NCBI RefSeq assembly: GCF_022227765.1
Contig: NZ_JAJMLZ010000002.1
Coordinates: forward strand, 186,001-250,000
Reading direction: 5' to 3'
DNA length: 64,000 nucleotides
From: Ectothiorhodospira shaposhnikovii
GTDB lineage: Bacteria; Pseudomonadota; Gammaproteobacteria; Ectothiorhodospirales; Ectothiorhodospiraceae
Of this stretch, positions 1 through 64,000 are shown one piece after another (the first letter of the stretch is position 1; each line of letters begins with the position of its first letter). The translations under genes and the position numbers were made by a program. A model generated the notes under the pieces. It worked only from the letters and a program-made list of their open reading frames with translations. It was not told the DNA's origin and searched no databases.

Positions 1-965
1 TCAATCAAATGACGCATCAAATACCGGCCCACCTGATCAAAATGATTGCCCACTCCATTTGGCCAGACCACGGAGCGAGAATTCAGGAGAAGTGCCGGCG
101 TGGCCAGCGCTCCACCAGCCAAGATAACGACGCCACCTCGGATTGTTATCCGGCGATCACCCAAGCGGCCTACCACGCCCGTGGCGCGACCTTCTTCCAT
201 CTCGATCGATTGGACCTCGAAATTCTCCAATAAAGCCGCGCCTTCCTGGTTCAAGGCGGGCTCCAGACAGATATTATCTGGCTCATGTTTGCAATCCTTC
301 GCACACAAAAAACCCTGACATCCCACGCATCCATCCACAAAACGACAGCCTTGAGGAAGGCGATACGGCGTAAGACCTTGAGAAGAAAAGTGTTCGTAAA
401 GAGCTCGAGATTGAGTTGACATATTCGGCAGCGAGCCTGCATCTTCACCACCGCCGGGGCCAAACTGCACCCGATAGAGCTTTTCAGCTCGCACATAATA
501 CGGTTCAAAACTCTCGTAACTGAATGGCCATTGTGAAGATCGGGCAGGCACCCTATCCAGCGGATGATACCTGCCTGGCAAGAAGTCCTCGGGGAAAAAG
601 CGCTCAAGCGCCATGCCGTAAAGGGCTGAAGACCCGCCGGCACCAGCGCCTATGAAGGGAATGAATCGGCGAGCATCAGCATCGGAAACATCCTCTATCT
701 CATGATAAAATCGACCGGCCGCGCGAAGGGTTTTAGCATGTCTGGGAGCAGGTACCGCAGGTCTGCCCAGCCAAGACTCGGCATATTGGCCGCGCAAGGA
801 CTCCCGCTTTTTGGAGGCCCCCTTTTCGCAAAAAAGAATTCGCCAACCCATGCGAGCCAATGCATGGCCGATTGTGGCGCCACCCATGCCGGTACCGACC
901 ACAATAGCATCCCATTGCGCATTAATAAGATCATCAACCGCTTCCCCATCAAGCCCTTGCCCCAT
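1..965 (-). CDS. GMC-family FAD-dependent oxidoreductase (partial, C-terminus beyond window)
   Basis: A frame open from an ATG at 965 to the left edge of the window, about 321 residues with the C-terminus missing. The N-terminal dinucleotide fold is clear: WDAIVVGTGMGGATIGHALA at about residues 18-37, followed by an acidic Glu that binds FAD ribose (LFCEKGA). Further on lie GAGAGGSSALYGMALERF, a Cys-rich stretch (DGCVGCQGFLCAKDC), an AGGALATPALLLNSRS motif and GVGNHFDQVGRYLMRHL, all typical of GMC oxidoreductases (glucose-methanol-choline family; cholesterol oxidase/gluconate dehydrogenase type). The substrate cannot be told. It runs in the same direction as the acyltransferase at 1045-1929, with an 80-base gap. 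Base composition looks AT-richer than the genes after 2.3 kb, possibly from transfer. Confidence 0.85.
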   Translation of the reverse strand, partial: MGQGLDGEAVDDLINAQWDAIVVGTGMGGATIGHALARMGWRILFCEKGASKKRESLRGQYAESWLGRPAVPAPRHAKTLRAAGRFYHEIEDVSDADARRFIPFIGAGAGGSSALYGMALERFFPEDFLPGRYHPLDRVPARSSQWPFSYESFEPYYVRAEKLYRVQFGPGGGEDAGSLPNMSTQSRALYEHFSSQGLTPYRLPQGCRFVDGCVGCQGFLCAKDCKHEPDNICLEPALNQEGAALLENFEVQSIEMEEGRATGVVGRLGDRRITIRGGVVILAGGALATPALLLNSRSVVWPNGVGNHFDQVGRYLMRHLI

Positions 966-1044
966 GCCAAGCCCTCTCTTTATTCACCTATTCAAGCCAT
1001 AATAGCCCGAGTGTTTCATAAAGAGCATAGCGAAGATTTTGCAT

Positions 1045-1929
1045 TTATATGCATGTACCTCCGAGAGTGGAGTGTTTCGGCAAAATGTCTTCGCGAGTTT
1101 GCTGACTCATTGAAGCCGTCATCGCCAAGGAATCGGGGGAAACCTCGGCGCGGTAGGGAAACCTCAAGCCTCTATGCTCACACCCCTGACCCACACGCTC
1201 GATCTGAAACTGAAATCTCCGCAAAATGCGCGCCAGAGAGGGCCGAACCAGAAAAAACAGTGCCTCGACTCCTTTCTGACTGGCTGTCCTTATCGCTGCT
1301 CGGAACAGCACAGCGATCACCGCATTGCCATCCACATTAGGTGCAGTACACGAGCCCCAATGCTTCGAGTCCAAGCAATGGCGAAATCGCTGATCCAGTT
1401 CACCACGCAAAGCACGGATATCAAGGCACTCACCACTGTCGGCCCCGCCTGACCAAGAGTACCATGGTCGCATTTTCATGCCTCGAATAACACCTTCGTT
1501 GCGTAACAGCGAGCGGAAGCCATCACTGGGAAAAACTGAATCACATCTTTCTGGTGCACGGCGCGCTGCAACCCGATCGCTATTTCGGCGTCGATAAACC
1601 GAGGGGATGCAGACTCGGGAGATTTCATAAGCCCTTTCGGCCTTGAATCTGTCTACCTCTGCCTCGGGGCTCAAAAGACTGAAAAATGGCAACCCTCTCT
1701 CCATGGAGGGAATAAGCCGCATGGTGCCGATCCACTGTTCCGTCGGTCGATGACGCACCAGAAAGGGAATGGCATGCTCATCCCACTCGTCGCGCTCCAG
1801 ACCATCGGGATAGGCATGGGGATCCTCGTACCCGGTCTCAAGACAATACACCTGATATCGGATACGGTGGTGAATACGACGCGTTTCCCTCGTGTCGGCA
1901 ACGACAACTTCGTAGTCATTCTCGATCAT
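1045..1929 (-). CDS. PEP-CTERM/exosortase system-associated acyltransferase (N-acyl amino acid synthase-like), copy A
   Basis: 294 residues from ATG 1929; a TTG three codons upstream is a less likely start. The N-terminal half has the autoinducer-synthase/GNAT pattern of this family: IRYQVYCLETGYEDPHAYPDGLERDEWDEHA at about residues 24-54 (split here only by description), WIGTMRLIP at about 66-74 and AYEISRVCIP at about 98-107. These match the TIGR03694-type proteins linked to PEP-CTERM/exosortase systems, relatives of FeeM long-chain N-acyl amino acid synthases that use acyl-ACP. The C-terminal half carries VEALFFLVRPSLARILRRFQ. It is paralogous to, and divergent from, the gene at 2279. The amino acid acceptor is unknown. 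Base composition is lower in GC than copy B. Confidence 0.75.
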   Translation of the reverse strand: MIENDYEVVVADTRETRRIHHRIRYQVYCLETGYEDPHAYPDGLERDEWDEHAIPFLVRHRPTEQWIGTMRLIPSMERGLPFFSLLSPEAEVDRFKAERAYEISRVCIPSVYRRRNSDRVAARRAPERCDSVFPSDGFRSLLRNEGVIRGMKMRPWYSWSGGADSGECLDIRALRGELDQRFRHCLDSKHWGSCTAPNVDGNAVIAVLFRAAIRTASQKGVEALFFLVRPSLARILRRFQFQIERVGQGCEHRGLRFPYRAEVSPDSLAMTASMSQQTREDILPKHSTLGGTCI

Positions 1930-2278
1930 TTTGGTCAACTTCGCGTGATTTATGGGCGCATTGAGTGTAATCAGAGGACCACCCTACAAGCCAAACGTAG
2001 ATCACAGATCGGAAAAGCTTCCGGTGAAGAACTCAATTTACGGGTGATTTCCAGGGTTTCCGCAAGGCGGACCCCATGGGCAAGGGCTTGGATTGCCCTC
2101 ACTTTCAGAGACGACGAGAACAATGGCATGCGCATCGACAAAAAATGCCTGGTCAATGACTGGGGAAGGCGCAACGTTCCAAGCAGGTATATACTTGAGC
2201 AACCCATTCAGGGGTTCCGGAAGGGGTCGTTCACCGCACCGAGCCTGCCCATTCACGCCTGACCCATGAAGCCGACCG
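1930..2278. promoter_or_regulatory. Divergent intergenic region between the two acyltransferase genes
   Basis: 349 bases between two genes read outward, so promoters for both must lie here or nearby. Short open frames on both strands (for example 78 codons on the minus strand at 1971-2207) show no recognisable protein similarity and no good ribosome binding site. I see no clear -35/-10 pair, sigma-54 box or operator that I would defend. Composition changes within it, from AT-richer on the left to GC-rich on the right. Confidence 0.4.
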
Positions 2279-3112
2279 ATGCTAGCCATTGACCACTTCT
2301 TCAAGTATTTCCGCCTTGATTTCGCCCGCACCCCGGAACAGCTCCGGGCGGTACAGCGGGCAAGATATGACGTCTACGTGAAGGAATTCGGGTTTGAAAA
2401 CCCCGACGATTGCCCTGACGGTCTGGAGCGGGACAGTTTCGATGTCCAGTCACTCCATTGCATGGCGGTCTACCAAGGGGACAACAAGGAGAAGCGGCCG
2501 GCGGACGAGGAGGTCGTCGCGGGTTGCGTGCGGGTCGTGCTACCCACGCTGAAAGATCCCGATGGCATGATGCCGCTGGAAAGGTACTGCCAGGCCAGTC
2601 TGGACCCCGCCAATCCCCGACACCCACGCCGTACGCCACGGGACACGCTGTGTGAAATTTCCCGATTGGCGGCACACCCCGAGTTCCGCAGACGACCCCG
2701 GGAAGCCGAAACCCGCATCGGCGCCCTGCCCGACAAGCTCGACCTGCCCTCCGAAGAGGAAATGCGTACCTACCCCCTGGTCAGCATGGCCATGATCTGC
2801 GCCTCCCCCGCCATTGCATTGCTGGTGGGTCGCCCCAACATGTTCATCATGGTGGAGCACTGGCTTGCCAAACTCCTCAAGCGCCTTGGCATCCCGCTGG
2901 AACAGATTGGCGAACCCACCGACTATCACGGCACCCGTACCGCCTTCTATATCCGTGCCGAAGGCATTGTGGAAGGCTTCAATGCGGACATGCGGCAGCT
3001 TTACGATCGGGTGGAAGCCAGCTTGCGCGCCAATCTGGCGCAGGATGACCTGGCCACCACGATCCGTGCCGAAGATCATCCCATGGGCCTCGACGTGAAG
3101 CGCCGGCCCTGA
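2279..3112 (+). CDS. PEP-CTERM/exosortase system-associated acyltransferase (N-acyl amino acid synthase-like), copy B
   Basis: 277 residues. Diagnostic features are VQRARYDVYVKEFGFENP at about residues 24-41, CPDGLERDSFD (about 45-55), VVAGCVRVVLP (about 77-87) and LCEISRLAAHPEFRRR (about 121-136). The same ordered motifs occur in copy A: R-Y-x-V-Y, P-D-G-L-E-R-D and E-I-S-R. The E-I-S-R signature is shared with LuxI-type autoinducer synthases and TIGR03694 proteins. The expected reaction is transfer of a long acyl chain from acyl-ACP to an amino group; the acceptor cannot be read from sequence. It is followed after 20 bases by the E1-like/nitroreductase gene, with which it probably forms an operon. 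The upstream Shine-Dalgarno is weak. Confidence 0.8.
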   Translation: MLAIDHFFKYFRLDFARTPEQLRAVQRARYDVYVKEFGFENPDDCPDGLERDSFDVQSLHCMAVYQGDNKEKRPADEEVVAGCVRVVLPTLKDPDGMMPLERYCQASLDPANPRHPRRTPRDTLCEISRLAAHPEFRRRPREAETRIGALPDKLDLPSEEEMRTYPLVSMAMICASPAIALLVGRPNMFIMVEHWLAKLLKRLGIPLEQIGEPTDYHGTRTAFYIRAEGIVEGFNADMRQLYDRVEASLRANLAQDDLATTIRAEDHPMGLDVKRRP

Positions 3113-3132
3113 GTACCGCCTGGGGAGGCAGA

Positions 3133-5130
3133 ATGAATATTCAGGAATTCGACTACCAGACGGCCTTTTCACGCAACCTGGGCTGGCTCACCGAAACGGA
3201 ACAGATCCTGCTGAAAAGCAAGCGCATCGCCATCGCCGGCATGGGCGGTGTGGGCGGTACGCACCTGCTCACCCTGACCAGACTGGGCATCGGCGCCTTC
3301 CATATTGCCGACCTGGATGTCTTTGAGCAGGCCAACTTCAACCGTCAGGCAGGGGCCATGACAAGCACCCTGGATCACCCCAAGGCGGAAGTGCTGGCGC
3401 GCATGGCCAAGGACATCAACCCGGCCCTGGACCTGAAGGTATTCAATGAGGGTGTCCAGGGGGACAATCTCGATGCCTTTCTGGAGGGCGTGGATCTGTT
3501 CGTGGACGGGCTGGATTTTTTTGCTCCCCAGATACGTGCGCAAGTCTTTGCCCGATGCCGCGAACTGGGCATCCCCGCCATCACCGCGGGCCCCATCGGC
3601 ATGGGTACCGCCTATTTGATATTCACCCCGGATGGCATGAGTTTTGAGGATTATTTCCGCATGGCGGGGCTGTCGGTGGAACAGCAATATGTGAACTTCC
3701 TGGTGGGCCTCACGCCGTCAGGCTTCCATCGTGATTATCTGGTCGACCCGCAACGCCTGAATCTGGCTGAAAAACGCGGTCCCTCCACCATCATGGCCTG
3801 TCAGCTCTGCGCCGGCGTCACCGGAACCGAGGCAGTGAAGATCCTGCTGAACAGGGGGCCGATCCATCCGGCTCCCTACTATCATGTATTCGATGCCTAC
3901 CGCCCGCGGTATCGCCGGGGCCGCCTACGCTGGGGCAACCGAGGCCCCCTGCAGACCCTGAAATGCAAACTCGGCTACCGACAGGTGGCGCGTCTACTGG
4001 CAGCACCGGCACGGGCATCCACGGACGCAGCCACACCCGAACTGCCCAAGCCGCTGGCTACCATCCTCTCCCAGGCCCGCTGGGCCCCCAGCGGCGACAA
4101 CACCCAGCCCTGGCGTTTCGAAATTCACGACGACACCCGCTTCACCATCCACGGCCATGACACCCGTGACCATGTGGTCTATGACCTGCGGGGCCGTGCC
4201 AGCCAGATCGCGCTGGGCGGATTGCTGGAAACCCTGGACATCGCCGCCGCTACCCATGGATTTCGTTGCGACATCCAGCGACGGCTGGATGCGCCTGAAA
4301 ACCGGCCCACATTCGACGTGCAACTGATCGAAAGCCCGGCACGAAGCCATCCCCTGGCACCCTTCATTGCGGCCCGTAGTACCCAGCGCCGATCCATGCA
4401 GCGCCGCCCCCTTACATCCCGTCATCGTGATGCGCTGGAAGCCGCCGTGGGTCCGGATCATTATGTAGTCTGGCTGCAGGAACCGGGGGAACGTCGCCGC
4501 ATGGCCAGACTGCTCTGGGATAACGCTCTGGTCCGCCTGACCACCCCCGAGGCTTACCCGGTCCACAGCAGCATCATCGACTGGAATGCACAGTACAGCA
4601 CCGAGCGCATTCCCGATCAGGCACTGGGCATGGATCCCCTGGGGCTGAAACTGATGCGCTGGGCACTGGCCAGTTGGCAACGGGTTCATTTCCTCAACCG
4701 CTACCTGGGCGGCACCCTGCTGCCGAGATTGCAGATGGACCTGCTCCCGGCCCTAAACTGTGGGGCGCATTTCGTCATCGTTTCCAGGCAGCCGCTGACC
4801 ATCATGGATGACTACATTGCCGGTGGCCGGGCCATGCAGCGTTTCTGGCTGACCGCAACCCGGCTCGGCCTGCAATTCCAGCCGGAGATGACGCCGCTGA
4901 TCTTCGCCTCCTATGTTCATGGACAGGTGGAATTCAGCCGGGAGTCCAAATCCATGGAACGGGCCGTTCGCCTGACCCGGGATCTGCAGGCCCTGGCGGG
5001 CGAGACCGCGGTACGCCAGGGAGTCTTCATGGGGCGGGTCGGCTACGGCCCCAACCCGGCGGCACGATCCCTGCGCCTGCCCCTGTCAAAACTGCTCACA
5101 TCATCCGGACACGACAAAACCATTTCATGA
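3133..5130 (+). CDS. Fused ThiF/E1-like adenylyltransferase and nitroreductase (MoeY-type)
   Basis: 665 residues starting at an ATG preceded by GGGAGG. Residues about 1-290 form a ThiF/MoeB/E1-like Rossmann domain: IAGMGGVGGTHL (about 34-45) for ATP, IADLDVFEQANFNRQ (about 57-71) with the conserved Asp, Asn and Arg, and MACQLCAGVTGTEAVKILL near residue 230. Only one CxxC is evident, so the zinc site of MoeB/ThiF may be incomplete. Residues about 300-640 form a nitroreductase/FMN domain, with ARWAPSGDNTQPWRFEI (the R-x-P-S-x-x-N-x-Q-P-W phosphate/FMN motif) and GRAMQRFWLTATRLGLQFQP. Such fusions are often labelled MoeY, but the function is unproved. An adenylating plus flavin-oxidising pair would suit modification of an N-acyl amino acid or a peptide carboxylate. 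The last four bases overlap the glycosyltransferase start. Confidence 0.8.
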   Translation: MNIQEFDYQTAFSRNLGWLTETEQILLKSKRIAIAGMGGVGGTHLLTLTRLGIGAFHIADLDVFEQANFNRQAGAMTSTLDHPKAEVLARMAKDINPALDLKVFNEGVQGDNLDAFLEGVDLFVDGLDFFAPQIRAQVFARCRELGIPAITAGPIGMGTAYLIFTPDGMSFEDYFRMAGLSVEQQYVNFLVGLTPSGFHRDYLVDPQRLNLAEKRGPSTIMACQLCAGVTGTEAVKILLNRGPIHPAPYYHVFDAYRPRYRRGRLRWGNRGPLQTLKCKLGYRQVARLLAAPARASTDAATPELPKPLATILSQARWAPSGDNTQPWRFEIHDDTRFTIHGHDTRDHVVYDLRGRASQIALGGLLETLDIAAATHGFRCDIQRRLDAPENRPTFDVQLIESPARSHPLAPFIAARSTQRRSMQRRPLTSRHRDALEAAVGPDHYVVWLQEPGERRRMARLLWDNALVRLTTPEAYPVHSSIIDWNAQYSTERIPDQALGMDPLGLKLMRWALASWQRVHFLNRYLGGTLLPRLQMDLLPALNCGAHFVIVSRQPLTIMDDYIAGGRAMQRFWLTATRLGLQFQPEMTPLIFASYVHGQVEFSRESKSMERAVRLTRDLQALAGETAVRQGVFMGRVGYGPNPAARSLRLPLSKLLTSSGHDKTIS

Positions 5131-6395
5131 CTTCCAGCTTCAAGCCCCATGATACGAACACCCCGGGGACGGAGGGTCAGGCTCAGACAAAAATTCAGAA
5201 GGAAAGGAAGCACATTCTGTTCGTCGGTGAGTCCGTCACCCTGGCCCATGTGGTGCGCCCCATGGCCCTGGCCCGTACCCTGCCCCCTGAAGACTACCGG
5301 GTCACCCTGGCCTGTGATGACCGCTACCTGAACCTTTTCGATGCCTTGCCCGGGGATCTGCGCCCCCTGCGGACGATTCCTTCAAGGGATTTCCTGGAAA
5401 ATCTTGCCAAGGGCAAGGCGGTTTACGACAAATCGACCCTACGAGACTACGTACGCTCGGATCTCGAGCTACTGGAATCCACCCAACCTGACCTTGTCGT
5501 GGGAGACTTCCGGATCTCCTTGGGCATCAGCGCGCGACTTTGCAAGGTGCCTTACGTCACCATCACCAACGCCTACTGGTCCCCCTATTCGCAGTTGGCA
5601 TTTCCCCTGCCCGAACATCCGATCACCCGGGTGCTGGGGGTGGGGCCATCCGAGTGGTTTTTTGCCAGGCTTCAGCCCATGATCTTTGCCCGGCACGCCC
5701 AGCCACTCAACGCTATCCGCAGGGAATACGGACTACCCGGTCTGGGCGACAGCCTGCAGAAGGCTTACACGGACGCCGATCTGACACTCTATGCGGACAT
5801 CCCGAATTTTGTCCCGACCACTTCCCTGCCGGCCAACCATCAGTGGCTTGGACCGATACTCTGGTCGCCGCACACGCCCCGACCCGACTGGTGGGACAGA
5901 CTGCCGAATGACCGCCCCATCGTCTACGTTGCCCTGGGCAGTTCCGGGGATCAAAGGATCCTGCCCCGCATCCTTCGGGGTCTGGCCTCCCTGCCCGTGA
6001 CCGTCATTGCCGCCACCTCCGGTCGCGCCCTCGACCATGTCCCCGCCAACACCCTGACCGCCGACTTCCTGCCCGGCATCAAGGCCGCGGCCCGTTCATC
6101 GCTGATGGTCTGCAACGGCGGCAGCCTTTCCACCCAGCAAGCCCTGGCCGCGGGCGTGCCGATCCTGGGCATTGCCGACAATATGGATCAGCACCTGAAC
6201 ATGATCTGCATCGAAAGATCGGGCGCGGGAAAACGGATGCGTGCCGGGCAGGTATCCCCGGAGGGCGTCAACAGACTGGCGCGCCGACTACTTGAAGACT
6301 CCGGCCACGCCGAAAGTGCCCGAACATGGGCCGGGAAGATGTCGGAGCATGATACCGGCCTGTGTTTCAATAGACAGATCCGCTCTCTTATGTAG
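5127..6395 (+). CDS. GT1-type glycosyltransferase (UDP-glycosyltransferase-like)
   Basis: 422 residues, translationally coupled (ATGA) to the upstream fusion gene. After a short polar leader comes HILFVGESVTLAHVVRPMALARTL (about residues 28-51), the N-terminal sugar-acceptor half typical of macrolide/flavonoid/zeaxanthin-type glycosyltransferases. The C-terminal donor half has PIVYVALGSSGDQRILPRIL and then LMVCNGGSLSTQQALAAGVP followed by DQHLN. This is a variant of the usual HGG-x-x-[ST]-x-x-E-A-L-x-x-G-V-P donor signature, with N for H and Q for E. It would attach a sugar to a small lipophilic acceptor. The position suggests that acceptor is the product of the acyltransferase and oxidoreductase genes (inference). 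It ends 23 bases from the convergent prsR. Confidence 0.85.
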   Translation: MTSSFKPHDTNTPGTEGQAQTKIQKERKHILFVGESVTLAHVVRPMALARTLPPEDYRVTLACDDRYLNLFDALPGDLRPLRTIPSRDFLENLAKGKAVYDKSTLRDYVRSDLELLESTQPDLVVGDFRISLGISARLCKVPYVTITNAYWSPYSQLAFPLPEHPITRVLGVGPSEWFFARLQPMIFARHAQPLNAIRREYGLPGLGDSLQKAYTDADLTLYADIPNFVPTTSLPANHQWLGPILWSPHTPRPDWWDRLPNDRPIVYVALGSSGDQRILPRILRGLASLPVTVIAATSGRALDHVPANTLTADFLPGIKAAARSSLMVCNGGSLSTQQALAAGVPILGIADNMDQHLNMICIERSGAGKRMRAGQVSPEGVNRLARRLLEDSGHAESARTWAGKMSEHDTGLCFNRQIRSLM

Positions 6396-6418
6396 AGCAC
6401 GACTCTATACCGCACAAC

Positions 6419-7792
6419 TCAGGTATCCTCCCGACCCAAATCATGCTTCTTCAACAAATCGTATAAAGTCGGCCGGCTCACTCCCAGCAGTTCCGCCGCC
6501 CTTGAGATGTTGCCATCCACCATCTGCAGGGTGCGGCGCACGGCGCGGCCTTCCGCCTCGTCCCGCACCCGACGCAGATTGAGCACGAGCGGATCCTCGC
6601 CGTCGGCCGACAGTTCCAGATCCTCGGCGGTCACCTGGTTGCCTTCGGCCATGATCACCGCCCGCTTGATGCGGTTTTCCAACTCCCGCACATTGCCCGG
6701 CCAGTCATGGCGTTCGATGGCGCTTTGGGCGTCCTGGGAGAAGCCGCGCATGGTTCGGCCCTGCTTGCCGGCCAAGCGCTCCAGCAGCACCCGGGCCAGC
6801 AGGTGGGCGTCACCGGTGCGATCCTTCAGCGCCGGGATATGGATGGTGATCTCGCTGATGCGGTAGAACAGGTCCTCGCGGAACCGGTCCTCGGCGATGA
6901 GGGTGGACAGGTCCTGGTGGGTGGCGCAGACCACCCGCACATCCACCGGGATCTCCCCCCGACCGCCGATGCGCTCGATGACCCGCTCCTGCAGGAACCG
7001 CAGCAACTTGGCCTGCAGGGGCATGGGCAGATCGCCCACTTCGTCCAGGAACAGGGTACCGCCGTCGGCATATTCGATCTTGCCCCGGGTCTGCTTGACG
7101 GCGCCGGTGAAGGCGCCCTTTTCATAACCGAACAGCTCGCTCTCCAGCAGGTTTTCCGGGATGGCGGCGCAGTTGATGGCCACGAACGGCCCCTGCTTGC
7201 GGCGGCTCAGGCCATGGAGGGCCTGGGCAACCACCTCCTTGCCGGTACCGCTGTCGCCCAGCAGCAGGGTGGTGGCATCGGTGGGCGCCACCTTTTCCAC
7301 GGTGCGGCAGACCTTGAGCATTTCCGGGCTGGCGGCAATGAGTCCCGGCAGGGGTTCGGTGGCCTGACGGGCCGACAGGCGGCGGTTTTCCGCCTCCAGC
7401 TCGAACAGGCGATGGGCGCGCTTGACGATAAGGTTGAGGATGTCCGCGTCCACCGGCTTCTGGTAGAAATCGTAGGCGCCCAAGGCCACGGCCCTGACGG
7501 CGTTGTCGCGGTCGTTGTTGCCGGTGACCACAACCACCTTGGTCTCCGGGGCCAGGGACAGGATCTGTTCGAGGGTGGCCAGACCTTCGGTCGCACCGCC
7601 CGGGTCCGGCGGCAGGCCCAGATCCAGGGTGACCACGGAAGGTTCGCCGCGACGCAACTGGGCAATGGCCTCATCCCGGTTCTGGGCGGTCAGGACCTCG
7701 AAGTCGTCAAAACACCAGCGCAGCTGGCTGAGCAGGCCGGGATCATCCTCCACCAGGAGTAATACGGGTTTTTGCTGAGTGCTTCCGGTCAA
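6419..7792 (-). CDS. prsR: PEP-CTERM system sigma-54-dependent response regulator PrsR
   Basis: 457 residues, apparently from a TTG at 7792 with GAGG about ten bases upstream; no nearer ATG fits. Domains in order: a receiver with phospho-acceptor Asp in VTLDLGLPPDPGG (about residue 57); a AAA+ sigma-54 activator domain with Walker A GDSGTGKE, the sigma-54 contact loop GAFTGAVK and Walker B GTLFLDEVGDLP; then a Fis-type helix-turn-helix at the end (GNISRAAELLGVSRPTLYDL). The glycine-rich insert in the receiver and the pairing with prsK match the PEP-CTERM/XrtA regulator PrsR, which drives sigma-54 promoters of exopolysaccharide and PEP-CTERM genes. It lies 59 bases downstream of prsK on the same strand. 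Confidence 0.9.
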   Translation of the reverse strand: MTGSTQQKPVLLLVEDDPGLLSQLRWCFDDFEVLTAQNRDEAIAQLRRGEPSVVTLDLGLPPDPGGATEGLATLEQILSLAPETKVVVVTGNNDRDNAVRAVALGAYDFYQKPVDADILNLIVKRAHRLFELEAENRRLSARQATEPLPGLIAASPEMLKVCRTVEKVAPTDATTLLLGDSGTGKEVVAQALHGLSRRKQGPFVAINCAAIPENLLESELFGYEKGAFTGAVKQTRGKIEYADGGTLFLDEVGDLPMPLQAKLLRFLQERVIERIGGRGEIPVDVRVVCATHQDLSTLIAEDRFREDLFYRISEITIHIPALKDRTGDAHLLARVLLERLAGKQGRTMRGFSQDAQSAIERHDWPGNVRELENRIKRAVIMAEGNQVTAEDLELSADGEDPLVLNLRRVRDEAEGRAVRRTLQMVDGNISRAAELLGVSRPTLYDLLKKHDLGREDT

Positions 7793-7829
7793 CGTCTGGG
7801 TGCCTCACTGGCAGTGATTTGATTGCGTT

Positions 7830-7846
7830 TCTCCCGCAACGGGAGA
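7830..7846. repeat. Short hairpin repeat (CTCCC/GGGAG family) between prsK and prsR
   Basis: Perfect 7-bp inverted repeat TCTCCCG-CAA-CGGGAGA in the 59-base gap. A near-perfect relative at 7864-7886 (CCCCTTTCCC...GGGAGAGGGG around GC) lies inside the 3' end of prsK, and a third copy flanks the other end of prsK. No T-run follows, so it is not a classical terminator. Confidence 0.7.
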
Positions 7847-7851
7847 GGGCT

Positions 7852-10041
7852 CTAGTCTTGGGCCCCCTTTCCCCGCGGGAGAGGGGCTTCTTCTTGCGGT
7901 TGGGCCAAAGGAATGCTGATCCGGAATCGCGACCCCACGCCCGGTTCGCTCCACACTTCCAGATCCCCTCCCAGGGCGCGAACGAACTCACGGCTTTCAT
8001 AGGCGCCGATGCCCATGCCGGTGAGCCCCTTGGTGGTGTCAAAGGGCCGGAACAGTCGCTCGCGGATGAATTCACTCGTCATCCCGGTGCCGGTGTCTCG
8101 AATCTCCAGGTAGGCCTGGCGGCTGTCACGCCAGAGACCAAGCCGCACCTGGCCCTCTGGCGGCGTGGCTTCCTGGGCATTCTGGATCAGATGATTCATC
8201 ACCGACAACAGTCTCTCCGGGTCCGCCAATACCGGGATCGGCTCTCCATTGTGAGCCAGTTCCGGCAACGGTGCACGCCCCTGGGCCTGCGCCACGGCGC
8301 GAACGGCCAGAAGTCCCACATCCACCGGCGCCATGTCACGCCCCGGATCTCCGGTACGCAACTGCAGCATGAGCTTGTTCATGCGCTCCACGGCGTTCTC
8401 CACCGTGCCGATGGCATCCTTGAGAAAGGCCGGATTGTCGCCGTGGCGCCGGGCATTGCTGACCACCAGGGACAGCTGGGCGATCAGGTTCTTCAGGTCA
8501 TGCACCACATACGCGGACAGCCGGTTGAAGGCCTCGAACTGCCGGGCCTCGGACAGCGCCCGCAGGGCCTCCATCTGGGCCAGGTGGCTGGCGGCCTGAA
8601 GTCCGGCGGTCTTGAGCAGATCCCTGTCTTCCCAGTTGATGTTGCGATGGGCCCTGGGGGCCAGCAATACCACGAAGCCGAGCAATTCGGCCCCCTGTTT
8701 CAAGGGGATCAACAACCAGATCCGTTCACTGTCCCGCATCCAGTCCGGCAATTCCAGGCCGGCATGTCGCTCGGGTTCGGACAGGCATTCCGCCACATCC
8801 AGCACCCAGCCGGTATCCAGCAGGTAGCGGGCCAGACTGCCGTCCACCGGCTCGGCGTGATCACCGGCCTCGGCCATGTTGATCTGGGCCGTCTGAGTGA
8901 AATGCCGACCGCCGTCGCGCATCCAAAGCTGCCCGCCGGGGCTGTCGACGATGTCCGCCAGGGCGCGAATCACTCGGGTGGGCAAGGCCTCATGCCGGGT
9001 CTCGTCGGCCAGGGTGGCGATGAAGCGCAGCCACTCTTCCCGATAATCATACTTGTAGTTGAAAAAGTGCTTGCTGACAAAGACCTTGAACTGCGACCGC
9101 AGACGCCCGGAGGCCGCCAGCGCCAGCAGGCTCATCAGGGCGGCAAACAGGAACACGGCCTGGAAGACCGTGCCCCACTCACCGCCGAAGACCCGCAGAT
9201 AATAACCCGCCGCCGCCATCAGCAGCAGGTAGACCCCGGCGCTCAGCAAGGTGGCGGTGTGGAACACCATGCCCCGTGAGACATAGACATCCAGCGACCA
9301 CTGGGGGTTACGGGCCGCGGACACGGCAATCAGGGGCACCACCAGGGCATTGATAAATCCCCTCGCCTCCCACAGGCCCGCATCCACGTTGCGAAACAGC
9401 AGGGACTCGGCATACATGTAGAAATCGAACAGATAGACACCGCCCACACCCAGGCACAGGTACTTGATGGCCCAGCGCCCCTCCCGGGAAGTGTTGCGAT
9501 AGATCTGTTCCACCAGCAAAAGGGCGATGAGGGTGAGCAGGAGCTTGCCGCCGAGCAGCACATCCCCACGTATCCAGGCTTCCGGCAGCATGGGCTGGAG
9601 CAACAAATAGGCCACCAACCCCATCAGCAGCAGCACTGCCGCCAATCCCAGCAGGATCAAGGGTGGCTTCAGATCAGCATTCGCGTCGGCCGCCGGTAAC
9701 GTACTGGATCGGTTGCCCGCCGAAGATGACGGCGGGCCGGGACGGGCCGGGGCACGGGAAACCGGTAGCCGCCGGTGACTGCGTGCCTGCCAGATCAGCC
9801 CCCAGAGAAAACCGATCCAGGCGGCATCCCGGAGCAGTTCCGCGGGAAAAACAAGTGACAGGGGGATGCGTTCGGGCCAGATGGCCTGGGCGGCCAGGGT
9901 CAAGGCCCAGAGGATGCCGGCAGCGGCGGCCAGGATCAGCAGTGCCCCCTGCAGGCGGCGTTGCCAGCCGATCAGGAGCACGATCAGCAGGGCGGCAAAG
10001 CCGATGGCGGCGATGGCGTATCCGGTCACGCCCAGGGACAC
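7852..10041 (-). CDS. prsK: PEP-CTERM system membrane histidine kinase PrsK
   Basis: 729 residues. I place the start at GTG 10041 because GGAGG lies six bases upstream; a TTG two codons earlier is possible. The N-terminal 320 residues hold many hydrophobic spans (IAAIGFAALLIVLLIGW onward), followed by a GAF-like region (about residues 360-510), the dimerisation/phospho-acceptor helix YVVHDLKNLIAQLSLVVSNA with the H-D-L-K-N box, and a HATPase domain (DPERLLSVMNHLIQNAQEAT, DTGTGM, GLTGMGIG). This is the typical PrsK architecture, with a membrane sensor domain whose stimulus is not known. It precedes its cognate regulator prsR. The last dozen codons (about EEAPLPRGKGAQD) appear to be donated by an intergenic-type hairpin repeat. 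Confidence 0.9.
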   Translation of the reverse strand: MSLGVTGYAIAAIGFAALLIVLLIGWQRRLQGALLILAAAAGILWALTLAAQAIWPERIPLSLVFPAELLRDAAWIGFLWGLIWQARSHRRLPVSRAPARPGPPSSSAGNRSSTLPAADANADLKPPLILLGLAAVLLLMGLVAYLLLQPMLPEAWIRGDVLLGGKLLLTLIALLLVEQIYRNTSREGRWAIKYLCLGVGGVYLFDFYMYAESLLFRNVDAGLWEARGFINALVVPLIAVSAARNPQWSLDVYVSRGMVFHTATLLSAGVYLLLMAAAGYYLRVFGGEWGTVFQAVFLFAALMSLLALAASGRLRSQFKVFVSKHFFNYKYDYREEWLRFIATLADETRHEALPTRVIRALADIVDSPGGQLWMRDGGRHFTQTAQINMAEAGDHAEPVDGSLARYLLDTGWVLDVAECLSEPERHAGLELPDWMRDSERIWLLIPLKQGAELLGFVVLLAPRAHRNINWEDRDLLKTAGLQAASHLAQMEALRALSEARQFEAFNRLSAYVVHDLKNLIAQLSLVVSNARRHGDNPAFLKDAIGTVENAVERMNKLMLQLRTGDPGRDMAPVDVGLLAVRAVAQAQGRAPLPELAHNGEPIPVLADPERLLSVMNHLIQNAQEATPPEGQVRLGLWRDSRQAYLEIRDTGTGMTSEFIRERLFRPFDTTKGLTGMGIGAYESREFVRALGGDLEVWSEPGVGSRFRISIPLAQPQEEAPLPRGKGAQD

Positions 10042-10061
10042 GAGCAACCTCCATGGTCATT

Positions 10062-10084
10062 CCCTCTCCCGGATGGGGAGAGGG
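10062..10084. repeat. CCCTCTCCC/GGGAGAGGG hairpin repeat upstream of prsK
   Basis: Perfect 9-bp inverted repeat CCCTCTCCC and GGGAGAGGG around the loop GGATG, with further partial symmetry outside (TCATTCCC to the left, GGGAATGA to the right). It lies in the gap between the sugar transferase stop and the prsK start on the same strand. It belongs to the family seen at 7830 and 7864. Confidence 0.75.
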
Positions 10085-10133
10085 TCGGGGCGGGGAATGA
10101 TACCTGGGGGTAAAGCGTTGATATCCGCCGTTC

Positions 10134-11684
10134 TCAGCGGGAGCCTCGGCCCCAGAGAACGACTTCCACGGTCTGGACGATGGTCAGAAGATCCAGAGAC
10201 ATGCTCTGGTTCTTCACATAGTAAAGATCATACTTGAGCTTCTCGAAGGCATCCTTCTCGGAGGCCCCGTAGGGATAATGGATCTGTGCCCAGCCGGTGA
10301 GGCCCGGCTTGACCCAGTGCCGGTGATGATAATAGGGCAACTTGCCGCCGAGTTGTTCCACAAACTGGGGGCGCTCGGGCCGTGGGCCGACGAAGCTCAT
10401 GTCGCCACGCAACACGTTGATGAGTTGGGGAAGCTCATCAAGCCGGGTCTTGCGCATGAAGGCCCCAAAGCGGGTGACCCGGGGATCGGATTTCTGGGCC
10501 CAGCGGGCCACGCCGTCCTTCTCGGCATCCATGATCATGCTGCGGAACTTGAACAGCGTGAAGGGCTTGCCATGCTGCCCGGTGCGTACCTGACAAAATA
10601 TGACCGAACCCCGCCCCTTGCTCTCGATCATGATGGCCAGGGCGCAGATCAGCATGAAGGGCCAGACACAGGCCAGCATGGCCAGGCTGGTGATCACGTC
10701 CAGGGCACGTTTGGCATATTGCTGATAGAGGCTCTGGCGAAAGCCTCGGCCGAAGATCATGCTGGAGGGACGCAGGATGTCCAGCTTGAGCAGACCGGCC
10801 TCCCGCTCGAAGAAATCGGCGATATCCAGTACGTGGAGGCCCTGCATCTTGCAATGCATCAGTTCCTCGGCGGGAAAGCCGCCGCGGGGATCATCATAGG
10901 CAATGACAAGATCATCCACGTGATGACGGCGCACGAACTCAGGTAGCGGCACGTCCAGTCTCAGGGTGGAGTCATCGGATACCCGGGTGCATTCTCCAGG
11001 CCTGGGGACGAACCCCACCAGGACAAAACCGACCTGATCGGACTTACGGCGCAGACGGTTGAACAGCTGGGCGGAATCGCCGGCCCCCAGTACCAGTACC
11101 CGACGCTTGAAGGCATCATGGGCCAGCAGTCGGAAGATGCCGAAACGGGTGAACAATATGCCGGGAATGGCCAAGCCGATGGCGATGGCCATGATGCCGC
11201 GGCCGAAGTGCAGATCCGGGAAGACATAAAACAGCATGGACATCATGGTGACCGACAGCAGGGCGGCCCCCAGGATGCGCAACACCACTGCGTTGGCACC
11301 GCCGCGGAATCCTCGCCGGTAAAGACCCATGCTCAGCATGCCCACCATGCCCAGGGAAACAAAGGCCAGCATCTGCAGCGACCAGATGACATCCAGCACG
11401 GCCGGGAGGGCGGGTGCCAGTGGAAGCTGGATGAAGCAGGCGGCCAACAGTGCCAAGCCAAAGACCAGGGCCTCGGCGGAGGCCAAAATGATGATGGGGG
11501 TGGAGATATCCCGTCCAAGGATGTTGACATGGCCGTGCCTGACCCTGACCGGCCGCCTCATCGCCGAGACCGCCTCACCCGCCCCGTTTGCGGCAGAACG
11601 AACTCTCGGCTGAGATCGAACTTCGCTATATTCCGTACTGTCAACAACAGAGGCCAATACCCTGTCTTCTGCCGGATTGCCCAT
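10134..11684 (-). CDS. Polyprenyl-phosphate sugar-1-phosphate transferase (TIGR03013/EpsB family, PEP-CTERM-linked)
   Basis: 516 residues from ATG 11684, which has AGAGAGG seven bases upstream. An ATG at 11735 would add 17 residues without a good ribosome site, and another ATG at 11561 is also possible. There are four to five hydrophobic N-terminal spans, a CoA-binding-like Rossmann middle (KRRVLVLGAGDSAQLFNRLR), then a fifth membrane segment leading into the bacterial sugar transferase domain: RALDVITSLAMLACVWPFML, GSVIFCQVRTGQHGKPF, TLFKFRSMIMDAE and a terminal LTGWAQIHYPYG. These enzymes load the first sugar phosphate onto undecaprenyl phosphate for exopolysaccharide synthesis. The TIGR03013 type is regularly found with exosortase A and PrsK/PrsR. 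No exosortase is in the window. Confidence 0.9.
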   Translation of the reverse strand: MGNPAEDRVLASVVDSTEYSEVRSQPRVRSAANGAGEAVSAMRRPVRVRHGHVNILGRDISTPIIILASAEALVFGLALLAACFIQLPLAPALPAVLDVIWSLQMLAFVSLGMVGMLSMGLYRRGFRGGANAVVLRILGAALLSVTMMSMLFYVFPDLHFGRGIMAIAIGLAIPGILFTRFGIFRLLAHDAFKRRVLVLGAGDSAQLFNRLRRKSDQVGFVLVGFVPRPGECTRVSDDSTLRLDVPLPEFVRRHHVDDLVIAYDDPRGGFPAEELMHCKMQGLHVLDIADFFEREAGLLKLDILRPSSMIFGRGFRQSLYQQYAKRALDVITSLAMLACVWPFMLICALAIMIESKGRGSVIFCQVRTGQHGKPFTLFKFRSMIMDAEKDGVARWAQKSDPRVTRFGAFMRKTRLDELPQLINVLRGDMSFVGPRPERPQFVEQLGGKLPYYHHRHWVKPGLTGWAQIHYPYGASEKDAFEKLKYDLYYVKNQSMSLDLLTIVQTVEVVLWGRGSR

Positions 11685-12026
11685 ACCCAAACCTCTCTCT
11701 TGCTTGGGTGACACGCGGTGATCAACCTGATCCATGATTCAGGGACAGCCGGATTGCCGTCCAATATCCTTACACCATGTCACGGACTTATATGACTTGT
11801 GTCACACATACTATGTGACGCAGCTCACACTTTTCAAGTCTTCGCTGCTGAGTGTAGTCGATTTTTTTGACAGGCTCGAAAAAAGTGGGGTCACGGACAG
11901 AGCGACCTGAGTCTCTGAACGCCTGACAAGGGCGTCAGGCCAGGGGACCAGGGCATGAAGCCAGCGAGCATGTTTTTGCTTCATGAGGCATCCGCGCAAC
12001 GGCGGCATTCAGGTGGAAGGAAAAAA
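11685..12026. promoter_or_regulatory. Intergenic region between the sugar transferase and tRNA-Thr
   Basis: 342 bases without a credible gene. It must contain the promoter of the minus-strand sugar transferase and any terminator of the minus-strand tRNA-Thr. Visible structures are a palindrome at 11801-11819 (listed separately), a perfect hairpin GCCTGAC-AAGGGC-GTCAGGC at 11921-11940 lacking a T-run, and a looser inverted repeat CATGAAGC...GCTTCATG near 11953-11984. I found no convincing sigma-54 -24/-12 element. Confidence 0.5.
11801..11819. promoter_or_regulatory. Palindrome upstream of the sugar transferase, possible operator
   Basis: GTCACACATACTATGTGAC: arms of six bases pair perfectly (GTCACA with TGTGAC) and seven of nine pairs match overall. 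It lies about 120 bases upstream of the chosen start. The arm order is the reverse of a CRP site (TGTGA-N6-TCACA), so a different dimeric regulator is more likely. Function is inferred only from symmetry and place. Confidence 0.4.
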
Positions 12027-12102
12027 TGGTGCCGGCACCAGGATTCGAACCCGGGACCTACTGATTACAAATCAGTTGCTCTACCAGCTGAGCTATACCG
12101 GC
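12027..12102 (-). tRNA. tRNA-Thr (anticodon TGT)
   Basis: A 76-base cloverleaf on the minus strand. The acceptor arm begins GCCGGTATAG and pairs with the 3' end before an encoded CCA. The D-arm is GCTC-AGCTGGTA-GAGC, the anticodon stem ACTGA/TCAGT encloses TTTGTAA (anticodon TGT, threonine), and the T-arm contains GGTTCGAATCC. In many gammaproteobacteria this gene leads a tRNA-Thr-Tyr-Gly-Thr-tufB cluster downstream of birA-coaX; here the other members are missing. Confidence 0.97.
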
Positions 12103-12196
12103 CATGCCCCACATCCAGGCAACGGGCCAACTTTACCACCACAAGCAATGATTTGGGTATCCCTGGTCCGCTTTTCAGGCAGGCCCGAGGCCAACG

Positions 12197-12832
12197 TCAT
12201 GGACAATCCCGTTCCACCGGAAAAATACCCTCGGGCAGCTCCAGGGACAGCATCCCGATCATGGGCAGGGAGACATTCACATCCACCCAATAGAAACTCA
12301 CTTCTCGATAGCGCGTCTCGATGATGGGCTCCAACCCGATCCCACGCACCTGCTCCAGGCGTCTGAGGGCCCTTGCATGTTCCGAAAAGAGCCCCAGCGA
12401 CAGGCCGTCCCGATGGGGACCTTCAGTGATGATGTAATGATCATTCATGCCCCGGGCCGTCAGCAGGGTGATGGCTGCCCGCGCCCCGGCGCGCCCATCA
12501 ACGGGCTCAAGCACCACCCAATAGGACATGGGTCTGGATTCGGTCATCGGCCGCACATGCGGCGCCAACCCCTCACGAAGCAAACGTGCCTGCAAGGGCG
12601 CCGCTGCCTGCGGGGTACCAAAAGGTCCCAGGCTGACACATGCAGCCTGCCCGACATCCGGGATGACGTCCTCCGCCGCCACCCCACCTTCCCGCAGCAA
12701 CCGTAGCATGGGAATGCCCTCGGGCTGCTGCCATACAGTCGGTTCCGGTGGGGTTTCCGGGGCATGCCGAGCCAGCCCATACAGCAGATAGGCCAGATTC
12801 AGCAGCAGCAACAGAAAAAACAACAACCGCAT
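12197..12832 (-). CDS. SPOR-domain-type membrane protein
   Basis: 211 residues. The start at 12832 overlaps the coaX stop (ATGA) and gives a clean N-terminal anchor, MRLLFFLLLLLNLAYLLYGL; the longer frame is coaX antisense-frame sequence. After a proline-rich linker, residues about 65-130 (ACVSLGPFGTPQAAAPLQARL...SYWVVLEP) resemble SPOR repeats, which bind denuded peptidoglycan glycans, and a second similar stretch follows. The protein is probably anchored in the inner membrane with a periplasmic body. SPOR genes directly after coaX are common in gammaproteobacteria. It is the last coding gene of birA-coaX-SPOR, followed 94 bases later by tRNA-Thr. Confidence 0.75.
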   Translation of the reverse strand: MRLLFFLLLLLNLAYLLYGLARHAPETPPEPTVWQQPEGIPMLRLLREGGVAAEDVIPDVGQAACVSLGPFGTPQAAAPLQARLLREGLAPHVRPMTESRPMSYWVVLEPVDGRAGARAAITLLTARGMNDHYIITEGPHRDGLSLGLFSEHARALRRLEQVRGIGLEPIIETRYREVSFYWVDVNVSLPMIGMLSLELPEGIFPVERDCP

Positions 12833-13587
12833 CAATTCCGATCCGCCACATGGGCCAGGCCGCGAAATACCAGGTGCGGCTCCACGCACCAGTCATCACC
12901 CAGCAGCGGGTGAAGATGCAAGGCGTCTCCACCGGTGAGCAACCGCGCCGGCGCGCCTCCATCGGTACCGGCGATTTCGAACAATCGATGACTCAGATGC
13001 GCGATGGCCGCCGCCAGCCCCTGCAACGTACCGGAAGCGACGGCATCCGCCGTGCGCACGGCCACGATGCAGTCATCCCTGCCCTCGGTCATGCCGGCCA
13101 CACCTGGTGCCAGCCCCAGGCTGCGTCGCATCAGCCCCAACCCCGGCAGGATCAATCCCCCCCGATGACGGCCTTCCGGCACCAGCAAATCCAGGGTCAC
13201 TGCCGTCCCGCAATCCACGATGATGGCGGTTTCATGCCCCAATGCCCGGGCGCCGGCCATGGCCGCATAGCGATCCACCCCCAGTCGGCCGGGTTCCAGG
13301 TAATCGCTGCAAATGCCGTGCAGCCAGGAGTCCGGCACAAAGAATTGCGGCGCCGGCCAGCCACGTGCCTCGCACATGTCCCGGCAGACCCGACGAAAGT
13401 CGGGGCCGAGCACCTCCACCACCCAGATCGCCTCCGGTGACAGAGGCTCCAGGCAGGCGCCAAGGCGACCGGAAAGATCCGGCCGGGCCTCGCCCCCATG
13501 GACCAGGACACCCCCCTCCCCCGGCCGGCCATGCTCCCAGCAAAGCCACTTGATCCGGGTGTTGCCTCCATCCAGCAGCAGTTTCAT
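12832..13587 (-). CDS. coaX: Type III pantothenate kinase
   Basis: 251 residues, overlapping birA by four bases and the SPOR gene by one. Catalyses ATP-dependent phosphorylation of pantothenate, the first step of coenzyme A synthesis. The family's ASKHA-fold motifs are visible: LLLDGGNTRIKW at residues 3-14 (phosphate-1 loop), GVDRYAAMAGA (about 97-107), AIIVDCGTAVTLDLL (about 114-128, phosphate-2 loop with catalytic Asp) and GGLILPGLGLMRRSL (about 138-152). Length and motif order are normal for CoaX. No type I PanK is in the window. Confidence 0.93.
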   Translation of the reverse strand: MKLLLDGGNTRIKWLCWEHGRPGEGGVLVHGGEARPDLSGRLGACLEPLSPEAIWVVEVLGPDFRRVCRDMCEARGWPAPQFFVPDSWLHGICSDYLEPGRLGVDRYAAMAGARALGHETAIIVDCGTAVTLDLLVPEGRHRGGLILPGLGLMRRSLGLAPGVAGMTEGRDDCIVAVRTADAVASGTLQGLAAAIAHLSHRLFEIAGTDGGAPARLLTGGDALHLHPLLGDDWCVEPHLVFRGLAHVADRN

Positions 13588-14573
13588 GGGGCAAAACGCA
13601 GGCTGACCTCACCCGCCTCCACCGACACCATGCCCTCCGCCGTCAGTACCTGCAGGCGACCGCCCGCATCCACGCCGCACCCCGTCCCCTCCAGGGTTCG
13701 GGCGCCCCGGATCAACACCGGGCGCCCGGCACAGGCATCATGGGCCTGCCATGGTGTCCGGTAGGCGGCAAAACCGGGTTCCGGATAGGTGGCTAGCATG
13801 TCGGTGAGGGCCTCCAGCAGCCTGGCGGCCAGGACATTGCGGGACACGTCCAGGTCCAGGCCGGCGTCCCGCAGGTCACCATAGGGCTGGTCGATGGGAA
13901 GATCCCGGGGCAGGCGCAGATTCAGCCCCAACCCCAGGATCAGGTCGACCCCCGCTCCTGCCTGGGCGTGACCTTCCACCAGGATGCCGCCCAACTTGCG
14001 GCCATGGACCAGAATGTCATTGGGCCATTTCAGACTCAGCCCCCGGGCACCCAGCGCTTCCAGCACCCGGATGACCACCACCCCTGCCGCCAGGGTGATG
14101 GTGGGGTCCGGTGCCGGCCAGTGACGGATGCTCCAGAGGATGGACAGGGGCAATCCGGCGCCCGGCGGCATCAGCCACTGTCGTCCCCGACGCCCTCGCC
14201 CTGCCCACTGAATATCGGCCAGGCAAGCCATCGGCGGCGCCATGCCCTGACGGCGCATCTGCTCCAGCCGGGTATTGGTGGAATCCACCTGCTCCAGGAC
14301 CTGCAGCGTCAGGTCGGTGTTGCCGCCGAAGGCCGCCCTGATGCGGGCTTCGTCCAGTAATTCCAACGGATCTTCCAGCCCCACCCGGTTATCCGGCCTG
14401 AGCAGGGCAAGGCCCAGGGAGCCCAGCACCTCCAGACCGGATTCCACTTCGGCCTCCGCAACCATCAGGTGCCGGGCCAGTTCCGCCCGGGACCAGCTGG
14501 ATCGTCGGGCCAGGGCCCTGAGCAGACCATCCGGAAAACCCGGGTGATTATCGGTGAATGAATGACCAGACAT
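13584..14573 (-). CDS. birA: Bifunctional biotin--[acetyl-CoA-carboxylase] ligase/biotin repressor
   Basis: 329 residues. An N-terminal winged helix-turn-helix (about residues 12-60, SWSRAELARHLMVAEAEVESGLEVL) precedes the ligase domain. Ligase motifs are STNTRLEQM (about 113), AGRGRRGRQWLMPPGAGLPLS (the GRGRRGR biotinoyl-AMP loop), SLKWPNDILVHGRKLGGILVE with the catalytic Lys region, and a C-terminal SH3-like domain. It activates biotin with ATP and transfers it to the biotin carboxyl carrier protein; with its HTH it may also repress biotin genes. It is first in an overlapping birA-coaX-SPOR operon. The upstream Shine-Dalgarno is weak. Confidence 0.94.
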   Translation of the reverse strand: MSGHSFTDNHPGFPDGLLRALARRSSWSRAELARHLMVAEAEVESGLEVLGSLGLALLRPDNRVGLEDPLELLDEARIRAAFGGNTDLTLQVLEQVDSTNTRLEQMRRQGMAPPMACLADIQWAGRGRRGRQWLMPPGAGLPLSILWSIRHWPAPDPTITLAAGVVVIRVLEALGARGLSLKWPNDILVHGRKLGGILVEGHAQAGAGVDLILGLGLNLRLPRDLPIDQPYGDLRDAGLDLDVSRNVLAARLLEALTDMLATYPEPGFAAYRTPWQAHDACAGRPVLIRGARTLEGTGCGVDAGGRLQVLTAEGMVSVEAGEVSLRFAP

Positions 14574-14630
14574 GCATGAGGCCGATTTTTGGGTTATTCA
14601 TTATGATCTGCGCAGAGAGGTTCAAACACA

Positions 14631-15287
14631 ATGCATCGCTTCCTCAAACGAAGGGGCAGGCCGGCCGCACGGACACTGTCCGTGCTGATCCTCTGCCTGC
14701 CCCTGGGCCTGAGCGCGGAGATCTACATCTACAGGGATCGGGACGGTACCCCGATGTTCACCGACCGACGGGACATGGGTCCGGACTATACCTTTGTGGG
14801 GCGTTATGGCCGCCCCACCGCCTCCCATGCCTGCCGGGGAGTGACTCGCGCCGCCATGGATCGGCGCGCCCTGGATCATCTACTCACCATCCGCCACTAC
14901 GCACGCCATCATGGCGTCGATGAGGAAATGATTCGGGCCATCATCATGGTGGAGTCCTGCTTCGACCGCCATGCCGTGTCACGGGTGGGGGCTCAAGGCC
15001 TGATGCAGCTGATGCCGGGCACCGCCCGGGAACTGGGGGTGAGCAACGCCTTCGACCCCACCGAAAACATACGCGGCGGCGTCACCTATTTCGCCAGGAT
15101 GCTGGAACGGTTCGACCATGACGTGACCCTGGCCCTGGCTGCCTACAATGCCGGCCCGGGGGCAGTGGAACGCCACAGCGGGGTCCCGCCGTTTGCTGAA
15201 ACCCGCCAGTACATCACCCGCGTCATGGAACAGTACCGCTACCTGCGACCGGAGACCGGCATGTCCCTCAGTCCGCCAGCCAGATGA
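14631..15287 (+). CDS. Lytic murein transglycosylase (SLT domain) with DUF4124-like N-terminus
   Basis: 218 residues; AGAGAGG precedes the ATG by eight bases. A signal peptide (about residues 1-29, ending LPLGLSAE) is followed by a DUF4124-like segment (IYIYRDRDGTPMFTDRRD), then the SLT/lysozyme-like domain. There, catalytic Glu108 lies in IIMVESCFDRHAVS, with GAQGLMQLMPGTARELGV, NIRGGVTYFARML and LALAAYNAGPGAVER. It cleaves glycan strands in the periplasm with 1,6-anhydro product formation. It is divergent from birA (57-base gap) and its last 20 bases overlap the end of the convergent pgeF. Confidence 0.92.
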   Translation: MHRFLKRRGRPAARTLSVLILCLPLGLSAEIYIYRDRDGTPMFTDRRDMGPDYTFVGRYGRPTASHACRGVTRAAMDRRALDHLLTIRHYARHHGVDEEMIRAIIMVESCFDRHAVSRVGAQGLMQLMPGTARELGVSNAFDPTENIRGGVTYFARMLERFDHDVTLALAAYNAGPGAVERHSGVPPFAETRQYITRVMEQYRYLRPETGMSLSPPAR

Positions 15288-16014
15288 GGGAGGCCATGCG
15301 CCCGGTGTCACCATCTCGGCGATAGGAATAGAAACGGCGGGCATCACTGAAGGTACACGCGGTTTCCGCCGTCATGTCGCGCACGCCGCGGGCCGACAGT
15401 CGTCGTCGCGCCAGCGCCCGCAGATCCGCCAGCCAGCGCCCGGCCGGGGACGGCACGAAGGCCTCCCGGTGCCCCGGGTCATGCCGCAGAAAGGCGGCCC
15501 GCACTTCGTCTCCCACCTCGAAGGCGTCGGGACCGATGCAGGGTCCCAGCCAGGCCATCAGTTCCCCGGGCGGGCAGTCCAGGGCCTCGACCGTGGCTTC
15601 CAGCACACCGGCGATCAGTCCGCGCCATCCGGCATGGGCCGCTCCCACCCGGGTGCCGGCGCGGTCACAAAACAATACCGGCAGACAATCCGCCGTCATC
15701 ACCACGCAGGGCAATCCCGGCGCAAAGGCCACCACCGCATCCGCCTCCGGTCGGTCGCCGCAGCGACCGGCATCCACCACGCGTGCGCCATGCACTTGTT
15801 GAAGCCAGCAGGGTTCCCGGGGCAGGGCCAAATGCCGCCTGAGCAGACGACGGTTTTGCAGCGCGGCCTCGGGATCGTCCCCGTTATGCAGCCCCAGATT
15901 GAAGCTGTCAAAGGGAGGCCGACTGACACCCCCGAGGCGGGTCGTCGTCATCGAACGCACGGCGCTCGGCGCCGGCCAGACGGGTACAAGCCATCCGATG
16001 TCTTCATCGCGCAT
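15268..16014 (-). CDS. pgeF: Polyphenol oxidase/purine nucleoside phosphorylase family protein (YfiH/PgeF)
   Basis: 248 residues from ATG 16014, with GGAG eight bases upstream; the longer frame upstream has no family similarity. Conserved motifs are TTRLGGVSRPPFDSFNLG, QQVHGARVVDAG, MTADCLPVLFCD and AAHAGWRGL, whose His and Cys residues form the zinc/copper site, plus WLGPCIGPDAFEVG. Family members have been described as multicopper-oxidase-like laccases, as adenosine/purine phosphorylases, and as peptidoglycan editing factors that limit misincorporation of L-Ser. The in vivo role here cannot be settled from sequence. Confidence 0.9.
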   Translation of the reverse strand: MRDEDIGWLVPVWPAPSAVRSMTTTRLGGVSRPPFDSFNLGLHNGDDPEAALQNRRLLRRHLALPREPCWLQQVHGARVVDAGRCGDRPEADAVVAFAPGLPCVVMTADCLPVLFCDRAGTRVGAAHAGWRGLIAGVLEATVEALDCPPGELMAWLGPCIGPDAFEVGDEVRAAFLRHDPGHREAFVPSPAGRWLADLRALARRRLSARGVRDMTAETACTFSDARRFYSYRRDGDTGRMASLIWLAD

Positions 16015-16075
16015 GGTTTCCACTCCGGCAAAGGTCTGTCGCGTCCATGCATCGGGATTGCGTTGTTGACGGGCA

Positions 16076-17386
16076 TCAGAGGGGCGCAAGCACCACTTGG
16101 TTGCGACCGTTGTTCTTGGCCCTGTAGAGCGCTTCATCGGCCCGGCCCAGGGTGGCATCAGGCCCACTGTCTTCAGGGCCGAGCAAGGTGATGCCGATAC
16201 TCACGGTCACCGCGACAATGGCGCCCGGGGTCACGGCCGGCGTGGATTTCACCTTGCGACGAAGGCGTTCCGCCAGAATCAGGGCCTCCTGCTCCGTGGT
16301 TCCCGGCAGCAGGACCGCGAACTCCTCGCCACCGGTGCGGGCGGGCAGATCCATCCTGCGCAGACAACTTCGCAGGGTATCGGCAAAATGCTGCAACACC
16401 AGATCACCGGCGGAGTGTCCGTAAGTGTCGTTGATGCTTTTAAAGTAATCCAGATCCACCATCAACAGGCTTGAGGGCGGATTCGGCCGACGCCGAATGC
16501 GGGCCAGTTCATCGGCCATGCGGGAAATGAAATGGCGGCGATTGTAAAGCCCGGTGAGAAAATCCGTGGTCGCCATGCGCCGCAGTTCGTATTCCAGCTT
16601 CTTGCGGGCGCCGATGTCCGACAGGGTGCCCACCACACGCAGGGGCTGGCCGTTCTCATCCCGGCGGGCAACACGGCCTCGCGCCAAAACCCATTTCCAG
16701 CCACCCTCCTTGCAGCGCATGCGAAACTCGCAGATATAGTGGGGAGAACTCCCCCGCAGGTGCTCCTGCATGGCACCGGAAAATCCTCTCAGATCATCCG
16801 GGTGCACCAGGCTCACCCACTGTTCGAAGCTCCTGTCCAGTTCCGCGTCCGAAAATCCGATGATCTGGCGAAAACGGGCACAATAAACCACGTCATTGGA
16901 TTCCAGGTCCCAGTCCCAGACCCCGTCACCGGCACCGAACAGGGCAAAGCGCCAGCGCAGTGAACTCTCCGTCAGGCCATCCGCCCAGGGTGCGGGCAGA
17001 CCGGTGGCCTCCTCCCGGGGATCATCGACCTCGGTCAGCGCACACAGGAAGCACCGATCCGAATCTGCATCCAGGCGGCTCAGGTGGACCGTGACCTCGA
17101 ATCTGTGGCCGTTGATGTCCCGGCATTTTGTCCGCAGTTGCTGCGGGCGGGACCGATGACAGCAACTTTCCATCAGATCCACCAGTTCGGCGGCATCCAG
17201 GGAAAGCAGGAAATGGCTCAGATCAGGCCATTGACCGCGGTCTTCCGGCAGGGCCAGACGATCACGGGCCAGTGGGTTTGCCTCAAGGATGGTCCCGTCG
17301 ATATCCACACTGAGCAATGGCAAGGGCATGTTCCGGAAAACGGCTTTCGCCCCGGTCGCAGCTTTTTCCATAAGCGGCCAATCCAC
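16076..17386 (-). CDS. PAS-GGDEF diguanylate cyclase
   Basis: 436 residues from a GTG at 17386 with GGGAG seven bases upstream; an ATG at 17371 is the alternative. The longer frame would run through a terminator and tRNA-Phe and is rejected. The first region resembles a PAS domain (FRNMPLPLLSVDIDGTILEANP). A second, well-formed PAS/PAC follows (LFGAGDGVWDWDLESNDVVY to RVVGTLSDIGARKKLEYEL), then a GGDEF domain with TDFLTGLYNRRHF, VDLDYFKSINDTYGH and the active site RTGGEEFAVLLPG. An RxxD inhibitory site (RRMD) sits five residues before GGEEF, so product inhibition by c-di-GMP is expected. There is no membrane segment, so it is likely a cytosolic sensor. Confidence 0.93.
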   Translation of the reverse strand: MDWPLMEKAATGAKAVFRNMPLPLLSVDIDGTILEANPLARDRLALPEDRGQWPDLSHFLLSLDAAELVDLMESCCHRSRPQQLRTKCRDINGHRFEVTVHLSRLDADSDRCFLCALTEVDDPREEATGLPAPWADGLTESSLRWRFALFGAGDGVWDWDLESNDVVYCARFRQIIGFSDAELDRSFEQWVSLVHPDDLRGFSGAMQEHLRGSSPHYICEFRMRCKEGGWKWVLARGRVARRDENGQPLRVVGTLSDIGARKKLEYELRRMATTDFLTGLYNRRHFISRMADELARIRRRPNPPSSLLMVDLDYFKSINDTYGHSAGDLVLQHFADTLRSCLRRMDLPARTGGEEFAVLLPGTTEQEALILAERLRRKVKSTPAVTPGAIVAVTVSIGITLLGPEDSGPDATLGRADEALYRAKNNGRNQVVLAPL

Positions 17387-17462
17387 AGCATTTCTCCCGT
17401 CGGGCCTTTGGGAATTCTTTCGGAGAGACTTAGCATAGCCTCTTTTCGCTGCTGCGCAGGCG

Positions 17463-17499
17463 AAAAAAAACCCCGACTGCATCGGCAGCCGGGGTTTTT
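17463..17499 (-). terminator. Rho-independent terminator after tRNA-Phe
   Basis: Stem CCCCG-x-CTGC with loop ATCG and GCAG-x-CGGGG, flanked by A-rich sequence on the left that reads as a long T-run on the minus strand. It lies just beyond the tRNA-Phe 3' end and separates it from the diguanylate cyclase gene. The right-hand T-run means it could also work on the plus strand. Confidence 0.9.
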
Positions 17500-17502
17500 G
17501 TA

Positions 17503-17578
17503 TGGTGGCCAGGGACGGAATCGAACCGCCGACACGGGGATTTTCAATCCCCTGCTCTACCAACTGAGCTACCTGGCC
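17503..17578 (-). tRNA. tRNA-Phe (anticodon GAA)
   Basis: A 76-base minus-strand cloverleaf beginning GGCCAGGTAGCTCAGTTGG and ending in an encoded CCA. The anticodon stem GGGGA/TCCCC encloses TTGAAAA (anticodon GAA), and the T-arm has GGTTCGATTCC. It is preceded 105 bases upstream by yggX and closed by its own terminator. Confidence 0.97.
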
Positions 17579-17683
17579 TTGCTGTTTTTTGCTGCCGTAA
17601 ACCGCGTTGCAGCGAAGTTGCGTATTAAATCGGTAACGGGAGCTTTCGTCAAGCCCCCGGGCACCATCCAGCGTGATTTTTTC

Positions 17684-17956
17684 CTACTTGGTGGGGTCCA
17701 CGTAGCCTTCCGGCATGCTGGCGCCGCCACCGAAGAAGAATTTTTCCATTTCCTCTTCCAGGAACTTGCGGGCCTTGGGATCGATCGGGGTCAGCCGGTA
17801 CTCGTTGATGAGCATGGTCTGATGCCGGACCCACTTCTGCCACGCCTCCTTGGAGACGTTGTCGTAGATTCTCTTGCCCAGGTCGCCGGGATAGGGCGCA
17901 AAATCCAGCCCTTCGGCCTCGTTACCCAGGTAGACGCAATTCACCATGCGAGCCAT
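17684..17956 (-). CDS. yggX: Fe(2+)-trafficking protein YggX
   Basis: 90 residues from ATG 17956 with GGAGAG five bases upstream. The sequence [19 protein letters not shown] with the conserved Cys7, followed by [21 protein letters not shown] and [10 protein letters not shown], is the usual YggX pattern and length. YggX protects iron-sulfur clusters from oxidants and helps iron handling. Its start overlaps the mutY end by 35 bases, and the mutY-yggX pairing is common in gammaproteobacteria. It fits with the Fe-S enzyme MutY being made alongside. Confidence 0.95.
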
Positions 17957-19019
17957 TGATCTCTCCGTCCTCGTGCACAATATGATCCAGAAGCCGGGCC
18001 ACCGGCGCGGCAAGCCCCAGCTCCGAACGAGCTTCAGGTTTATACCAGACCCGACCGGGGGCTTCCATCACGGAGGCCGCGGGGTCTTTCACCCACAACC
18101 GCACCGGGGTGATGTGCAACCGAAAATGGGTGAAGACGTGTACGAAAGGCGCCAGCGCGTGCACTTCATGGGCTTCCGTGCCCAGATGACGCCGACACCA
18201 CGGCTCCGCCTCCCCGGTGGACGGCACCTCGGGAAAGCCCCACAGCCCGCCCCACAGACCCGTCGGTGGACGCCGTTCCAGCAACACCCCGTCGGGGCCG
18301 CGGATGATGAGCATCACCGTGCTGCGCAGGGGTTGCTCCCGCCGGGGGCGGGGCGTGGGCAGGAGAGACTGACGATCAGTGGCATGGGCCACACAGTCCG
18401 ACGCGACGGGGCAGACCCCGCAGGTGGGGCGGCCGCGGGTGCAGACGGTGGCCCCCAGATCCATGATGGCCTGGGTATAGTCCGCCACCCGCGCTGTCGG
18501 TGTCATGGCCTCCGCCAATGCCCAGAGCCGGCGGGAGACCGCCGTCGTGCCGGGCCACCCCTCCACGCCGCGATGACGGGCCAGTACCCGCTTGACGTTG
18601 CCGTCGAGAATGGCATGGCGCTGACCGCAGGCAATGGAGAGGATGGCCGCCGCCGTTGAACGGCCGATACCGGGCAGGGCCTCCAGGTCCTCAAGGGTCT
18701 CGGGAAAGCGGCCCTGGTGCTGCTCCACCACCTGCCGGGCCGCCCGATGCAGATGACGGGCACGGGCGTAATAGCCCAGACCGGACCAGTGGTGCAGGAC
18801 CTCGTCGATGGGTGCCCGTGCCAGCGAGGTCACGTCCGGGAACCGGGCCATGAAACGCTGGTAGTAGGGAATCACCGTCACCACCTGGGTCTGCTGCAGC
18901 ATGATCTCCGAGACCCAGACCCGATAGACGCTGATCTCCTGCTGCCAGGGCAGGTCATGGCGCCCGTGCCGGTCAAACCAGTCCAGCAACCGGGCGCCGA
19001 AGTCCCCCGCGGCGCTCAA
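17922..19019 (-). CDS. mutY: A/G-specific adenine DNA glycosylase
   Basis: 365 residues starting at a TTG that overlaps the asmA stop (TTGA); no ATG or GTG lies near. The catalytic domain has [24 protein letters not shown] (with catalytic Glu), the helix-hairpin-helix [14 protein letters not shown] followed by [14 protein letters not shown] with the catalytic Asp, and a 4Fe-4S loop C-x6-C-x2-C-x5-C ([17 protein letters not shown]). The C-terminal NUDIX-like domain (about 230-345) recognises 8-oxoguanine. It removes adenine paired with 8-oxoG. It sits between asmA and yggX as an overlapping operon. Confidence 0.95.
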
Positions 19020-21208
19020 CGGAGTCGATCCAGCAGACGGTCGCCCAACTGGTCGCGGATACGGTCCGCTTCCTGCTGCACCCGGTCACGCTGTTGATCG
19101 ATGAGTGGCTGCACCTTTTCCTCCACCCGCTCCTGCACCTGCCGCTCCAGGCGCTCCCGTTCCTGATCCAGACGCCCACTGAGCACGGAGGCCAGGTCCA
19201 GGCCGAAGCGTGGCTCGCTGAAGGTGCCGCGGATGGTGATGGGCAGATTCACGTTGCGCAGGTCATCCAGCGGACGCCCCCCCTGCCCTTCCAGGGTGGC
19301 CACCAGACCGGTATCCAGGCGGTAGTCCAGACGCTCCCGGTTCAGGTCCACGGTGCCCCGTCCCCGGACCCGCAACAGCGGCGAGGCCGCCTGCAGGTCC
19401 TGGTTGTCCACCACGCCGTTGTTGATCCGGAAGCTGCCGGTCAGCTCGGTGAAATCGGTCTGCACCGGTGCGTCGGATGGCTCGACGGTACGCCCCCGCA
19501 GCCGTGCCTCCGCGTCGCGGATGATCTGGGCCACGTTGATCCCCTTCACCGCGCCGTCGGCGAAGCGCAGATCCCCGTTGCCGTTGAGCCCGGCGATCAG
19601 GGCCTTGACCGATTCGCCGCGGCTGTTCAGGTCAAGGCGCAGGTTGGCGGTGCCGGTGACCATGGGCGCCTCGCCGGTGAGGTCCTCAAGCAGGTTCCCC
19701 ATGCGGACGCCCTGCAGGTCGCTGCGGGCCTGGAAACGGGGGGTATCCCGCCGGGCGTCCAACCCCAGTGCGCCTTCCACCCGGCCGCCGTACAGTGCGG
19801 CGCGGAAGGGACGCAGATCCACCTGACCGTCCCGGGCGCGCAGTTCCAGCACCACGTCGGACAGATCCAGGTTGGCGACCACCAGCCGACCGATATTCAG
19901 ATCACCGCTGAGGTTCAGTGACCGCAACAGTTCCAGCGGAAGTTCGATGGTCTCCTCCGGCCAGCCGTCCCGGGGAGCCGGAGCCTGACCGGCACCGGGC
20001 GCGGGCCCGTCCCCGGCGGGGGGCAGGTAATGGTCCAGATTGATGCGATCCACCTGCAGGGACAGGGTGATGGCCGGGGCGGCCAAGTCGCGCACGGCGA
20101 CGTTCCCCATCAGGCTGCTCTCATCCAGGGTGACCACGAGCCGGCTCAGATCCAGACGATCCCCCTGCATCGCAAAGGCCAGATCCAGGGCGGCGTTCTT
20201 GAGCACATCGGGATTGGCGGTCTCGGGGACCTCCATGCCCAGGGCCTGCATCAGATTGCGGGGATGGATGCGTCCGCTGCGCAGCTCGCCATGCACACGG
20301 GGTTCCCCGGTCAACGACTCCACCTCCATCAACCCGGTGAGCTGGGTATCGAAGGCGGTCAGGGTCAATCGCTCCAGCTTGGCCATGTCGTTGCGCAGGT
20401 CCGCCCACAGATCCCCTTCCAGACGCGCCCGAATGGGGGCCGGCAGGGTCTCGCCCCGGGCATCCAGCACCGCCGTCAACCGCCTCAGGCCGTAGCGCTG
20501 ATCGGCCATGTCCAGATACAGCAGGGCCGACAGGTCGGTGGCCGCCGTCAGGGCCGGTTCTCCCAGCCGGGTCTGGAAGGCCAGTTCCAGCGGGGTCTCA
20601 TGACCCGGACGCAGACGCCCCAGGGTCAGATTGAAGGGATCCACCACCAGGTCGGTTCCGGCCTGGGCGTCGCGCCAGCGTATCCGGGCATCGCGGATTT
20701 CGACGCCGGCAATATCCAGATCACGCAGCATCGCGGGCATGGCGTCGGGATCCTCCGGCGGGGGGGACACCGGCGGTGTCTCCGCGGGCAGATCCCGGGC
20801 ATCCCCGTCTCCCAACAGGTCATCCCAGTTGCCGCGCCCCTGGGCATCCCGTGCCAGATTCAGGTCCAGCCCCTCCAGACGCACCCGCTCCACCTGGAGT
20901 TCACGACGCAGCAGTGGCAACATGGCCACGGCCACGTCCACCTCGCGGATGCGGGCGAAATGCGCATCGGGGAAGCCTTCCCCGTTGGCCAGGGTGGTTT
21001 CCCCCAGGGTCAGGGCCAGACGGGGGAAGACGGACAGGCCGATGTCGCCGCTGATGGTGAGTTCCCGGCCGGTCTGCTCCTGGACGGCGGCGCTGATGCG
21101 GTCCTTGTAGGCATTGGGGTCAAAGGTGGCCAGCAGGAAGATCAGCAGGGCCACGAACAGCACCAGCACGACCGCCACGGCCATCAGGGCACGTTTGATC
21201 CATTTCAT
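19016..21208 (-). CDS. AsmA family protein
   Basis: 730 residues from ATG 21208, which has GAGG about ten bases upstream and begins MKWIKRALMAVAVVLVLFVALLIFLL, a single N-terminal membrane anchor. The body is the long, repetitive beta-rich AsmA fold: FDPNAYKDRISAAVQEQTGRELTISGDIGLSVFPRLALTLGET near the start (given only as region about residues 31-75), then an AsmA C-terminal domain around 560-690. It closes with a charged Gln/Arg-rich coil (about 690-730). AsmA-like proteins are now seen as bridge-like carriers of phospholipid between inner and outer membranes. It overlaps mutY by four bases, in the order asmA-mutY-yggX. Confidence 0.88.
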   Translation of the reverse strand: MKWIKRALMAVAVVLVLFVALLIFLLATFDPNAYKDRISAAVQEQTGRELTISGDIGLSVFPRLALTLGETTLANGEGFPDAHFARIREVDVAVAMLPLLRRELQVERVRLEGLDLNLARDAQGRGNWDDLLGDGDARDLPAETPPVSPPPEDPDAMPAMLRDLDIAGVEIRDARIRWRDAQAGTDLVVDPFNLTLGRLRPGHETPLELAFQTRLGEPALTAATDLSALLYLDMADQRYGLRRLTAVLDARGETLPAPIRARLEGDLWADLRNDMAKLERLTLTAFDTQLTGLMEVESLTGEPRVHGELRSGRIHPRNLMQALGMEVPETANPDVLKNAALDLAFAMQGDRLDLSRLVVTLDESSLMGNVAVRDLAAPAITLSLQVDRINLDHYLPPAGDGPAPGAGQAPAPRDGWPEETIELPLELLRSLNLSGDLNIGRLVVANLDLSDVVLELRARDGQVDLRPFRAALYGGRVEGALGLDARRDTPRFQARSDLQGVRMGNLLEDLTGEAPMVTGTANLRLDLNSRGESVKALIAGLNGNGDLRFADGAVKGINVAQIIRDAEARLRGRTVEPSDAPVQTDFTELTGSFRINNGVVDNQDLQAASPLLRVRGRGTVDLNRERLDYRLDTGLVATLEGQGGRPLDDLRNVNLPITIRGTFSEPRFGLDLASVLSGRLDQERERLERQVQERVEEKVQPLIDQQRDRVQQEADRIRDQLGDRLLDRLR

Positions 21209-21417
21209 CGGGCGCTTACCTCGCTTGAGTCGGAATACGTGTTGGGTCTTGCCATGTTGCAGTGTAACGTGGTCGGCTTGGAGACGCAGGGCCCCCCTCT
21301 GCCCTTGCATGCCGTCGATCCGCGTCTTGAGTGCCGGCGTTGCAGCCCGGTTCGCCGCGACGGCAACGTCTAGAATCAGCGGGATGCCGTTGACGTGCCT
21401 TCCGAAAGAGCCAGCCC

Positions 21418-21867
21418 ATGACCAACACGCCGAATCTGCGACGCAAGCCTCACATCCTGTTCCTGGGTCCGACCAACACCGCCCGGACCCTGATGGCGGA
21501 GGCCTACGCCCGGGCATTCCTCGCCGATCTGGCCGAGATCCGCTCCGTGGGCATGCGCGCCGGTGATCCGGACCATAGAACCCTGACGGTACTTCAGGAG
21601 GATGGCACGGATACCTCGGCACTGGCACCCAGGGACCTGGATGCGGCGGTGCTGGAGTGGGCCGACCTCATCGTCACCCTCACCCCGGATCCGGCCCGCC
21701 TGCCCTCGCCCCGGGGGGACAGCTTCATCAGCAAGAACTGGCCTCTGGATGCCCCGGAGACCTCGGCTGACGAGGCCCGAACCCTGGAGTCATACCGGCA
21801 ATGCCGGGAGGAGATCAAGCGGCGGGTGCGCCAGCTGGCCAATTCCATCCGGCTGATGCAGCGCTGA
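21418..21867 (+). CDS. Low-molecular-weight phosphatase-fold protein lacking the catalytic cysteine
   Basis: 149 residues. Residues about 11-30 (PHILFLGPTNTARTLMAEAY) align with the P-loop of low-molecular-weight phosphatases and ArsC arsenate reductases (family pattern V-L-C-T-G-N-S-A-R-S-x-M-A-E). Here the position of the nucleophilic Cys is Gly, while the Asn and Arg remain. A late WPLDAPE resembles the general acid region W-x-x-x-D-P. The middle (ADLIVTLTPDPARLP) fits the family's aspartate-loop strand. Without the Cys the normal chemistry is impossible, so a binding or regulatory role is likely. It is divergent from asmA (209 bases) and convergent with moaC. Confidence 0.65.
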   Translation: MTNTPNLRRKPHILFLGPTNTARTLMAEAYARAFLADLAEIRSVGMRAGDPDHRTLTVLQEDGTDTSALAPRDLDAAVLEWADLIVTLTPDPARLPSPRGDSFISKNWPLDAPETSADEARTLESYRQCREEIKRRVRQLANSIRLMQR

Positions 21868-21886
21868 CCCGAAGCGCCCCGACGCA

Positions 21887-22381
21887 CTACTCCCCCGGCC
21901 GGGCGGGGGCGTGATGCCAGTCCCCGGATCGGCCGCCGGACTTGTGCAACAGACGGATCCCTTCCATCACCATGCCCCGATCCACCGCCTTGCACATGTC
22001 GTACACCGTCAGCAGGGTCACCTGAACCGCCGTCAGGGCCTCCATTTCCACCCCGGTGGGTCCTTGGGTTTCCGCCGTCACCCGGCAATACACCGTGGGC
22101 GGCTGATCCGTGGTATCCAGTTCCACTTCCAGCCGGGTCAGGGCCAGGGGATGACACAGGGGGATCAGCTCGGCGGTCTTCTTGCCGGCCATGATCCCCG
22201 CCACCCGGGCAATGCCCAGGACATCCCCCTTGCGATGACCGCCGGTGCGCACCAGCGCCAGGGTGTCGGGGGCCATGACGATGCGCCCCTCGGCCACGGC
22301 CACGCGGTGGGTGCTGTCCTTGCCGCCCACATCCACCATGTGGGCATGGCCGGCCGGGTTGAAATGGGTCAATCTGGACAT
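21887..22381 (-). CDS. moaC: Cyclic pyranopterin monophosphate synthase
   Basis: 164 residues of normal family length. MoaC converts the MoaA product 3',8-cyclo-GTP to cyclic pyranopterin monophosphate for molybdenum cofactor synthesis. Signatures are [19 protein letters not shown] (about residues 14-32), [13 protein letters not shown] (about 67-79), [31 protein letters not shown] (region 105-135) with the active-site Lys and Asp, and the tail [14 protein letters not shown]. It is divergent from moaD-moaE with a 96-base gap that must hold both promoters. No moaA or moaB is in the window. Confidence 0.96.
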
Positions 22382-22477
22382 GATGGACTATCCTTATGGC
22401 GGGAATGACGCCCATGGTCTCAGGCCCATCCCCACAGGACAATATCCGACGCGTCGCAAACCGGAGCCTACACCCCC

Positions 22478-22711
22478 GTGACCATCACCGTGCTTTACTT
22501 TGCCTCCCTGCGGGAGTTTGCGGGACGCCCCCGGGAGGATATGGACGCCGAAGGCATCCGCTGTGCCCTGGATGTCTGGCGCCGCGCCCAGGAGGGGCGC
22601 CCCCTGCCCCCCGGGACGCTGATCGCCGTGAACCAGGAATATGCCGCCGCCGATCACCCGGTGCGGGAAGGTGACGAGGTGGCCTTCTTCCCGCCGGTGA
22701 CGGGGGGCTGA
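22478..22711 (+). CDS. moaD: Molybdopterin synthase sulfur carrier subunit
   Basis: 77 residues from a GTG with GGAG twelve bases upstream. Ubiquitin-like fold: ITVLYFASLREFAG at the start, LIAVNQEYAAADHPVREGDEVAFFPPVTGG at the end (about residues 48-77) with the essential terminal Gly-Gly that is adenylated by MoeB and then thiocarboxylated. It is the first gene of a moaD-moaE pair separated by four bases. A MoeB homologue is encoded at 52657. Confidence 0.95.
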   Translation: MTITVLYFASLREFAGRPREDMDAEGIRCALDVWRRAQEGRPLPPGTLIAVNQEYAAADHPVREGDEVAFFPPVTGG

Positions 22712-22715
22712 CGCC

Positions 22716-23153
22716 GTGGCCGTCCATCTCCTTGCCGAGGCCCTGGAACCCTGGGAGACGCTGATCCGCCATCAGCAAAGCCTGGCTGCCGGCTGCTTCG
22801 GCGCCACCGCCGTCTTCGTCGGGACCATGCGGGACTTCAACGAAGGCGACGACATTCAGGCCATGACCCTGGAGCACTACCCCGGCATGACCGAACGTCA
22901 GCTGGAGACCATCGGGCAGGAGGCCCGCCGGCAGTGGCCGCTGGAAGACGTGCTGATTGCCCATCGGGTGGGACGGATACATCCCGGCGACCCCATCGTC
23001 CTCGTTGCCGCCTGGTCGGCCCATCGTCAGGCGGCCTTCGAGGCCTGCCGGTTCATCATGGAAGCCCTCAAGTCCAGGGCGCCCTTCTGGAAACAGGAAA
23101 GGCTGCAAAGCGGACAGCAACGCTGGGTGAGCGGCAACACGCCCGGCATGTAG
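22716..23153 (+). CDS. moaE: Molybdopterin synthase catalytic subunit
   Basis: 145 residues from a GTG four bases after moaD. MoaE and MoaD form the heterotetramer that inserts two sulfurs into cyclic pyranopterin monophosphate. Visible family motifs: GATAVFVGTMRDFNEGD (about residues 29-45), LEHYPGMTERQL, IAHRVGRIHPGDPIVLVA, and KSRAPFWKQE with the active-site lysines. Length is normal. The gene ends 16 bases from the convergent DegQ-like gene. Confidence 0.95.
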   Translation: MAVHLLAEALEPWETLIRHQQSLAAGCFGATAVFVGTMRDFNEGDDIQAMTLEHYPGMTERQLETIGQEARRQWPLEDVLIAHRVGRIHPGDPIVLVAAWSAHRQAAFEACRFIMEALKSRAPFWKQERLQSGQQRWVSGNTPGM

Positions 23154-23168
23154 AAAAGGCCCGGGAAC

Positions 23169-24560
23169 CTACTGCAACAGCAGGAAGAAGGCGCTGTTGT
23201 CACGGCGCAGATTCAGCAGCAGCCGTTGCCCGCCGGCGCCGGCGGCCTGCCTGACGTCCTCCAGGCTGGTAACCGGACGACGGTTCACCGACAGGATCAG
23301 GTCGCCGGGCCTGAGACCGGCGCGGGCGGCCGGCGAACCCGGTGCCACCCGGACCACCACCACCCCTTCCACCTCGCCGTGAAGGGGGGAGTCTTCCTGA
23401 ATCTCGCCCAGGGCCGCACCTTCCAGGCGGGGACTGATACGCCCGCCCTCCAGCGTGGAGACCTGGATCTCGCCCACCTGGGTCCGGATCACCCGGGTCC
23501 GTTTGTCCCGCAGGATTTCCAGCTCCACGGTGGAACCCACCCGCAGCAGCCCGATGGCGTTGCGCAGTTCGGCGGCATTGCGAATGACCCGCCCGTTCAC
23601 CCGGGTCACCACATCGCCTTCCCTGAGTCCCGCCCGTGCCCCGGGCGATCCCCGTTCCACCCGGGCGATGACCGCCCCTCGGGTCTGCTCGATGCCGAAG
23701 GCCCGGGCCAGGTCCGGGGTCAGGTCCTGGACCGACACCCCCAGGCGTCCGCGCCGTACCTCGCCGTATTCCACCAGATGATCCATCACTTGCAGGGCCA
23801 TGTTCACCGGGATGGCAAAGCCGATGCCGATGTTGCCGCCGCCGCGGGTGAGGATGGCGGAGTTGATGCCCACCAGCTCACCCCGCAGATTCACCAGCGC
23901 GCCGCCGGAATTGCCGGGATTGATGGAGGCATCGGTCTGGATGAAGTCCTCGTAGGCCTCCACGCTCAACCCGGTCCGCCCCAGGGCGCTGACGATGCCC
24001 GAGGTCACGGTCTGTCCCAGGCCGAAGGGGTTGCCGATGGCCACCACGAAGTCCCCTACCTTGAGGGCATCGGAATCGGCAACCGGGAGCGCCTGAAGAC
24101 CCTCGGCCGCCACTTTCAGTACCGCCAGGTCGGTGGCCTGATCGGTACCGATCACCTTGGCGTCCAGACGCCGGCCGTCGTGTAGGGTGACCACGATTTC
24201 ATCGGCGTTCCGGATCACGTGGTCATTGGTGAGGATGAAGCCTTTCTCCGCGTCCAGGATCACGCCGGAACCCAGGCCCTGGGTCTGACGTTCCCGGGGG
24301 ACCTGGGGCAGGTCGAAGAAGCGGCGAAAGAAGGGGTCATCAAACAACGGGCTGCCCCGTTCCTGCACCCGCCCCCGGGTGGCCAGGTTCACCACGCCGG
24401 GAATGGTCCGCTCCAGCATGGGGGCCAGGGACGGCAGTGGCTCGCCATCCACCTCCACCGGCAGGCGGGCGGCTGCCGGCAGGCTCAGGCCCAGCAGGAG
24501 TACCAGCAGGAGGGGCCACAGGAGAGGTTTGCACAACGGATGAAGGTGTTTCGTTCTCAT
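23169..24560 (-). CDS. Do/DegQ-family periplasmic serine protease (HtrA)
   Basis: 463 residues with a Sec signal peptide (about 1-31, hydrophobic LLWPLLLVLLLGLSLPAAA). The trypsin-like domain has the triad His in ILTNDHVIRNA, Asp in DQATDLAVLKV and Ser in INPGNSGGALVNLRGE. Two PDZ domains follow (about 270-360, RRGRLGVSVQDLTPDLARAFG; and about 375-455). It degrades or refolds damaged envelope proteins. The length and two PDZ domains match DegP/DegQ/MucD rather than DegS. The N-terminal loop is short. I cannot separate DegQ from MucD on sequence alone. The ribosome site before the ATG is weak. Confidence 0.93.
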   Translation of the reverse strand: MRTKHLHPLCKPLLWPLLLVLLLGLSLPAAARLPVEVDGEPLPSLAPMLERTIPGVVNLATRGRVQERGSPLFDDPFFRRFFDLPQVPRERQTQGLGSGVILDAEKGFILTNDHVIRNADEIVVTLHDGRRLDAKVIGTDQATDLAVLKVAAEGLQALPVADSDALKVGDFVVAIGNPFGLGQTVTSGIVSALGRTGLSVEAYEDFIQTDASINPGNSGGALVNLRGELVGINSAILTRGGGNIGIGFAIPVNMALQVMDHLVEYGEVRRGRLGVSVQDLTPDLARAFGIEQTRGAVIARVERGSPGARAGLREGDVVTRVNGRVIRNAAELRNAIGLLRVGSTVELEILRDKRTRVIRTQVGEIQVSTLEGGRISPRLEGAALGEIQEDSPLHGEVEGVVVVRVAPGSPAARAGLRPGDLILSVNRRPVTSLEDVRQAAGAGGQRLLLNLRRDNSAFFLLLQ

Positions 24561-24655
24561 GGCGAATTCTTGACGTCAAGACACTGAGTTGCTTGAAAGG
24601 AAGGCCCCGCGCTTCCCTGGAACGTTCCGTTCCCGTCCCAGGAATATTCCCACCC

Positions 24656-24727
24656 CGTCATTCCCGCGAACGCGGGAATCCAGTCACGGGTTGAAAATCC
24701 TGGACTCCCGCCTGCGAGGGAGTGACG
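24656..24727. repeat. 72-bp dispersed element with terminal inverted repeats, copy 1
   Basis: Begins CGTCATTCCCGCG and ends GCGAGGGAGTGACG, the ends being imperfect inverted copies. The inner left arm also folds on itself (TTCCCGCG-AA-CGCGGGAA). A second copy of exactly 72 bases with the same ends lies at 33778-33849. The family resembles the CGTCATTCC-type small mobile or palindromic repeats spread in many proteobacterial genomes. Confidence 0.8.
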
Positions 24728-24814
24728 ACAACGGGGCCCACGCAGGAATGACGACAACGGAGCCTACGCAGGAATGACGATAAAGAGACCTACGCAGCAG
24801 TGACGACAAAGGGT
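24723..24814. repeat. 26-bp tandem repeat, about 3.5 units
   Basis: TGACG recurs at 24723, 24749, 24775 and 24801, exactly 26 bases apart. The unit reads about TGACGACAACGGAGCCTACG plus CAGGAA, with a few substitutions between copies. It appears to have grown from the right end of the adjoining 72-bp element. Confidence 0.8.
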
Positions 24815-24919
24815 CTGCCAAGGCCTCCATTGAGACTGTCGGTAAGTCCGCGGGTTCAATGCCGGCCATCGCCGCCCCATCACGGTGATCTTCCGCGGCG
24901 ATTTCAGTCACGGAAATCA

Positions 24920-25861
24920 TCAGGACCGCAGATGCGCCCTGGGATCGAAAGGCATCTCCCGACTCATGCGCTCGTACAGGGAGCGAGCGGATTTCTCGTC
25001 CGCGGGCGGGGTGTGGATCTGCAGCACCAGGTACTGGTCCCCCGGCGGGGTTCCCGGCAGACCACGCCCCTTGAGCCGTAAACGGCGGCCGGACTGGGAA
25101 CCGGCGGGGATCTTCATGTCCACCCGCCCGTCCAGGGTGGGCACGTTCACCGTCGCCCCCAGAGCCGCCTCCCAGGGCGTGATCGGCAGGTCCAGGTGGA
25201 CATCCCGACCTTCCAGGCGGAAATAGGGATGAGGCTTGATATGGACCTCCAGATACAGATCCCCCGCAGGGCCACCGCCGATGCCCGGGGTGCCCTGCCC
25301 CGTCAGGCGAATGCGCTGCCCCTCGGTCACACCGGGAGGGACCTTCACCTGCAGGGTCCGGTCGCCGACGCGGACGGAGACGGAGCCGCCCTTTACCGCG
25401 CGCTCCAGGTCCAGGCGGATGCGGGCGGTCCTGTCCTCGCCCTGGCCGGCAAAACCCCGGTGGGTACGGTGGCCGCGGGTGCGCTGAGCGCCCTGCCGAC
25501 CGAACAGGGCCTCGAAGAATTCGGAAAAATCGCTCTGGGTGAAACCGTCCTGGAAACCACCGGAAAAACCCCCGGCACGTCCGCCGGGCGCCCCTCCGAA
25601 CCAGGCGTCAAAGTCCGGCGGCGGACGAAAATCCTGTCCCGGGCGCCAGTGGCTGCCCAGTTGATCGTAGGTCTTGCGCTTTTCCGGGTCACCCAGGACC
25701 TCGTAGGCCTCGTTCACCGCCTTGAACCGCTCCTCGGCATCGGGTTCCTTGCTGACGTCCGGATGATACTTGCGGGCAAGACGGCGATAGACCTTCTTGA
25801 GTTCATCCTGGGTGGCGGTGCGCTCCACCCCGAGTACCTTGTAGTAATCTTTGTATTCCAT
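24920..25861 (-). CDS. cbpA: DnaJ-family co-chaperone (CbpA-like curved-DNA-binding protein)
   Basis: 313 residues. An N-terminal J domain has [32 protein letters not shown] with the HPD motif at about residues 33-35. A Gly/Phe-rich linker (about 85-125) follows, then two DnaJ C-terminal beta domains ([19 protein letters not shown] and [20 protein letters not shown]). There is no zinc-finger domain, so it is a type II Hsp40 like CbpA, stimulating DnaK ATPase. The usual partner gene cbpM is not adjacent. An Hsp20 gene lies 86 bases upstream on the same strand, so both may be made from one heat-shock transcript. Confidence 0.93.
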
Positions 25862-25947
25862 GGCCCGTCAGGATACTCCGAAAGCAAGTGCGCCGCGTGG
25901 GAACGCGGCGCAAGGTGGGTGTCACGGGAAAAGACCGTCGCCGGACA

Positions 25948-26379
25948 TCAGCCCTCCACGGAGATGCGCCGGGGCTGAACCTTCTCCTGCTTGGGAATGC
26001 GGACTTCCAGTACACCGTTCACGCTGCGGGCGGAGATACGCTCGGCATCCGCGGTGTCCGGCAGGCTGAAGCGACGGAAGAAGCTACCGCGGATGCGCTC
26101 CACCCGCTTGTAATTCTCCCGCTCTTCCTTGGTCTCGGCCTTGCGCTCGCCGCTGATGGTGAGCACACCGTTTTCCATGTGCACTTCTATGTCCTTGGGG
26201 TCCACGCCGGGGACATCCGCATGCAGGACATAGGCGTCCTTCTCTTCCCGGATATCCACGGCCGGCACCCAGTCGGCGGCGGCGGCGGTTTCCTCGTTGC
26301 CGTAACCGCTGCCGTGCAGGCGATCGAGTTCACGGGACAACTGATTCAGAAGACTCCAGGGTTCATAACGGGTCAACAT
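25948..26379 (-). CDS. Small heat-shock protein, Hsp20/alpha-crystallin family
   Basis: 143 residues; AGGAGG lies nine bases before the ATG. The alpha-crystallin domain spans about residues 38-130: WVPAVDIREEKDAYVLHADVPGVDPKDIEV, ENGVLTISGERK and then SVNGVLEVRIPKQEK, with the C-terminal I-P-K-like anchor. It is an ATP-independent holdase binding unfolded proteins, likely as an oligomer in the cytosol. A sigma-32-type promoter can be read 58 bases upstream, and cbpA follows. Confidence 0.95.
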   Translation of the reverse strand: MLTRYEPWSLLNQLSRELDRLHGSGYGNEETAAAADWVPAVDIREEKDAYVLHADVPGVDPKDIEVHMENGVLTISGERKAETKEERENYKRVERIRGSFFRRFSLPDTADAERISARSVNGVLEVRIPKQEKVQPRRISVEG

Positions 26380-26436
26380 GATAACGTCCTCCTGTTCACT
26401 GCTCGTCGGGTTGGGCTGCTAGCCCCTGTCGTGAGC

Positions 26437-26466
26437 AGATATAGGTCCGTCCGGGAGGATTTCAAG
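26437..26466 (-). promoter_or_regulatory. Sigma-32 (heat-shock) type promoter for hsp20
   Basis: On the minus strand CTTGAAA (26460-26466, preceded by CCC) matches the sigma-32 -35 element. After 14 bases CCTATAT (26439-26445) stands at the -10 position, a partial match to CCCCATNT. It lies just downstream of the DUF2835 stop and about 60 bases before the hsp20 start. Assignment rests on motif and spacing only. Confidence 0.6.
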
Positions 26467-26479
26467 GGGACGAAGCGCG

Positions 26480-26698
26480 TCAGAGGCGCTCCAGTGATAG
26501 AAGTTTGAACTGGTTGTCAACAGTGAGCCGAAAGTGCCCATGGACCCCGTCGTGCAGCACGAACGGGCGCAGCGCGGAGGCCGGAAAACGCACCGTCCGC
26601 CCCTCCCGGGACATGGCCACCACCGCCGAGGCCGCGCCGCTGTAGTAGCGCAGGTAGTCGTCGCGGGAGATGCTGAGGTTGAAGTGAAAATGCGGCAC
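26480..26698 (-). CDS. DUF2835 family protein
   Basis: 72 residues starting at GTG with no clear Shine-Dalgarno. The pattern HFHFNLSISRDDYLRYYSGA, then REGRTVRFPASALRPFVLHDG and HGHFRLTVDNQFKL, matches the small conserved gammaproteobacterial family DUF2835 in length and order. Function is unknown. It lies 45 bases after yicC on the same strand and may be translated from the same message. Confidence 0.8.
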   Translation of the reverse strand: MPHFHFNLSISRDDYLRYYSGAASAVVAMSREGRTVRFPASALRPFVLHDGVHGHFRLTVDNQFKLLSLERL

Positions 26699-26743
26699 GG
26701 GGATGAAGGCTCGGCATCGGGTGGCGTGGGTGAGGACAGGATC

Positions 26744-27610
26744 TCATTCGATATTCTGGATCTGCTCCCGCATCTGTTCGATCAGCACTTTCAGCTCCAC
26801 CGAGGACTGGGTGGTTTCCATGTCGTTGGCCTTGGAGCCCAGGGTATTGGCCTCCCGGTTGAACTCCTGCATGAGGAAGTCCAGGCGCCGCCCGACCGGC
26901 TCGTCCCGCCGCAGACAGGCCAGGACCTCCTTCACATGGCCGTCCAGACGGTCCAGCTCCTCGGCCACGTCCAGCTTCTGTGCCTGGAGGGCCAGCTCCT
27001 GCTCCAGACGTCCGGGTTCCAGATCCACACCCAGCTCGCCGATACGGGTGCGCAAGCGCTCCCTCAAGGCCGCCACCACCTCCGGCCGACGGGCACGCAC
27101 CTGAGCCACCTGTTCGCCGATGGCCCGGCAGCGGCTTTCCAGCAGGCCATGGATATGGGCGCCTTCCCGGGCACGATGGTCGAGCAGTGCCTCCAGCGCC
27201 TGGTCCAGAAGGCTCAGGGCGGCGGCATGCACCGGCTGCAGGTCGGGTTCGGACTGACGCACCACCCCGGGCCAGCGCAGGATCTCCATGGCACTCATGC
27301 GGGCGGCATTCATCATCCAGTGCTCCACCTTGACCACGGTGGTGATGAGTTCCTTGGCCAGATCGTCGTTGAGCTCCAGGGTGCTGTCGGCGCTGTCCGC
27401 CTTGCGAAAACGAAGGGTGCACTCCACCTTGCCCCGCCCCAGCCGGGCGGTGACCCGCTCACGCACCGGCCCCTCCAGGGAGCGCAGCTCCTCGGGCAGA
27501 CGGGTGCTCACGTCCAGATAACGGTGATTGACGCTGCGCAGTTCCCAGGCCAGGGTGCCGACATCGCCGGAGGATTCACAACGGGCGAATCCGGTCATGC
27601 TGCGGATCAT
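26744..27610 (-). CDS. yicC: YicC family endoribonuclease
   Basis: 288 residues from ATG 27610 with AGGA ahead; the longer frame has no family match. It starts MIRSMTGFARCE, the family's hallmark N-terminus, continues ELRSVNHRYLDVSTRLPEEL, and ends with the DUF1732 block RRLDFLMQEFNREANTLGSK followed by KVLIEQMREQIQNIE. YicC proteins form hexameric endoribonucleases, implicated in RyhB decay in E. coli. The promoter probably lies in the short gap to the FAD oxidoreductase. Confidence 0.94.
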   Translation of the reverse strand: MIRSMTGFARCESSGDVGTLAWELRSVNHRYLDVSTRLPEELRSLEGPVRERVTARLGRGKVECTLRFRKADSADSTLELNDDLAKELITTVVKVEHWMMNAARMSAMEILRWPGVVRQSEPDLQPVHAAALSLLDQALEALLDHRAREGAHIHGLLESRCRAIGEQVAQVRARRPEVVAALRERLRTRIGELGVDLEPGRLEQELALQAQKLDVAEELDRLDGHVKEVLACLRRDEPVGRRLDFLMQEFNREANTLGSKANDMETTQSSVELKVLIEQMREQIQNIE

Positions 27611-27683
27611 GGGGTGTCCTTGCGGTCTCGAATGTGGGGTTGATTGTAGCGCATTCATGCCGGCCTCCGGACCACACCCCATG

Positions 27684-28931
27684 TCAGTCTCCGGCAGTCG
27701 CGATTTCCTCGCCGGCGCGACGCCCCAGGTGCAGCGCCCACTGGATCGACGGGGCCGCCCCAAGTTCGCTGCAGGACCACAGGTGCTCGCCGTGGCGCAG
27801 CGGGACCTCGCCCGGCCAGGGAACCGGCGGCGCCTGGACCGGCAGGGCGCGGGGCAGTCGATAGCAGGCGAGGCGCTCCCATTGACTGACTTCAGCGCCG
27901 AACCAGTCCGTCAGCTGGCGACGAATATCCGCCTCCAGAACGTCCGGATCGTGTTCGGCGCCATGGACATTCACGGTCACCAGGGCACGTCCGACCGGGG
28001 CGTAATGGGAGGACAGCTCGGAGGGACACAGCACGCTGTTGACGATGCCATGCCCCTCCCCATTGAGCATCAGGTAGGCCCCCTCGAAAGGCGCCTGTCC
28101 GGCGCCAAAATGAACGCAGGTGGTCCCTCGGGTAGGCACCGGCTCCGATGCCTCCAGCCCCAGCAGACGGGCGGCCTCGGGGCCGTCGGTGGCCACGACG
28201 ATGTGACGGGCCTGCAATGGCTCGCCGGCGACCGGAAAGACCCGGTTACCCTCGATCCGATCCACCCGGGTGTCGAGCCGGATCGTGCCCACAGGCAGGC
28301 GCTGGGCCAGTTGCCGTGGGATCTGCTCCATACCCCGGGCGGGCAAGGCGGTATCCCCCAGGGCAAAGGCCCGGAACACGAACTCGAAGGCCCGGGAAGA
28401 CATTTCCAGTTCCGGCTCGAAGAACACGCCGCTGAAAAAGGGCTTGAAAAACCGTTCGATGATGCGTTCGGAAAACCCCATTTCCCGCAGATGGGTCAGG
28501 GCATGGCGCTCATGACGATGATACAGCTCACGCAGGTCGCCCCGCAGACAACGGCGGCGCAGGTGCAAAAGATGCAGCTTGTCCGGCAAATGACCCACCG
28601 GCGACCAGAGCATCTCCGGCAGTCTGGAAGGCTGCCGCCAGACATCGCTCACCCGGTGGGTGCGCCCATGGATCCCCACCAGGGCCCCGGTGTGGAAGGG
28701 CTTGAGTTCCAGGGCCTCGTAGTCCAGAAAGCGCCGCGCCTCCGGATACCAGGTCTGCAGCACCTGGAAGCCCCGATCCAGCAGATACCCCTCCTGGTAG
28801 TCGGTGCGGATGCGACCGCCGACCCCATCGGAGGCCTCAAGGATCAATGGCTCACGACCCTTTTCATGCAGGGTCAGCGCACAGGCCAGTCCGGAGAGTC
28901 CGGCGCCGATGATCACGACATCCGCAGTCAT
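27684..28931 (-). CDS. FAD-dependent oxidoreductase (amine oxidase/phytoene desaturase-like)
   Basis: 415 residues. ADVVIIGAGLSGLACALTLHEKG at residues 3-25, followed by Glu and GVGGRIRTD, gives the FAD dinucleotide-binding fold with the GG doublet found in flavin amine oxidases, protoporphyrinogen oxidases and phytoene desaturases. The C-terminus has GEHLWSCSELGAAPSIQWALHLGRRAGEEIA, the usual second FAD segment. Substrate unknown; no carotenoid genes adjoin. It is 27 bases downstream of the TonB-dependent receptor on the same strand, so the two may be cotranscribed. Confidence 0.85.
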   Translation of the reverse strand: MTADVVIIGAGLSGLACALTLHEKGREPLILEASDGVGGRIRTDYQEGYLLDRGFQVLQTWYPEARRFLDYEALELKPFHTGALVGIHGRTHRVSDVWRQPSRLPEMLWSPVGHLPDKLHLLHLRRRCLRGDLRELYHRHERHALTHLREMGFSERIIERFFKPFFSGVFFEPELEMSSRAFEFVFRAFALGDTALPARGMEQIPRQLAQRLPVGTIRLDTRVDRIEGNRVFPVAGEPLQARHIVVATDGPEAARLLGLEASEPVPTRGTTCVHFGAGQAPFEGAYLMLNGEGHGIVNSVLCPSELSSHYAPVGRALVTVNVHGAEHDPDVLEADIRRQLTDWFGAEVSQWERLACYRLPRALPVQAPPVPWPGEVPLRHGEHLWSCSELGAAPSIQWALHLGRRAGEEIATAGD

Positions 28932-28958
28932 CTCATCCCGCTCCTGATCATGGAAAGC

Positions 28959-30920
28959 TCAGAAATCCACCCGGAGGCTGACATAGACCTCGGTGCTGCG
29001 ACGATTCGGCTTGACCAGTGAACCTTGCGAACGGGTATCGTACCCCCGCGCCAGGACATCGGTCAGGGAAAGGGCCGCCTGTGCCTGGGATCCCAGGTCA
29101 CGACGCACATGCAGGTCCAGGAAACCATCACCGGCATCGGTGGTGGGACCGGTCGGGTCATCGATCCAACGGACCGAGTCATAATGGTAATACTCGGCGG
29201 TCATGAGCCAGGGCTCGGACGGGGCAAACGACAGGGCCAGGTTGACAATGTGCGCCGGCACCGACTCGACCTGCAGGCGGGCCTCGCGGTCGCTGCTACG
29301 ACTGGACAGCAGGGACAGCCCTCCATGCAGCCACACCCGTGAACCGGGCCGGTATGTCACCTGGGTCTCGACGCCCTGCAGGATCATGCCGCCGGCATTG
29401 ACGAATTCTCCCTCCGGCTCGATGCCGTACAGCACCTTGTAGGGGATCTGGATCAGATCCTCCAGCTTGTTCCGAAACAGCTTGATGTCGGTGACCAGAC
29501 GGCCACCGGCCCAGTGGCCGTGATGGCCCATCTCCAGGGATCGGATCACCTCGGGCGCCAGGCCGCCGCCGGAGGCAATGGCCCCGTCGGCGGTGCGCAC
29601 CTTCTCTTCAGCCAGGCTCGGGGTGCGGATTGCCCTGGAAACCACCAGCCGGAAACTGTGGGACTCGTCGGGCATGTAGACCAGGGCCGCCCGGGGCATC
29701 AGGTCATCGCCAGTGATGTCGTTGTGCTCGTACATGCCGCCCAGGTTCAGCAGCCAGCGAGGGTCGGGCGACCACTCCAGATTGGCAAATACCCGGTAAA
29801 GCCGGTTGTGCACCCAATCCAGGCCGTCGAAAAAATAGGGGGATTCGGAGCTGTCCAGACGCGCCCCCACCCCCCACACCATTCGGGTGGCGCGAGAGAT
29901 CTTCAGATGGGACTCCGCCTCAAGGTCATGGCGCCGTGAACGGGAGTTGCGATTGGTGTCGAAAGGGTTGCCCTGCAAGTCCAGGGCGATGTATTCATCG
30001 GTCAGGTCGTTATGCTGATAGTAGTACTGCAACCGATAGGTGGCGTCGGGGTCACGGCTGTTGTGGAGCTCCAGGTGCACGTATTCCGTCTGCCGCTCGA
30101 AAGTGCGAGGGGGATTCATGCGGCTGGCGGCACCATCGGATCCCTTCTGCCCCTGGGTAGCCCCCAGATGGCTGGTCAGGGTGACGCCCGGCAAAAGCGT
30201 CCAGTCGAGGCGTGTATCCACGGCATCCAGCCGGCGCTGATCCTGCTTGCCGCGAAAGCCGTCGTCTTCCTGGTGATGGTAGGTCAGTCGATAGGCGGCC
30301 CGGGGCGTGGTGCCCCCATGGCGTATCCACAGATCCCGAACACCCTGGGAACCCAGGCGGGTGACCAGTTGCCGCCCCTGGGTTTCGGCCGGGTGACGGG
30401 TCAGGATGTTGACGATGGCAAAAAAGGAGTTGGAACCGTAGGCCGCGGAATTGGGGCCGCGGATGATCTCGATGCGCTCGATATCATCGGGACTCAAGCC
30501 CAGGCTGCCCCATTGGGCACCACCGTTGGTGGGGGTATAGATGGACCGGCCATCCACCAGGACCTGCAACTGACGCACGAACTGCTCGCCCAGACCATGA
30601 TAAGTGATGATCGGGCGGTTGCCGTTCTCACCGCCCACCAGGAACCCCGGTACCATCCTGAGCACCTCCGCCAGACTGCGTGCTTGGCTCCTTTCCAGCC
30701 ACTGGCGGTCGATCACGGTGACCGACGCGGGCGCCTCGATCAGGGGCTGCTGCAGACGGGTGGCCGTGAGTGCCACCGGTAGATCCATGAAATAGTCCTG
30801 CTCCAGGGCGAACAGTTCATCGGCGGCGGCGGGCAGACAGGCCCCGGCCATCAGGACCCCCAGACCCACCAGCACGGCCATCCCTGAAATCGCGTCGGAT
30901 CCCTTCAATGACCAAACCAT
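28959..30920 (-). CDS. TonB-dependent outer-membrane receptor
   Basis: About 653 residues from ATG 30920 (GAGAG five bases upstream; ATG 30932 possible). A signal peptide ends near AGACLPAAADE. The plug domain runs about residues 50-170: VTVIDRQWLERSQARSLAEVL, VPGFLVGG, VLVDGRSIYTP and IERIEIIRGPNSAAYGSNSF. The remaining sequence is a beta-barrel ending in F (VYVSLRVDF). No STN signalling domain is present. The plug resembles colicin I/vitamin B12 receptor types; the ligand is unknown. A 15-base palindrome lies upstream. Confidence 0.92.
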   Translation of the reverse strand: MVWSLKGSDAISGMAVLVGLGVLMAGACLPAAADELFALEQDYFMDLPVALTATRLQQPLIEAPASVTVIDRQWLERSQARSLAEVLRMVPGFLVGGENGNRPIITYHGLGEQFVRQLQVLVDGRSIYTPTNGGAQWGSLGLSPDDIERIEIIRGPNSAAYGSNSFFAIVNILTRHPAETQGRQLVTRLGSQGVRDLWIRHGGTTPRAAYRLTYHHQEDDGFRGKQDQRRLDAVDTRLDWTLLPGVTLTSHLGATQGQKGSDGAASRMNPPRTFERQTEYVHLELHNSRDPDATYRLQYYYQHNDLTDEYIALDLQGNPFDTNRNSRSRRHDLEAESHLKISRATRMVWGVGARLDSSESPYFFDGLDWVHNRLYRVFANLEWSPDPRWLLNLGGMYEHNDITGDDLMPRAALVYMPDESHSFRLVVSRAIRTPSLAEEKVRTADGAIASGGGLAPEVIRSLEMGHHGHWAGGRLVTDIKLFRNKLEDLIQIPYKVLYGIEPEGEFVNAGGMILQGVETQVTYRPGSRVWLHGGLSLLSSRSSDREARLQVESVPAHIVNLALSFAPSEPWLMTAEYYHYDSVRWIDDPTGPTTDAGDGFLDLHVRRDLGSQAQAALSLTDVLARGYDTRSQGSLVKPNRRSTEVYVSLRVDF

Positions 30921-31275
30921 GTCAGCTCTCATCCTGGCACATGTCGTCCGCAACCCTCCATGGGTATATCCGCCGGTTCTGCCGGACAAAACACTGGAGC
31001 CACCGAGTCAAGAAGCGGGGGAACAGAATCTTGAAGGAGGGATGGCGGCACGACTGATGGCCGGGAACAGGCCCCAGTGAGCCGGGACAACAGTACAACA
31101 TCCCCCTGGACATATTCTGAACAAACATTTTGTTAGGGAGTATAAATGATCTTTCAGGCCTTCCACAGCAAGAGGGCGCCATCCTTCATCCCGGCACAGG
31201 CGGGAAAGCCGGCCTACATCAGGGCAGTCTGGAACGCTATAATCCCCGGCCATTTGCCCGATTCAGGAGTTCCCC
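30921..31275. promoter_or_regulatory. Divergent region between the TonB receptor and rph
   Basis: 355 bases serving a minus-strand receptor gene and plus-strand rph. It contains a palindrome at 31120-31134 and, near 31180-31206, a degenerate fragment of the CGTCATTCC-type repeat (CATCCCGGCACAGGCGGGAAAG). Small frames starting at 31146 overlap rph and look spurious. No firm promoter call is possible. Confidence 0.45.
31120..31134. promoter_or_regulatory. Perfect palindrome AACAAA-CAT-TTTGTT, possible operator
   Basis: Six-base arms pair exactly around CAT in a locally AT-rich patch, about 200 bases upstream of the TonB receptor and 140 upstream of rph. It is not a clear Fur box. It could bind a repressor governing the receptor. 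Inference only. Confidence 0.35.
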
Positions 31276-31992
31276 ATGCGACCCAGCGGCCGTGCCCCGG
31301 ACCAGCTTCGCCCCATCCGCTTCACCCGCGGCTTCACCCGGCATGCGGAGGGGTCCGTGCTGGTGGAGTACGGCGATACCCGGGTGATCTGTACCGCCAC
31401 CGTGGATGAGCGGGTGCCACCGTTCCTGAAAGGCAAGGGTCGGGGTTGGGTGACGGCCGAATACGGCATGCTGCCCCGGGCCACCCATGAGCGCATGGGC
31501 CGGGAGGCGGCTCGGGGCAAACAGGGTGGACGCACCCTGGAGATCCAACGCCTGATCGGCCGCAGCCTGCGGGCGGCGGTCAATCTGGAAGGTCTGGGCG
31601 AGCGTCAGATCACCGTGGACTGCGATGTCATCCAGGCCGACGGCGGCACCCGCACGGCCTCCATCAGCGGCGGTTACGTGGCCTTGTGCGACGCCATTGC
31701 CGGCCTCAAGGTCCGGGGGCAGATCAAGCGCGACCCGATGTTCGGCAGTGTGGCGGCGGTCTCCGTGGGGATTTACAAAGGCGTGCCGGTACTGGACCTG
31801 GATTACCTGGAGGATTCCGCCGCCGAAACGGACATGAATGTGGTCATGAACGAAGCCGGCGGCTTCATCGAGATCCAGGGCACGGCGGAAGGCCATGCCT
31901 TCCGGGGCGAGGAACTGGACGGCATGCTGGCCCTGGCCCGCAAGGGGATCGCCGAGATCATCCAGGCCCAGCAGGCGGCCCTGGGCAACTGA
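31276..31992 (+). CDS. rph: Ribonuclease PH
   Basis: 238 residues. Phosphate-dependent 3'-5' exoribonuclease that trims tRNA 3' ends and forms a hexamer. Family motifs: [20 protein letters not shown] at the start, [72 protein letters not shown] (described by region 95-130) and [18 protein letters not shown] with conserved Asp residues. Length is normal. rdgB follows after 118 bases that contain a REP-like doublet; rph-rdgB-hemW order is widely conserved in gammaproteobacteria. Confidence 0.97.
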
Positions 31993-32004
31993 GTCCACCG
32001 GAAT

Positions 32005-32067
32005 GGGGGCCGGCAGGCCGGCTCCCACGGGCACGGACCTCTGTGGGAGCCGGCCCTCGGCCGCGAA
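32005..32067. repeat. REP-like inverted doublet between rph and rdgB
   Basis: Two copies of a REP-type palindrome face each other: GGGGGCCGGCAGGCCGGCTC at 32005 onward and CTGTGGGAGCCGGCCCTCGG at 32041 onward. Each has the GTGGGAGCCGGCC core, in opposite orientation, like the CTGTGGGAGC REP elements of pseudomonads. No REP-associated transposase (RAYT) gene is in the window. Confidence 0.75.
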
Positions 32068-32110
32068 AGATGACCAGCCACTCCCCCCGTATCGCGTTTC
32101 GGAGCCAAGA

Positions 32111-32704
32111 ATGAAAATCGTGCTCGCCACCGGCAATGCCGGCAAAGTCAGGGAATTTGCGGATCTGCTGGCCGGCAGCGGCCATGAGATTCTGCCCCAG
32201 TCCGACTTCCAGGTCAGGGAAGCCGAGGAAACCGGGCTGAGTTTTGTGGAAAATGCCATCCTCAAGGCCCGCAATGCCGCCGAACAGACCGGCCTGCCGG
32301 CCATGGCCGATGACTCGGGGATCGAGGTGGACGCCCTGGACGGGGCGCCCGGGATCTACTCGGCCCGTTACGCCGGCCCCGGCGCCGATGCCGAGCAGAA
32401 CAACACCAAGCTGCTGGAAGCCCTGAAGGGGGTTCCGGAGGATCGGCGCACCGCCCGCTTTCGCTGCGTCATCGCCTTCCTGCGCCATGCCCGGGATCCT
32501 TCGCCGATCCTCTGCGAAGGGACCTGGGAGGGGGCCGTGGCCCTGCGACCGGCGGGAGATGGCGGACACGGCTACGACCCGGTGTTCCTGGTGCCGGAGT
32601 TGGGACTGACGGCGGCACAGATCAGCGCCGAGGAAAAGAACCGGCGCAGTCATCGGGGTCAGGCGCTCACCTCGCTGCTGGCGCATCTGGGCGGGCCGCG
32701 GTAA
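32111..32704 (+). CDS. rdgB: XTP/dITP diphosphatase (RdgB/HAM1)
   Basis: 197 residues from ATG 32111. It hydrolyses dITP, dXTP and related noncanonical nucleotides to monophosphates, protecting DNA. Motifs: [15 protein letters not shown] at the N-terminus (substrate pocket), [40 protein letters not shown] with the metal-binding Asp pair, and [15 protein letters not shown] near the end. Length is normal. The longer frame upstream reads through the REP doublet and is rejected. Confidence 0.96.
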
Positions 32705-32781
32705 GGGGCATCCATCGGCGGAGAACATGTCCGCACCGCCACTTTGCGGGGAACGGCGGCATGGCTTGATCGGTGTTTCTC

Positions 32782-33699
32782 TCAGGCGGTCAGGTCACGA
32801 TAGCCCAACAGCACGTCGGAAGCCTCCCCCCTGCTGCCGTCGGTCCGCTCGAACTGCCCCTGCTGGGCCACCACGTCATAGGCATTCAGCGCCCGGGCGG
32901 TCTGATCATAGCCCAGGTGAATGGCGGCCACGCCCGCCTCCTCCAGGGTCTTGAGCCGCTGGCTCCCGTCCGCCCCCATCTGGAACAGACGCAGACGTTC
33001 GAACACGCTGTCCTGGGCGTTGATCACGCCGTCACCGTTATCATCGAACTTGGCCAGCTCCTCGAAACCGTGGGCGGCACCGTGCTGATCCCCGAACAGT
33101 TCCCGACCATCATCGATGACGCCGTTGTCGTTGCGATCCAGGGCCAGGAACCAGCTGTTGCCGGTGACGAAGCTGACCTGCTCCCGCCGCCCGTCGCCCG
33201 TGATGTCGAAGCGCACACCGCCATCCACCCCGGTGGTGGTAATGCCCTCGCCACCCAGATCCAGCACCAGAGGATCGGCCTGCTGCGGCGCCCCGCCCAG
33301 ACTGACCTGCAGACGTTCCATGCGCACGGACTCGAAGCGGATGCGCGCCGCCTCGCCGGTCTCCGCGCCCCGGATGCTCACGTCCAGGCGGGAGACGCCC
33401 AGTTGCTGCCACTGGAGTTCCACACCACGGTCGGGAGCCGCCCCGGACGCGGGTGACCCGGAGGGGGATACCGGCTCGGAGGAAGAAGATGAGGCCTTCG
33501 GGGAAGCACCGGCCCCGGCTTCGAGCTTCGGCTGATCCCGCAACAGAACCTGCCGAATGATGCGATAGTCCTGATGTTCGTTGAGCCGGGTTTCCTGGTC
33601 GGCCAGGACACCGGCGGCCTCTCCATCAGGCGCCGCCGGCACCGGCGCGGCAGATCGGGTGGTGGGCTGAAGGACGGGAGTGGAGACGGGCGGAATCAT
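32782..33699 (-). CDS. Calcium-binding EF-hand/RTX-adhesin-like protein
   Basis: 305 residues with no visible signal peptide. The first 100 residues are Ala/Pro/Ser-rich and low in complexity. The second half has paired calcium loops: VRFDITGDGRREQVSFVTG, LALDRNDNGVIDDGRELFGDQ (D-x-N-D-N-G-x-I-D-x-x-x-E) and KFDDNGDGVINAQDSVFERL. These occur in the same order in the C-terminal parts of large RTX-type hemolysins/adhesins. Here the block is a stand-alone protein. It may be a cytosolic or non-classically exported Ca2+-binding protein. It faces rdgB tail to tail. Function unknown. Confidence 0.65.
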   Translation of the reverse strand: MIPPVSTPVLQPTTRSAAPVPAAPDGEAAGVLADQETRLNEHQDYRIIRQVLLRDQPKLEAGAGASPKASSSSSEPVSPSGSPASGAAPDRGVELQWQQLGVSRLDVSIRGAETGEAARIRFESVRMERLQVSLGGAPQQADPLVLDLGGEGITTTGVDGGVRFDITGDGRREQVSFVTGNSWFLALDRNDNGVIDDGRELFGDQHGAAHGFEELAKFDDNGDGVINAQDSVFERLRLFQMGADGSQRLKTLEEAGVAAIHLGYDQTARALNAYDVVAQQGQFERTDGSRGEASDVLLGYRDLTA

Positions 33700-33777
33700 G
33701 GACCACCTGTGCCGGATACTATGGGCCTGATGGGTTTATCGGCAGGCATGGGTGAGACTTTAGGGATGATCCAAGCC

Positions 33778-33849
33778 CGTCATTCCCGCGCCAGCGGGAA
33801 TCCATTCGCAGACCGTAAACCATGAACTCCCGCCTTCGCGGGAGTGACG
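33778..33849. repeat. 72-bp dispersed element with terminal inverted repeats, copy 2
   Basis: Begins CGTCATTCCCGCG and ends CGCGGGAGTGACG. Same length as the copy at 24656-24727, with conserved ends and a divergent centre. An extra partial right end follows to about 33891 (CGCCCGCCTTCGAGGGGGTG), echoing how copy 1 is extended by tandem units. It lies in the 287-base gap before hemW. Confidence 0.8.
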
Positions 33850-33986
33850 GTGGGAAATTTGCCGAGACGCCCGCCTTCGAGGGGGTGACGGCGAGGGGCC
33901 TGTTCAGCATTTCCCTGGAGGATTACAAAAGATAACCGGGTGCGGCACACTTGAGACCGGACCTTGCCACCGCAAGCTGGAATCCC

Positions 33987-35165
33987 ATGCTCTCTTCGCA
34001 ACCTCCACCGCCCCTGACCCTGTATGTGCACATCCCCTGGTGTGTGCGCAAGTGCCCCTACTGCGACTTCAATTCCCATGCCGCCGACAAGATTCCCGAA
34101 CAGGCCTATGTGGAGGCCCTGATCGCGGACCTGGAGACGGAACTGCCCATGGTCTGGGGGCGATGCATCGACAGTGTCTTCATCGGCGGCGGCACTCCCA
34201 GCCTGCTGAGCCCCGAGGCCATCGAACATCTGCTGTCGGCGATCCGCGCCCGTCTCATCTGCCGCCCCTATGCGGAAATCACCCTGGAGGCCAACCCCGG
34301 CACCGTGGAACAGGCCCGTTTCGAGGGCTACCGGGCGGCGGGGGTGAACCGCCTGTCCATGGGGATCCAGACCTTTGACGATGCCCTGCTCGGGGCACTG
34401 GGCCGCATCCATACGGGGCGGGAGGCCTGGGAGGCGGTGGCCGCGGCGCGGGCGGCGGGATTCGAAAACCTGAACCTGGACCTGATGTTCGGCCTGCCCG
34501 GCCAGACGGTGGCCCAGGCCATGGCTGACCTGGACACGGCCATGGATCTGGGGCCTGAGCACCTGAGCTGGTATGAACTGACCCTGGAGCCCAACACGGC
34601 CTTTGCCGCCGCCCCTCCCACCCTGCCCGACGAGGACACCCAGTGGGCGATGATGACCGAGGGGCAGACCCGCCTGGCATCCCGGGGGTTTGCGCACTAC
34701 GAGGTCTCAGCCTATGCCGGGAACGGGCGACAGTGCCGACATAATCTCAACTACTGGCAGTTCGGGGATTATCTGGGCATCGGCGCCGGGGCTCATGGCA
34801 AGCTCACGTTACCGGCGGAGGGACGCATCCTGCGCCGCTGGCGTCACCGCCAGCCGGCGGCCTTCATGGAAGGGGCACGGGCCGGGCGTGCGCTGAACGG
34901 GGAGCGGGTGCTTGGCCCGGAGGAAACGGCATTCGAGTTCATGCTCAATGCCCTGCGGCTGGTGGAGGGCGTACCGTCAACCCTCTTTACCCGCCACACG
35001 GGCCTGGGGCTGGAGGTCCTGGAGCCGGCAAGGTCGGAAGCGGTGGCCCGGGGACTGCTGGAAGATGACCCATCGCGGCTGGTGGCGACCGCGACGGGGC
35101 GACAGTTCCTGAATGACCTGGTGGGGCTGTTCCTGCCCGCGGAAGGACCGGACGAGAAGGATTGA
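33987..35165 (+). CDS. hemW: Radical SAM heme chaperone HemW
   Basis: 392 residues from ATG 33987; a TTG at 33951 would lengthen it by twelve residues. The N-terminus has LYVHIPWCVRKCPYCDFNSH with the CxxxCxxC radical SAM cluster site, then VFIGGGTPSLLSPEAIEHLL, ITLEANPGTVEQARFEGYRAAGVNRLS (region about 90-117), and YELTLEPNT. It lacks the extra N-terminal cysteine region of true HemN. HemW binds heme and delivers it to respiratory enzymes. It lies in the conserved rph-rdgB-(x)-hemW neighbourhood and is convergent with the ligase/DUF116 gene. Confidence 0.94.
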   Translation: MLSSQPPPPLTLYVHIPWCVRKCPYCDFNSHAADKIPEQAYVEALIADLETELPMVWGRCIDSVFIGGGTPSLLSPEAIEHLLSAIRARLICRPYAEITLEANPGTVEQARFEGYRAAGVNRLSMGIQTFDDALLGALGRIHTGREAWEAVAAARAAGFENLNLDLMFGLPGQTVAQAMADLDTAMDLGPEHLSWYELTLEPNTAFAAAPPTLPDEDTQWAMMTEGQTRLASRGFAHYEVSAYAGNGRQCRHNLNYWQFGDYLGIGAGAHGKLTLPAEGRILRRWRHRQPAAFMEGARAGRALNGERVLGPEETAFEFMLNALRLVEGVPSTLFTRHTGLGLEVLEPARSEAVARGLLEDDPSRLVATATGRQFLNDLVGLFLPAEGPDEKD

Positions 35166-35170
35166 GGTGA

Positions 35171-36733
35171 TCAATCCGTCGGCTTCTTCGGCACCCACAC
35201 CATCACCTTCTCCACCAGCCCCATGTCCAGTTCGGCCTCGGCGGTGAACTCGCCGGCGTAGGCGGCCTCTTCTTGGTTCAGGTCGTAGCAGTTGGCACCG
35301 GTGATGTCCATGAGCACCGCCGGGATGCCGGCGGCGCGAAAGGCATGGATACGCTTCTGATAGAAATCCCGACAGCACATGCCCACATAGGCGGGTTCGC
35401 CATCCGCCTGCATCTGCTCCAGCACCCGACACAGGTGCTCATAGCGGGTGATGGTCACCACCTTCATGCCCCGCTCCCGGGCCAGACGATAAGCCTCCCC
35501 CACGTCGCAGCCGCCGCATTCAGGGCAGGCATCCTCGTGACGCCAGTCGCACCAGGCGGGCTTGGCACAGTAAGGCACCAGCATGACCGAGGCCCGACCG
35601 AGGATGTCCCTGACCCCTTCCACCCCTTCAGGCCGGTGGACCATGAGCCGGTTGGCCTGTCGGACATCCAGGCCCAGCCCCTGCTCGGCCCGACGCCCCA
35701 GGGTCAGGCGCAGCAGTCGGCACAATTCGTCGGGACCCAACCCGGGAAGCTGAACGTCCTCTGCCCGCAAACGGCGGATCATGCGCACTTCCGCCGCCTC
35801 CATCGGCGCACCGGCCAGGGTCTCGGCCAGGGAGAGAAACAGATCCGGCGGTGCCACATGCACCGCGCCGGAGAAGTGGGCCGCCCGGATCACCCGCCCG
35901 CTCTCATCGGGCAACAGGCGCAGCTGCAGGATACCGCCGGGGGTGGGTAAAAAAGCCTGCCAACTGCGGTCGGCGCTCTCCGGCCAGTCCTCGTCCAGGG
36001 CGGGATCCATGGGCACGTCCAGCCATGAGACGCCCTTCTCCGGGTCGGGCGCGGTCATGATGCCCTCCAGCGCCAACTCCCCAAGCAGGGAGCGGGTGAC
36101 GGCGACCTTCAGGGTCTCCATGTCCAGATCCCTGACCGGCAGCTCCTCCAGGGTGATGAAACGGTGGCGCGCGCTGAGAATACCCTGGGCGCTGAGCTTT
36201 TCCCGCGGCGCCCGCAGCACCTTGAGCAGGACTTCCGTATCCAGGCTTTCCAGGATCACCGCCTGATAGAGAACGGCGCCGGCCTCGATGGCCAGAAACC
36301 CCGCCCCCAGCTTGCGCCCGGACACTTCCAGGTCGTTGGGGAAGGCGGTATGGGCGGGAATGCCCAGACCCACCAAGGCCCGTACCAGGGCACGGTTGAG
36401 TCGGGCCATCAGCGCCGTGAGGGTATCCCCCTCCCCCAGCCATTGACGGGGCAGGGTCAGACTCAGGCAGCACTGACCCGGCGCCAGATAGAGGGCGCCC
36501 CCGCCGGTGAGCCGGCGCACCACGGGAATGCCCGCCTCGTCGCAGTAGGTGCCGCGGACCCCGTGGCAGACGGCTTCGTGACGGCCCAGGCTGGCGGTGG
36601 GCTCATAGCGATGGAATCGCAGCCTGGCCTCGTCGGCGGCCACGGAACCCGCCAGATGGCGAAGGTCCCGGGCCACCTGCTCAGCCCCCGGCGCGATGCC
36701 GTCGGTCCAGACCCGGCAGGGCCGGACCGTCAT
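35171..36733 (-). CDS. Lipoate-protein ligase-like/DUF116 fusion protein
   Basis: 520 residues. Residues about 1-240 form an LplA/LipB/BirA-type catalytic domain: [37 protein letters not shown] (matching R-R-x-S-G-G-G-x-V-x-H) and [24 protein letters not shown] with the Lys of the G-R-K motif. An accessory lipoate-ligase C-terminal-like part follows. The last 170 residues are a DUF116 domain with a cysteine cluster CAKPAWC-x7-CPECGGC and later CC and C residues, suggestive of a metal or Fe-S site. It is the last gene of the ubiU-ubiV operon, overlapping ubiV by four bases. The substrate protein and acyl group are unknown; lipoyl transfer is an inference from the fold. Confidence 0.75.
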
Positions 36734-37623
36734 GCCGATACGCTCTCCCGCCAGTTCATGCCGGCGTCACCTTCCCAGTAGCCGTCGCAGAAGCGGGGGA
36801 ACAGGGGCTTCATGGCGTCCAGGGCCTGACGCGGGGTCAGGCTACCGTCGATGCAACCGCGGAAGGCCCTGACCACCGCCTCGGTGCCTTCCGGTTCCGG
36901 CGAAATGCGCACCACGTCGATCCCCATGGCCCGCAGGTCAGGCATGGCCTCGATCAGGTTGTTGGGATCGGCGGACTGGAGCTGGATGCCGTTGATGGTG
37001 AGGAAGCCGCTACCGTCCTGGGTGGCCAGGGGCAGCCCCGCCGGATAGTCCAGGCAGGCCAGTTGGCAGTCATCCTTGGGCAGGTTGCGGGCGCGGGCGG
37101 TGAAGCAGCGGGCGGAGAAGGCCAGGGGCAGACGACCGAACACCAGCACTTCGGTTTCCAGTCCGTCGGGCCGGGCCTTGTGCATGGCTTCCAGGATATG
37201 CCGGGACAGCTCCACCGGCATCACCCAGCGCACCGCGCCGATGTCCCGCAACTCACGCAGGGTGCCGGCGTTGTAGGTGTTGATGTTGGGGCCGGCGACG
37301 AAGGGCTTGCCCAGGGACAGGCCCAGGGACGTGGCATCGTTGGCCTCGATCATGAAGCGACCGTTCTGCACCAGGCGCTCCAGGGCCAGGCGCTCGGATT
37401 CCGCTTCCATCAGGGCCAGGGTGGACATGACCACGGTCTTGCCGGCGGCGGCCAGGCGATCGGCCACCTCCAGCCAGTCGGCGGCACGTAGCTCGCGGCG
37501 CTTGGAGCAGACCGTCTCGCCCAGGTAGACGATGTCCACCGGCCACTGTTCGACGGCGGCGTAGAATTCCATGACCCGCTCGCGGGGCCAGTAATACTGA
37601 ATGGGTCCCAGGGAAAGTTTCAT
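36730..37623 (-). CDS. ubiV: Oxygen-independent ubiquinone biosynthesis protein UbiV (U32 family)
   Basis: 297 residues from ATG 37623, overlapping ubiU (ATGA). It is a peptidase-U32-like TIM-barrel protein with [33 protein letters not shown] (first Cys, about residue 40), and [20 protein letters not shown], giving the C-x12-C-x3-C spacing of the UbiV 4Fe-4S ligands. With UbiU it hydroxylates ubiquinone precursors without O2, using prephenate as oxygen donor. This marks a facultative or anaerobic lifestyle using ubiquinone. The partner ubiT is not in the window. Confidence 0.92.
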
Positions 37624-38636
37624 TGCCAGGCTCTGTGCAAGGCACCCAGGGTCTGGGTGCGTCCTTCGGACATGCCGGCGAGCTGGGAGGCCCATTCCGG
37701 CCGCGGGGTGTAGGCATCGGGGTTGGCGTGGCAGGCATCCAGGGCCTGGCGCATGACGCGCGTGGCCTGGCCCACATAGGCGGGACTGCGCTGACGGCCT
37801 TCCAGCTTGATGGCCTTGACGCCGATCTTGAGCAGATCGGCCAGGATGTCCAGGGTGCTCAGGCTGGTGGGTTCCTCGATGGCGTAGATGCTGTCATCGC
37901 AACTGCCCACCTGATAGCGGCCCTTGCAGATGACCGGGTAGCCGGCGCTTTCGCCGGGCTTGAAGGTATCGATGAGCACGCCGTTCAAGCGCGCCTCGCG
38001 ACCGCGGCCGGTCTCGATCCAGCGCACGGCGTGGGCGGGGGAGCAGGCCCCCTTGGTGTTGGGGGAGTCGCCGGTGGCATAGGAGGACAGCATGCAGCGG
38101 CCCTCCACCATCACGCACAGGCTACCGAAGCCGAACACCTCGATGTCCAGCTTGGCCCGCTCGATCACCTGCGCCACCTGGGACATGGACAGCACCCGGG
38201 GCAGCACGGCGCGTACCACGCCGTAGCGCTCGTGGTAGAAGTTCAGGGCATCGGCGGTGGTGGCGGACCCCTGAACCGACAGATGCAGGGTGAGATCCTT
38301 GTGGGTATCGGCGGCATAGCGCAAAAGCCCCATGTCGGCGAGGATGACGGCGTTCACGCCCTCCTCGGCGGCCACATCCACCGCCTGGGTGGCGGCGGTC
38401 CAGATATCCGGCTGGGGATAGGTGTTGAGGGCCATGTAGACCTTCACGCCCTTGCCCCGGGCGTAGGCAATGCCCTTCTGCAGGGCCTTGCGGTCAAAGT
38501 TCAGGCCCGGGAAGTTACGGGCATTGGTCTCGCCGCGCAGGCTCAGATAAACGGCATCGGCGCCGTTGTCCACGGCTGCCCGGAGCGCCGGGAAGCCGCC
38601 CGCCGGACAGACCAGCTCCATACGATCTGGGTTCAT
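37620..38636 (-). CDS. ubiU: Oxygen-independent ubiquinone biosynthesis protein UbiU (U32 family)
   Basis: 338 residues from ATG 38636 with AGGAGAG nine bases upstream. Begins [28 protein letters not shown] (about residues 6-33). The four cluster cysteines are visible in [29 protein letters not shown] and YPVICKGRY. It forms a 4Fe-4S heterodimer with UbiV for anaerobic hydroxylation in ubiquinone synthesis. It overlaps the upstream radical SAM gene by one base and ubiV by four. UbiU/V genes are usually regulated by FNR-type oxygen response; no such box is clear inside this operon. Confidence 0.93.
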
Positions 38637-39595
38637 CAACAACTCTCCTGGGTTCCTGGAAGGTGACTGTCTGAATGCAGGGGACGCGCACCCTGCCGGG
38701 TCCCCCGCCGTGTCAGCTCCTGTTCGATGGCGTTGATCACCGTCCACTTGCTGCCGCACCAGTCCGGTGCCAGCAGCAGGGGCTTGCGCGCCGTGGCGGT
38801 CAGGCGATGGAACACCACCTCGGGCGGGGTCATCTCGATCATGTCCACCGCCGTGTTCACATATTCGTTCAGGGTCCAGGGCCGGTATTCGCCGGCGCGC
38901 CACTGGCGGGACAGGCGGGTGCCCCGGACCACATGCAGGGGATGAAGCTTGAGGCCATCGGTGCCTTCATTCAAGACCCGGGCCAGGGTTTCCCGCTGAT
39001 GCCAGGGAGTCTCGCCGGGCAGACCGATGATCAGGTGAGTGCAAACGGACAGACCCCGACCGCGGGCACGCCGGACGGCGTCCTGGTATTCGGCAAAGCC
39101 GTGCCCCCGGTTGACCCGGCCCAGGGTCTCGTCGAAGGCGGACTGCAGGCCCAACTCCAGCCACAAGGTATGGCCCTGTTCCTGGTAGGAAACCAGCAGG
39201 TCCAGCACCTCGTCGGGCACGCAGTCGGGGCGGGTACCGATGGACAGCCCCACCACCCCCGGCTGCTCCAGGGCGGCATCATAGAGGGCCTTGAGACGGG
39301 TGACCTCGGCGTAGGTGTTGGTATAGGCCTGAAAATAGGCCAGATGCAGGCGGGCGCCGGTGCGCCGGGCCACCACGGCCCTGCCCTCGTCCAGCTGCCG
39401 GCGCACGGCACCGCCGTCCTGCCCCTGGGGGGCAAAACTGGCGTTGTTGCAGAAGCTGCAACCGCCGCGGCCCTTGGTGCCGTCCATGTTGGGGCAGATG
39501 AATCCGGCGCTCACGGTGAGCTTGTGCACCCGCTGGCCGTACCGTGCCCGCAGGTGGCTGCCCAGGGTGTTGACGCGGTCGGTGAGCGTGGACAT
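38636..39595 (-). CDS. Radical SAM protein, TIGR01212/YhcC family
   Basis: 319 residues from ATG 39595. The cluster motif is in KLTVSAGFICPNMDGTKGRGGCSFCNNASFAP (C-x14-C-x2-C-type spacing of this family, described by region about 25-55). It continues AYFQAYTNTYAEV, VGLSIGTRPDCVPDEVLDLL, and VCTHLIIGLPGETPWHQRET. YhcC-like enzymes are widespread but of unknown reaction. It lies between a TatD-associated radical SAM gene (two-base gap) and ubiU (one-base overlap), so translation of the group is coupled. Confidence 0.88.
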   Translation of the reverse strand: MSTLTDRVNTLGSHLRARYGQRVHKLTVSAGFICPNMDGTKGRGGCSFCNNASFAPQGQDGGAVRRQLDEGRAVVARRTGARLHLAYFQAYTNTYAEVTRLKALYDAALEQPGVVGLSIGTRPDCVPDEVLDLLVSYQEQGHTLWLELGLQSAFDETLGRVNRGHGFAEYQDAVRRARGRGLSVCTHLIIGLPGETPWHQRETLARVLNEGTDGLKLHPLHVVRGTRLSRQWRAGEYRPWTLNEYVNTAVDMIEMTPPEVVFHRLTATARKPLLLAPDWCGSKWTVINAIEQELTRRGTRQGARPLHSDSHLPGTQESC

Positions 39596-39597
39596 CG

Positions 39598-40227
39598 TCA
39601 GCCCACCTGATCCAGAACCCGACGACGAAACCCCACCCCCAGTTCCCGGGCCATGGCTTCGCAGGCGGTGATGTCCACCCCCGGAAGGCCGTCGACGGCG
39701 GTGACGGTGACCTCGGGCACATGGACACGGGCGGCACGCACGAAGTCCAGCAGGGCCGGATAGGCACCGGGCAGTTTGGGCCGACAGTGCCGCTCGTAGG
39801 TGAAGGCATCCTGGGCATTGAGGGAAACGGACAGGGCATCGATGCAGCCGGCCATCTCCGGGGTCACATCCCGGCCGTGGACCAGACTGGCCAGGCCGTC
39901 GGTATTGATGCGAATGGCGGGGGCGCCTCGGGCCTTGAGCTGCCGGGCCACGCTCAGGACGGCGTCCAGGCGCAGGGTGGGCTCGCCCAGGCCGCAGAAC
40001 ACCACGGCTTCGTAATCCTTCGGATCGCCCACCGCGTCGAGCATCTGTTCCACCGTGGGTTCCCGATACAGCCGCAGGGGGTATCCCTGCACCTCCCAGG
40101 TCTTGTTGAACTTGGGGCAGAAGGCGCAGCGCAGGGTGCAACGGTTGGTGACGTTCAGGTAACGGCGGTTGTGTAGGCTGTAGCCCACCACGGGGTCTGC
40201 GTGGTGGTCGGCCGTCTGTTGCTGCAT
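39598..40227 (-). CDS. Radical SAM protein of the TatD-associated type
   Basis: 209 residues from ATG 40227 (GAGGTAG upstream). GYSLHNRRYLNVTNRCTLRCAFCPKFN contains the CxxxCxxC site (about residues 29-36). VVFCGLGEPTLRLDAVL is the GGEP-like SAM motif and IRINTDGLASLVHGRDVTPEM follows. The size and the N-R-x-Y-L-N-V/I-T-N-R-C pattern match small radical SAM proteins often found beside tatD. No tatD is nearby here. It heads the five-gene minus-strand operon ending with the ligase/DUF116 fusion. Reaction unknown. Confidence 0.82.
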   Translation of the reverse strand: MQQQTADHHADPVVGYSLHNRRYLNVTNRCTLRCAFCPKFNKTWEVQGYPLRLYREPTVEQMLDAVGDPKDYEAVVFCGLGEPTLRLDAVLSVARQLKARGAPAIRINTDGLASLVHGRDVTPEMAGCIDALSVSLNAQDAFTYERHCRPKLPGAYPALLDFVRAARVHVPEVTVTAVDGLPGVDITACEAMARELGVGFRRRVLDQVG

Positions 40228-40405
40228 CTTCAAGCTACCTCTTGGCTTGCGGCCCGGGGTCGGGGCCGCGACCCGACGCCCGAAACCGCGGCGTGGGCTC
40301 GCCGGGAAAACCGCCATTAAACATGAATTGGCGGTCGCTGTCATGTTCTGGAATCAGTCTTGGCCGGTGCCGCAGGCCAACCCCGCCATGCGCGGCCGGG
40401 GCCGC

Positions 40406-40969
40406 TCAGGTCTTGGGCAATGTCACGCCCCGTTGCCCCTGATACTTGCCGCCCCGATCCTTGTAGGAAGTCTCGCAGACCTCGTCGGACTCCAGGAACA
40501 ACATCTGCGCCACTCCTTCATTGGCATAGATCCGCGCCGGCAGGGGGGTGGTATTGGAAAACTCCAGGGTCACATGCCCCTCCCACTCCGGCTCCAGGGG
40601 GGTTACATTCACAATGATGCCGCAGCGGGCATAGGTGCTCTTGCCCAGACAGATGGTCAGTACATTGCGGGGAATCCGGAAATACTCCACCGTCCGCGCC
40701 AGGGCGAAGGAGTTGGGGGGGATGATGCAGACATCCGATTTGACGTCCACGAAACTGCGTTCGTCGAAGGACTTGGGGTCCACGATGGTGGAGTTGATGT
40801 TGGTGAACACCTTGAATTCGTCGGCACAGCGCACGTCATAGCCGTAACTGGAGGTGCCGTAGGAGATGATGCGCTCCTCCCCGGCGTACCTCATTTGCCC
40901 CGGCTCGAAGGGATCGATCATGCCCTGCGCCGCCATGCGGCGGATCCACTTGTCCGATTTGATCGACAT
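40406..40969 (-). CDS. dcd: dCTP deaminase
   Basis: 187 residues. Converts dCTP to dUTP and ammonia for thymidylate supply; forms a trimer. Motifs: [65 protein letters not shown] (region 110-140, with the catalytic Glu in EWEG and active-site Ser/Arg), and the tail [12 protein letters not shown]. Normal length. It lies 14 bases downstream of apbC; this apbC-dcd pairing is common in proteobacteria. Confidence 0.97.
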
Positions 40970-40983
40970 GAAACGACCTGCCT

Positions 40984-42069
40984 TTACTGGATGACGATGT
41001 TGGGGAACTTGGCGCTGTAGTCCCGGGCCTGGGCGGCCAGGCGCGCGGCGGTGCGGCGGGCGATCTCCCGGTAGATCTCTGCGATGCGGCTATCGGGCTG
41101 GGCAATCACGGTGGGGCGACCACCGTCGGCCTGTTCACGGATATGGATATCCAGCGGCAGGGCGCCGAGGAACTCCACGCCGTAGTCCCGGGCCATGCGC
41201 TCGCCGCCGCCCTGGCCGAAGATGTATTCCTCGTGACCGCAGTTGGAACAGATGTGGATGCTCATGTTCTCCACCACCCCCAGCACCGGCACGTCCACCT
41301 TCTCGAACATCTTCAGACCCTTGCGGGCATCCAGCAGGGCGATGTCCTGGGGGGTGGTGACGATGACGGCACCGCTCACCGGAATCTTCTGGGCCAGGGT
41401 AAGCTGAGTGTCGCCGGTACCCGGTGGCAGGTCGATGACCAGATAATCCAGCGCCTTCCAGTTGGTGTCCCGCAACAGCTGCTCCAGGGCCTGGGTGACC
41501 ATGGGGCCACGCCAGATCATGGGGGTATCCTCATCGATGAGAAAACCGATGGACATGGCCTGGATGCCGTGGTTTTCCATCGGCTCCATGGTCTTGCCGT
41601 CGCGGGTCTCCGGCTTGCCGGAGATGCCCAGCATGCGGGGCTGGCTGGGACCATAGATGTCGGCATCCAGGATGCCCACGCTGGCCCCCTCCCCCGCCAG
41701 GGCCAGGGCCAGGTTGACGGCGGTGGTGGACTTGCCCACCCCGCCCTTGCCGGAGGCCACCGCGATGATGTTCTTGATCCCCTGAAGGGGTTTGAGATTC
41801 TTCTGTACCGCGTGGGAGACGATGCGAGTCTCCACCTGCACCTCCACCGCGGCGACGCCCGGGATGCGTCCCACCCGCTCGGTCACCGCCCGGCGCAGCG
41901 CATCGTGCCAGCCGGCGGCGGCATAGCCCAGGGTCAGCCGGATGCCGACCTTGTCGCCATCCACCTGGATATCCTTGACGGCCTTGGTGGACATCAGGTC
42001 CTTGTCCATGTAGGGATCCTGGATCTCCTTGAGAGCCGTTTCAACCTGCAAGCGGGACACCTGGGACAT
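40984..42069 (-). CDS. apbC: Iron-sulfur cluster carrier protein ApbC (Mrp family)
   Basis: 361 residues from ATG 42069, where GAGGAAGG lies five bases upstream; an ATG at 42093 lacks a ribosome site. An N-terminal MIP18/DUF59 domain (about 1-90) is followed by the P-loop NTPase with deviant Walker [21 protein letters not shown] (about 102-121), [14 protein letters not shown] and [14 protein letters not shown]. Cysteines [16 protein letters not shown] near residue 270 are the CxxC pair that bridges the cluster in the dimer. It assembles and transfers 4Fe-4S clusters. Confidence 0.96.
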
Positions 42070-42223
42070 CAAGCCTTCCTCGGGGAATTTCATTGGGGGG
42101 ATTCATAGTGCAATCCTGGGATTCTACACCATGGGATCAGAGAAGGCTGAATCCCCCTGCCGATGAAGGGTTTGCCGTGGAGCGCGCCCACGTCACGGCC
42201 GCAACTGAAGTATCATTTCCCCC

Positions 42224-43579
42224 ATGAAAACCCCCGAACTCCTCGCCCCCGCCGGCACCCTGAAGAACCTGCGCTACGCCTTGGCCTACGGCGCCGATGC
42301 GGTGTATGCCGGCCTGCCCCGCTACTCCCTGCGGGTGCGCAACAACGACTTTTCCACCCTGGAACGACTGCAGACCGGGATCGAGGCCACCCACGCCGCG
42401 GGCCGCCGATTTTTCCTGGCCGCCAATATTGCCGCCCATCCCACCAAGGTGCAGACCTTCCTCAAGGATCTGACCCCGGTGGTGGCCCTGGCACCGGATG
42501 CGCTGATCATGTCGGATCCGGGCCTGATCCTGATGGTCCGTGAAACCTGGCCGCAGATCCCGGTGCACCTGTCGGTGCAGGCCAATACGGTGAACCAGGC
42601 CTCGGTACGCTTCTGGCGGGGGCTGGGCCTATCCCGGGTGATCCTGTCCCGGGAGCTGTCCCTGGAGGAGATCAGCAGGATCCGTCAGGACTGCCCGGAC
42701 ACGGAACTGGAAGTGATGGTGCACGGGGCCATGTGCATCGCCTATTCCGGGCGCTGCCTGCTGTCGGGCTACTTCAATCACCGGGATGCCAACCAGGGGG
42801 CCTGCACCAATTCCTGCCGCTGGCGCTACCGCCTGCACCCCGCCCGGGCCGATGACACCGGCGACCTGCTGCCGATGGAGGAAGCCGCCGGGGGACGTCA
42901 TCCACGGGCGAACGAGGCATTCCTGCTGGAGGAAGGGGAACGGCCCGGACAGCTCATGCCGGTGGAGGAGGATGAGCACGGCACCTACATTCTCAATTCC
43001 ATGGACCTGCGGGCGGTGGAGCATGTGCGGCGACTGACGGAGATCGGGGTGGACGCGCTGAAGATCGAGGGCCGGACCAAATCCCACTACTACGCCGCCC
43101 GCGCCACCCAGGTGTATCGCCGTGCCATCGACGATGCAGCGGCGGGCCGGGACTTCGATCCGCGACTGCTGGATCACCTGGAGGGGCTGGCCAACCGGGG
43201 CTATACCGACGGCTTCCTCACCCGCAACAAGGACCGCACCGCACAGAATTATGAACGGGGACACTCGGAATCCGCCCGCCAGCTGTTCGTGGGAGAGATC
43301 CTGGGCTTTGATCCCGACACCGAGCTGGCGGAGATCGAGGTAAAGAACAAGTTTGCGGTGGGAGATCGTTTGGAGGTGATGACCCCGGCGGGCAGCCGCG
43401 AACTGGTCCTGGAAGCCCTGTTCAGCCTTGCGGGAGAGGCAATGGCGGAGGCGCCGGGCGCGGGCTACCGGGTCCGGATCCCCCTGCCCGAGGGGGATTA
43501 CCACCTGGGTCTGGTGGTACGGTACATGGACACGCGGACCTCTCAAACACCTTGCGACGCCTCCTCCTTTCAACCCTGA
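42224..43579 (+). CDS. trhP: tRNA 5-hydroxyuridine modification protein TrhP/YegQ (U32 family)
   Basis: 451 residues, the usual YegQ length. ELLAPAGTLKNLRYALAYGADAVYAGL at the N-terminus, VHLSVQANTVNQASVRFW, the U32 signature ELEVMVHGAMCIAYSGRCLLSGYF, ACTNSCRWRYRL with cysteines that likely bind Fe-S, and IEGRTKSHYYAARATQVYRRAID. TrhP makes 5-hydroxyuridine at the tRNA wobble position using prephenate. This is the third U32 protein in the window. It is divergent from apbC (154-base gap) and overlaps the next gene by 28 bases. Confidence 0.92.
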   Translation: MKTPELLAPAGTLKNLRYALAYGADAVYAGLPRYSLRVRNNDFSTLERLQTGIEATHAAGRRFFLAANIAAHPTKVQTFLKDLTPVVALAPDALIMSDPGLILMVRETWPQIPVHLSVQANTVNQASVRFWRGLGLSRVILSRELSLEEISRIRQDCPDTELEVMVHGAMCIAYSGRCLLSGYFNHRDANQGACTNSCRWRYRLHPARADDTGDLLPMEEAAGGRHPRANEAFLLEEGERPGQLMPVEEDEHGTYILNSMDLRAVEHVRRLTEIGVDALKIEGRTKSHYYAARATQVYRRAIDDAAAGRDFDPRLLDHLEGLANRGYTDGFLTRNKDRTAQNYERGHSESARQLFVGEILGFDPDTELAEIEVKNKFAVGDRLEVMTPAGSRELVLEALFSLAGEAMAEAPGAGYRVRIPLPEGDYHLGLVVRYMDTRTSQTPCDASSFQP

Positions 43580-45633
43580 TCCTGCTGGCCGCGGGACTGG
43601 CCGGCCCGGCCCTGGCCCTGGACGGTCTGCGCCTGGGCATCGGGGACATTCAGGGCGACGGCTGGTCCATGGCAGGCGTCAGCCTGGACCTGAGCCTGGG
43701 GCAGCGGGACACCCTGGATCTCCAGGTGGAACGACTCCGGCTCCCGGAACCCCTGGGGGCACTGCGGCAGGTCCGGCTGCAGTGCCGGGGAGGCGGGCTG
43801 GACAACATCACCCTGGATTGCCCGCAATTGCAGGTCACATGGCGACACCCGGCATTGGGATATGGCAGCGGCACGGGCCGCATGGCCCTGCGCCTGGACG
43901 GTCGGCTGGATCTGGATCTGGCCCTTGAACTGGAACGGATGGACGGGCTTCGAGTACGCCTCTTGCTGGGTCCGGGACACTGGCAGGCGACGGCAACCCT
44001 GCAGGCCCTGCCCGTGGCGGAGTTGCCGGGTCTGCTCGCGGACCTGTCCTCGCCCGCACCAGATATTCCCCTGGACGACCTTATGCTGCAGGGCGCCCTA
44101 TCCGGCCACCTGCAGGCCACCGGTGGTGACGACGGCCTGGGGCATCTTTCATCCCGACTGTCCTGGCGCTCCGGCGCCTTCAGCGCCGCCGACGGCACCC
44201 TGGCGGGAGAAGACCTGGCCATGGACCTGGCCATGGAAGCCCGACAGCAGGCCGGTGGCTGGCGGGGCCGGCTGGATCTGACCTGGTCCGAGGGAGGCAG
44301 CTACATCCACCCGGTCTATGCCGAGTCCTCGCCCGAGGCCCCCGGCCGGGTGGGACTGACTTTCAACGGCTCACCGCAACGTGGCGAACTGCGGGTGGAG
44401 CAGCTGGATCTGACCTGGGGGGAGGCCCTGCAGGTGGTGGGCAGGCTGCATCTGGACACCCGGCGGGATCCACCCCTGCGGGAGGCCGACCTGATCCTGA
44501 GCCGGGGGCGTCTGCCGGTCCTGTACGAAACCTTTCTCCAACCCTTTCTCCACGGCACGGTGCTGGAAGACCTGGAAACCCTGGGACTGGTCTCGGCCCG
44601 GCTGCAGGTCCGGGAGGGCGAGCTGTCCCAGGCGGCACTGACCGCCGTGGACGTCTACCTGGACGACCGACTGGGACGCCTGGGCCTCTACGGCCTGGAC
44701 GGTCGCTTCCTGTGGAGCGCGGCACAGATCCCACCCACCAGCAGCCTGGGCTTTGTGGGCGGACACGTCTATCGCATCCCCCTGGGCAATACCCGCCTGC
44801 GACTGCAACTGGAACAGGACGGCCTGCGACTGCTGGAACCGGCCCGGATTCCGATCCTGGACGGCGCGCTGGAAGTGGAGACACTTAAGGCGCAGGCCCT
44901 CTCCACCGATGACCCGGTGATGGAATTCGATGGCCGGATCACCCCCATTGCCATGGAACTGCTGGCCGCCGCGGTGGACCGCCCCCTGTTCACCGGCACC
45001 CTGGCCGGGGTCATCCCCCGGGTGCGCTACCAGGGGGGCGAACTGAGCGTCGGCGGACGACTGCTGATCCATGCCTTCGACGGCCTGATCATGATGCGCA
45101 ACCTGCGCCTGCGGGACCCGTTCGGCGTGGCACCGGTGCTCTCCGGCGACCTGGACATCAACCACCTGGATCTGGCCGCCATCACCGGCACCTTTGCCTT
45201 CGGCAGGATCGAGGGGCGACTGCAGGGCCACGTGCATGACCTGGTGCTGGTGAACTGGGAGCCGGTCCGTTTCGATGCCGCCCTCCACACCCCCCTGGAG
45301 GGTCATTTCCGGCGTCGCATCAGCCAACGGGCGGTGGATAATCTGGTGAGTCTGGGCGGCGGCGTGGGTGGGGCGCTGGGCACCGGCTTCCTGCGCTTCT
45401 TCGAGTCCTTCTCCTACCGCCAACTGGGCCTGTCCTGCCGCCTGCGCGGGGATGTATGCGAGATGAGCGGGGTGGCACCGGCGCCCATGGGAGGGTATTT
45501 CATCGTCCAGGGGTCGGGACTGCCCCGAATCCAGGTGGTCGGCTTCACCCGCCAGGTGGCCTGGCGGGATCTGGTGCACCGGCTGGTCAGCGCGGTGCAG
45601 TCCGGGGAGTTCTCGACGGGTGAGGACGATTGA
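43552..45633 (+). CDS. YdbH-like AsmA-type intermembrane lipid transport protein
   Basis: 693 residues from TTG 43552 inside the trhP end; no other start keeps the signal sequence (RRLLLSTLILLAAGLAGPALA). The long beta-rich body has a C-terminal part characteristic of YdbH/dicarboxylate-transport-like domains (VRYQGGELSVGGRLLIHAFDGLIMMRNLRLRDPFGVAP, region about 497-535), then INHLDLAAITGTFAFGRIEGRLQG and a closing RIQVVGFTRQVAWRDLVHRL. E. coli YdbH works with YnbE and is redundant with TamB and YhdP in moving phospholipid to the outer membrane. No ynbE-like lipoprotein gene follows. The start is uncertain. Confidence 0.72.
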   Translation: MRRLLLSTLILLAAGLAGPALALDGLRLGIGDIQGDGWSMAGVSLDLSLGQRDTLDLQVERLRLPEPLGALRQVRLQCRGGGLDNITLDCPQLQVTWRHPALGYGSGTGRMALRLDGRLDLDLALELERMDGLRVRLLLGPGHWQATATLQALPVAELPGLLADLSSPAPDIPLDDLMLQGALSGHLQATGGDDGLGHLSSRLSWRSGAFSAADGTLAGEDLAMDLAMEARQQAGGWRGRLDLTWSEGGSYIHPVYAESSPEAPGRVGLTFNGSPQRGELRVEQLDLTWGEALQVVGRLHLDTRRDPPLREADLILSRGRLPVLYETFLQPFLHGTVLEDLETLGLVSARLQVREGELSQAALTAVDVYLDDRLGRLGLYGLDGRFLWSAAQIPPTSSLGFVGGHVYRIPLGNTRLRLQLEQDGLRLLEPARIPILDGALEVETLKAQALSTDDPVMEFDGRITPIAMELLAAAVDRPLFTGTLAGVIPRVRYQGGELSVGGRLLIHAFDGLIMMRNLRLRDPFGVAPVLSGDLDINHLDLAAITGTFAFGRIEGRLQGHVHDLVLVNWEPVRFDAALHTPLEGHFRRRISQRAVDNLVSLGGGVGGALGTGFLRFFESFSYRQLGLSCRLRGDVCEMSGVAPAPMGGYFIVQGSGLPRIQVVGFTRQVAWRDLVHRLVSAVQSGEFSTGEDD

Positions 45634-45642
45634 AACCGAGGC

Positions 45643-46389
45643 TCAGCGATACCTGAACCGGTACCAGACCATGCCCAGATACTCGTGCAGGGCAAAGCGG
45701 GTGCGTTCCAGGGCAGCCGCCTGGGGAATCAGGCCCCGTCCGTCGAACCCCTCCGTCGACCGCGGGTCCGGGCGGCGGGAATAGGTCGGCATGGCGGATA
45801 CGGTCAACCCGGTCTGCTCGAAGCACCAGCGCGCCCGGGGCACATGCACCGCGTGGGTGACAAGGACGGCATGCCCGATGCCTTCGGCCAGCAGCAGTTC
45901 GGCACTGAACAGGGCGTTTTCACAGGTATTACGGCTTCGATCCTCCACCCATTGCACGGGCACGCCCCATTCCCCGGTGAGCACCTGCTGTATCAGCTCC
46001 GCCTCGCTCAGGGGTTCTTCCCCCCCCACCCGTCCACCGCTGACCAGGATCGGCAGACCGGTCTGTCGATGCACCCAGGCACCATACCTGGCCCGCTCCA
46101 GGGAAAAGTGGTTCACCGTGTCGCCGCCGTATTCCGGGGCATCCGCGCGCCTTCCACCGGCCAGGATGACGACAGCACCGGCCTCATCCGGTGCGGCCTG
46201 CACGGCACGGGCCCGGTCTTCAAGGGCACCGGTGAGCGCATGGGACACCATCGGCAGCGAGGCCAGATAAAGTAACAGCAGGCCCAGCACCACCAGGGTC
46301 CGCCCCATCCACGTCCGCCGGAACAACACCCCCGCCAGTACGAGCAGCAGGGGGCTTGCAGGCGGCATCAGCAACAGTTCCAGGGCCAC
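45643..46389 (-). CDS. YdcF/ElyC family membrane protein (DUF218)
   Basis: 248 residues from a GTG at 46389 with GGAGAG four bases upstream; a GTG at 46401 lacks a ribosome site. Two N-terminal hydrophobic segments (LLLVLAGVLF and TLVVLGLLLLYLASLPM) precede the DUF218 domain: AGAVVILAGGRR, SLERARYGAWVHRQTGLPILVSGG, EDRSRNTCENALFSAELL and AVLVTHAVHVPRARWCFE. ElyC-type members act in envelope and peptidoglycan precursor balance; the reaction is unknown. Ends ten bases from the convergent YdbH-like gene. Confidence 0.85.
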   Translation of the reverse strand: MALELLLMPPASPLLLVLAGVLFRRTWMGRTLVVLGLLLLYLASLPMVSHALTGALEDRARAVQAAPDEAGAVVILAGGRRADAPEYGGDTVNHFSLERARYGAWVHRQTGLPILVSGGRVGGEEPLSEAELIQQVLTGEWGVPVQWVEDRSRNTCENALFSAELLLAEGIGHAVLVTHAVHVPRARWCFEQTGLTVSAMPTYSRRPDPRSTEGFDGRGLIPQAAALERTRFALHEYLGMVWYRFRYR

Positions 46390-46509
46390 GCTTCTCTCCA
46401 CGGACTTGGCAAATCATCGGGCCGACGACCGGCAGCACGACGGCTTCGGCAGCGGCCTCCGGACACGGTATGATCAACACGGCATTCTACAGAAAAGGAG
46501 ACCTCGCCC

Positions 46510-47478
46510 ATGACCGCCCTCGATCCCGGTCGGCGTCGCGCCCTCAAGGCCCTGATGGCCGCCACCCTCGTGCCCGCCCTTGCCGGTCTGCCCGGTCCGG
46601 CCGCCGCGGGCCGGACACCCCGCGTCGGACTGGCGCTGGGCAGCGGCGGCGCCCGGGGCCTGTCCCATGTGCTCATCTTCGAAGTGCTGGAGGAACTGGG
46701 CGTGGTCCCGCACCGCATCGCCGGTTCCAGCATCGGCGCCATCATGGGGGCGCTCTACGCGGCGGGCCTGTCGTCCCGGGATATCCATGATGCCATCGAC
46801 ACCCTCACCGTGGCCCACGACGAATCCTGGTTCGAGTCCCTGCTGAACCGGGAATGGACTCGCTGGATCAAGTTCCTGGAGCCCTTCGGCGCCAAGGGCG
46901 GGCTGATGAAGTCGGACGCCTTCATCAAGTTCCTTAAGGATATCGCCGGCGTGGGTCGTTTCGAGGAACTCCAGATCCCCCTGCAGGTGGTGGCCACCGA
47001 CTTCTGGGAACGGCGCATGGCGGTGTTCGACAGCGGTGATCTCTGGCCCGCCGTCCAGGGCAGCATGGCCATGCCCGGGCTGTTCAGCCCGGTCACCGTG
47101 GGCGACAGGGTGCTGGTGGACGGCGGTCTCACCAACCCCGTCCCCTATGATCTGTTGCTGGAGGATTGCGACATCACCATCGCCGTGGACGTGCTGGGCA
47201 CGCGGGAGCCGAACCACGATAACGGTAACGGCGGCGTCAACGGTGCGGGCAACGGCAACCCGTCCTACTTCGACAACAGCTTCAACACCTTCCAGATCAT
47301 GCAGTTCTCGATCCTGGAAGAAAAGCTCAGGCGGGTCCGACCGGACATCCTGATCCGCCCAAAGATCAGCAATGTGCGGGTATTGGAGTTCTACCGTTTC
47401 GAGACCATTTTCGAACAGTCCCGGCCGGCGGCGGAACAACTGCACAAGGAGTTGAAGGCGCTGCTCGGGAAGCACTGA
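46510..47478 (+). CDS. Patatin-like phospholipase (RssA/NTE type) with a twin-arginine-like leader
   Basis: 322 residues. The leader GRRRALKALMAATLVPALAG then PGPAAA resembles a Tat signal, which would send the folded enzyme to the periplasm. The catalytic domain has GLALGSGGARGLSHV (oxyanion G-G-x-R-G), AGSSIGAIMGALYAAG (G-x-S-x-G nucleophile Ser at about residue 76) and LVDGGLTNPVP with the catalytic Asp (D-G-G). After it sits an Asn/Gly-rich insertion (NHDNGNGGVNGAGNGNPSYF, about residues 236-255) unlike the rest. It likely hydrolyses lysophospholipids or acyl esters. Divergent from the YdcF gene. Confidence 0.85.
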   Translation: MTALDPGRRRALKALMAATLVPALAGLPGPAAAGRTPRVGLALGSGGARGLSHVLIFEVLEELGVVPHRIAGSSIGAIMGALYAAGLSSRDIHDAIDTLTVAHDESWFESLLNREWTRWIKFLEPFGAKGGLMKSDAFIKFLKDIAGVGRFEELQIPLQVVATDFWERRMAVFDSGDLWPAVQGSMAMPGLFSPVTVGDRVLVDGGLTNPVPYDLLLEDCDITIAVDVLGTREPNHDNGNGGVNGAGNGNPSYFDNSFNTFQIMQFSILEEKLRRVRPDILIRPKISNVRVLEFYRFETIFEQSRPAAEQLHKELKALLGKH

Positions 47479-47561
47479 ACAGCAGCGGACCACCATGACC
47501 TCCCGACTCCCGATCCGTTATGATCAGAAGCCCCGAACCACGGATTGCCATTGATCAAATC

Positions 47562-47810
47562 ATGACCCCAGAACAGGTACAAGCGCTCATCGCCGCCGGG
47601 CTGCCCGACGCCCAAGTCACCGTCAGCGGCCAGGAAGGCCATTTCGAGGCCGTGGTCATCTGCGAATCCTTCGCCGGACTCAGCCGCCTCAAGCGGGAAC
47701 AGAGGGTCAACGCCACCGTCAGGCGGGAGATCACCAGCGGTGCCCTGCACGCCCTGTCCATTCGCCCCATGACCCCGGAAGAATGGGCGCAAAAGCACCC
47801 GAACGCCTGA
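47562..47810 (+). CDS. ibaG: BolA/IbaG family protein
   Basis: 82 residues from ATG 47562; an in-frame ATG at 47520 is 14 codons upstream. Pattern VTVSGQEGHFEAVVICESFAGLSRLKREQRVNATVR (region 18-53) then GALHALSIRPMTPEEW matches IbaG-type BolA proteins, with the conserved His in G-x-L-H-A-L-S. These bind 2Fe-2S with monothiol glutaredoxins and affect envelope and stress responses. In many gammaproteobacteria ibaG sits near mlaB and murA; that context is absent here. Confidence 0.9.
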   Translation: MTPEQVQALIAAGLPDAQVTVSGQEGHFEAVVICESFAGLSRLKREQRVNATVRREITSGALHALSIRPMTPEEWAQKHPNA

Positions 47811-47848
47811 TTTTTCATCGACCGCCGAAAAACTTACGGAACCCCCCC

Positions 47849-49123
47849 ATGAAATTCGAGACCCAGGCCATTCACGCCGGCTTCAGCCCCGACCCCACCA
47901 CCAAGGCCGTGGCGGTGCCCATCTACCAGACCACGTCCTATGCCTTCGACGACACCCAGCATGGGGCCGACCTGTTCGACCTGAAGGTGGCGGGCAACAT
48001 CTACACCCGCATCATGAACCCCACCACCGACGTGCTGGAAAAACGCCTGGCCGCCCTGGAAGGCGGCGTGGGCGCCCTGGCCCTGGCCTCGGGCATGGCC
48101 GCCGTCACCTATGCCATCATGACCATCGCCGAGGCGGGACATAACATCGTCACCACCAGCACCCTCTACGGCGGCACCTACAACTTGTTCGCCCATACCC
48201 TGCCCCGCTACGGCATTGAGGTCCGCTTCGCCGCCCCCGGCGACATTGATGGCATGCGCGCCCTGATGGACGACAACACCCGGGCGGTATTCTGCGAATC
48301 CGTCGGCAACCCGGCCGGCAACGTGGCGGACCTGCGGGCTCTGGCGGACATGGCCCACGCCCACGGCGTGCCGCTGATCGTGGACAATACCGTGCCCACC
48401 CCCTACCTGTGCCGCCCCTTCGAGCACGGTGCCGACATCGTGGTGCATGCCCTCACCAAGTACATGGGCGGACACGGCACCACCGTGGCCGGGGCCATCG
48501 TGGATTCGGGCAATTTCCCCTGGGCGGAACACAAGGATCGCTTCATCCGCCTGTGCGAGCCGGACCGGTCCTACCATGGCGTGGTCTACACCGAGGCCTT
48601 CGGTGCCGCCGCCTATATCGGCCGCGCCCGGGTGGTCCCCCTGCGCAACATGGGCGCCGCCCTGTCCCCATTCAACAGCTTCCTGATCCTGCAAGGCATC
48701 GAGACCCTGGCGGTGCGCATGGACCGGCACTGCGAGAACGCCTTGCGGGTGGCCCGATTCCTCAAGGCGCACCCCGGCGTGAGCTGGGTGCGCTTTGCCG
48801 GCCTGGAAGACCATCCCGATCACGCCCTGGCGCAAAAATACATGGACGGCCGCGCCGCCAGCATCCTGTCCTTCGGCATCAAGGGCGGCCGCGAGGCCGG
48901 TGCCCGCTTCATCGACGCCCTGAACCTGGCCGTGCGTCTGGTGAACATCGGCGATACGAAGACCCTGGCCTGCCATCCAGCCACCACCACCCATCGTCAG
49001 CTGTCGCCGGAAGAGCTGCAAAAAGCCGGCGTTTCCGAGGACATGGTCAGGCTTTCCATTGGCATCGAGCACGTGGATGATATCCTTGCAGACCTGGACC
49101 AGGCCCTGGCGGCCGCCGGCTGA
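47849..49123 (+). CDS. metY: O-acetylhomoserine aminocarboxypropyltransferase (MetY-type)
   Basis: 424 residues from ATG 47849. A PLP enzyme of the Cys/Met metabolism family making homocysteine from O-acetylhomoserine and sulfide. It begins FETQAIHAGFSPDPTTKAVAVPIYQTTSY, then YTRIMNPTTDVLEKRLAALEGG, VDNTVPTPYLCRPFEHGADI and HALTKYMGGHGTTVAGAIVD with the PLP-binding Lys (T-K in ALTKY). It ends with CHPATTTHRQL and VRLSIGIEHVDDILADL. The length and sequence favour MetY over MetB/MetZ. No SAM riboswitch fits in the 38-base gap upstream. Confidence 0.93.
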   Translation: MKFETQAIHAGFSPDPTTKAVAVPIYQTTSYAFDDTQHGADLFDLKVAGNIYTRIMNPTTDVLEKRLAALEGGVGALALASGMAAVTYAIMTIAEAGHNIVTTSTLYGGTYNLFAHTLPRYGIEVRFAAPGDIDGMRALMDDNTRAVFCESVGNPAGNVADLRALADMAHAHGVPLIVDNTVPTPYLCRPFEHGADIVVHALTKYMGGHGTTVAGAIVDSGNFPWAEHKDRFIRLCEPDRSYHGVVYTEAFGAAAYIGRARVVPLRNMGAALSPFNSFLILQGIETLAVRMDRHCENALRVARFLKAHPGVSWVRFAGLEDHPDHALAQKYMDGRAASILSFGIKGGREAGARFIDALNLAVRLVNIGDTKTLACHPATTTHRQLSPEELQKAGVSEDMVRLSIGIEHVDDILADLDQALAAAG

Positions 49124-49176
49124 ATGCGGCTACCGGCCCGGTCCGCATCCAATCCGCCATCAGGAATCACGTCACC

Positions 49177-50400
49177 ATGGCAGCCAGCATCGATGCCCCC
49201 CGCTTCGAGGATCTCGTCCCCATCAACGAGCTGTCAGAAGCCGGGCGCAACCAGCTCAGGATCCATCTGCGCAAGGGCGTCCTGCGCGCCGGCAACAAAC
49301 TCAGCCCCGGCCATGACGCGGCGGATCTGGTGTACCTGCTGTCCGGTCGCCTGAGCCTGGTGTCCCGCGGCGTGCCCGAAGAGGTGCGCGGCGGGATGGA
49401 GCGGGCCTGCCAGCCCCTGTTCTCCGACCGTCACCAGGGGGAGTTTGCCGTGGCGGAAACCGACTGCATTCTCCTGCGCGTCAACCGGCAGGTCTTCACG
49501 GCCCTGCTGAGCCGGGAGCGCACGGCCGGCGTCGAGGTGGTGGACGTGGACGTGGACGAGACCCAGAGCTCCATCTTCCGGGATCTCTACCAGGCCACCA
49601 TCAATGGCCGCCTGGAGCTGCCGCCGATGCCCGAAGTGGCCATGCGCATCCAGCGCATGGCCCAGGATCCGGACGTGGGGGTCAGCGAGATCACCCAGGT
49701 GATCCAGACCGACCCGGTGGTGGCGGGCGCCATCATGCACGCCACCAACAGTCCCCTGTTCCGGGCCGGCAAGCCCATCAACAACATCCGCGACGCGGTC
49801 ATACGCTTGGGGTTCAACGCCACCCAGAAACTGGCGTTCAACATTGCCATGCGGCAGGCCTTCCAGGCCCGCTCCCCCAAAACCCGCCAACACATGCGCG
49901 AACTGTGGGACCGCAGCGTCGACATCTCCGCGATCGCCTATGTGCTGGGCAGACACCTCAAGGGTTTCGACCCGGACCGGGCCCAGTTGGCGGGCCTGAT
50001 GCACGAGATCGGCACCATCCCGATCCTGAACTACCTGGACCGTCACGAGATCCATCTCAATGATGAACAACTGGAACACACCATCACCAAGCTGCGCGGC
50101 ATGACCGGCGTCATGGTACTGAACTACTGGGGCATGGACCCTGAACTGGTGAGCGTGGCGGAACATGCGGGCAACTGGCAGCGGGAACACCCGAATCCCG
50201 GCGACTACTGCGATCTGGTGATCGTGTCACGCCTGCTCAGCGGGCGGGATGCCGGCACCGGCGCGGCATTGCCCCCCCTCGATCAGGTTCCCGCCTTCCA
50301 GAAACTGGATCTGGGCCCGCTCGACGATGACATGAGCCTGGGATTGCTCAAGGAAACCGAACAGGAAATCGCCGCCCTCAGGAACATACTCCATGGCTGA
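49177..50400 (+). CDS. HDOD-domain protein with a cyclic-nucleotide-binding-like N-terminus (1 of 2)
   Basis: 407 residues. The first 115 residues resemble a degenerate cNMP-binding fold (NQLRIHLRKGVLRAGNKL, LVYLLSGRLSLVS). Residues about 140-340 form an HDOD domain: LPPMPEVAMRIQRMAQDPDVGVSEITQVIQTDPVVAGAIMHATNS (region 150-193), IRDAVIRLGFNATQKLAFNIAM and LMHEIGTIPILNY. The canonical metal His-Asp pair is not conserved, as usual for HDOD proteins, which are signalling adaptors rather than phosphodiesterases. It overlaps a paralogue by eight bases. Partners and inputs are unknown. Confidence 0.85.
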   Translation: MAASIDAPRFEDLVPINELSEAGRNQLRIHLRKGVLRAGNKLSPGHDAADLVYLLSGRLSLVSRGVPEEVRGGMERACQPLFSDRHQGEFAVAETDCILLRVNRQVFTALLSRERTAGVEVVDVDVDETQSSIFRDLYQATINGRLELPPMPEVAMRIQRMAQDPDVGVSEITQVIQTDPVVAGAIMHATNSPLFRAGKPINNIRDAVIRLGFNATQKLAFNIAMRQAFQARSPKTRQHMRELWDRSVDISAIAYVLGRHLKGFDPDRAQLAGLMHEIGTIPILNYLDRHEIHLNDEQLEHTITKLRGMTGVMVLNYWGMDPELVSVAEHAGNWQREHPNPGDYCDLVIVSRLLSGRDAGTGAALPPLDQVPAFQKLDLGPLDDDMSLGLLKETEQEIAALRNILHG

Positions 50401-51628
50401 CAGCATCTCCGCAGATACACTGACCGGCCTGCAGCCACTGCAGGAACTGGGCGAACAGTCCCGAGGCAGTCTGGCCAGCAAGGCCACCGTGAGAACCCTC
50501 AAACCAGGCACACGGATCACGGCCGCGGAAGAGAACCGCTGGATGCTCTACGTCCTGGCCGGACGCATCACCTTCGTGGCCAATGACAAGCCGATACTGA
50601 TCGAGGCAGGCAGCCCGCGGGCGCAACACCCTCTGTTCAGCGCGAAAAACCTGCGGGAGTTTGCCGTATGCGCCACCCCGGCACAGATCCTGTGCATTGA
50701 CCGCAACATGTACGAGTCCCTCAGCCAACAGCAACGGGATGCCAATTTCGAGGTGCAGGAAACCATTCTCAGCCCCACCGAGAGCGCCCTTTTCGCCAGG
50801 ATCTACCAGCATATCGTCACCGGACGCCTGGATCTGCCGGCCATGCCCGAAGTGGCCGTCAAGATTCAGGGCGCGATCAACGCCTCCGACGCGGACGCCT
50901 ACCGGCTGTCGCGGATCATCCAGATGGACCTGGCCGTGACCGGCGGCCTGGTCAAGGCCGCCAACAGCGCCCTTTACGGCGGTGCAAGCCCGGTCAGCAG
51001 CGTGCGGGATGCCATTGTCAGACTGGGTTTTGATGTCACCCGACAGTTGGTGATCAGCATCGCCATGAAACAGGTCTTCAGCACGGACATACCCGCCCTG
51101 AAAAAGCGCATGCGGACACTGTGGGACCGCAGCGTGCACGTCTCCGCCCTGAGCTACGTACTGGCCCGCCACAGTCAGCGTTTCGATCCGGAACATGCCA
51201 TGCTTGCCGGGCTGCTCTATCAGGTCGGCATGGTCCCCCTGCTGGACCATATCGGGCGCCGGTACAGCGACATCCCGGAAACCGAGATCGACAGCATCCT
51301 CACCCGACTGCATCCGGTGGTGGGGGAACTGGTGATCAATTACTGGGGGCTTGGTCCCGATATCTGTCAGGTGGTGCGGGAGTGCGGCAACCTGGAACGC
51401 AACGGCCACAACACCCCGGATTACTGTGACGTGGTGCTGGTCGCCGACCTCTACCGCAGAGCCCACGACCGCAACGACACCCATGCGCCGAGTTATCACC
51501 AGGTACCCGCCTACGAAAAGCTGGGACTCCCCGAACCCGACGACGATTTGAAGATCAACATCATCAGCGAGGCCGAGGAAGAAATCCGCGAGGTCATGGA
51601 CTTCCTCAAGGGCATCAAAGTGGTCTGA
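50393..51628 (+). CDS. HDOD-domain protein with a cyclic-nucleotide-binding-like N-terminus (2 of 2)
   Basis: 411 residues, starting within the last codons of its paralogue, so translation is probably coupled. It shares the same plan: an N-terminal cNMP-binding-like region ([29 protein letters not shown], about 25-55) and an HDOD domain ([31 protein letters not shown]-like [33 protein letters not shown]). The two differ over much of the N-terminal region, so they have diverged in input. They may form a heterodimer, a suggestion from tandem order only. lipA follows 46 bases later. Confidence 0.85.
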
Positions 51629-51674
51629 GCACCTTGGTCAGTCGCACGCCCATCCCAGCCCTACAGGATATGCC

Positions 51675-52664
51675 ATGAGTCATCCCCCCCAGCGCCCGGT
51701 TCAGGGTGAAAAGCTGCGCGCCGCCGACAAGGTGGCCCGCATCCCGGTCAAGGTGGCCCCCACCGTGCAAGTCCAGCGCAAGCCGCCGTGGATTCGCGCC
51801 CGGGCCCAGGGCAGCCCGGAAGTTCAACGCCTCAAGCGGGTACTGCGGGACAGTCACTTGCATACCGTCTGCGAAGAAGCCGCCTGCCCCAATCTGGGGG
51901 AATGTTTCGGCCACGGCACCGCCACTTTCATCATCATGGGTGACATCTGCACCCGGCGTTGTCCTTTTTGCGACGTGGCCCACGGCCGCCCCAATCCCCT
52001 GGATCCGGAAGAACCCGTGAACCTGGCCCGCACGGTGCGGGCCATGGGCCTGCGCTACGTGGTCATCACTTCGGTGGACCGGGACGACCTGCGGGATGGC
52101 GGCGCCGCCCATTTCGTCGACTGCATCCGCGAGACCCGCGCCCTGTGCCCCGAGATCCGCATCGAGATCCTGGTGCCGGACTTTCGCGGTCGTATGGAGA
52201 TCGCCCTGGAGATCCTGGATCAGGCCCCGCCGGACGTCTTCAACCACAACATGGAGACCGTTCCACGACTGTATCGGCAGGCCCGTCCCGGCGCCGACTA
52301 TGCCTGGTCCCTGGCCCTGCTCAAGGCCTTCAAGGCCCGACACCCGGACATCCCCACCAAGTCCGGACTCATGCTGGGGCTGGGTGAAACGTCGGCGGAA
52401 GTGGAAGCCGCGCTCAGGGACCTTAGGGACCATGACTGCGAGATGCTGACCCTGGGCCAGTACCTGCAACCTTCCCGGCACCATCTGCCGGTGAGCCGGT
52501 TCGTCACCCCGGAGGAATTCGAGCGTCTGGCCCAGGTGGCCTACGGGCTGGGCTTCTCTCAGGTGGCCAGCGGCCCCATGGTGCGCTCCTCCTACCATGC
52601 GGACCAGCAGGCAGCCGCCTATGGCCTGGACGCCGGCGCCCGGGAACCCGCCGGTCATGGATGA
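51675..52664 (+). CDS. lipA: Lipoyl synthase
   Basis: 329 residues. Radical SAM enzyme inserting two sulfurs into octanoyl-lipoyl domains. The auxiliary cluster cysteines lie in [28 protein letters not shown] (region 65-93), the radical SAM cluster in [13 protein letters not shown] (CxxxCxxC, about residues 95-102), and the conserved RSSY serine ligand in [10 protein letters not shown] near the end. Normal length. lipB is not adjacent; a lipoate-ligase-like protein is encoded at 35171. Its stop overlaps the moeB start by eight bases. Confidence 0.97.
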
Positions 52665-53403
52665 CCCGATCCTGCTGCGCTACAGTCGCCAGATCCTGTT
52701 GCCCCAGGTGGGCTACGAGGGTCAGGAACGGCTGGGGCAATCCCATGCCCTGATCATCGGCCTGGGGGGGCTGGGCAGTCCCGTGGCCCTGTACCTGGCC
52801 GCCGCCGGCGTGGGCCGGCTCACCCTGGTGGACTTCGACCGGGTGGATCTGTCCAACCTGCAGCGCCAGATCATCCATCGTACCGACCGCATCGGTCGGC
52901 CCAAGGTGACCTCGGCCGAGGAATCCATTGCCGGGATCAATCCCCTGGTGCGGGTGACCTGCATCGACCAGGCCCTGACAGGGGATGCCCTGGCCCAGGC
53001 CATGGCCGATGTGGACGTGGTGCTGGACTGTTCCGACAACTTCGCCACCCGCTTTGCGGTCAACCGGGCCTGTGTGGCCACGGGCACCCCCCTGGTATCG
53101 GCGGCGGTGATCCGGCTGGAGGGGCAGCTGTCGGTATTCGAGCCCCGGGTCGCGGACAGCCCCTGCTACCACTGTCTCTACGGAGAAGGCGAGGAGACCG
53201 CCGAGACCTGCAGCCGCAACGGGGTCCTGGCCAGCCTGCCGGGGGTGATGGGGACACTACAGGCCACCGAGGCCCTGAAACTACTGCTGGGCCTGCCCAC
53301 GGTGCGGGGGCGGCTGCTGCTGCTGGATGCCCTGGCGATGGAGTGGCGCAGCATCCGGGTGAGGAAGGACCCGGGCTGCGCCGTCTGCGGGAAGGGGGGA
53401 TGA
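52657..53403 (+). CDS. moeB: MoeB/ThiF-type E1-like sulfurtransferase-activating adenylyltransferase
   Basis: 248 residues from ATG 52657. [24 protein letters not shown] at the start, [21 protein letters not shown] for [21 protein letters not shown] with the conserved Asp/Arg/Gln, and two zinc CxxC pairs (CYHC near residue 170 and CAVC near 243). This is the standard MoeB form without a rhodanese domain. It adenylates the MoaD C-terminal glycine and possibly ThiS. Position after lipA is unusual for a moco gene; the moaD-moaE genes lie 30 kb away. Confidence 0.9.
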
Positions 53404-53416
53404 GGGGGGAGGGGCG

Positions 53417-54853
53417 TCAGGACAGCTTCTGCTTGAGCAGATCGTTCACCTGCGCGGGGTTGGCTTTGCCGCCGGTGCGCTTCATCACCTGACCGACGAA
53501 GAAGCCGAACAGCTTGTCCTTGCCGCTGCGGTACTGCTCCAGCTGGGAAGGATTGTCGGCAATCACCTGATCGATCACTTGCTCGATGGCACCGGTATCG
53601 GTGATCTGCTTGAGCCCCTTGCGCTCGATCACTTGATCCGCATCGCCTTCACCGGCCCACATGGCCTCGAAGACCTCCTTGGCGATCTTGCCGGAGATGG
53701 TGTTGTCCTGGATGCGTCGCAGCAGTCCCCCCAGGGCCTCGGCGGAGACGGGGCTGTCGGTGATCTCCCGGCCTTCCCGGTTGAGAGCGCCGGTCAGATC
53801 CCCCATCACCCAGTTGGCCGCCAGCTTGGCCTGACCTTCCACTGCGACCGCCACCTGTTCGAAGTATTCAGCCATTTCCCGGCTGGCGGTAAGTACGCCG
53901 GCATCATAGGCGGACAGGCCGTGATCGTTCATGAAACGGTGCTTCTTCTCGTCCGGCAGCTCCGGCAGGGAACCCCGGACCTGTTCGATGAAGGCGGGCT
54001 CGATGTCCAGGGGCAACAGATCGGGATCCGGGAAATAGCGATAGTCGTTGGCCTCTTCCTTGGAACGCATGGAGCGGGTTTCACCCTTGTCCGGGTCGAA
54101 CAGGCGGGTCTCCTGCACCACCGCGCCACCGCCTTCCAGGATGTCGATCTGACGCTCCACCTCGAAGTGAATGGCCCGCTCCAGGAACCGGAAGGAGTTG
54201 AGGTTCTTGATCTCGGTCCGGGTGCCGAACTTCTCGGTACCCTTGCGGCGCACGGACACATTGGCGTCGCAACGGAAGGAGCCTTCCTGCATGTTGCCGT
54301 CACAGATCTCCAGATAACGCACCAGGGCGTGGATCTTCTTCATGTAGGCCACCGCTTCGCGGGCGGAGCGCATGTCCGGCTCGGAGACGATCTCCAGCAA
54401 GGGGGTGCCGGCACGGTTCAGGTCCACCCCGGTCATGCCGTGGTAATCCTCGTGCAGACTCTTGCCCGCGTCTTCTTCCAGGTGAGCCCGGGTGACACCG
54501 ATGGTACGGGTCTCGCCGTCTTCCAGCTCGATTTCCACCTGCCCACGCCCCACCACGGGCAGCTCATACTGGGAGATCTGATACCCCTTGGGCAGGTCCG
54601 GATAGAAGTAATTCTTGCGGGCGAAGATCGAGCGGGGCGCAATGGGCGCACCGATGGCCAGGCCGAACTTGACGGCCATGCGCACCGCTTCCCGGTTCAG
54701 CACCGGCAGCACGCCGGGCAGCCCCAGGTCCACCGCGCAGGCCTGGGTGTTGGGCTCGGCGCCGTAGGCGGTGGAAGCGCCGGAAAAGATCTTGGATTTC
54801 GTGGACAGCTGGGCGTGGATTTCCAGCCCGATGACCGTTTCCCATTCCATCAT
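53417..54853 (-). CDS. gatB: Aspartyl/glutamyl-tRNA amidotransferase subunit B
   Basis: 478 residues. [25 protein letters not shown] at the N-terminus, [41 protein letters not shown] and [28 protein letters not shown] (region about 137-165) are classic GatB. A C-terminal YqeY/tRNA-binding domain (about 330-478) ends [21 protein letters not shown]. It is the kinase/tRNA-binding subunit of GatCAB, converting misacylated Glu-tRNA-Gln and Asp-tRNA-Asn. It is last in a gatC-gatA-gatB operon. Confidence 0.98.
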
Positions 54854-54876
54854 TATCAGACCCCAGGTCTAAACAG

Positions 54877-56331
54877 TTATTCAAAGCCCGCGGGGGCCAT
54901 CTGATGCCACTCGGTGCCCAGCTGGTACTGGTGAGCCACTCCCAGCAGGCGAGCCTCGTCGAAATAGTTGCCGATCAACTGCATGCCCACGGGCAGTCCC
55001 TCCGAAAAACCGGCGGGCAGGGACATGGCCGGCAGTCCGGCCAGATTGACCGCGATGGTGTAGACGTCCGACAGGTACATGGTCACCGGGTCGGCGGTCT
55101 TCTCGCCCAGGCGGAAGGCCGTGGTCGGGGTGGTGGGCGCCAGGATCACATCCACCTGCTCGAAGGCCTGGCGAAAATCGTCGGCGATCAGGCGGCGGAT
55201 CTTCTGGGCCTTGAGGTAATAGGCATCAAAATACCCGGCCGAAAGGGCATAGGTACCCACCATGATGCGGCGCTGCACCTCGGGTCCGAAGCCTTCCCCC
55301 CGGGAGCGCATGTAGAGGTCCATCAGGTCCTTGGGGTCCTCGCAGCGGTAACCGTAGCGAACGCCGTCAAAACGCGCCAGGTTGGAGGAACACTCCGCCG
55401 GCGCCACCACATAGTAAACCGGCACCGACAGACCGGAATGGGGCAACGCCACCTCGACGAACTCGGCCCCCAGCTTCTTGTAGAAATCAATGGCCTCATC
55501 GATCACCCGGGCCACGCCCGGATCCATGCCCTCGCCGAAGAACTCCCGCGGCAGGCCGATCCTCAGGCCCTTGAGGGTGGTATTGAGGCGGGCATTGAAG
55601 TCTTCAGCCGGGCGCTCCAGGCTGGTGGAATCCCGCTCGTCGAAACCGGCCATGACGTTGAGCATCAGGCCGCAGTCCTCGGCGGTACGGGCCATGGGGC
55701 CGCCCTGGTCCAGACTGGAGGCAAAGGCGATCATGCCCCAGCGGGAGACCCGTCCGTAGGTGGGCTTGAGGCCGGTAATACCGGTCAGGGCCGCCGGCTG
55801 GCGGATGGAGCCGCCGGTATCGGTCCCCGTCGCCCCCGGGGCGAGGCGGGCCGCCACCGCGGCGGCGGAACCCCCGGAGGAGCCACCGGGCACCCGCTGG
55901 GTGTCCCAGGGATTGTTCACCGGACCGTAGTAACTGGTCTCGTTGGAAGACCCCATGGCGAACTCGTCCATGTTGGTCTTGCCCAGCACCGGGCAGCCGA
56001 CGGCCTTGAAGCGCTCCACCACCCCCGCATCGTAGGGGGAGATGAAGTTGTCCAGCATGCGGGAGGCGCAGGAGGTGCGTACGCCTTCGGTGCAGAAGAT
56101 GTCCTTGTGAACGATGGGCACGCCGGTCAGCGGCCCGGCCTCGCCTCTGGCCCGGGCGGCGTCGGCGGCCCGGGCCGTCTCAAGGGCCTGCTCCGCGGTG
56201 ACGGTGATCAGGCTGTTGAGACGATTATCCAGGGATTCGATGCGCCGCAGAAAGTGCTCGGTGAGTTCAACACTGGACACTTTGCCGTCCCCGAGGGCGG
56301 CGGCAAGTTCAGCGAGGGTCTTGTCGTGCAT
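54877..56331 (-). CDS. gatA: Aspartyl/glutamyl-tRNA amidotransferase subunit A
   Basis: 484 residues of the amidase-signature family. Catalytic Lys in [14 protein letters not shown], the two Ser residues in [17 protein letters not shown] and [30 protein letters not shown] (region about 168-198), and [19 protein letters not shown] near the end. It hydrolyses glutamine to supply ammonia for transamidation in GatCAB. 23 bases upstream of gatB, 66 bases downstream of gatC. Confidence 0.98.
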
Positions 56332-56397
56332 GGGAAATTCCGTGTTTGAAGGCCGTTGTGCAGGTCAGGCTGGCCGCGGCGGGCGACCCACCCCTGA

Positions 56398-56685
56398 TCA
56401 TTCTATGACCCTGGGCACCAGGTAGAGGCCGTCCTCCACCGCCGGGGCGATACGCTGGAAATGCGCCCGCCGGTCCGGCTCGGTGGGCGCGTCGGCACGC
56501 AGGCGCTGGGACAGTTCCAGGGGATGGGCCATCGGCTCCACGCCCTCGGTATCCACGCCTTCCATCTGCTCCACGAAGTCAAGGATGTCCGACAGGGTGC
56601 GGGCGTAGGTGTCCAGGTCCTCTTCCCGCACGTTCAGACGTGCCAGGTGGGCGATCTTCTTGACCTGTTCTTGTGACAGGGACAT
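56398..56685 (-). CDS. gatC: Aspartyl/glutamyl-tRNA amidotransferase subunit C
   Basis: 95 residues from ATG 56685, where GGAG lies seven bases upstream. It is the end of a much longer open frame whose upstream part is antisense to mreB and is rejected. MSLSQEQVKKIAHLARL then LSDILDFVEQMEGVDTEGVEPMAHPLEL (region about 31-58) and the tail PAVEDGLYLVPRVIE are typical. GatC stabilises GatA with GatB. Promoter shared in the 126-base gap with divergent mreB. Confidence 0.96.
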   Translation of the reverse strand: MSLSQEQVKKIAHLARLNVREEDLDTYARTLSDILDFVEQMEGVDTEGVEPMAHPLELSQRLRADAPTEPDRRAHFQRIAPAVEDGLYLVPRVIE

Positions 56686-56775
56686 GGCGCGCTCCGGAAT
56701 GTGTCCGATATTCATTGTGAAGCCGATTAAAGTAGCATAGTCCATGCCTTGCCCAAAGCCTCCCCCGGTTGCTAG

Positions 56776-57858
<1,083 letters not shown>

Positions 57859-57956
57859 TCCCGACACCCGGCGCCGCCACTCCCCCTTCACCCGGCGGAC
57901 CCTGACGGGTCCGTCCCGTCGCACCCCATGGATTCATTGCCGCAGGAGGGCCTGCT

Positions 57957-58853
57957 ATCAAACAGCCGCTCTTCAACCTGGGGCCGTCTCCCGCTTTTCG
58001 GCTGGCACTGTGTGTGATCCTGTCCCTGGTGATCATGACCCTGGATCATCGCCACGACCACCTGCAGCAGGCCAGGACCACCCTCGCCCTGCTGGTGTAT
58101 CCCGTGCAGTATCTGGCGGACCTGCCGGTGCGGACCGGTGACTGGATACGGGAACAGTTCTCCACCCACCAGACCCTGATCGCCGAAAACCGCGCCCTGC
58201 GCGAAGAACAGTTCCGGATGCGCAGCCTGCTGCTGCGCTTCGAAGCCCTGGAAACGGAGAATGCCCGGCTACGGGAACTGCTCGACACTTCCACGCGCCT
58301 GCGGGAGGAAGTGGTGATCGCGGAACTGCTGTCCGTGGATCTGGACCCGTTCCGACAGCAGGTTCTGGTCAACAAGGGGCATTTTCACGGCGTCTACGCG
58401 GGCCAGCCCCTGATCAATGCCGCCGGCGTGGTGGGGCAGATCCTGGAAGTCAACGCCCTGCACAGTGTCGCCCTGCTGATCTCCGATCCCAGCCACGCCC
58501 TGCCCGTCCAGGTCAACCGCACCGGCCTGCGCACACTGGCGGTCGGCACCGGCAACCCCGAACGCCTGTCGCTGCGCTTCATCCCCCCCAGCGAGGACAT
58601 CGAGCCCGGCGACATCATCAGCACCTCGGGGCTGGGCGGACGTTTCCCCGCCGACTATCCGGTGGCGCGGGTCGTCCGGGTCGAACGCCCTTCCGGCGAA
58701 CCCTTCGCCGTGGTGGAGGCGAGGCCGATGGCCAGACTGGACCGCTCCCGGGAGGTGCTGCTGCTGTGGCCGGCCGACGGGGGGCGCCGGAACGGGCCGA
58801 CCTCGCCCGCTGACACGGACACCCCGGCAGCCACGGAGGAGGACCATGGATAA
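57957..58853 (+). CDS. mreC: Rod-shape-determining protein MreC (apparent AUC start)
   Basis: 298 residues if translation begins at ATC 57957, which has AGGAGGG six bases upstream. The reading then gives (M)KQPLFNLGPSPAFRLAL, closely matching the family N-terminus (E. coli MKPIFSRGPS...). The first standard in-frame start is GTG 58014, which would cut away half of the membrane helix LALCVILSLVIMTL. A coiled coil (about residues 65-110, ENRALREEQFRMRSLLLRFE) precedes the two beta domains with ISDPSHALPVQVNRTGLR and ISTSGLGGRFPADYPVA. It is a bitopic periplasmic scaffold linking MreB to cell-wall enzymes. An upstream ATG at 57928 is out of frame. Confidence 0.85.
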   Translation: MKQPLFNLGPSPAFRLALCVILSLVIMTLDHRHDHLQQARTTLALLVYPVQYLADLPVRTGDWIREQFSTHQTLIAENRALREEQFRMRSLLLRFEALETENARLRELLDTSTRLREEVVIAELLSVDLDPFRQQVLVNKGHFHGVYAGQPLINAAGVVGQILEVNALHSVALLISDPSHALPVQVNRTGLRTLAVGTGNPERLSLRFIPPSEDIEPGDIISTSGLGGRFPADYPVARVVRVERPSGEPFAVVEARPMARLDRSREVLLLWPADGGRRNGPTSPADTDTPAATEEDHG

Positions 58854-59337
58854 AATCCGCGGCCTGCTGTTGGTCATCCCCCTGACCCTCCTTGCAGCCT
58901 TTGTGCTGACCATCCTGCCGCTGCCGGACTGGGCCATCCACTGGCGTCCGGAATGGGTGGCCATGACGGTCATCTACTGGAACATGGCTCTGCCGCGACG
59001 GGTGGGCGTGGGTACCGCCTGGCTCCTCGGCCTGCTGCTGGACGTGACCAAGGGTGCTCTGCTGGGTCAGCACGCCTTGGCCATGGCGCTGATCGCCTGG
59101 ATCAGCATCCGCCTGCATCAGCGAATCCGGGTCTACCCCCTGTGGCAGCAGGCCATCACCGTCGGCGCCCTGCTGGCCCTGTTCAAGCTGATGGTGCTAT
59201 GGGTCTACGGCATCACCGGACATGCGCCGGGCACCTGGCTGTACTGGGCCCCGCTGGCCGCCAGCATCCTGCTGTGGCCGCTGATTTTCGTACTCCTGCG
59301 ACGGATACGTCGCCGCTGGTGCCTGAGCCTGGCCTGA
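58846..59337 (+). CDS. mreD: Rod-shape-determining membrane protein MreD
   Basis: 163 residues with about five membrane helices, overlapping mreC by eight bases. Motifs such as WRPEWVAMTVIYWNMALPRRVGVGTAWLLGLLLDVTKGALLGQHALA (region about 33-80) are typical of gammaproteobacterial MreD. It acts with MreB/C in the elongasome. The usual downstream pbp2-rodA genes are not adjacent; a convergent chaN gene lies 10 bases on. Confidence 0.95.
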   Translation: MDKIRGLLLVIPLTLLAAFVLTILPLPDWAIHWRPEWVAMTVIYWNMALPRRVGVGTAWLLGLLLDVTKGALLGQHALAMALIAWISIRLHQRIRVYPLWQQAITVGALLALFKLMVLWVYGITGHAPGTWLYWAPLAASILLWPLIFVLLRRIRRRWCLSLA

Positions 59338-59347
59338 GTGCCCCGGG

Positions 59348-60307
59348 TCAACCCGACCGCATCCGCTCCAGTTGTTCACGAAAGTCATCACAGGGATCGG
59401 TGATGCGCAGCCTCGGCGTGAACCAGACCCAGTGATGGACCTGGGGCGTGGCGGAGGCATAGTCGGCCATCGACGCCGCCTCTTCCCTCACCTCCACAAA
59501 GGCAAGACTCAGCACCGTCCGCTCCGGGGCCTGCCGATGCAGATAGAGGGGCACCCCATGGTCCAGCCGGACATGACCACTGCCGGCAATGAGAATGGCC
59601 GGCCGCCCCGTCACGGCCGCCATGCGCCGGGCCATGTAGGCATCCCGGGCGCGCTGGGCGTTGACCATGCCCGCCGCCCGGGTCTCGGGCAGATAACCAC
59701 AGTGTGCATCCAGGATGCGTCGGGTCAGGGTCGACAGGGCCTCATCGGGCAACGGCGCGTCCAACCCCAGATCCGACAGGGCCTCATCCAGCACCTGGAA
59801 GCCCTCGCGGGCCACCGCCAGGGCGGCACTGCCGGAGAGATTCCCGGCGATGATCGGCAGCCCGTGGTTCAGGGCATGCTGCACCAGCGCCCGGTACTCG
59901 TCCCAGGGCCATTGCCGCCCCATCACCCCGGTCCGCTCCGCCAGCCCATCCGCGTCACGCCCTCCCTCGGCCCGATAGGCATCGATGGCCGGCTGATCCT
60001 CCAGGTCGAAGATCTCGAACACCAGAGCCGGCTTGCGATCCGTCATCGCCTCCACCAGGGTCAGCTGCAGGCGGTGGTGATCCGGATTGCCGTGGACTTC
60101 TCCCAGCAGCAGGAAATCCGCCCGTCGCAGATCGTCGATCAGGTCCGCGCCGTCATCACCGAGTGAATCATGATGGGACCAGCGCTGCCCCACCAGCGGG
60201 TGATCCTGAAGATGGGGCGCCAGCCACGGCTGTCCGGACCAAGCCGGCAAGGGCAAGATCAGGGCGATCAGCAACAGGCAGTGGAACAACCATCGATGCA
60301 AAGACAT
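59348..60307 (-). CDS. ChaN family heme/iron-regulated protein
   Basis: 319 residues with a Sec signal peptide (LLLIALILPLPAWSG, about residues 11-25) and no convincing lipobox. The DUF399/ChaN domain includes DFLLLGEVHGNPDHHRLQLTLVEAM (about 64-88), MGRQWPWDEYRALVQHAL, AGMVNAQRARDAYMARRM, and ILIAGSGHVRLDHGVPLYL. Related ChaN proteins in Vibrio and Campylobacter bind heme in the outer membrane or periplasm. The His in E-V-H-x-N-x-x-H-H are the conserved set. Convergent with mreD. Confidence 0.88.
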   Translation of the reverse strand: MSLHRWLFHCLLLIALILPLPAWSGQPWLAPHLQDHPLVGQRWSHHDSLGDDGADLIDDLRRADFLLLGEVHGNPDHHRLQLTLVEAMTDRKPALVFEIFDLEDQPAIDAYRAEGGRDADGLAERTGVMGRQWPWDEYRALVQHALNHGLPIIAGNLSGSAALAVAREGFQVLDEALSDLGLDAPLPDEALSTLTRRILDAHCGYLPETRAAGMVNAQRARDAYMARRMAAVTGRPAILIAGSGHVRLDHGVPLYLHRQAPERTVLSLAFVEVREEAASMADYASATPQVHHWVWFTPRLRITDPCDDFREQLERMRSG

Positions 60308-60437
60308 GGGTGGGATCCTTGTGCAACAGAAGGGAGTGTGATGGTGTCAACGGTATACTATCGACCCGAAGGCCCGCCAGGCCAAGCCCACAGACCGGAG
60401 CCAAGACCCGCCTCCGGCAGGAGACCGTGACCCATCC

Positions 60438-61583
60438 ATGGACCATGCACGCTTTATCGACACCCCCGAGGCCCTCGAAGCCCTTTGCCGCGACCTGGAG
60501 TCCTGCTCCTGGCTTGCCCTGGACACGGAGTTCATCCGCGAAAAGACCTACTATCCCCAACTCTGCCTGATCCAGGTCGCCACCCCCGATCTGGTGGCCT
60601 GCATCGACCCGTTGGCCCTGGAAGACCTGGCCCCGCTCGACAGGCTGCTCCGGCGGCCCGACCTGCTCAAGGTCCTGCACGCCGCGGGACAGGATCTGGA
60701 GATCTTCTACCACCGGGACGGTACCGTGCCCACGCCGATATTCGATACCCAGGTGGCCGCCTCCCTGCTGGGTCATGGTGATCAGATCGGTTACGGCAAG
60801 CTGATCCAGGCCGTGCTGGGGGTGGAACTGGAAAAGGGCCATTCCCGCACCGACTGGGCCCGCCGTCCACTGGACCCCGAGCAACTGGCCTATGCGGCGG
60901 ATGACGTCCGCTATCTGGCCCAGGCCTACCCCCGGATCCGTGACGCCCTGGAACGCAGTGGCCGCCTGACCTGGCTGGAGGAGGATTTCCGGCGCCTCGC
61001 CGATCCGGCCGGCTACGAGCCGGCTCCTGACGCCATGTGGCGCCGCCTGAAGGGCATCAACACCCTGCGCGGCATCCAGCTGGCGATCGCCCGGGAACTG
61101 GCCCGCTGGCGCGAGCAGGAGGCCATGCGGGCGGACCGGCCCCGCCGCTGGCTGCTGCAGGACGAGGTGATCCTGGATCTGGCTCGCCGCAAGCCCTCCA
61201 CCCCGGCAGACCTGGAGCGCATCCGGGGCCTGCAGGAACAGACCCTGCGCCGGCACAGCCAGACCCTGCTGGATCTGGTGCGCGCGGGCCTGTCCTGCCC
61301 GCAAGAGGCATGGCCCGTATTGCCGCCCCGGGTCCAGCTGTCACCGGCCCAGGAGGCCTTGGCGGACGTGGCCATGGGACTGCTGCGCCATCAGGCCCAG
61401 CTGAACGATATCAGCCCGGCGGCCATCGCCACCCGCAAGGATGTGGAAAGCCTGGTCGCCGGCAATGCCGACTGCGCCCTGCTCAAGGGCTGGCGCGCCC
61501 GCCTGGCGGGCAAGACCCTGCTGCAATGGTTGCAGGGAGAACGCGCCATGCGGGTGGAGTCGGGACAATTGCACCTGGACTGA
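60438..61583 (+). CDS. rnd: Ribonuclease D
   Basis: 381 residues. The 3'-5' exonuclease DEDDy site is seen in LALDTEFIREKTYYPQLCLIQ (D-x-E), LLKVLHAAGQDLEIF (Asp), and LAYAADDVRYLAQAYPRI (D-x3-Y). HRDC domains follow at about 215-290 (LAIARELARWREQEAMRADRP) and near the C-terminus. It trims 3' ends of tRNA and other small RNAs. Divergent from chaN; its promoter lies in the 130-base gap. Confidence 0.96.
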   Translation: MDHARFIDTPEALEALCRDLESCSWLALDTEFIREKTYYPQLCLIQVATPDLVACIDPLALEDLAPLDRLLRRPDLLKVLHAAGQDLEIFYHRDGTVPTPIFDTQVAASLLGHGDQIGYGKLIQAVLGVELEKGHSRTDWARRPLDPEQLAYAADDVRYLAQAYPRIRDALERSGRLTWLEEDFRRLADPAGYEPAPDAMWRRLKGINTLRGIQLAIARELARWREQEAMRADRPRRWLLQDEVILDLARRKPSTPADLERIRGLQEQTLRRHSQTLLDLVRAGLSCPQEAWPVLPPRVQLSPAQEALADVAMGLLRHQAQLNDISPAAIATRKDVESLVAGNADCALLKGWRARLAGKTLLQWLQGERAMRVESGQLHLD

Positions 61584-61670
61584 CGGAGTTCTTGTGTTCC
61601 GCGGGTGATCTATACATGCCAGGCGCGTTAGACTGGCGCTTCATTCATAAAGAATCAGAGGATCGGCCTC

Positions 61671-62159
61671 ATGCAGATCGGCAGCAACAAGGTAGTCAGC
61701 ATCGCGTACACGCTTACCGACGAAGAAGGCCGCGTGATCGACCAGTCATCCGAACAGGCGCCTTTCGCCTATCTCCACGGTGCCAGCAACATCATTCCCG
61801 GGCTGGAAAAGGCCTTGGAGGGAAAGCAGGCCGGTGATGAACTGGAAGTGAAAGTGGCCCCCGAACAGGCCTATGGAGAGCGGGACGACAGCCTTGTTCA
61901 CACCCTCAACCGCAGTCAGTTCCAGGGGGTGGATGAGCTGGAGGTGGGGATGCAGTTCCATGCCGGCGGTGACAATGGCGGCATGCAGGTGGTCACCATC
62001 ACCGCCATCGACGGGGACGACGTGGTCATCGATGCCAATCATCCACTGGCCGGCGTCACCCTGAATTTCCAGGTGAAGATCCATGAGGTACGGGACGCCA
62101 CCCCGGAAGAGCTGGACCACGGCCATGCCCATGGCCCTGGTGCCGCCAACGATCACTGA
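61671..62159 (+). CDS. slyD: FKBP-type peptidyl-prolyl isomerase SlyD
   Basis: 162 residues. MQIGSNKVVSIAYTLTDEEGRVID then LHGASNIIPGLEKALEGKQAGDELEVKVAPEQAYGERDD (region 36-75) gives the SlyD fold, with the insert-in-flap chaperone domain at about 76-125. The short His-rich tail (LDHGHAHGPGAANDH) is a reduced version of the nickel-binding tail. Cytosolic folding helper, also donating nickel in hydrogenase maturation in other species. Confidence 0.95.
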   Translation: MQIGSNKVVSIAYTLTDEEGRVIDQSSEQAPFAYLHGASNIIPGLEKALEGKQAGDELEVKVAPEQAYGERDDSLVHTLNRSQFQGVDELEVGMQFHAGGDNGGMQVVTITAIDGDDVVIDANHPLAGVTLNFQVKIHEVRDATPEELDHGHAHGPGAANDH

Positions 62160-62172
62160 ATGGCGAACACCA

Positions 62173-62192
62173 AGGGCGCAGGGAAGCGCCCT
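62173..62192 (+). terminator. Hairpin after slyD, possible weak terminator
   Basis: AGGGCGC-AGGGAA-GCGCCCT, a perfect 7-bp GC-rich stem 14 bases after the slyD stop. Only a short CACTTT follows, so termination would be weak or Rho-aided. Confidence 0.4.
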
Positions 62193-62324
62193 CGGCACTT
62201 TGCGGGGAGATGTTCAAAGGTACGGGAAGAACGTCCCTGTCCGGCGAAAATCAGAGGCGTGTCATCGGATGACTGCCGGTACAGGCCCGGAGGATAGCTG
62301 GAGAAAAGACCGAGCGGACGGGCC

Positions 62325-62366
62325 AAAAAAAAAGAGCTGGGACCCTCATGCAAGGATCCCAGCTCT
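62325..62366 (-). terminator. Rho-independent terminator of the cold-shock gene
   Basis: Ten-base perfect stem AGAGCTGGGA/TCCCAGCTCT (62333-62342 with 62357-62366), followed on the minus strand by nine T residues. It sits 14 bases after the cold-shock stop codon. Confidence 0.95.
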
Positions 62367-62380
62367 AGCAGGGACAGAAC

Positions 62381-62587
62381 TCAGGCGTCGATGGTCACAT
62401 TGACGGCCTGCAGGCCCTTGGGACCCTGCTGAACCTGGTAGTTGACCTTCTGGCCTTCAGCCAGGGTCTTGAAGCCATCGGAGTTGATGGCAGAGTAATG
62501 CACGAACACGTCGGCACCACCGTCTGCAGGGGCGATAAAGCCAAAACCCTTCGTTTCATTGAACCACTTAACAGTACCGGTAGACAT
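62381..62587 (-). CDS. Cold-shock protein (CspA family)
   Basis: 68 residues. [19 protein letters not shown] carries RNP1 (KGFGFI), followed by DVFVHYSAI (RNP2), and it ends [18 protein letters not shown] single cold-shock domain binds single-stranded RNA/DNA and melts structures. GAGG lies eight bases before the ATG. A long upstream non-coding stretch suggests a long 5' leader as in cspA, but no promoter is firm. Monocistronic, with its own terminator. Confidence 0.96.
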
Positions 62588-62922
62588 TGACTAAACCTCA
62601 ATCTGATCTTTCAAGTTAACTACAGCTCCATGCAGCGGTTCCCGTGCCGACGTTAAACGGACAACCCGCACCACCACACAGGAGCCAGTCTATCCGCTTA
62701 GTGGCTCACATGCTATAGCGTTATGCATGCCCAACCCCGCCCGAGCCGGAAAAGCCCCTCGGGAAAAACGGGATTTTTTCCATTGCATCAAATCGTTGCC
62801 GAAATCAGGGCTGATCCGAAATACCTCCCGTGAAGGGCAAAAAAAATGCGCCGACGGCGGTCTCAAGCCCTGGGAAGGCCCTTGCGGGCACCCGTGACCG
62901 GGTGCCCGACAGTGCCGGAGCC
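62588..62922. promoter_or_regulatory. Non-coding region upstream of the cold-shock gene
   Basis: 335 bases. It should contain the cold-shock promoter and 5' leader (minus strand). A perfect hairpin GGGCACCCG-GTCA-type (62886-62908: GGGCACCCG...CGGGTGCCC) lies just after the stop of the coiled-coil/winged-helix gene and could end its transcript, although no long T-run adjoins. Nothing else recognisable. Confidence 0.45.
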
Positions 62923-63363
62923 TCAGGCGGCGGCGTAGATTCCCCGTCCGGTGTTGCGCAGGCGGCCGTTGCGCTTGAGGTAAGCCAGGGTCTGGCTGAT
63001 GTTACGGGTTTCGACACCCTGGGAAGCCAGTCGACTCTTCAATTCCTTGGTGCTCATCTCGCCCTGCTCGTTGATGATATCAACCACCATGCGACTGAGA
63101 TTGGCATTGCCGTTGCCGGCGCCTGCACCGCCCTTGGCGGAAGCCTTGCGGCGTGACGCGGTACGACCGCCCAGCGCCTTGATTTCCTTGTCGATGGCGG
63201 CCAGCTCGGCGGCCTGGCGGGCCACCACTTCCTTGCGCCGGGCCTGCAGGGCTTCCAGCTGTTCGCGCCGGGCCTTGGCTTCACGCTCCTTCTCTTGCTC
63301 CTCCCGCTGACGGGCCAGCACATAGAGCTCTTCGGCAGACATGCTGTCCAGGATATTATTCAT
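62923..63363 (-). CDS. Small nucleoid-type protein with coiled coil and winged-helix-like C-terminus
   Basis: 146 residues from ATG 63363 (GGGAG nine bases upstream; a TTG three codons earlier is possible). Residues about 10-70 are a highly charged coiled coil (ELYVLARQREEQEKEREAKA...). A basic, Gly/Ala-rich linker follows (TASRRKASAKGGAGAGNG). The last 55 residues, LSRMVVDIINEQGEMSTKELKSRLASQG and LAYLKRNGRLRNTGRGIYA, look like a winged helix in which a basic G-R-G-x-Y end could touch DNA. The plan recalls H-NS-like proteins, but I do not recognise the family. Calling it a DNA-binding protein is inference. Confidence 0.65.
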   Translation of the reverse strand: MNNILDSMSAEELYVLARQREEQEKEREAKARREQLEALQARRKEVVARQAAELAAIDKEIKALGGRTASRRKASAKGGAGAGNGNANLSRMVVDIINEQGEMSTKELKSRLASQGVETRNISQTLAYLKRNGRLRNTGRGIYAAA

Positions 63364-63739
63364 TCTTAACAACTCCCGAAAATTTCAGAGATTCAAATAA
63401 CGTTTTTTTTGAAAACAAAAAGTGCATCGGGTTCCAAGAACCCGATGCACTTTGGGCATACATGATTAGTAAAGCCGGAAAGGACTCTTCCTGAGTGGCG
63501 CCATTTTCCGCGACCCCATTGAAAATGTCAAAACCACGAAATACTCAATTCAGTTCGGAAAAACCGGTGACCGCCTCGCAACGACACAGCTGTCAAAACT
63601 CAAGATGCGGGAGAGATACAGGATTAAGTCACCCCATGTTCCGGAACACGGACAAACCGCCGATGTCGAAACCAGTCGTTGCGATCCGACCAACCCCGCT
63701 TCACAATCGGTCCTCGAATCATCCGAATGCTGACTGCCC
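63364..63739. other. 376-base region with a strong hairpin and no clear gene
   Basis: Contains the perfect hairpin at 63419-63453. Open frames on both strands (for example 63495-63887 plus) have no family likeness, unusual composition and no ribosome sites; they are judged spurious. The divergent promoters of the winged-helix gene and the sprT gene should be here. Confidence 0.4.
63403..63453 (-). terminator. Perfect terminator hairpin upstream of the winged-helix gene
   Basis: Sixteen-base perfect arms (63419-63434 with 63438-63453, AAAGTGCATCGGGTTC) around a CAA loop. On the minus strand a T-rich tract (TTTTTGTTTTC then eight A and G) follows. It therefore ends a minus-strand transcript coming from the right, yet no minus-strand gene is evident there. 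It may be a leader attenuator or the end of a small RNA. Confidence 0.75.
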
Positions 63740-64000
63740 ATGCCCCTCAATCCCGAACAACAACAAAACATCCAGGACAAGGCCCGAGAGCTGTACGCCC
63801 GCGCGGCACGACTCTACCGGCTTCAGGAAACACCTCCCGAAGTACGCCTGGATCTGCGTGGACGGGCGGCGGGTCAATGGCGGGTGACGGCGGGTCGGGA
63901 GTCGCTGCGTTTCAATCCCCACATCTTTGCCCTCGACTGGCACAATCATTTTCCAGACACCATCGCCCACGAGGTGGCCCATAGCGTGATCTACCGCCGT
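63740..64000 (+). CDS. SprT-family zinc metalloprotease-like protein (partial, C-terminus beyond window)
   Basis: The first 87 residues from ATG 63740. IQDKARELYARAARLYRLQ, FNPHIFALDWHNHFPDTIAHEVAHSVIYR: the HEVAH zinc site (H-E-x-x-H) at about residues 77-81 matches SprT/Spartan-like domains. In E. coli SprT's role is unclear; Spartan proteases remove DNA-protein crosslinks. The gene continues past the window end. Confidence 0.85.
   Translation, partial: MPLNPEQQQNIQDKARELYARAARLYRLQETPPEVRLDLRGRAAGQWRVTAGRESLRFNPHIFALDWHNHFPDTIAHEVAHSVIYRR

Follow-up and report, generated by a model that had tools for sequence, protein, structure and literature searches.

In the window, the whole stretch of 64 000 nucleotides from Ectothiorhodospira shaposhnikovii that was analysed, the cell-shape gene mreC very probably starts at an AUC codon (ATC at 57957), and we hold the conservation of that start, judged by sequence comparison, to be equally probable. 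AUC start codons are very rare. On the best reading of these comparisons, mreC would exemplify an AUH start (AUC, AUU or AUA) that is ancient and conserved in the Gammaproteobacteria, of the type found in infC. The class was taken to be Gammaproteobacteria from kinship with Ectothiorhodospira, and all start labels were assigned by rule.

The mreC locus

The genes mreB, mreC and mreD follow one another in this order and in one direction in the window. The features of the locus are listed below, with the basis for each in brackets.

56812–57858, + strand: mreB, the upstream gene, ATG start (ORF; TIGR00904, 524 bits; Pfam MreB_Mbl, 488.7 bits)
57903–57905, + strand: in-frame TGA closing the mreC frame upstream (codon walk)
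57944–57950, + strand: AGGAGGG, Shine-Dalgarno sequence of mreC (sequence; anti-Shine-Dalgarno duplex of −10.8 kcal/mol)
57957–57959, + strand: ATC (AUC), probable start codon of mreC (family conservation; no canonical codon between the in-frame stop and the ATC)
57957–58853, + strand: mreC coding sequence, 298 codons and stop (ORF, profile scores)
58014–58016, + strand: GTG, first canonical in-frame codon, within the membrane helix; rejected as start (ORF; conserved residues upstream of it)
58846–59337, + strand: mreD, the downstream gene, ATG start, overlapping the end of mreC (ORF; TIGR03426, 119 bits)

Read from ATC 57957, the mreC frame translates as IKQPLFNLGPSPAFRLALCVILSLV... and its stop ends at 58853. 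The product scores 198.7 bits against TIGR00219, over the curated cut-off of 92.75, and 131.2 bits against Pfam MreC (PF04085, cut-off 28). The claim of the earlier note that the frame from this codon reproduces the N-terminus of the MreC family holds. The note had also placed the end of AGGAGGG six bases before the ATC, which is exact (the spacer is CCTGCT), and had correctly identified GTG 58014 as the first in-frame ATG, GTG or TTG, one that cuts the membrane helix. The codon walk over the 17 in-frame codons from TGA 57903 to ATC 57957 found no ATG, GTG, TTG or CTG. One ATT (57936) is present among the in-frame codons upstream of the ATC.

That mreC truly starts at GTG 58014, the stretch upstream being untranslated, is very unlikely, even though this is the first canonical codon in frame and an MreC truncated to it still scores 191.2 bits against TIGR00219. 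Besides the loss of part of the helix, the residues upstream of the GTG are conserved as protein over 54 families, with third bases freer, and the AUH is preceded by a purine-rich core in those family members whose sequences were displayed, though this core is weak in one of them (L020).

ATG 57928 was considered as the mreC start and rejected because it is out of frame; among the named records compared, only E. lacustris has the same ATG. Readthrough or fusion from mreB was also rejected, as an in-frame stop lies between mreB and mreC.

Conservation of the start among close relatives

An mreC match was found in all 10 genomes of the genus Ectothiorhodospira and in 46 of the 47 genomes of the GTDB family. 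The 5′ end was read in 45 of these, the two family genomes left out being G029, where the start is at a contig edge, and G031, which has no mreC match. The start codon is ATC in 43 of the 45, ATT in one (L020) and ATA in one (L033), so that all 45 have AUH. No ATG, GTG or TTG was found in the range walked back from the AUH in 40 of the 45. ATG at this codon in close relatives, which the earlier note had named as evidence that would count against an AUC start, was found in none of the 45 family genomes. Comparison of the 5′ ends of relatives, as the note had proposed, thus gave no ATG within the family, but more distant relatives do have ATG (E. coli, and 27 of the 191 genomes described below were assigned ATG).

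Among named records, ATC is at the mreC start in E. lacustris, E. shaposhnikovii DSM 243, E. magna B7-7 and Thioalkalivibrio sulfidiphilus ALJ17, in each case with a purine-rich Shine-Dalgarno sequence ahead of it. Further 5′ of the Shine-Dalgarno sequence, E. lacustris is still similar to the window, and E. shaposhnikovii DSM 243, E. magna and T. sulfidiphilus have diverged. The recurrence of the codon, the Shine-Dalgarno sequence and the protein N-terminus in independent genomes excludes chance. A single base change would suffice to turn ATG into ATC, but the possibility that the ATC is a sequencing or assembly error is negligible, as it is refuted by the relatives, namely the 43 of 45 family genomes and the named records with the same codon.

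In six family genomes (G015, G018, G023, G024, G032 and G039), just one codon stands between the in-frame stop and the mreC ATC. This lone codon is GCC, ACT or ACC (for example TAA GCC ATC or TGA ACT ATC), and an upstream canonical start is therefore impossible in these genomes.

The single family member with ATT (L020, genome G046) has a weak Shine-Dalgarno sequence, and GTG or TTG codons are found 9–13 codons further upstream. Another start is possible there.

Start codon or internal isoleucine

If a non-canonical codon further upstream were the start (ATT 57936 in the window, CTG or GCC in relatives), the AUC would be an internal isoleucine codon. We consider this highly improbable. ATT 57936 is in frame with mreC, and a CTG lies between the stop and the AUH in 18 of the 128 genomes that have AUH and no canonical codon (see below); against this, the six family genomes above have nothing but GCC, ACT or ACC in that place, and the residues upstream of the AUH are not conserved. 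In addition, species that start with ATG and have the same N-terminus carry the ATG at the AUH column (E. coli, L221, L228 and L229).

The limits of conservation were examined in a codon-conservation table made up of one AUH genome from each of 54 families. Upstream, at codons −12 to −5, amino acids vary almost at random; from the mreC AUH onward, variation falls sharply. The G-rich Shine-Dalgarno signal appears at codons −4 and −3. The AUH is directly followed by Lys in 48 of the 54 families, and the conserved N-terminal residues are Lys, Leu/Ile-Phe, Gly-Pro-Ser and Arg. Downstream of the AUH, several first and second codon positions are constrained and third positions are freer. The first column is Ile in 54/54 by construction, since the rows were selected as AUH, and this is no proof of a start. 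Third-base use did not differ between the mreC start and internal Ile codons (ATA in 8/56 and 20/247, respectively; Fisher p=0.20), and the third base alone is therefore no marker of a start.

The neighbouring genes served as controls in a set of 82 loci with flanks, 81 of them distinct (L005 and L018 are the same mreC stretch). This set includes 25 loci from the phylum draw described below and E. coli (L204). Under a start rule that is looser than the one applied to mreC, a canonical codon was within reach in all 81 mreB genes located (mreB was not located in L060) and in all 82 mreD genes. For mreC, 21 of the 82 loci were assigned a canonical start and 59 AUH, and two (L219 and L222, which read ATT) were not placed by the rule.

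Start codons of mreC across the class

A draw from the class comprised 281 genomes with 259 mreC matches, of which the best 150, those most like the query, were read. The conserved (Leu/Ile)-Phe motif was used as anchor, and canonical codons were sought by walking back until an in-frame stop was reached or about 30 codons had been covered. Among these best 150 of 259 matches, the assigned start is AUH in 108, canonical in 41 and neither in one. Combining them with the family genomes gave 191 genomes in 80 families, with AUH assigned in 149, a canonical start in 41 (ATG 27, GTG 12, TTG 2) and none in one.

An AUH with no ATG, GTG or TTG in range was found in 128 of the 191 genomes, from 49 families (ATC 74, ATT 30, ATA 24). 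The rest are 17 genomes with AUH and a canonical codon, 40 with a canonical codon only, five with AUH three codons further out and one with neither. G288, one of the 17 with both, has an ATG at the motif and was counted as canonical. An in-frame stop lies within 10 codons of the AUH in 79 of the 128 genomes, and in 12 of them, from families f1, f2, f19, f96 and f99, exactly one codon separates the two. When counted by family over the genomes read, AUH is found in 56 of the 80 families, canonical mreC starts in 28 and both in four.

A draw from the phylum, which brought in loci from families with larger genomes, provided 29 further loci for viewing, which are all from the same class, include four repeats of genomes already read and are outside the 191-genome counts. 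Three of these (L205, L206 and L208, from one genus with genomes of 6.0–6.7 Mb) read TAG GAG CCG GTC ATC AAA CCG and have no canonical alternative; L221, L228 and L229 have ATG. The mreC start of E. coli K-12 is also ATG.

These counts suggest that AUH is the usual, overlooked start of mreC across much of the class. The initiation at AUC claimed in the earlier note is strongly supported, but its scale was missed, namely that AUH is a class of start codon found in most of the gammaproteobacterial genomes read.

Several genomes depart from the usual arrangement. In family f85 (L128, L135 and L196), ATC TAC CGC or ATC TAC CGT comes right after an in-frame TAA and the N-terminus is three residues longer; the AUH start appears to be retained in a shifted position. 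L136 and L140 (family f104) have an ATA six codons before the motif and a longer N-terminus, making this an AUH candidate in a different place from most. In L140, a GTG preceded by a good Shine-Dalgarno sequence stands three codons above the ATA, and this locus was counted as canonical. L161 (genome G140) reads ATC GTT AAA CTC TTA TTT, with no ATG, GTG or TTG back to the in-frame stop. It was counted as AUH, as one of the 128 genomes above, but this is doubtful; the GTT is at the usual column with better Shine-Dalgarno spacing, and a GUU start is possible.

Shine-Dalgarno strength

A Shine-Dalgarno core (GGAGG, GAGG, GGAG, AGGA or GGGG) precedes 140 of the 149 mreC AUH codons, 6–8 nt away in 123, and nine AUH codons have no recognisable core. 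The predicted duplex with the anti-Shine-Dalgarno sequence is stronger for AUH than for canonical starts (medians of family means of −7.4 and −2.7 kcal/mol; rank test p=2e-7, kinship ignored). There are exceptions on both sides, as 10 of the 41 canonical starts reach −6 kcal/mol and 29 of the 149 AUH starts fall short of it. Over the loci with flanks, the medians are −9.4 kcal/mol for AUH mreC (59 loci), −3.9 kcal/mol for canonical mreC, −3.2 kcal/mol for mreB of the AUH loci and −6.3 kcal/mol for mreD of all 82 loci. An A at +4 was found in 54 of 56 AUH families and 13 of 28 canonical ones, a comparison that ignores kinship and is bound up with the conserved Lys.

A tree of MreC fragments, rough and poorly supported, has at least 21 changes of start class, a number that its poor resolution probably inflates. 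Kinship was corrected for in an independent-pairs test of the Shine-Dalgarno contrast, which gave four supported pairs and pointed neither way. The generally weak Shine-Dalgarno sequences of species with canonical starts fit stabilising selection on a low rate of initiation, reached by two routes.

Proposed mechanism and MreC dose

In the mechanism that we propose, the initiator tRNA would start mreC at AUC 57957, with formyl-methionine as the first residue, positioned by the strong Shine-Dalgarno sequence. Pairing with the CAU anticodon fails at the third base, which would make initiation inefficient and expose it to rejection by IF3. The strong Shine-Dalgarno sequence, perhaps helped by the A at +4, would keep the AUC usable and rescue the gene from silence. 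MreC would then be made at a low, IF3-sensitive dose, beside more abundant MreB from the same gene cluster. The initiator residue, a shared mRNA (from gene order), the IF3 sensitivity, the low dose and a regulatory role are what we infer.

IF3 destabilises mismatched complexes of this kind and represses non-canonical starts, as described for infC and shown for the GTC start of sigR (PMC5472188). Weak codon–anticodon pairs are reported to give very low yields in a reconstituted system (PMC10158994).

The chances that MreC dose is low through a weak start are about even. That a weak start holds MreC below MreB, as the earlier note had suggested, is plausible but complicated by the Shine-Dalgarno sequence of mreC, which is far stronger than that of mreB. 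It is doubtful that IF3 is a physiological regulator of MreC. An equally tentative extension is that mreC may be a second deeply conserved IF3-gated gene, with MreC dose and cell-wall elongation tied, in much of the Gammaproteobacteria, to IF3 and the state of initiation. Lineages that went over to AUG, of the E. coli type, would then hold MreC low by a weak Shine-Dalgarno sequence instead.

Alternatively, the AUH may be a weak constitutive start that is free of physiological control by IF3 and persists through its strong Shine-Dalgarno sequence. We give this an even chance; the AUC start itself is common to it and to the mechanism proposed above. Both the association of strong Shine-Dalgarno sequences with AUH and weak ones with canonical starts, and the frequent switches of start class on the rough tree, speak for it. 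On the other side, IF3 discriminates against non-canonical starts in other systems (PMC5472188), so some IF3 sensitivity is expected.

Comparison with known systems

MreC is a cell-wall elongation protein of the rod complex, and we know of no role for it in translation. The gene for IF3, infC, is like mreC in having an AUH start and a Shine-Dalgarno sequence. In the genome studied here, infC (L183:1489) starts at AUC in the same layout as mreC. It reads TGA CAT ATC, so that an in-frame stop stands two codons above the start, and eight bases separate GGAGG from the ATC. It differs in that IF3 regulates its own gene, infC, whereas control of mreC by IF3 would be one-way. A further AUH start outside infC is that of pcnB, which starts at AUU in E. 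coli; no AUH start could be assigned for pcnB in the source genome, which gives no parallel to mreC. Elsewhere, infC starts at ATT in E. coli and at ATC in Streptomyces (PMC5472188).

The sigR gene of Streptomyces resembles mreC in its conserved non-canonical start, its strong, conserved ribosome-binding site and its misannotation in genomes, and its start keeps SigR below its operon partner RsrA (PMC5472188). It differs in that the start is GTC in 32/34 species and GTT in 2/34, and not AUH, and in that repression by IF3 was demonstrated by experiment. The same report found no evidence for such a sigR start in the other actinobacterial genera compared. The possible GUU start of G140 resembles the GTT of the two Streptomyces sigR genes.

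The mreC of E. coli has the same N-terminus (MKPIFSRGPS) and gene order, but differs in its canonical ATG and in a Shine-Dalgarno sequence that is weak (L204, −3.0 kcal/mol). Among solved structures, a search gave six MreC sequences, none of which is informative on the start.

Novelty and implications

Very few non-canonical starts have been experimentally characterised, with infC as the standing example (PMC5472188). No report of a non-canonical mreC start was found among the papers listed in searches of a full-text library with few subscription papers. A conserved AUH start is of a kind already known from infC, and mreC, over much of the class, would be a further member.

If the AUH start is correct, gene finders confined to ATG, GTG and TTG misplace the mreC start in many Gammaproteobacteria, and constructs, residue numbering and reporter fusions based on such starts would have an incomplete N-terminal membrane anchor or add spurious residues. 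It would also provide a testable link between the fidelity of translation initiation (IF3) and cell shape. Species with AUH and species with AUG form a natural series for the trade-off between start codon and Shine-Dalgarno strength.

The mreB–mreC gap

Folding of the mreC leader RNA, taken as a whole, shows no excess of structure over shuffled sequences (z=0.12). The gap between mreB and mreC contains an inverted repeat at 57894–57915, GGCGGACCC-TGAC-GGGTCCGTC, which is partly retained, in altered form, in L002. It is not followed by a run of T and may be a processing or attenuation hairpin.
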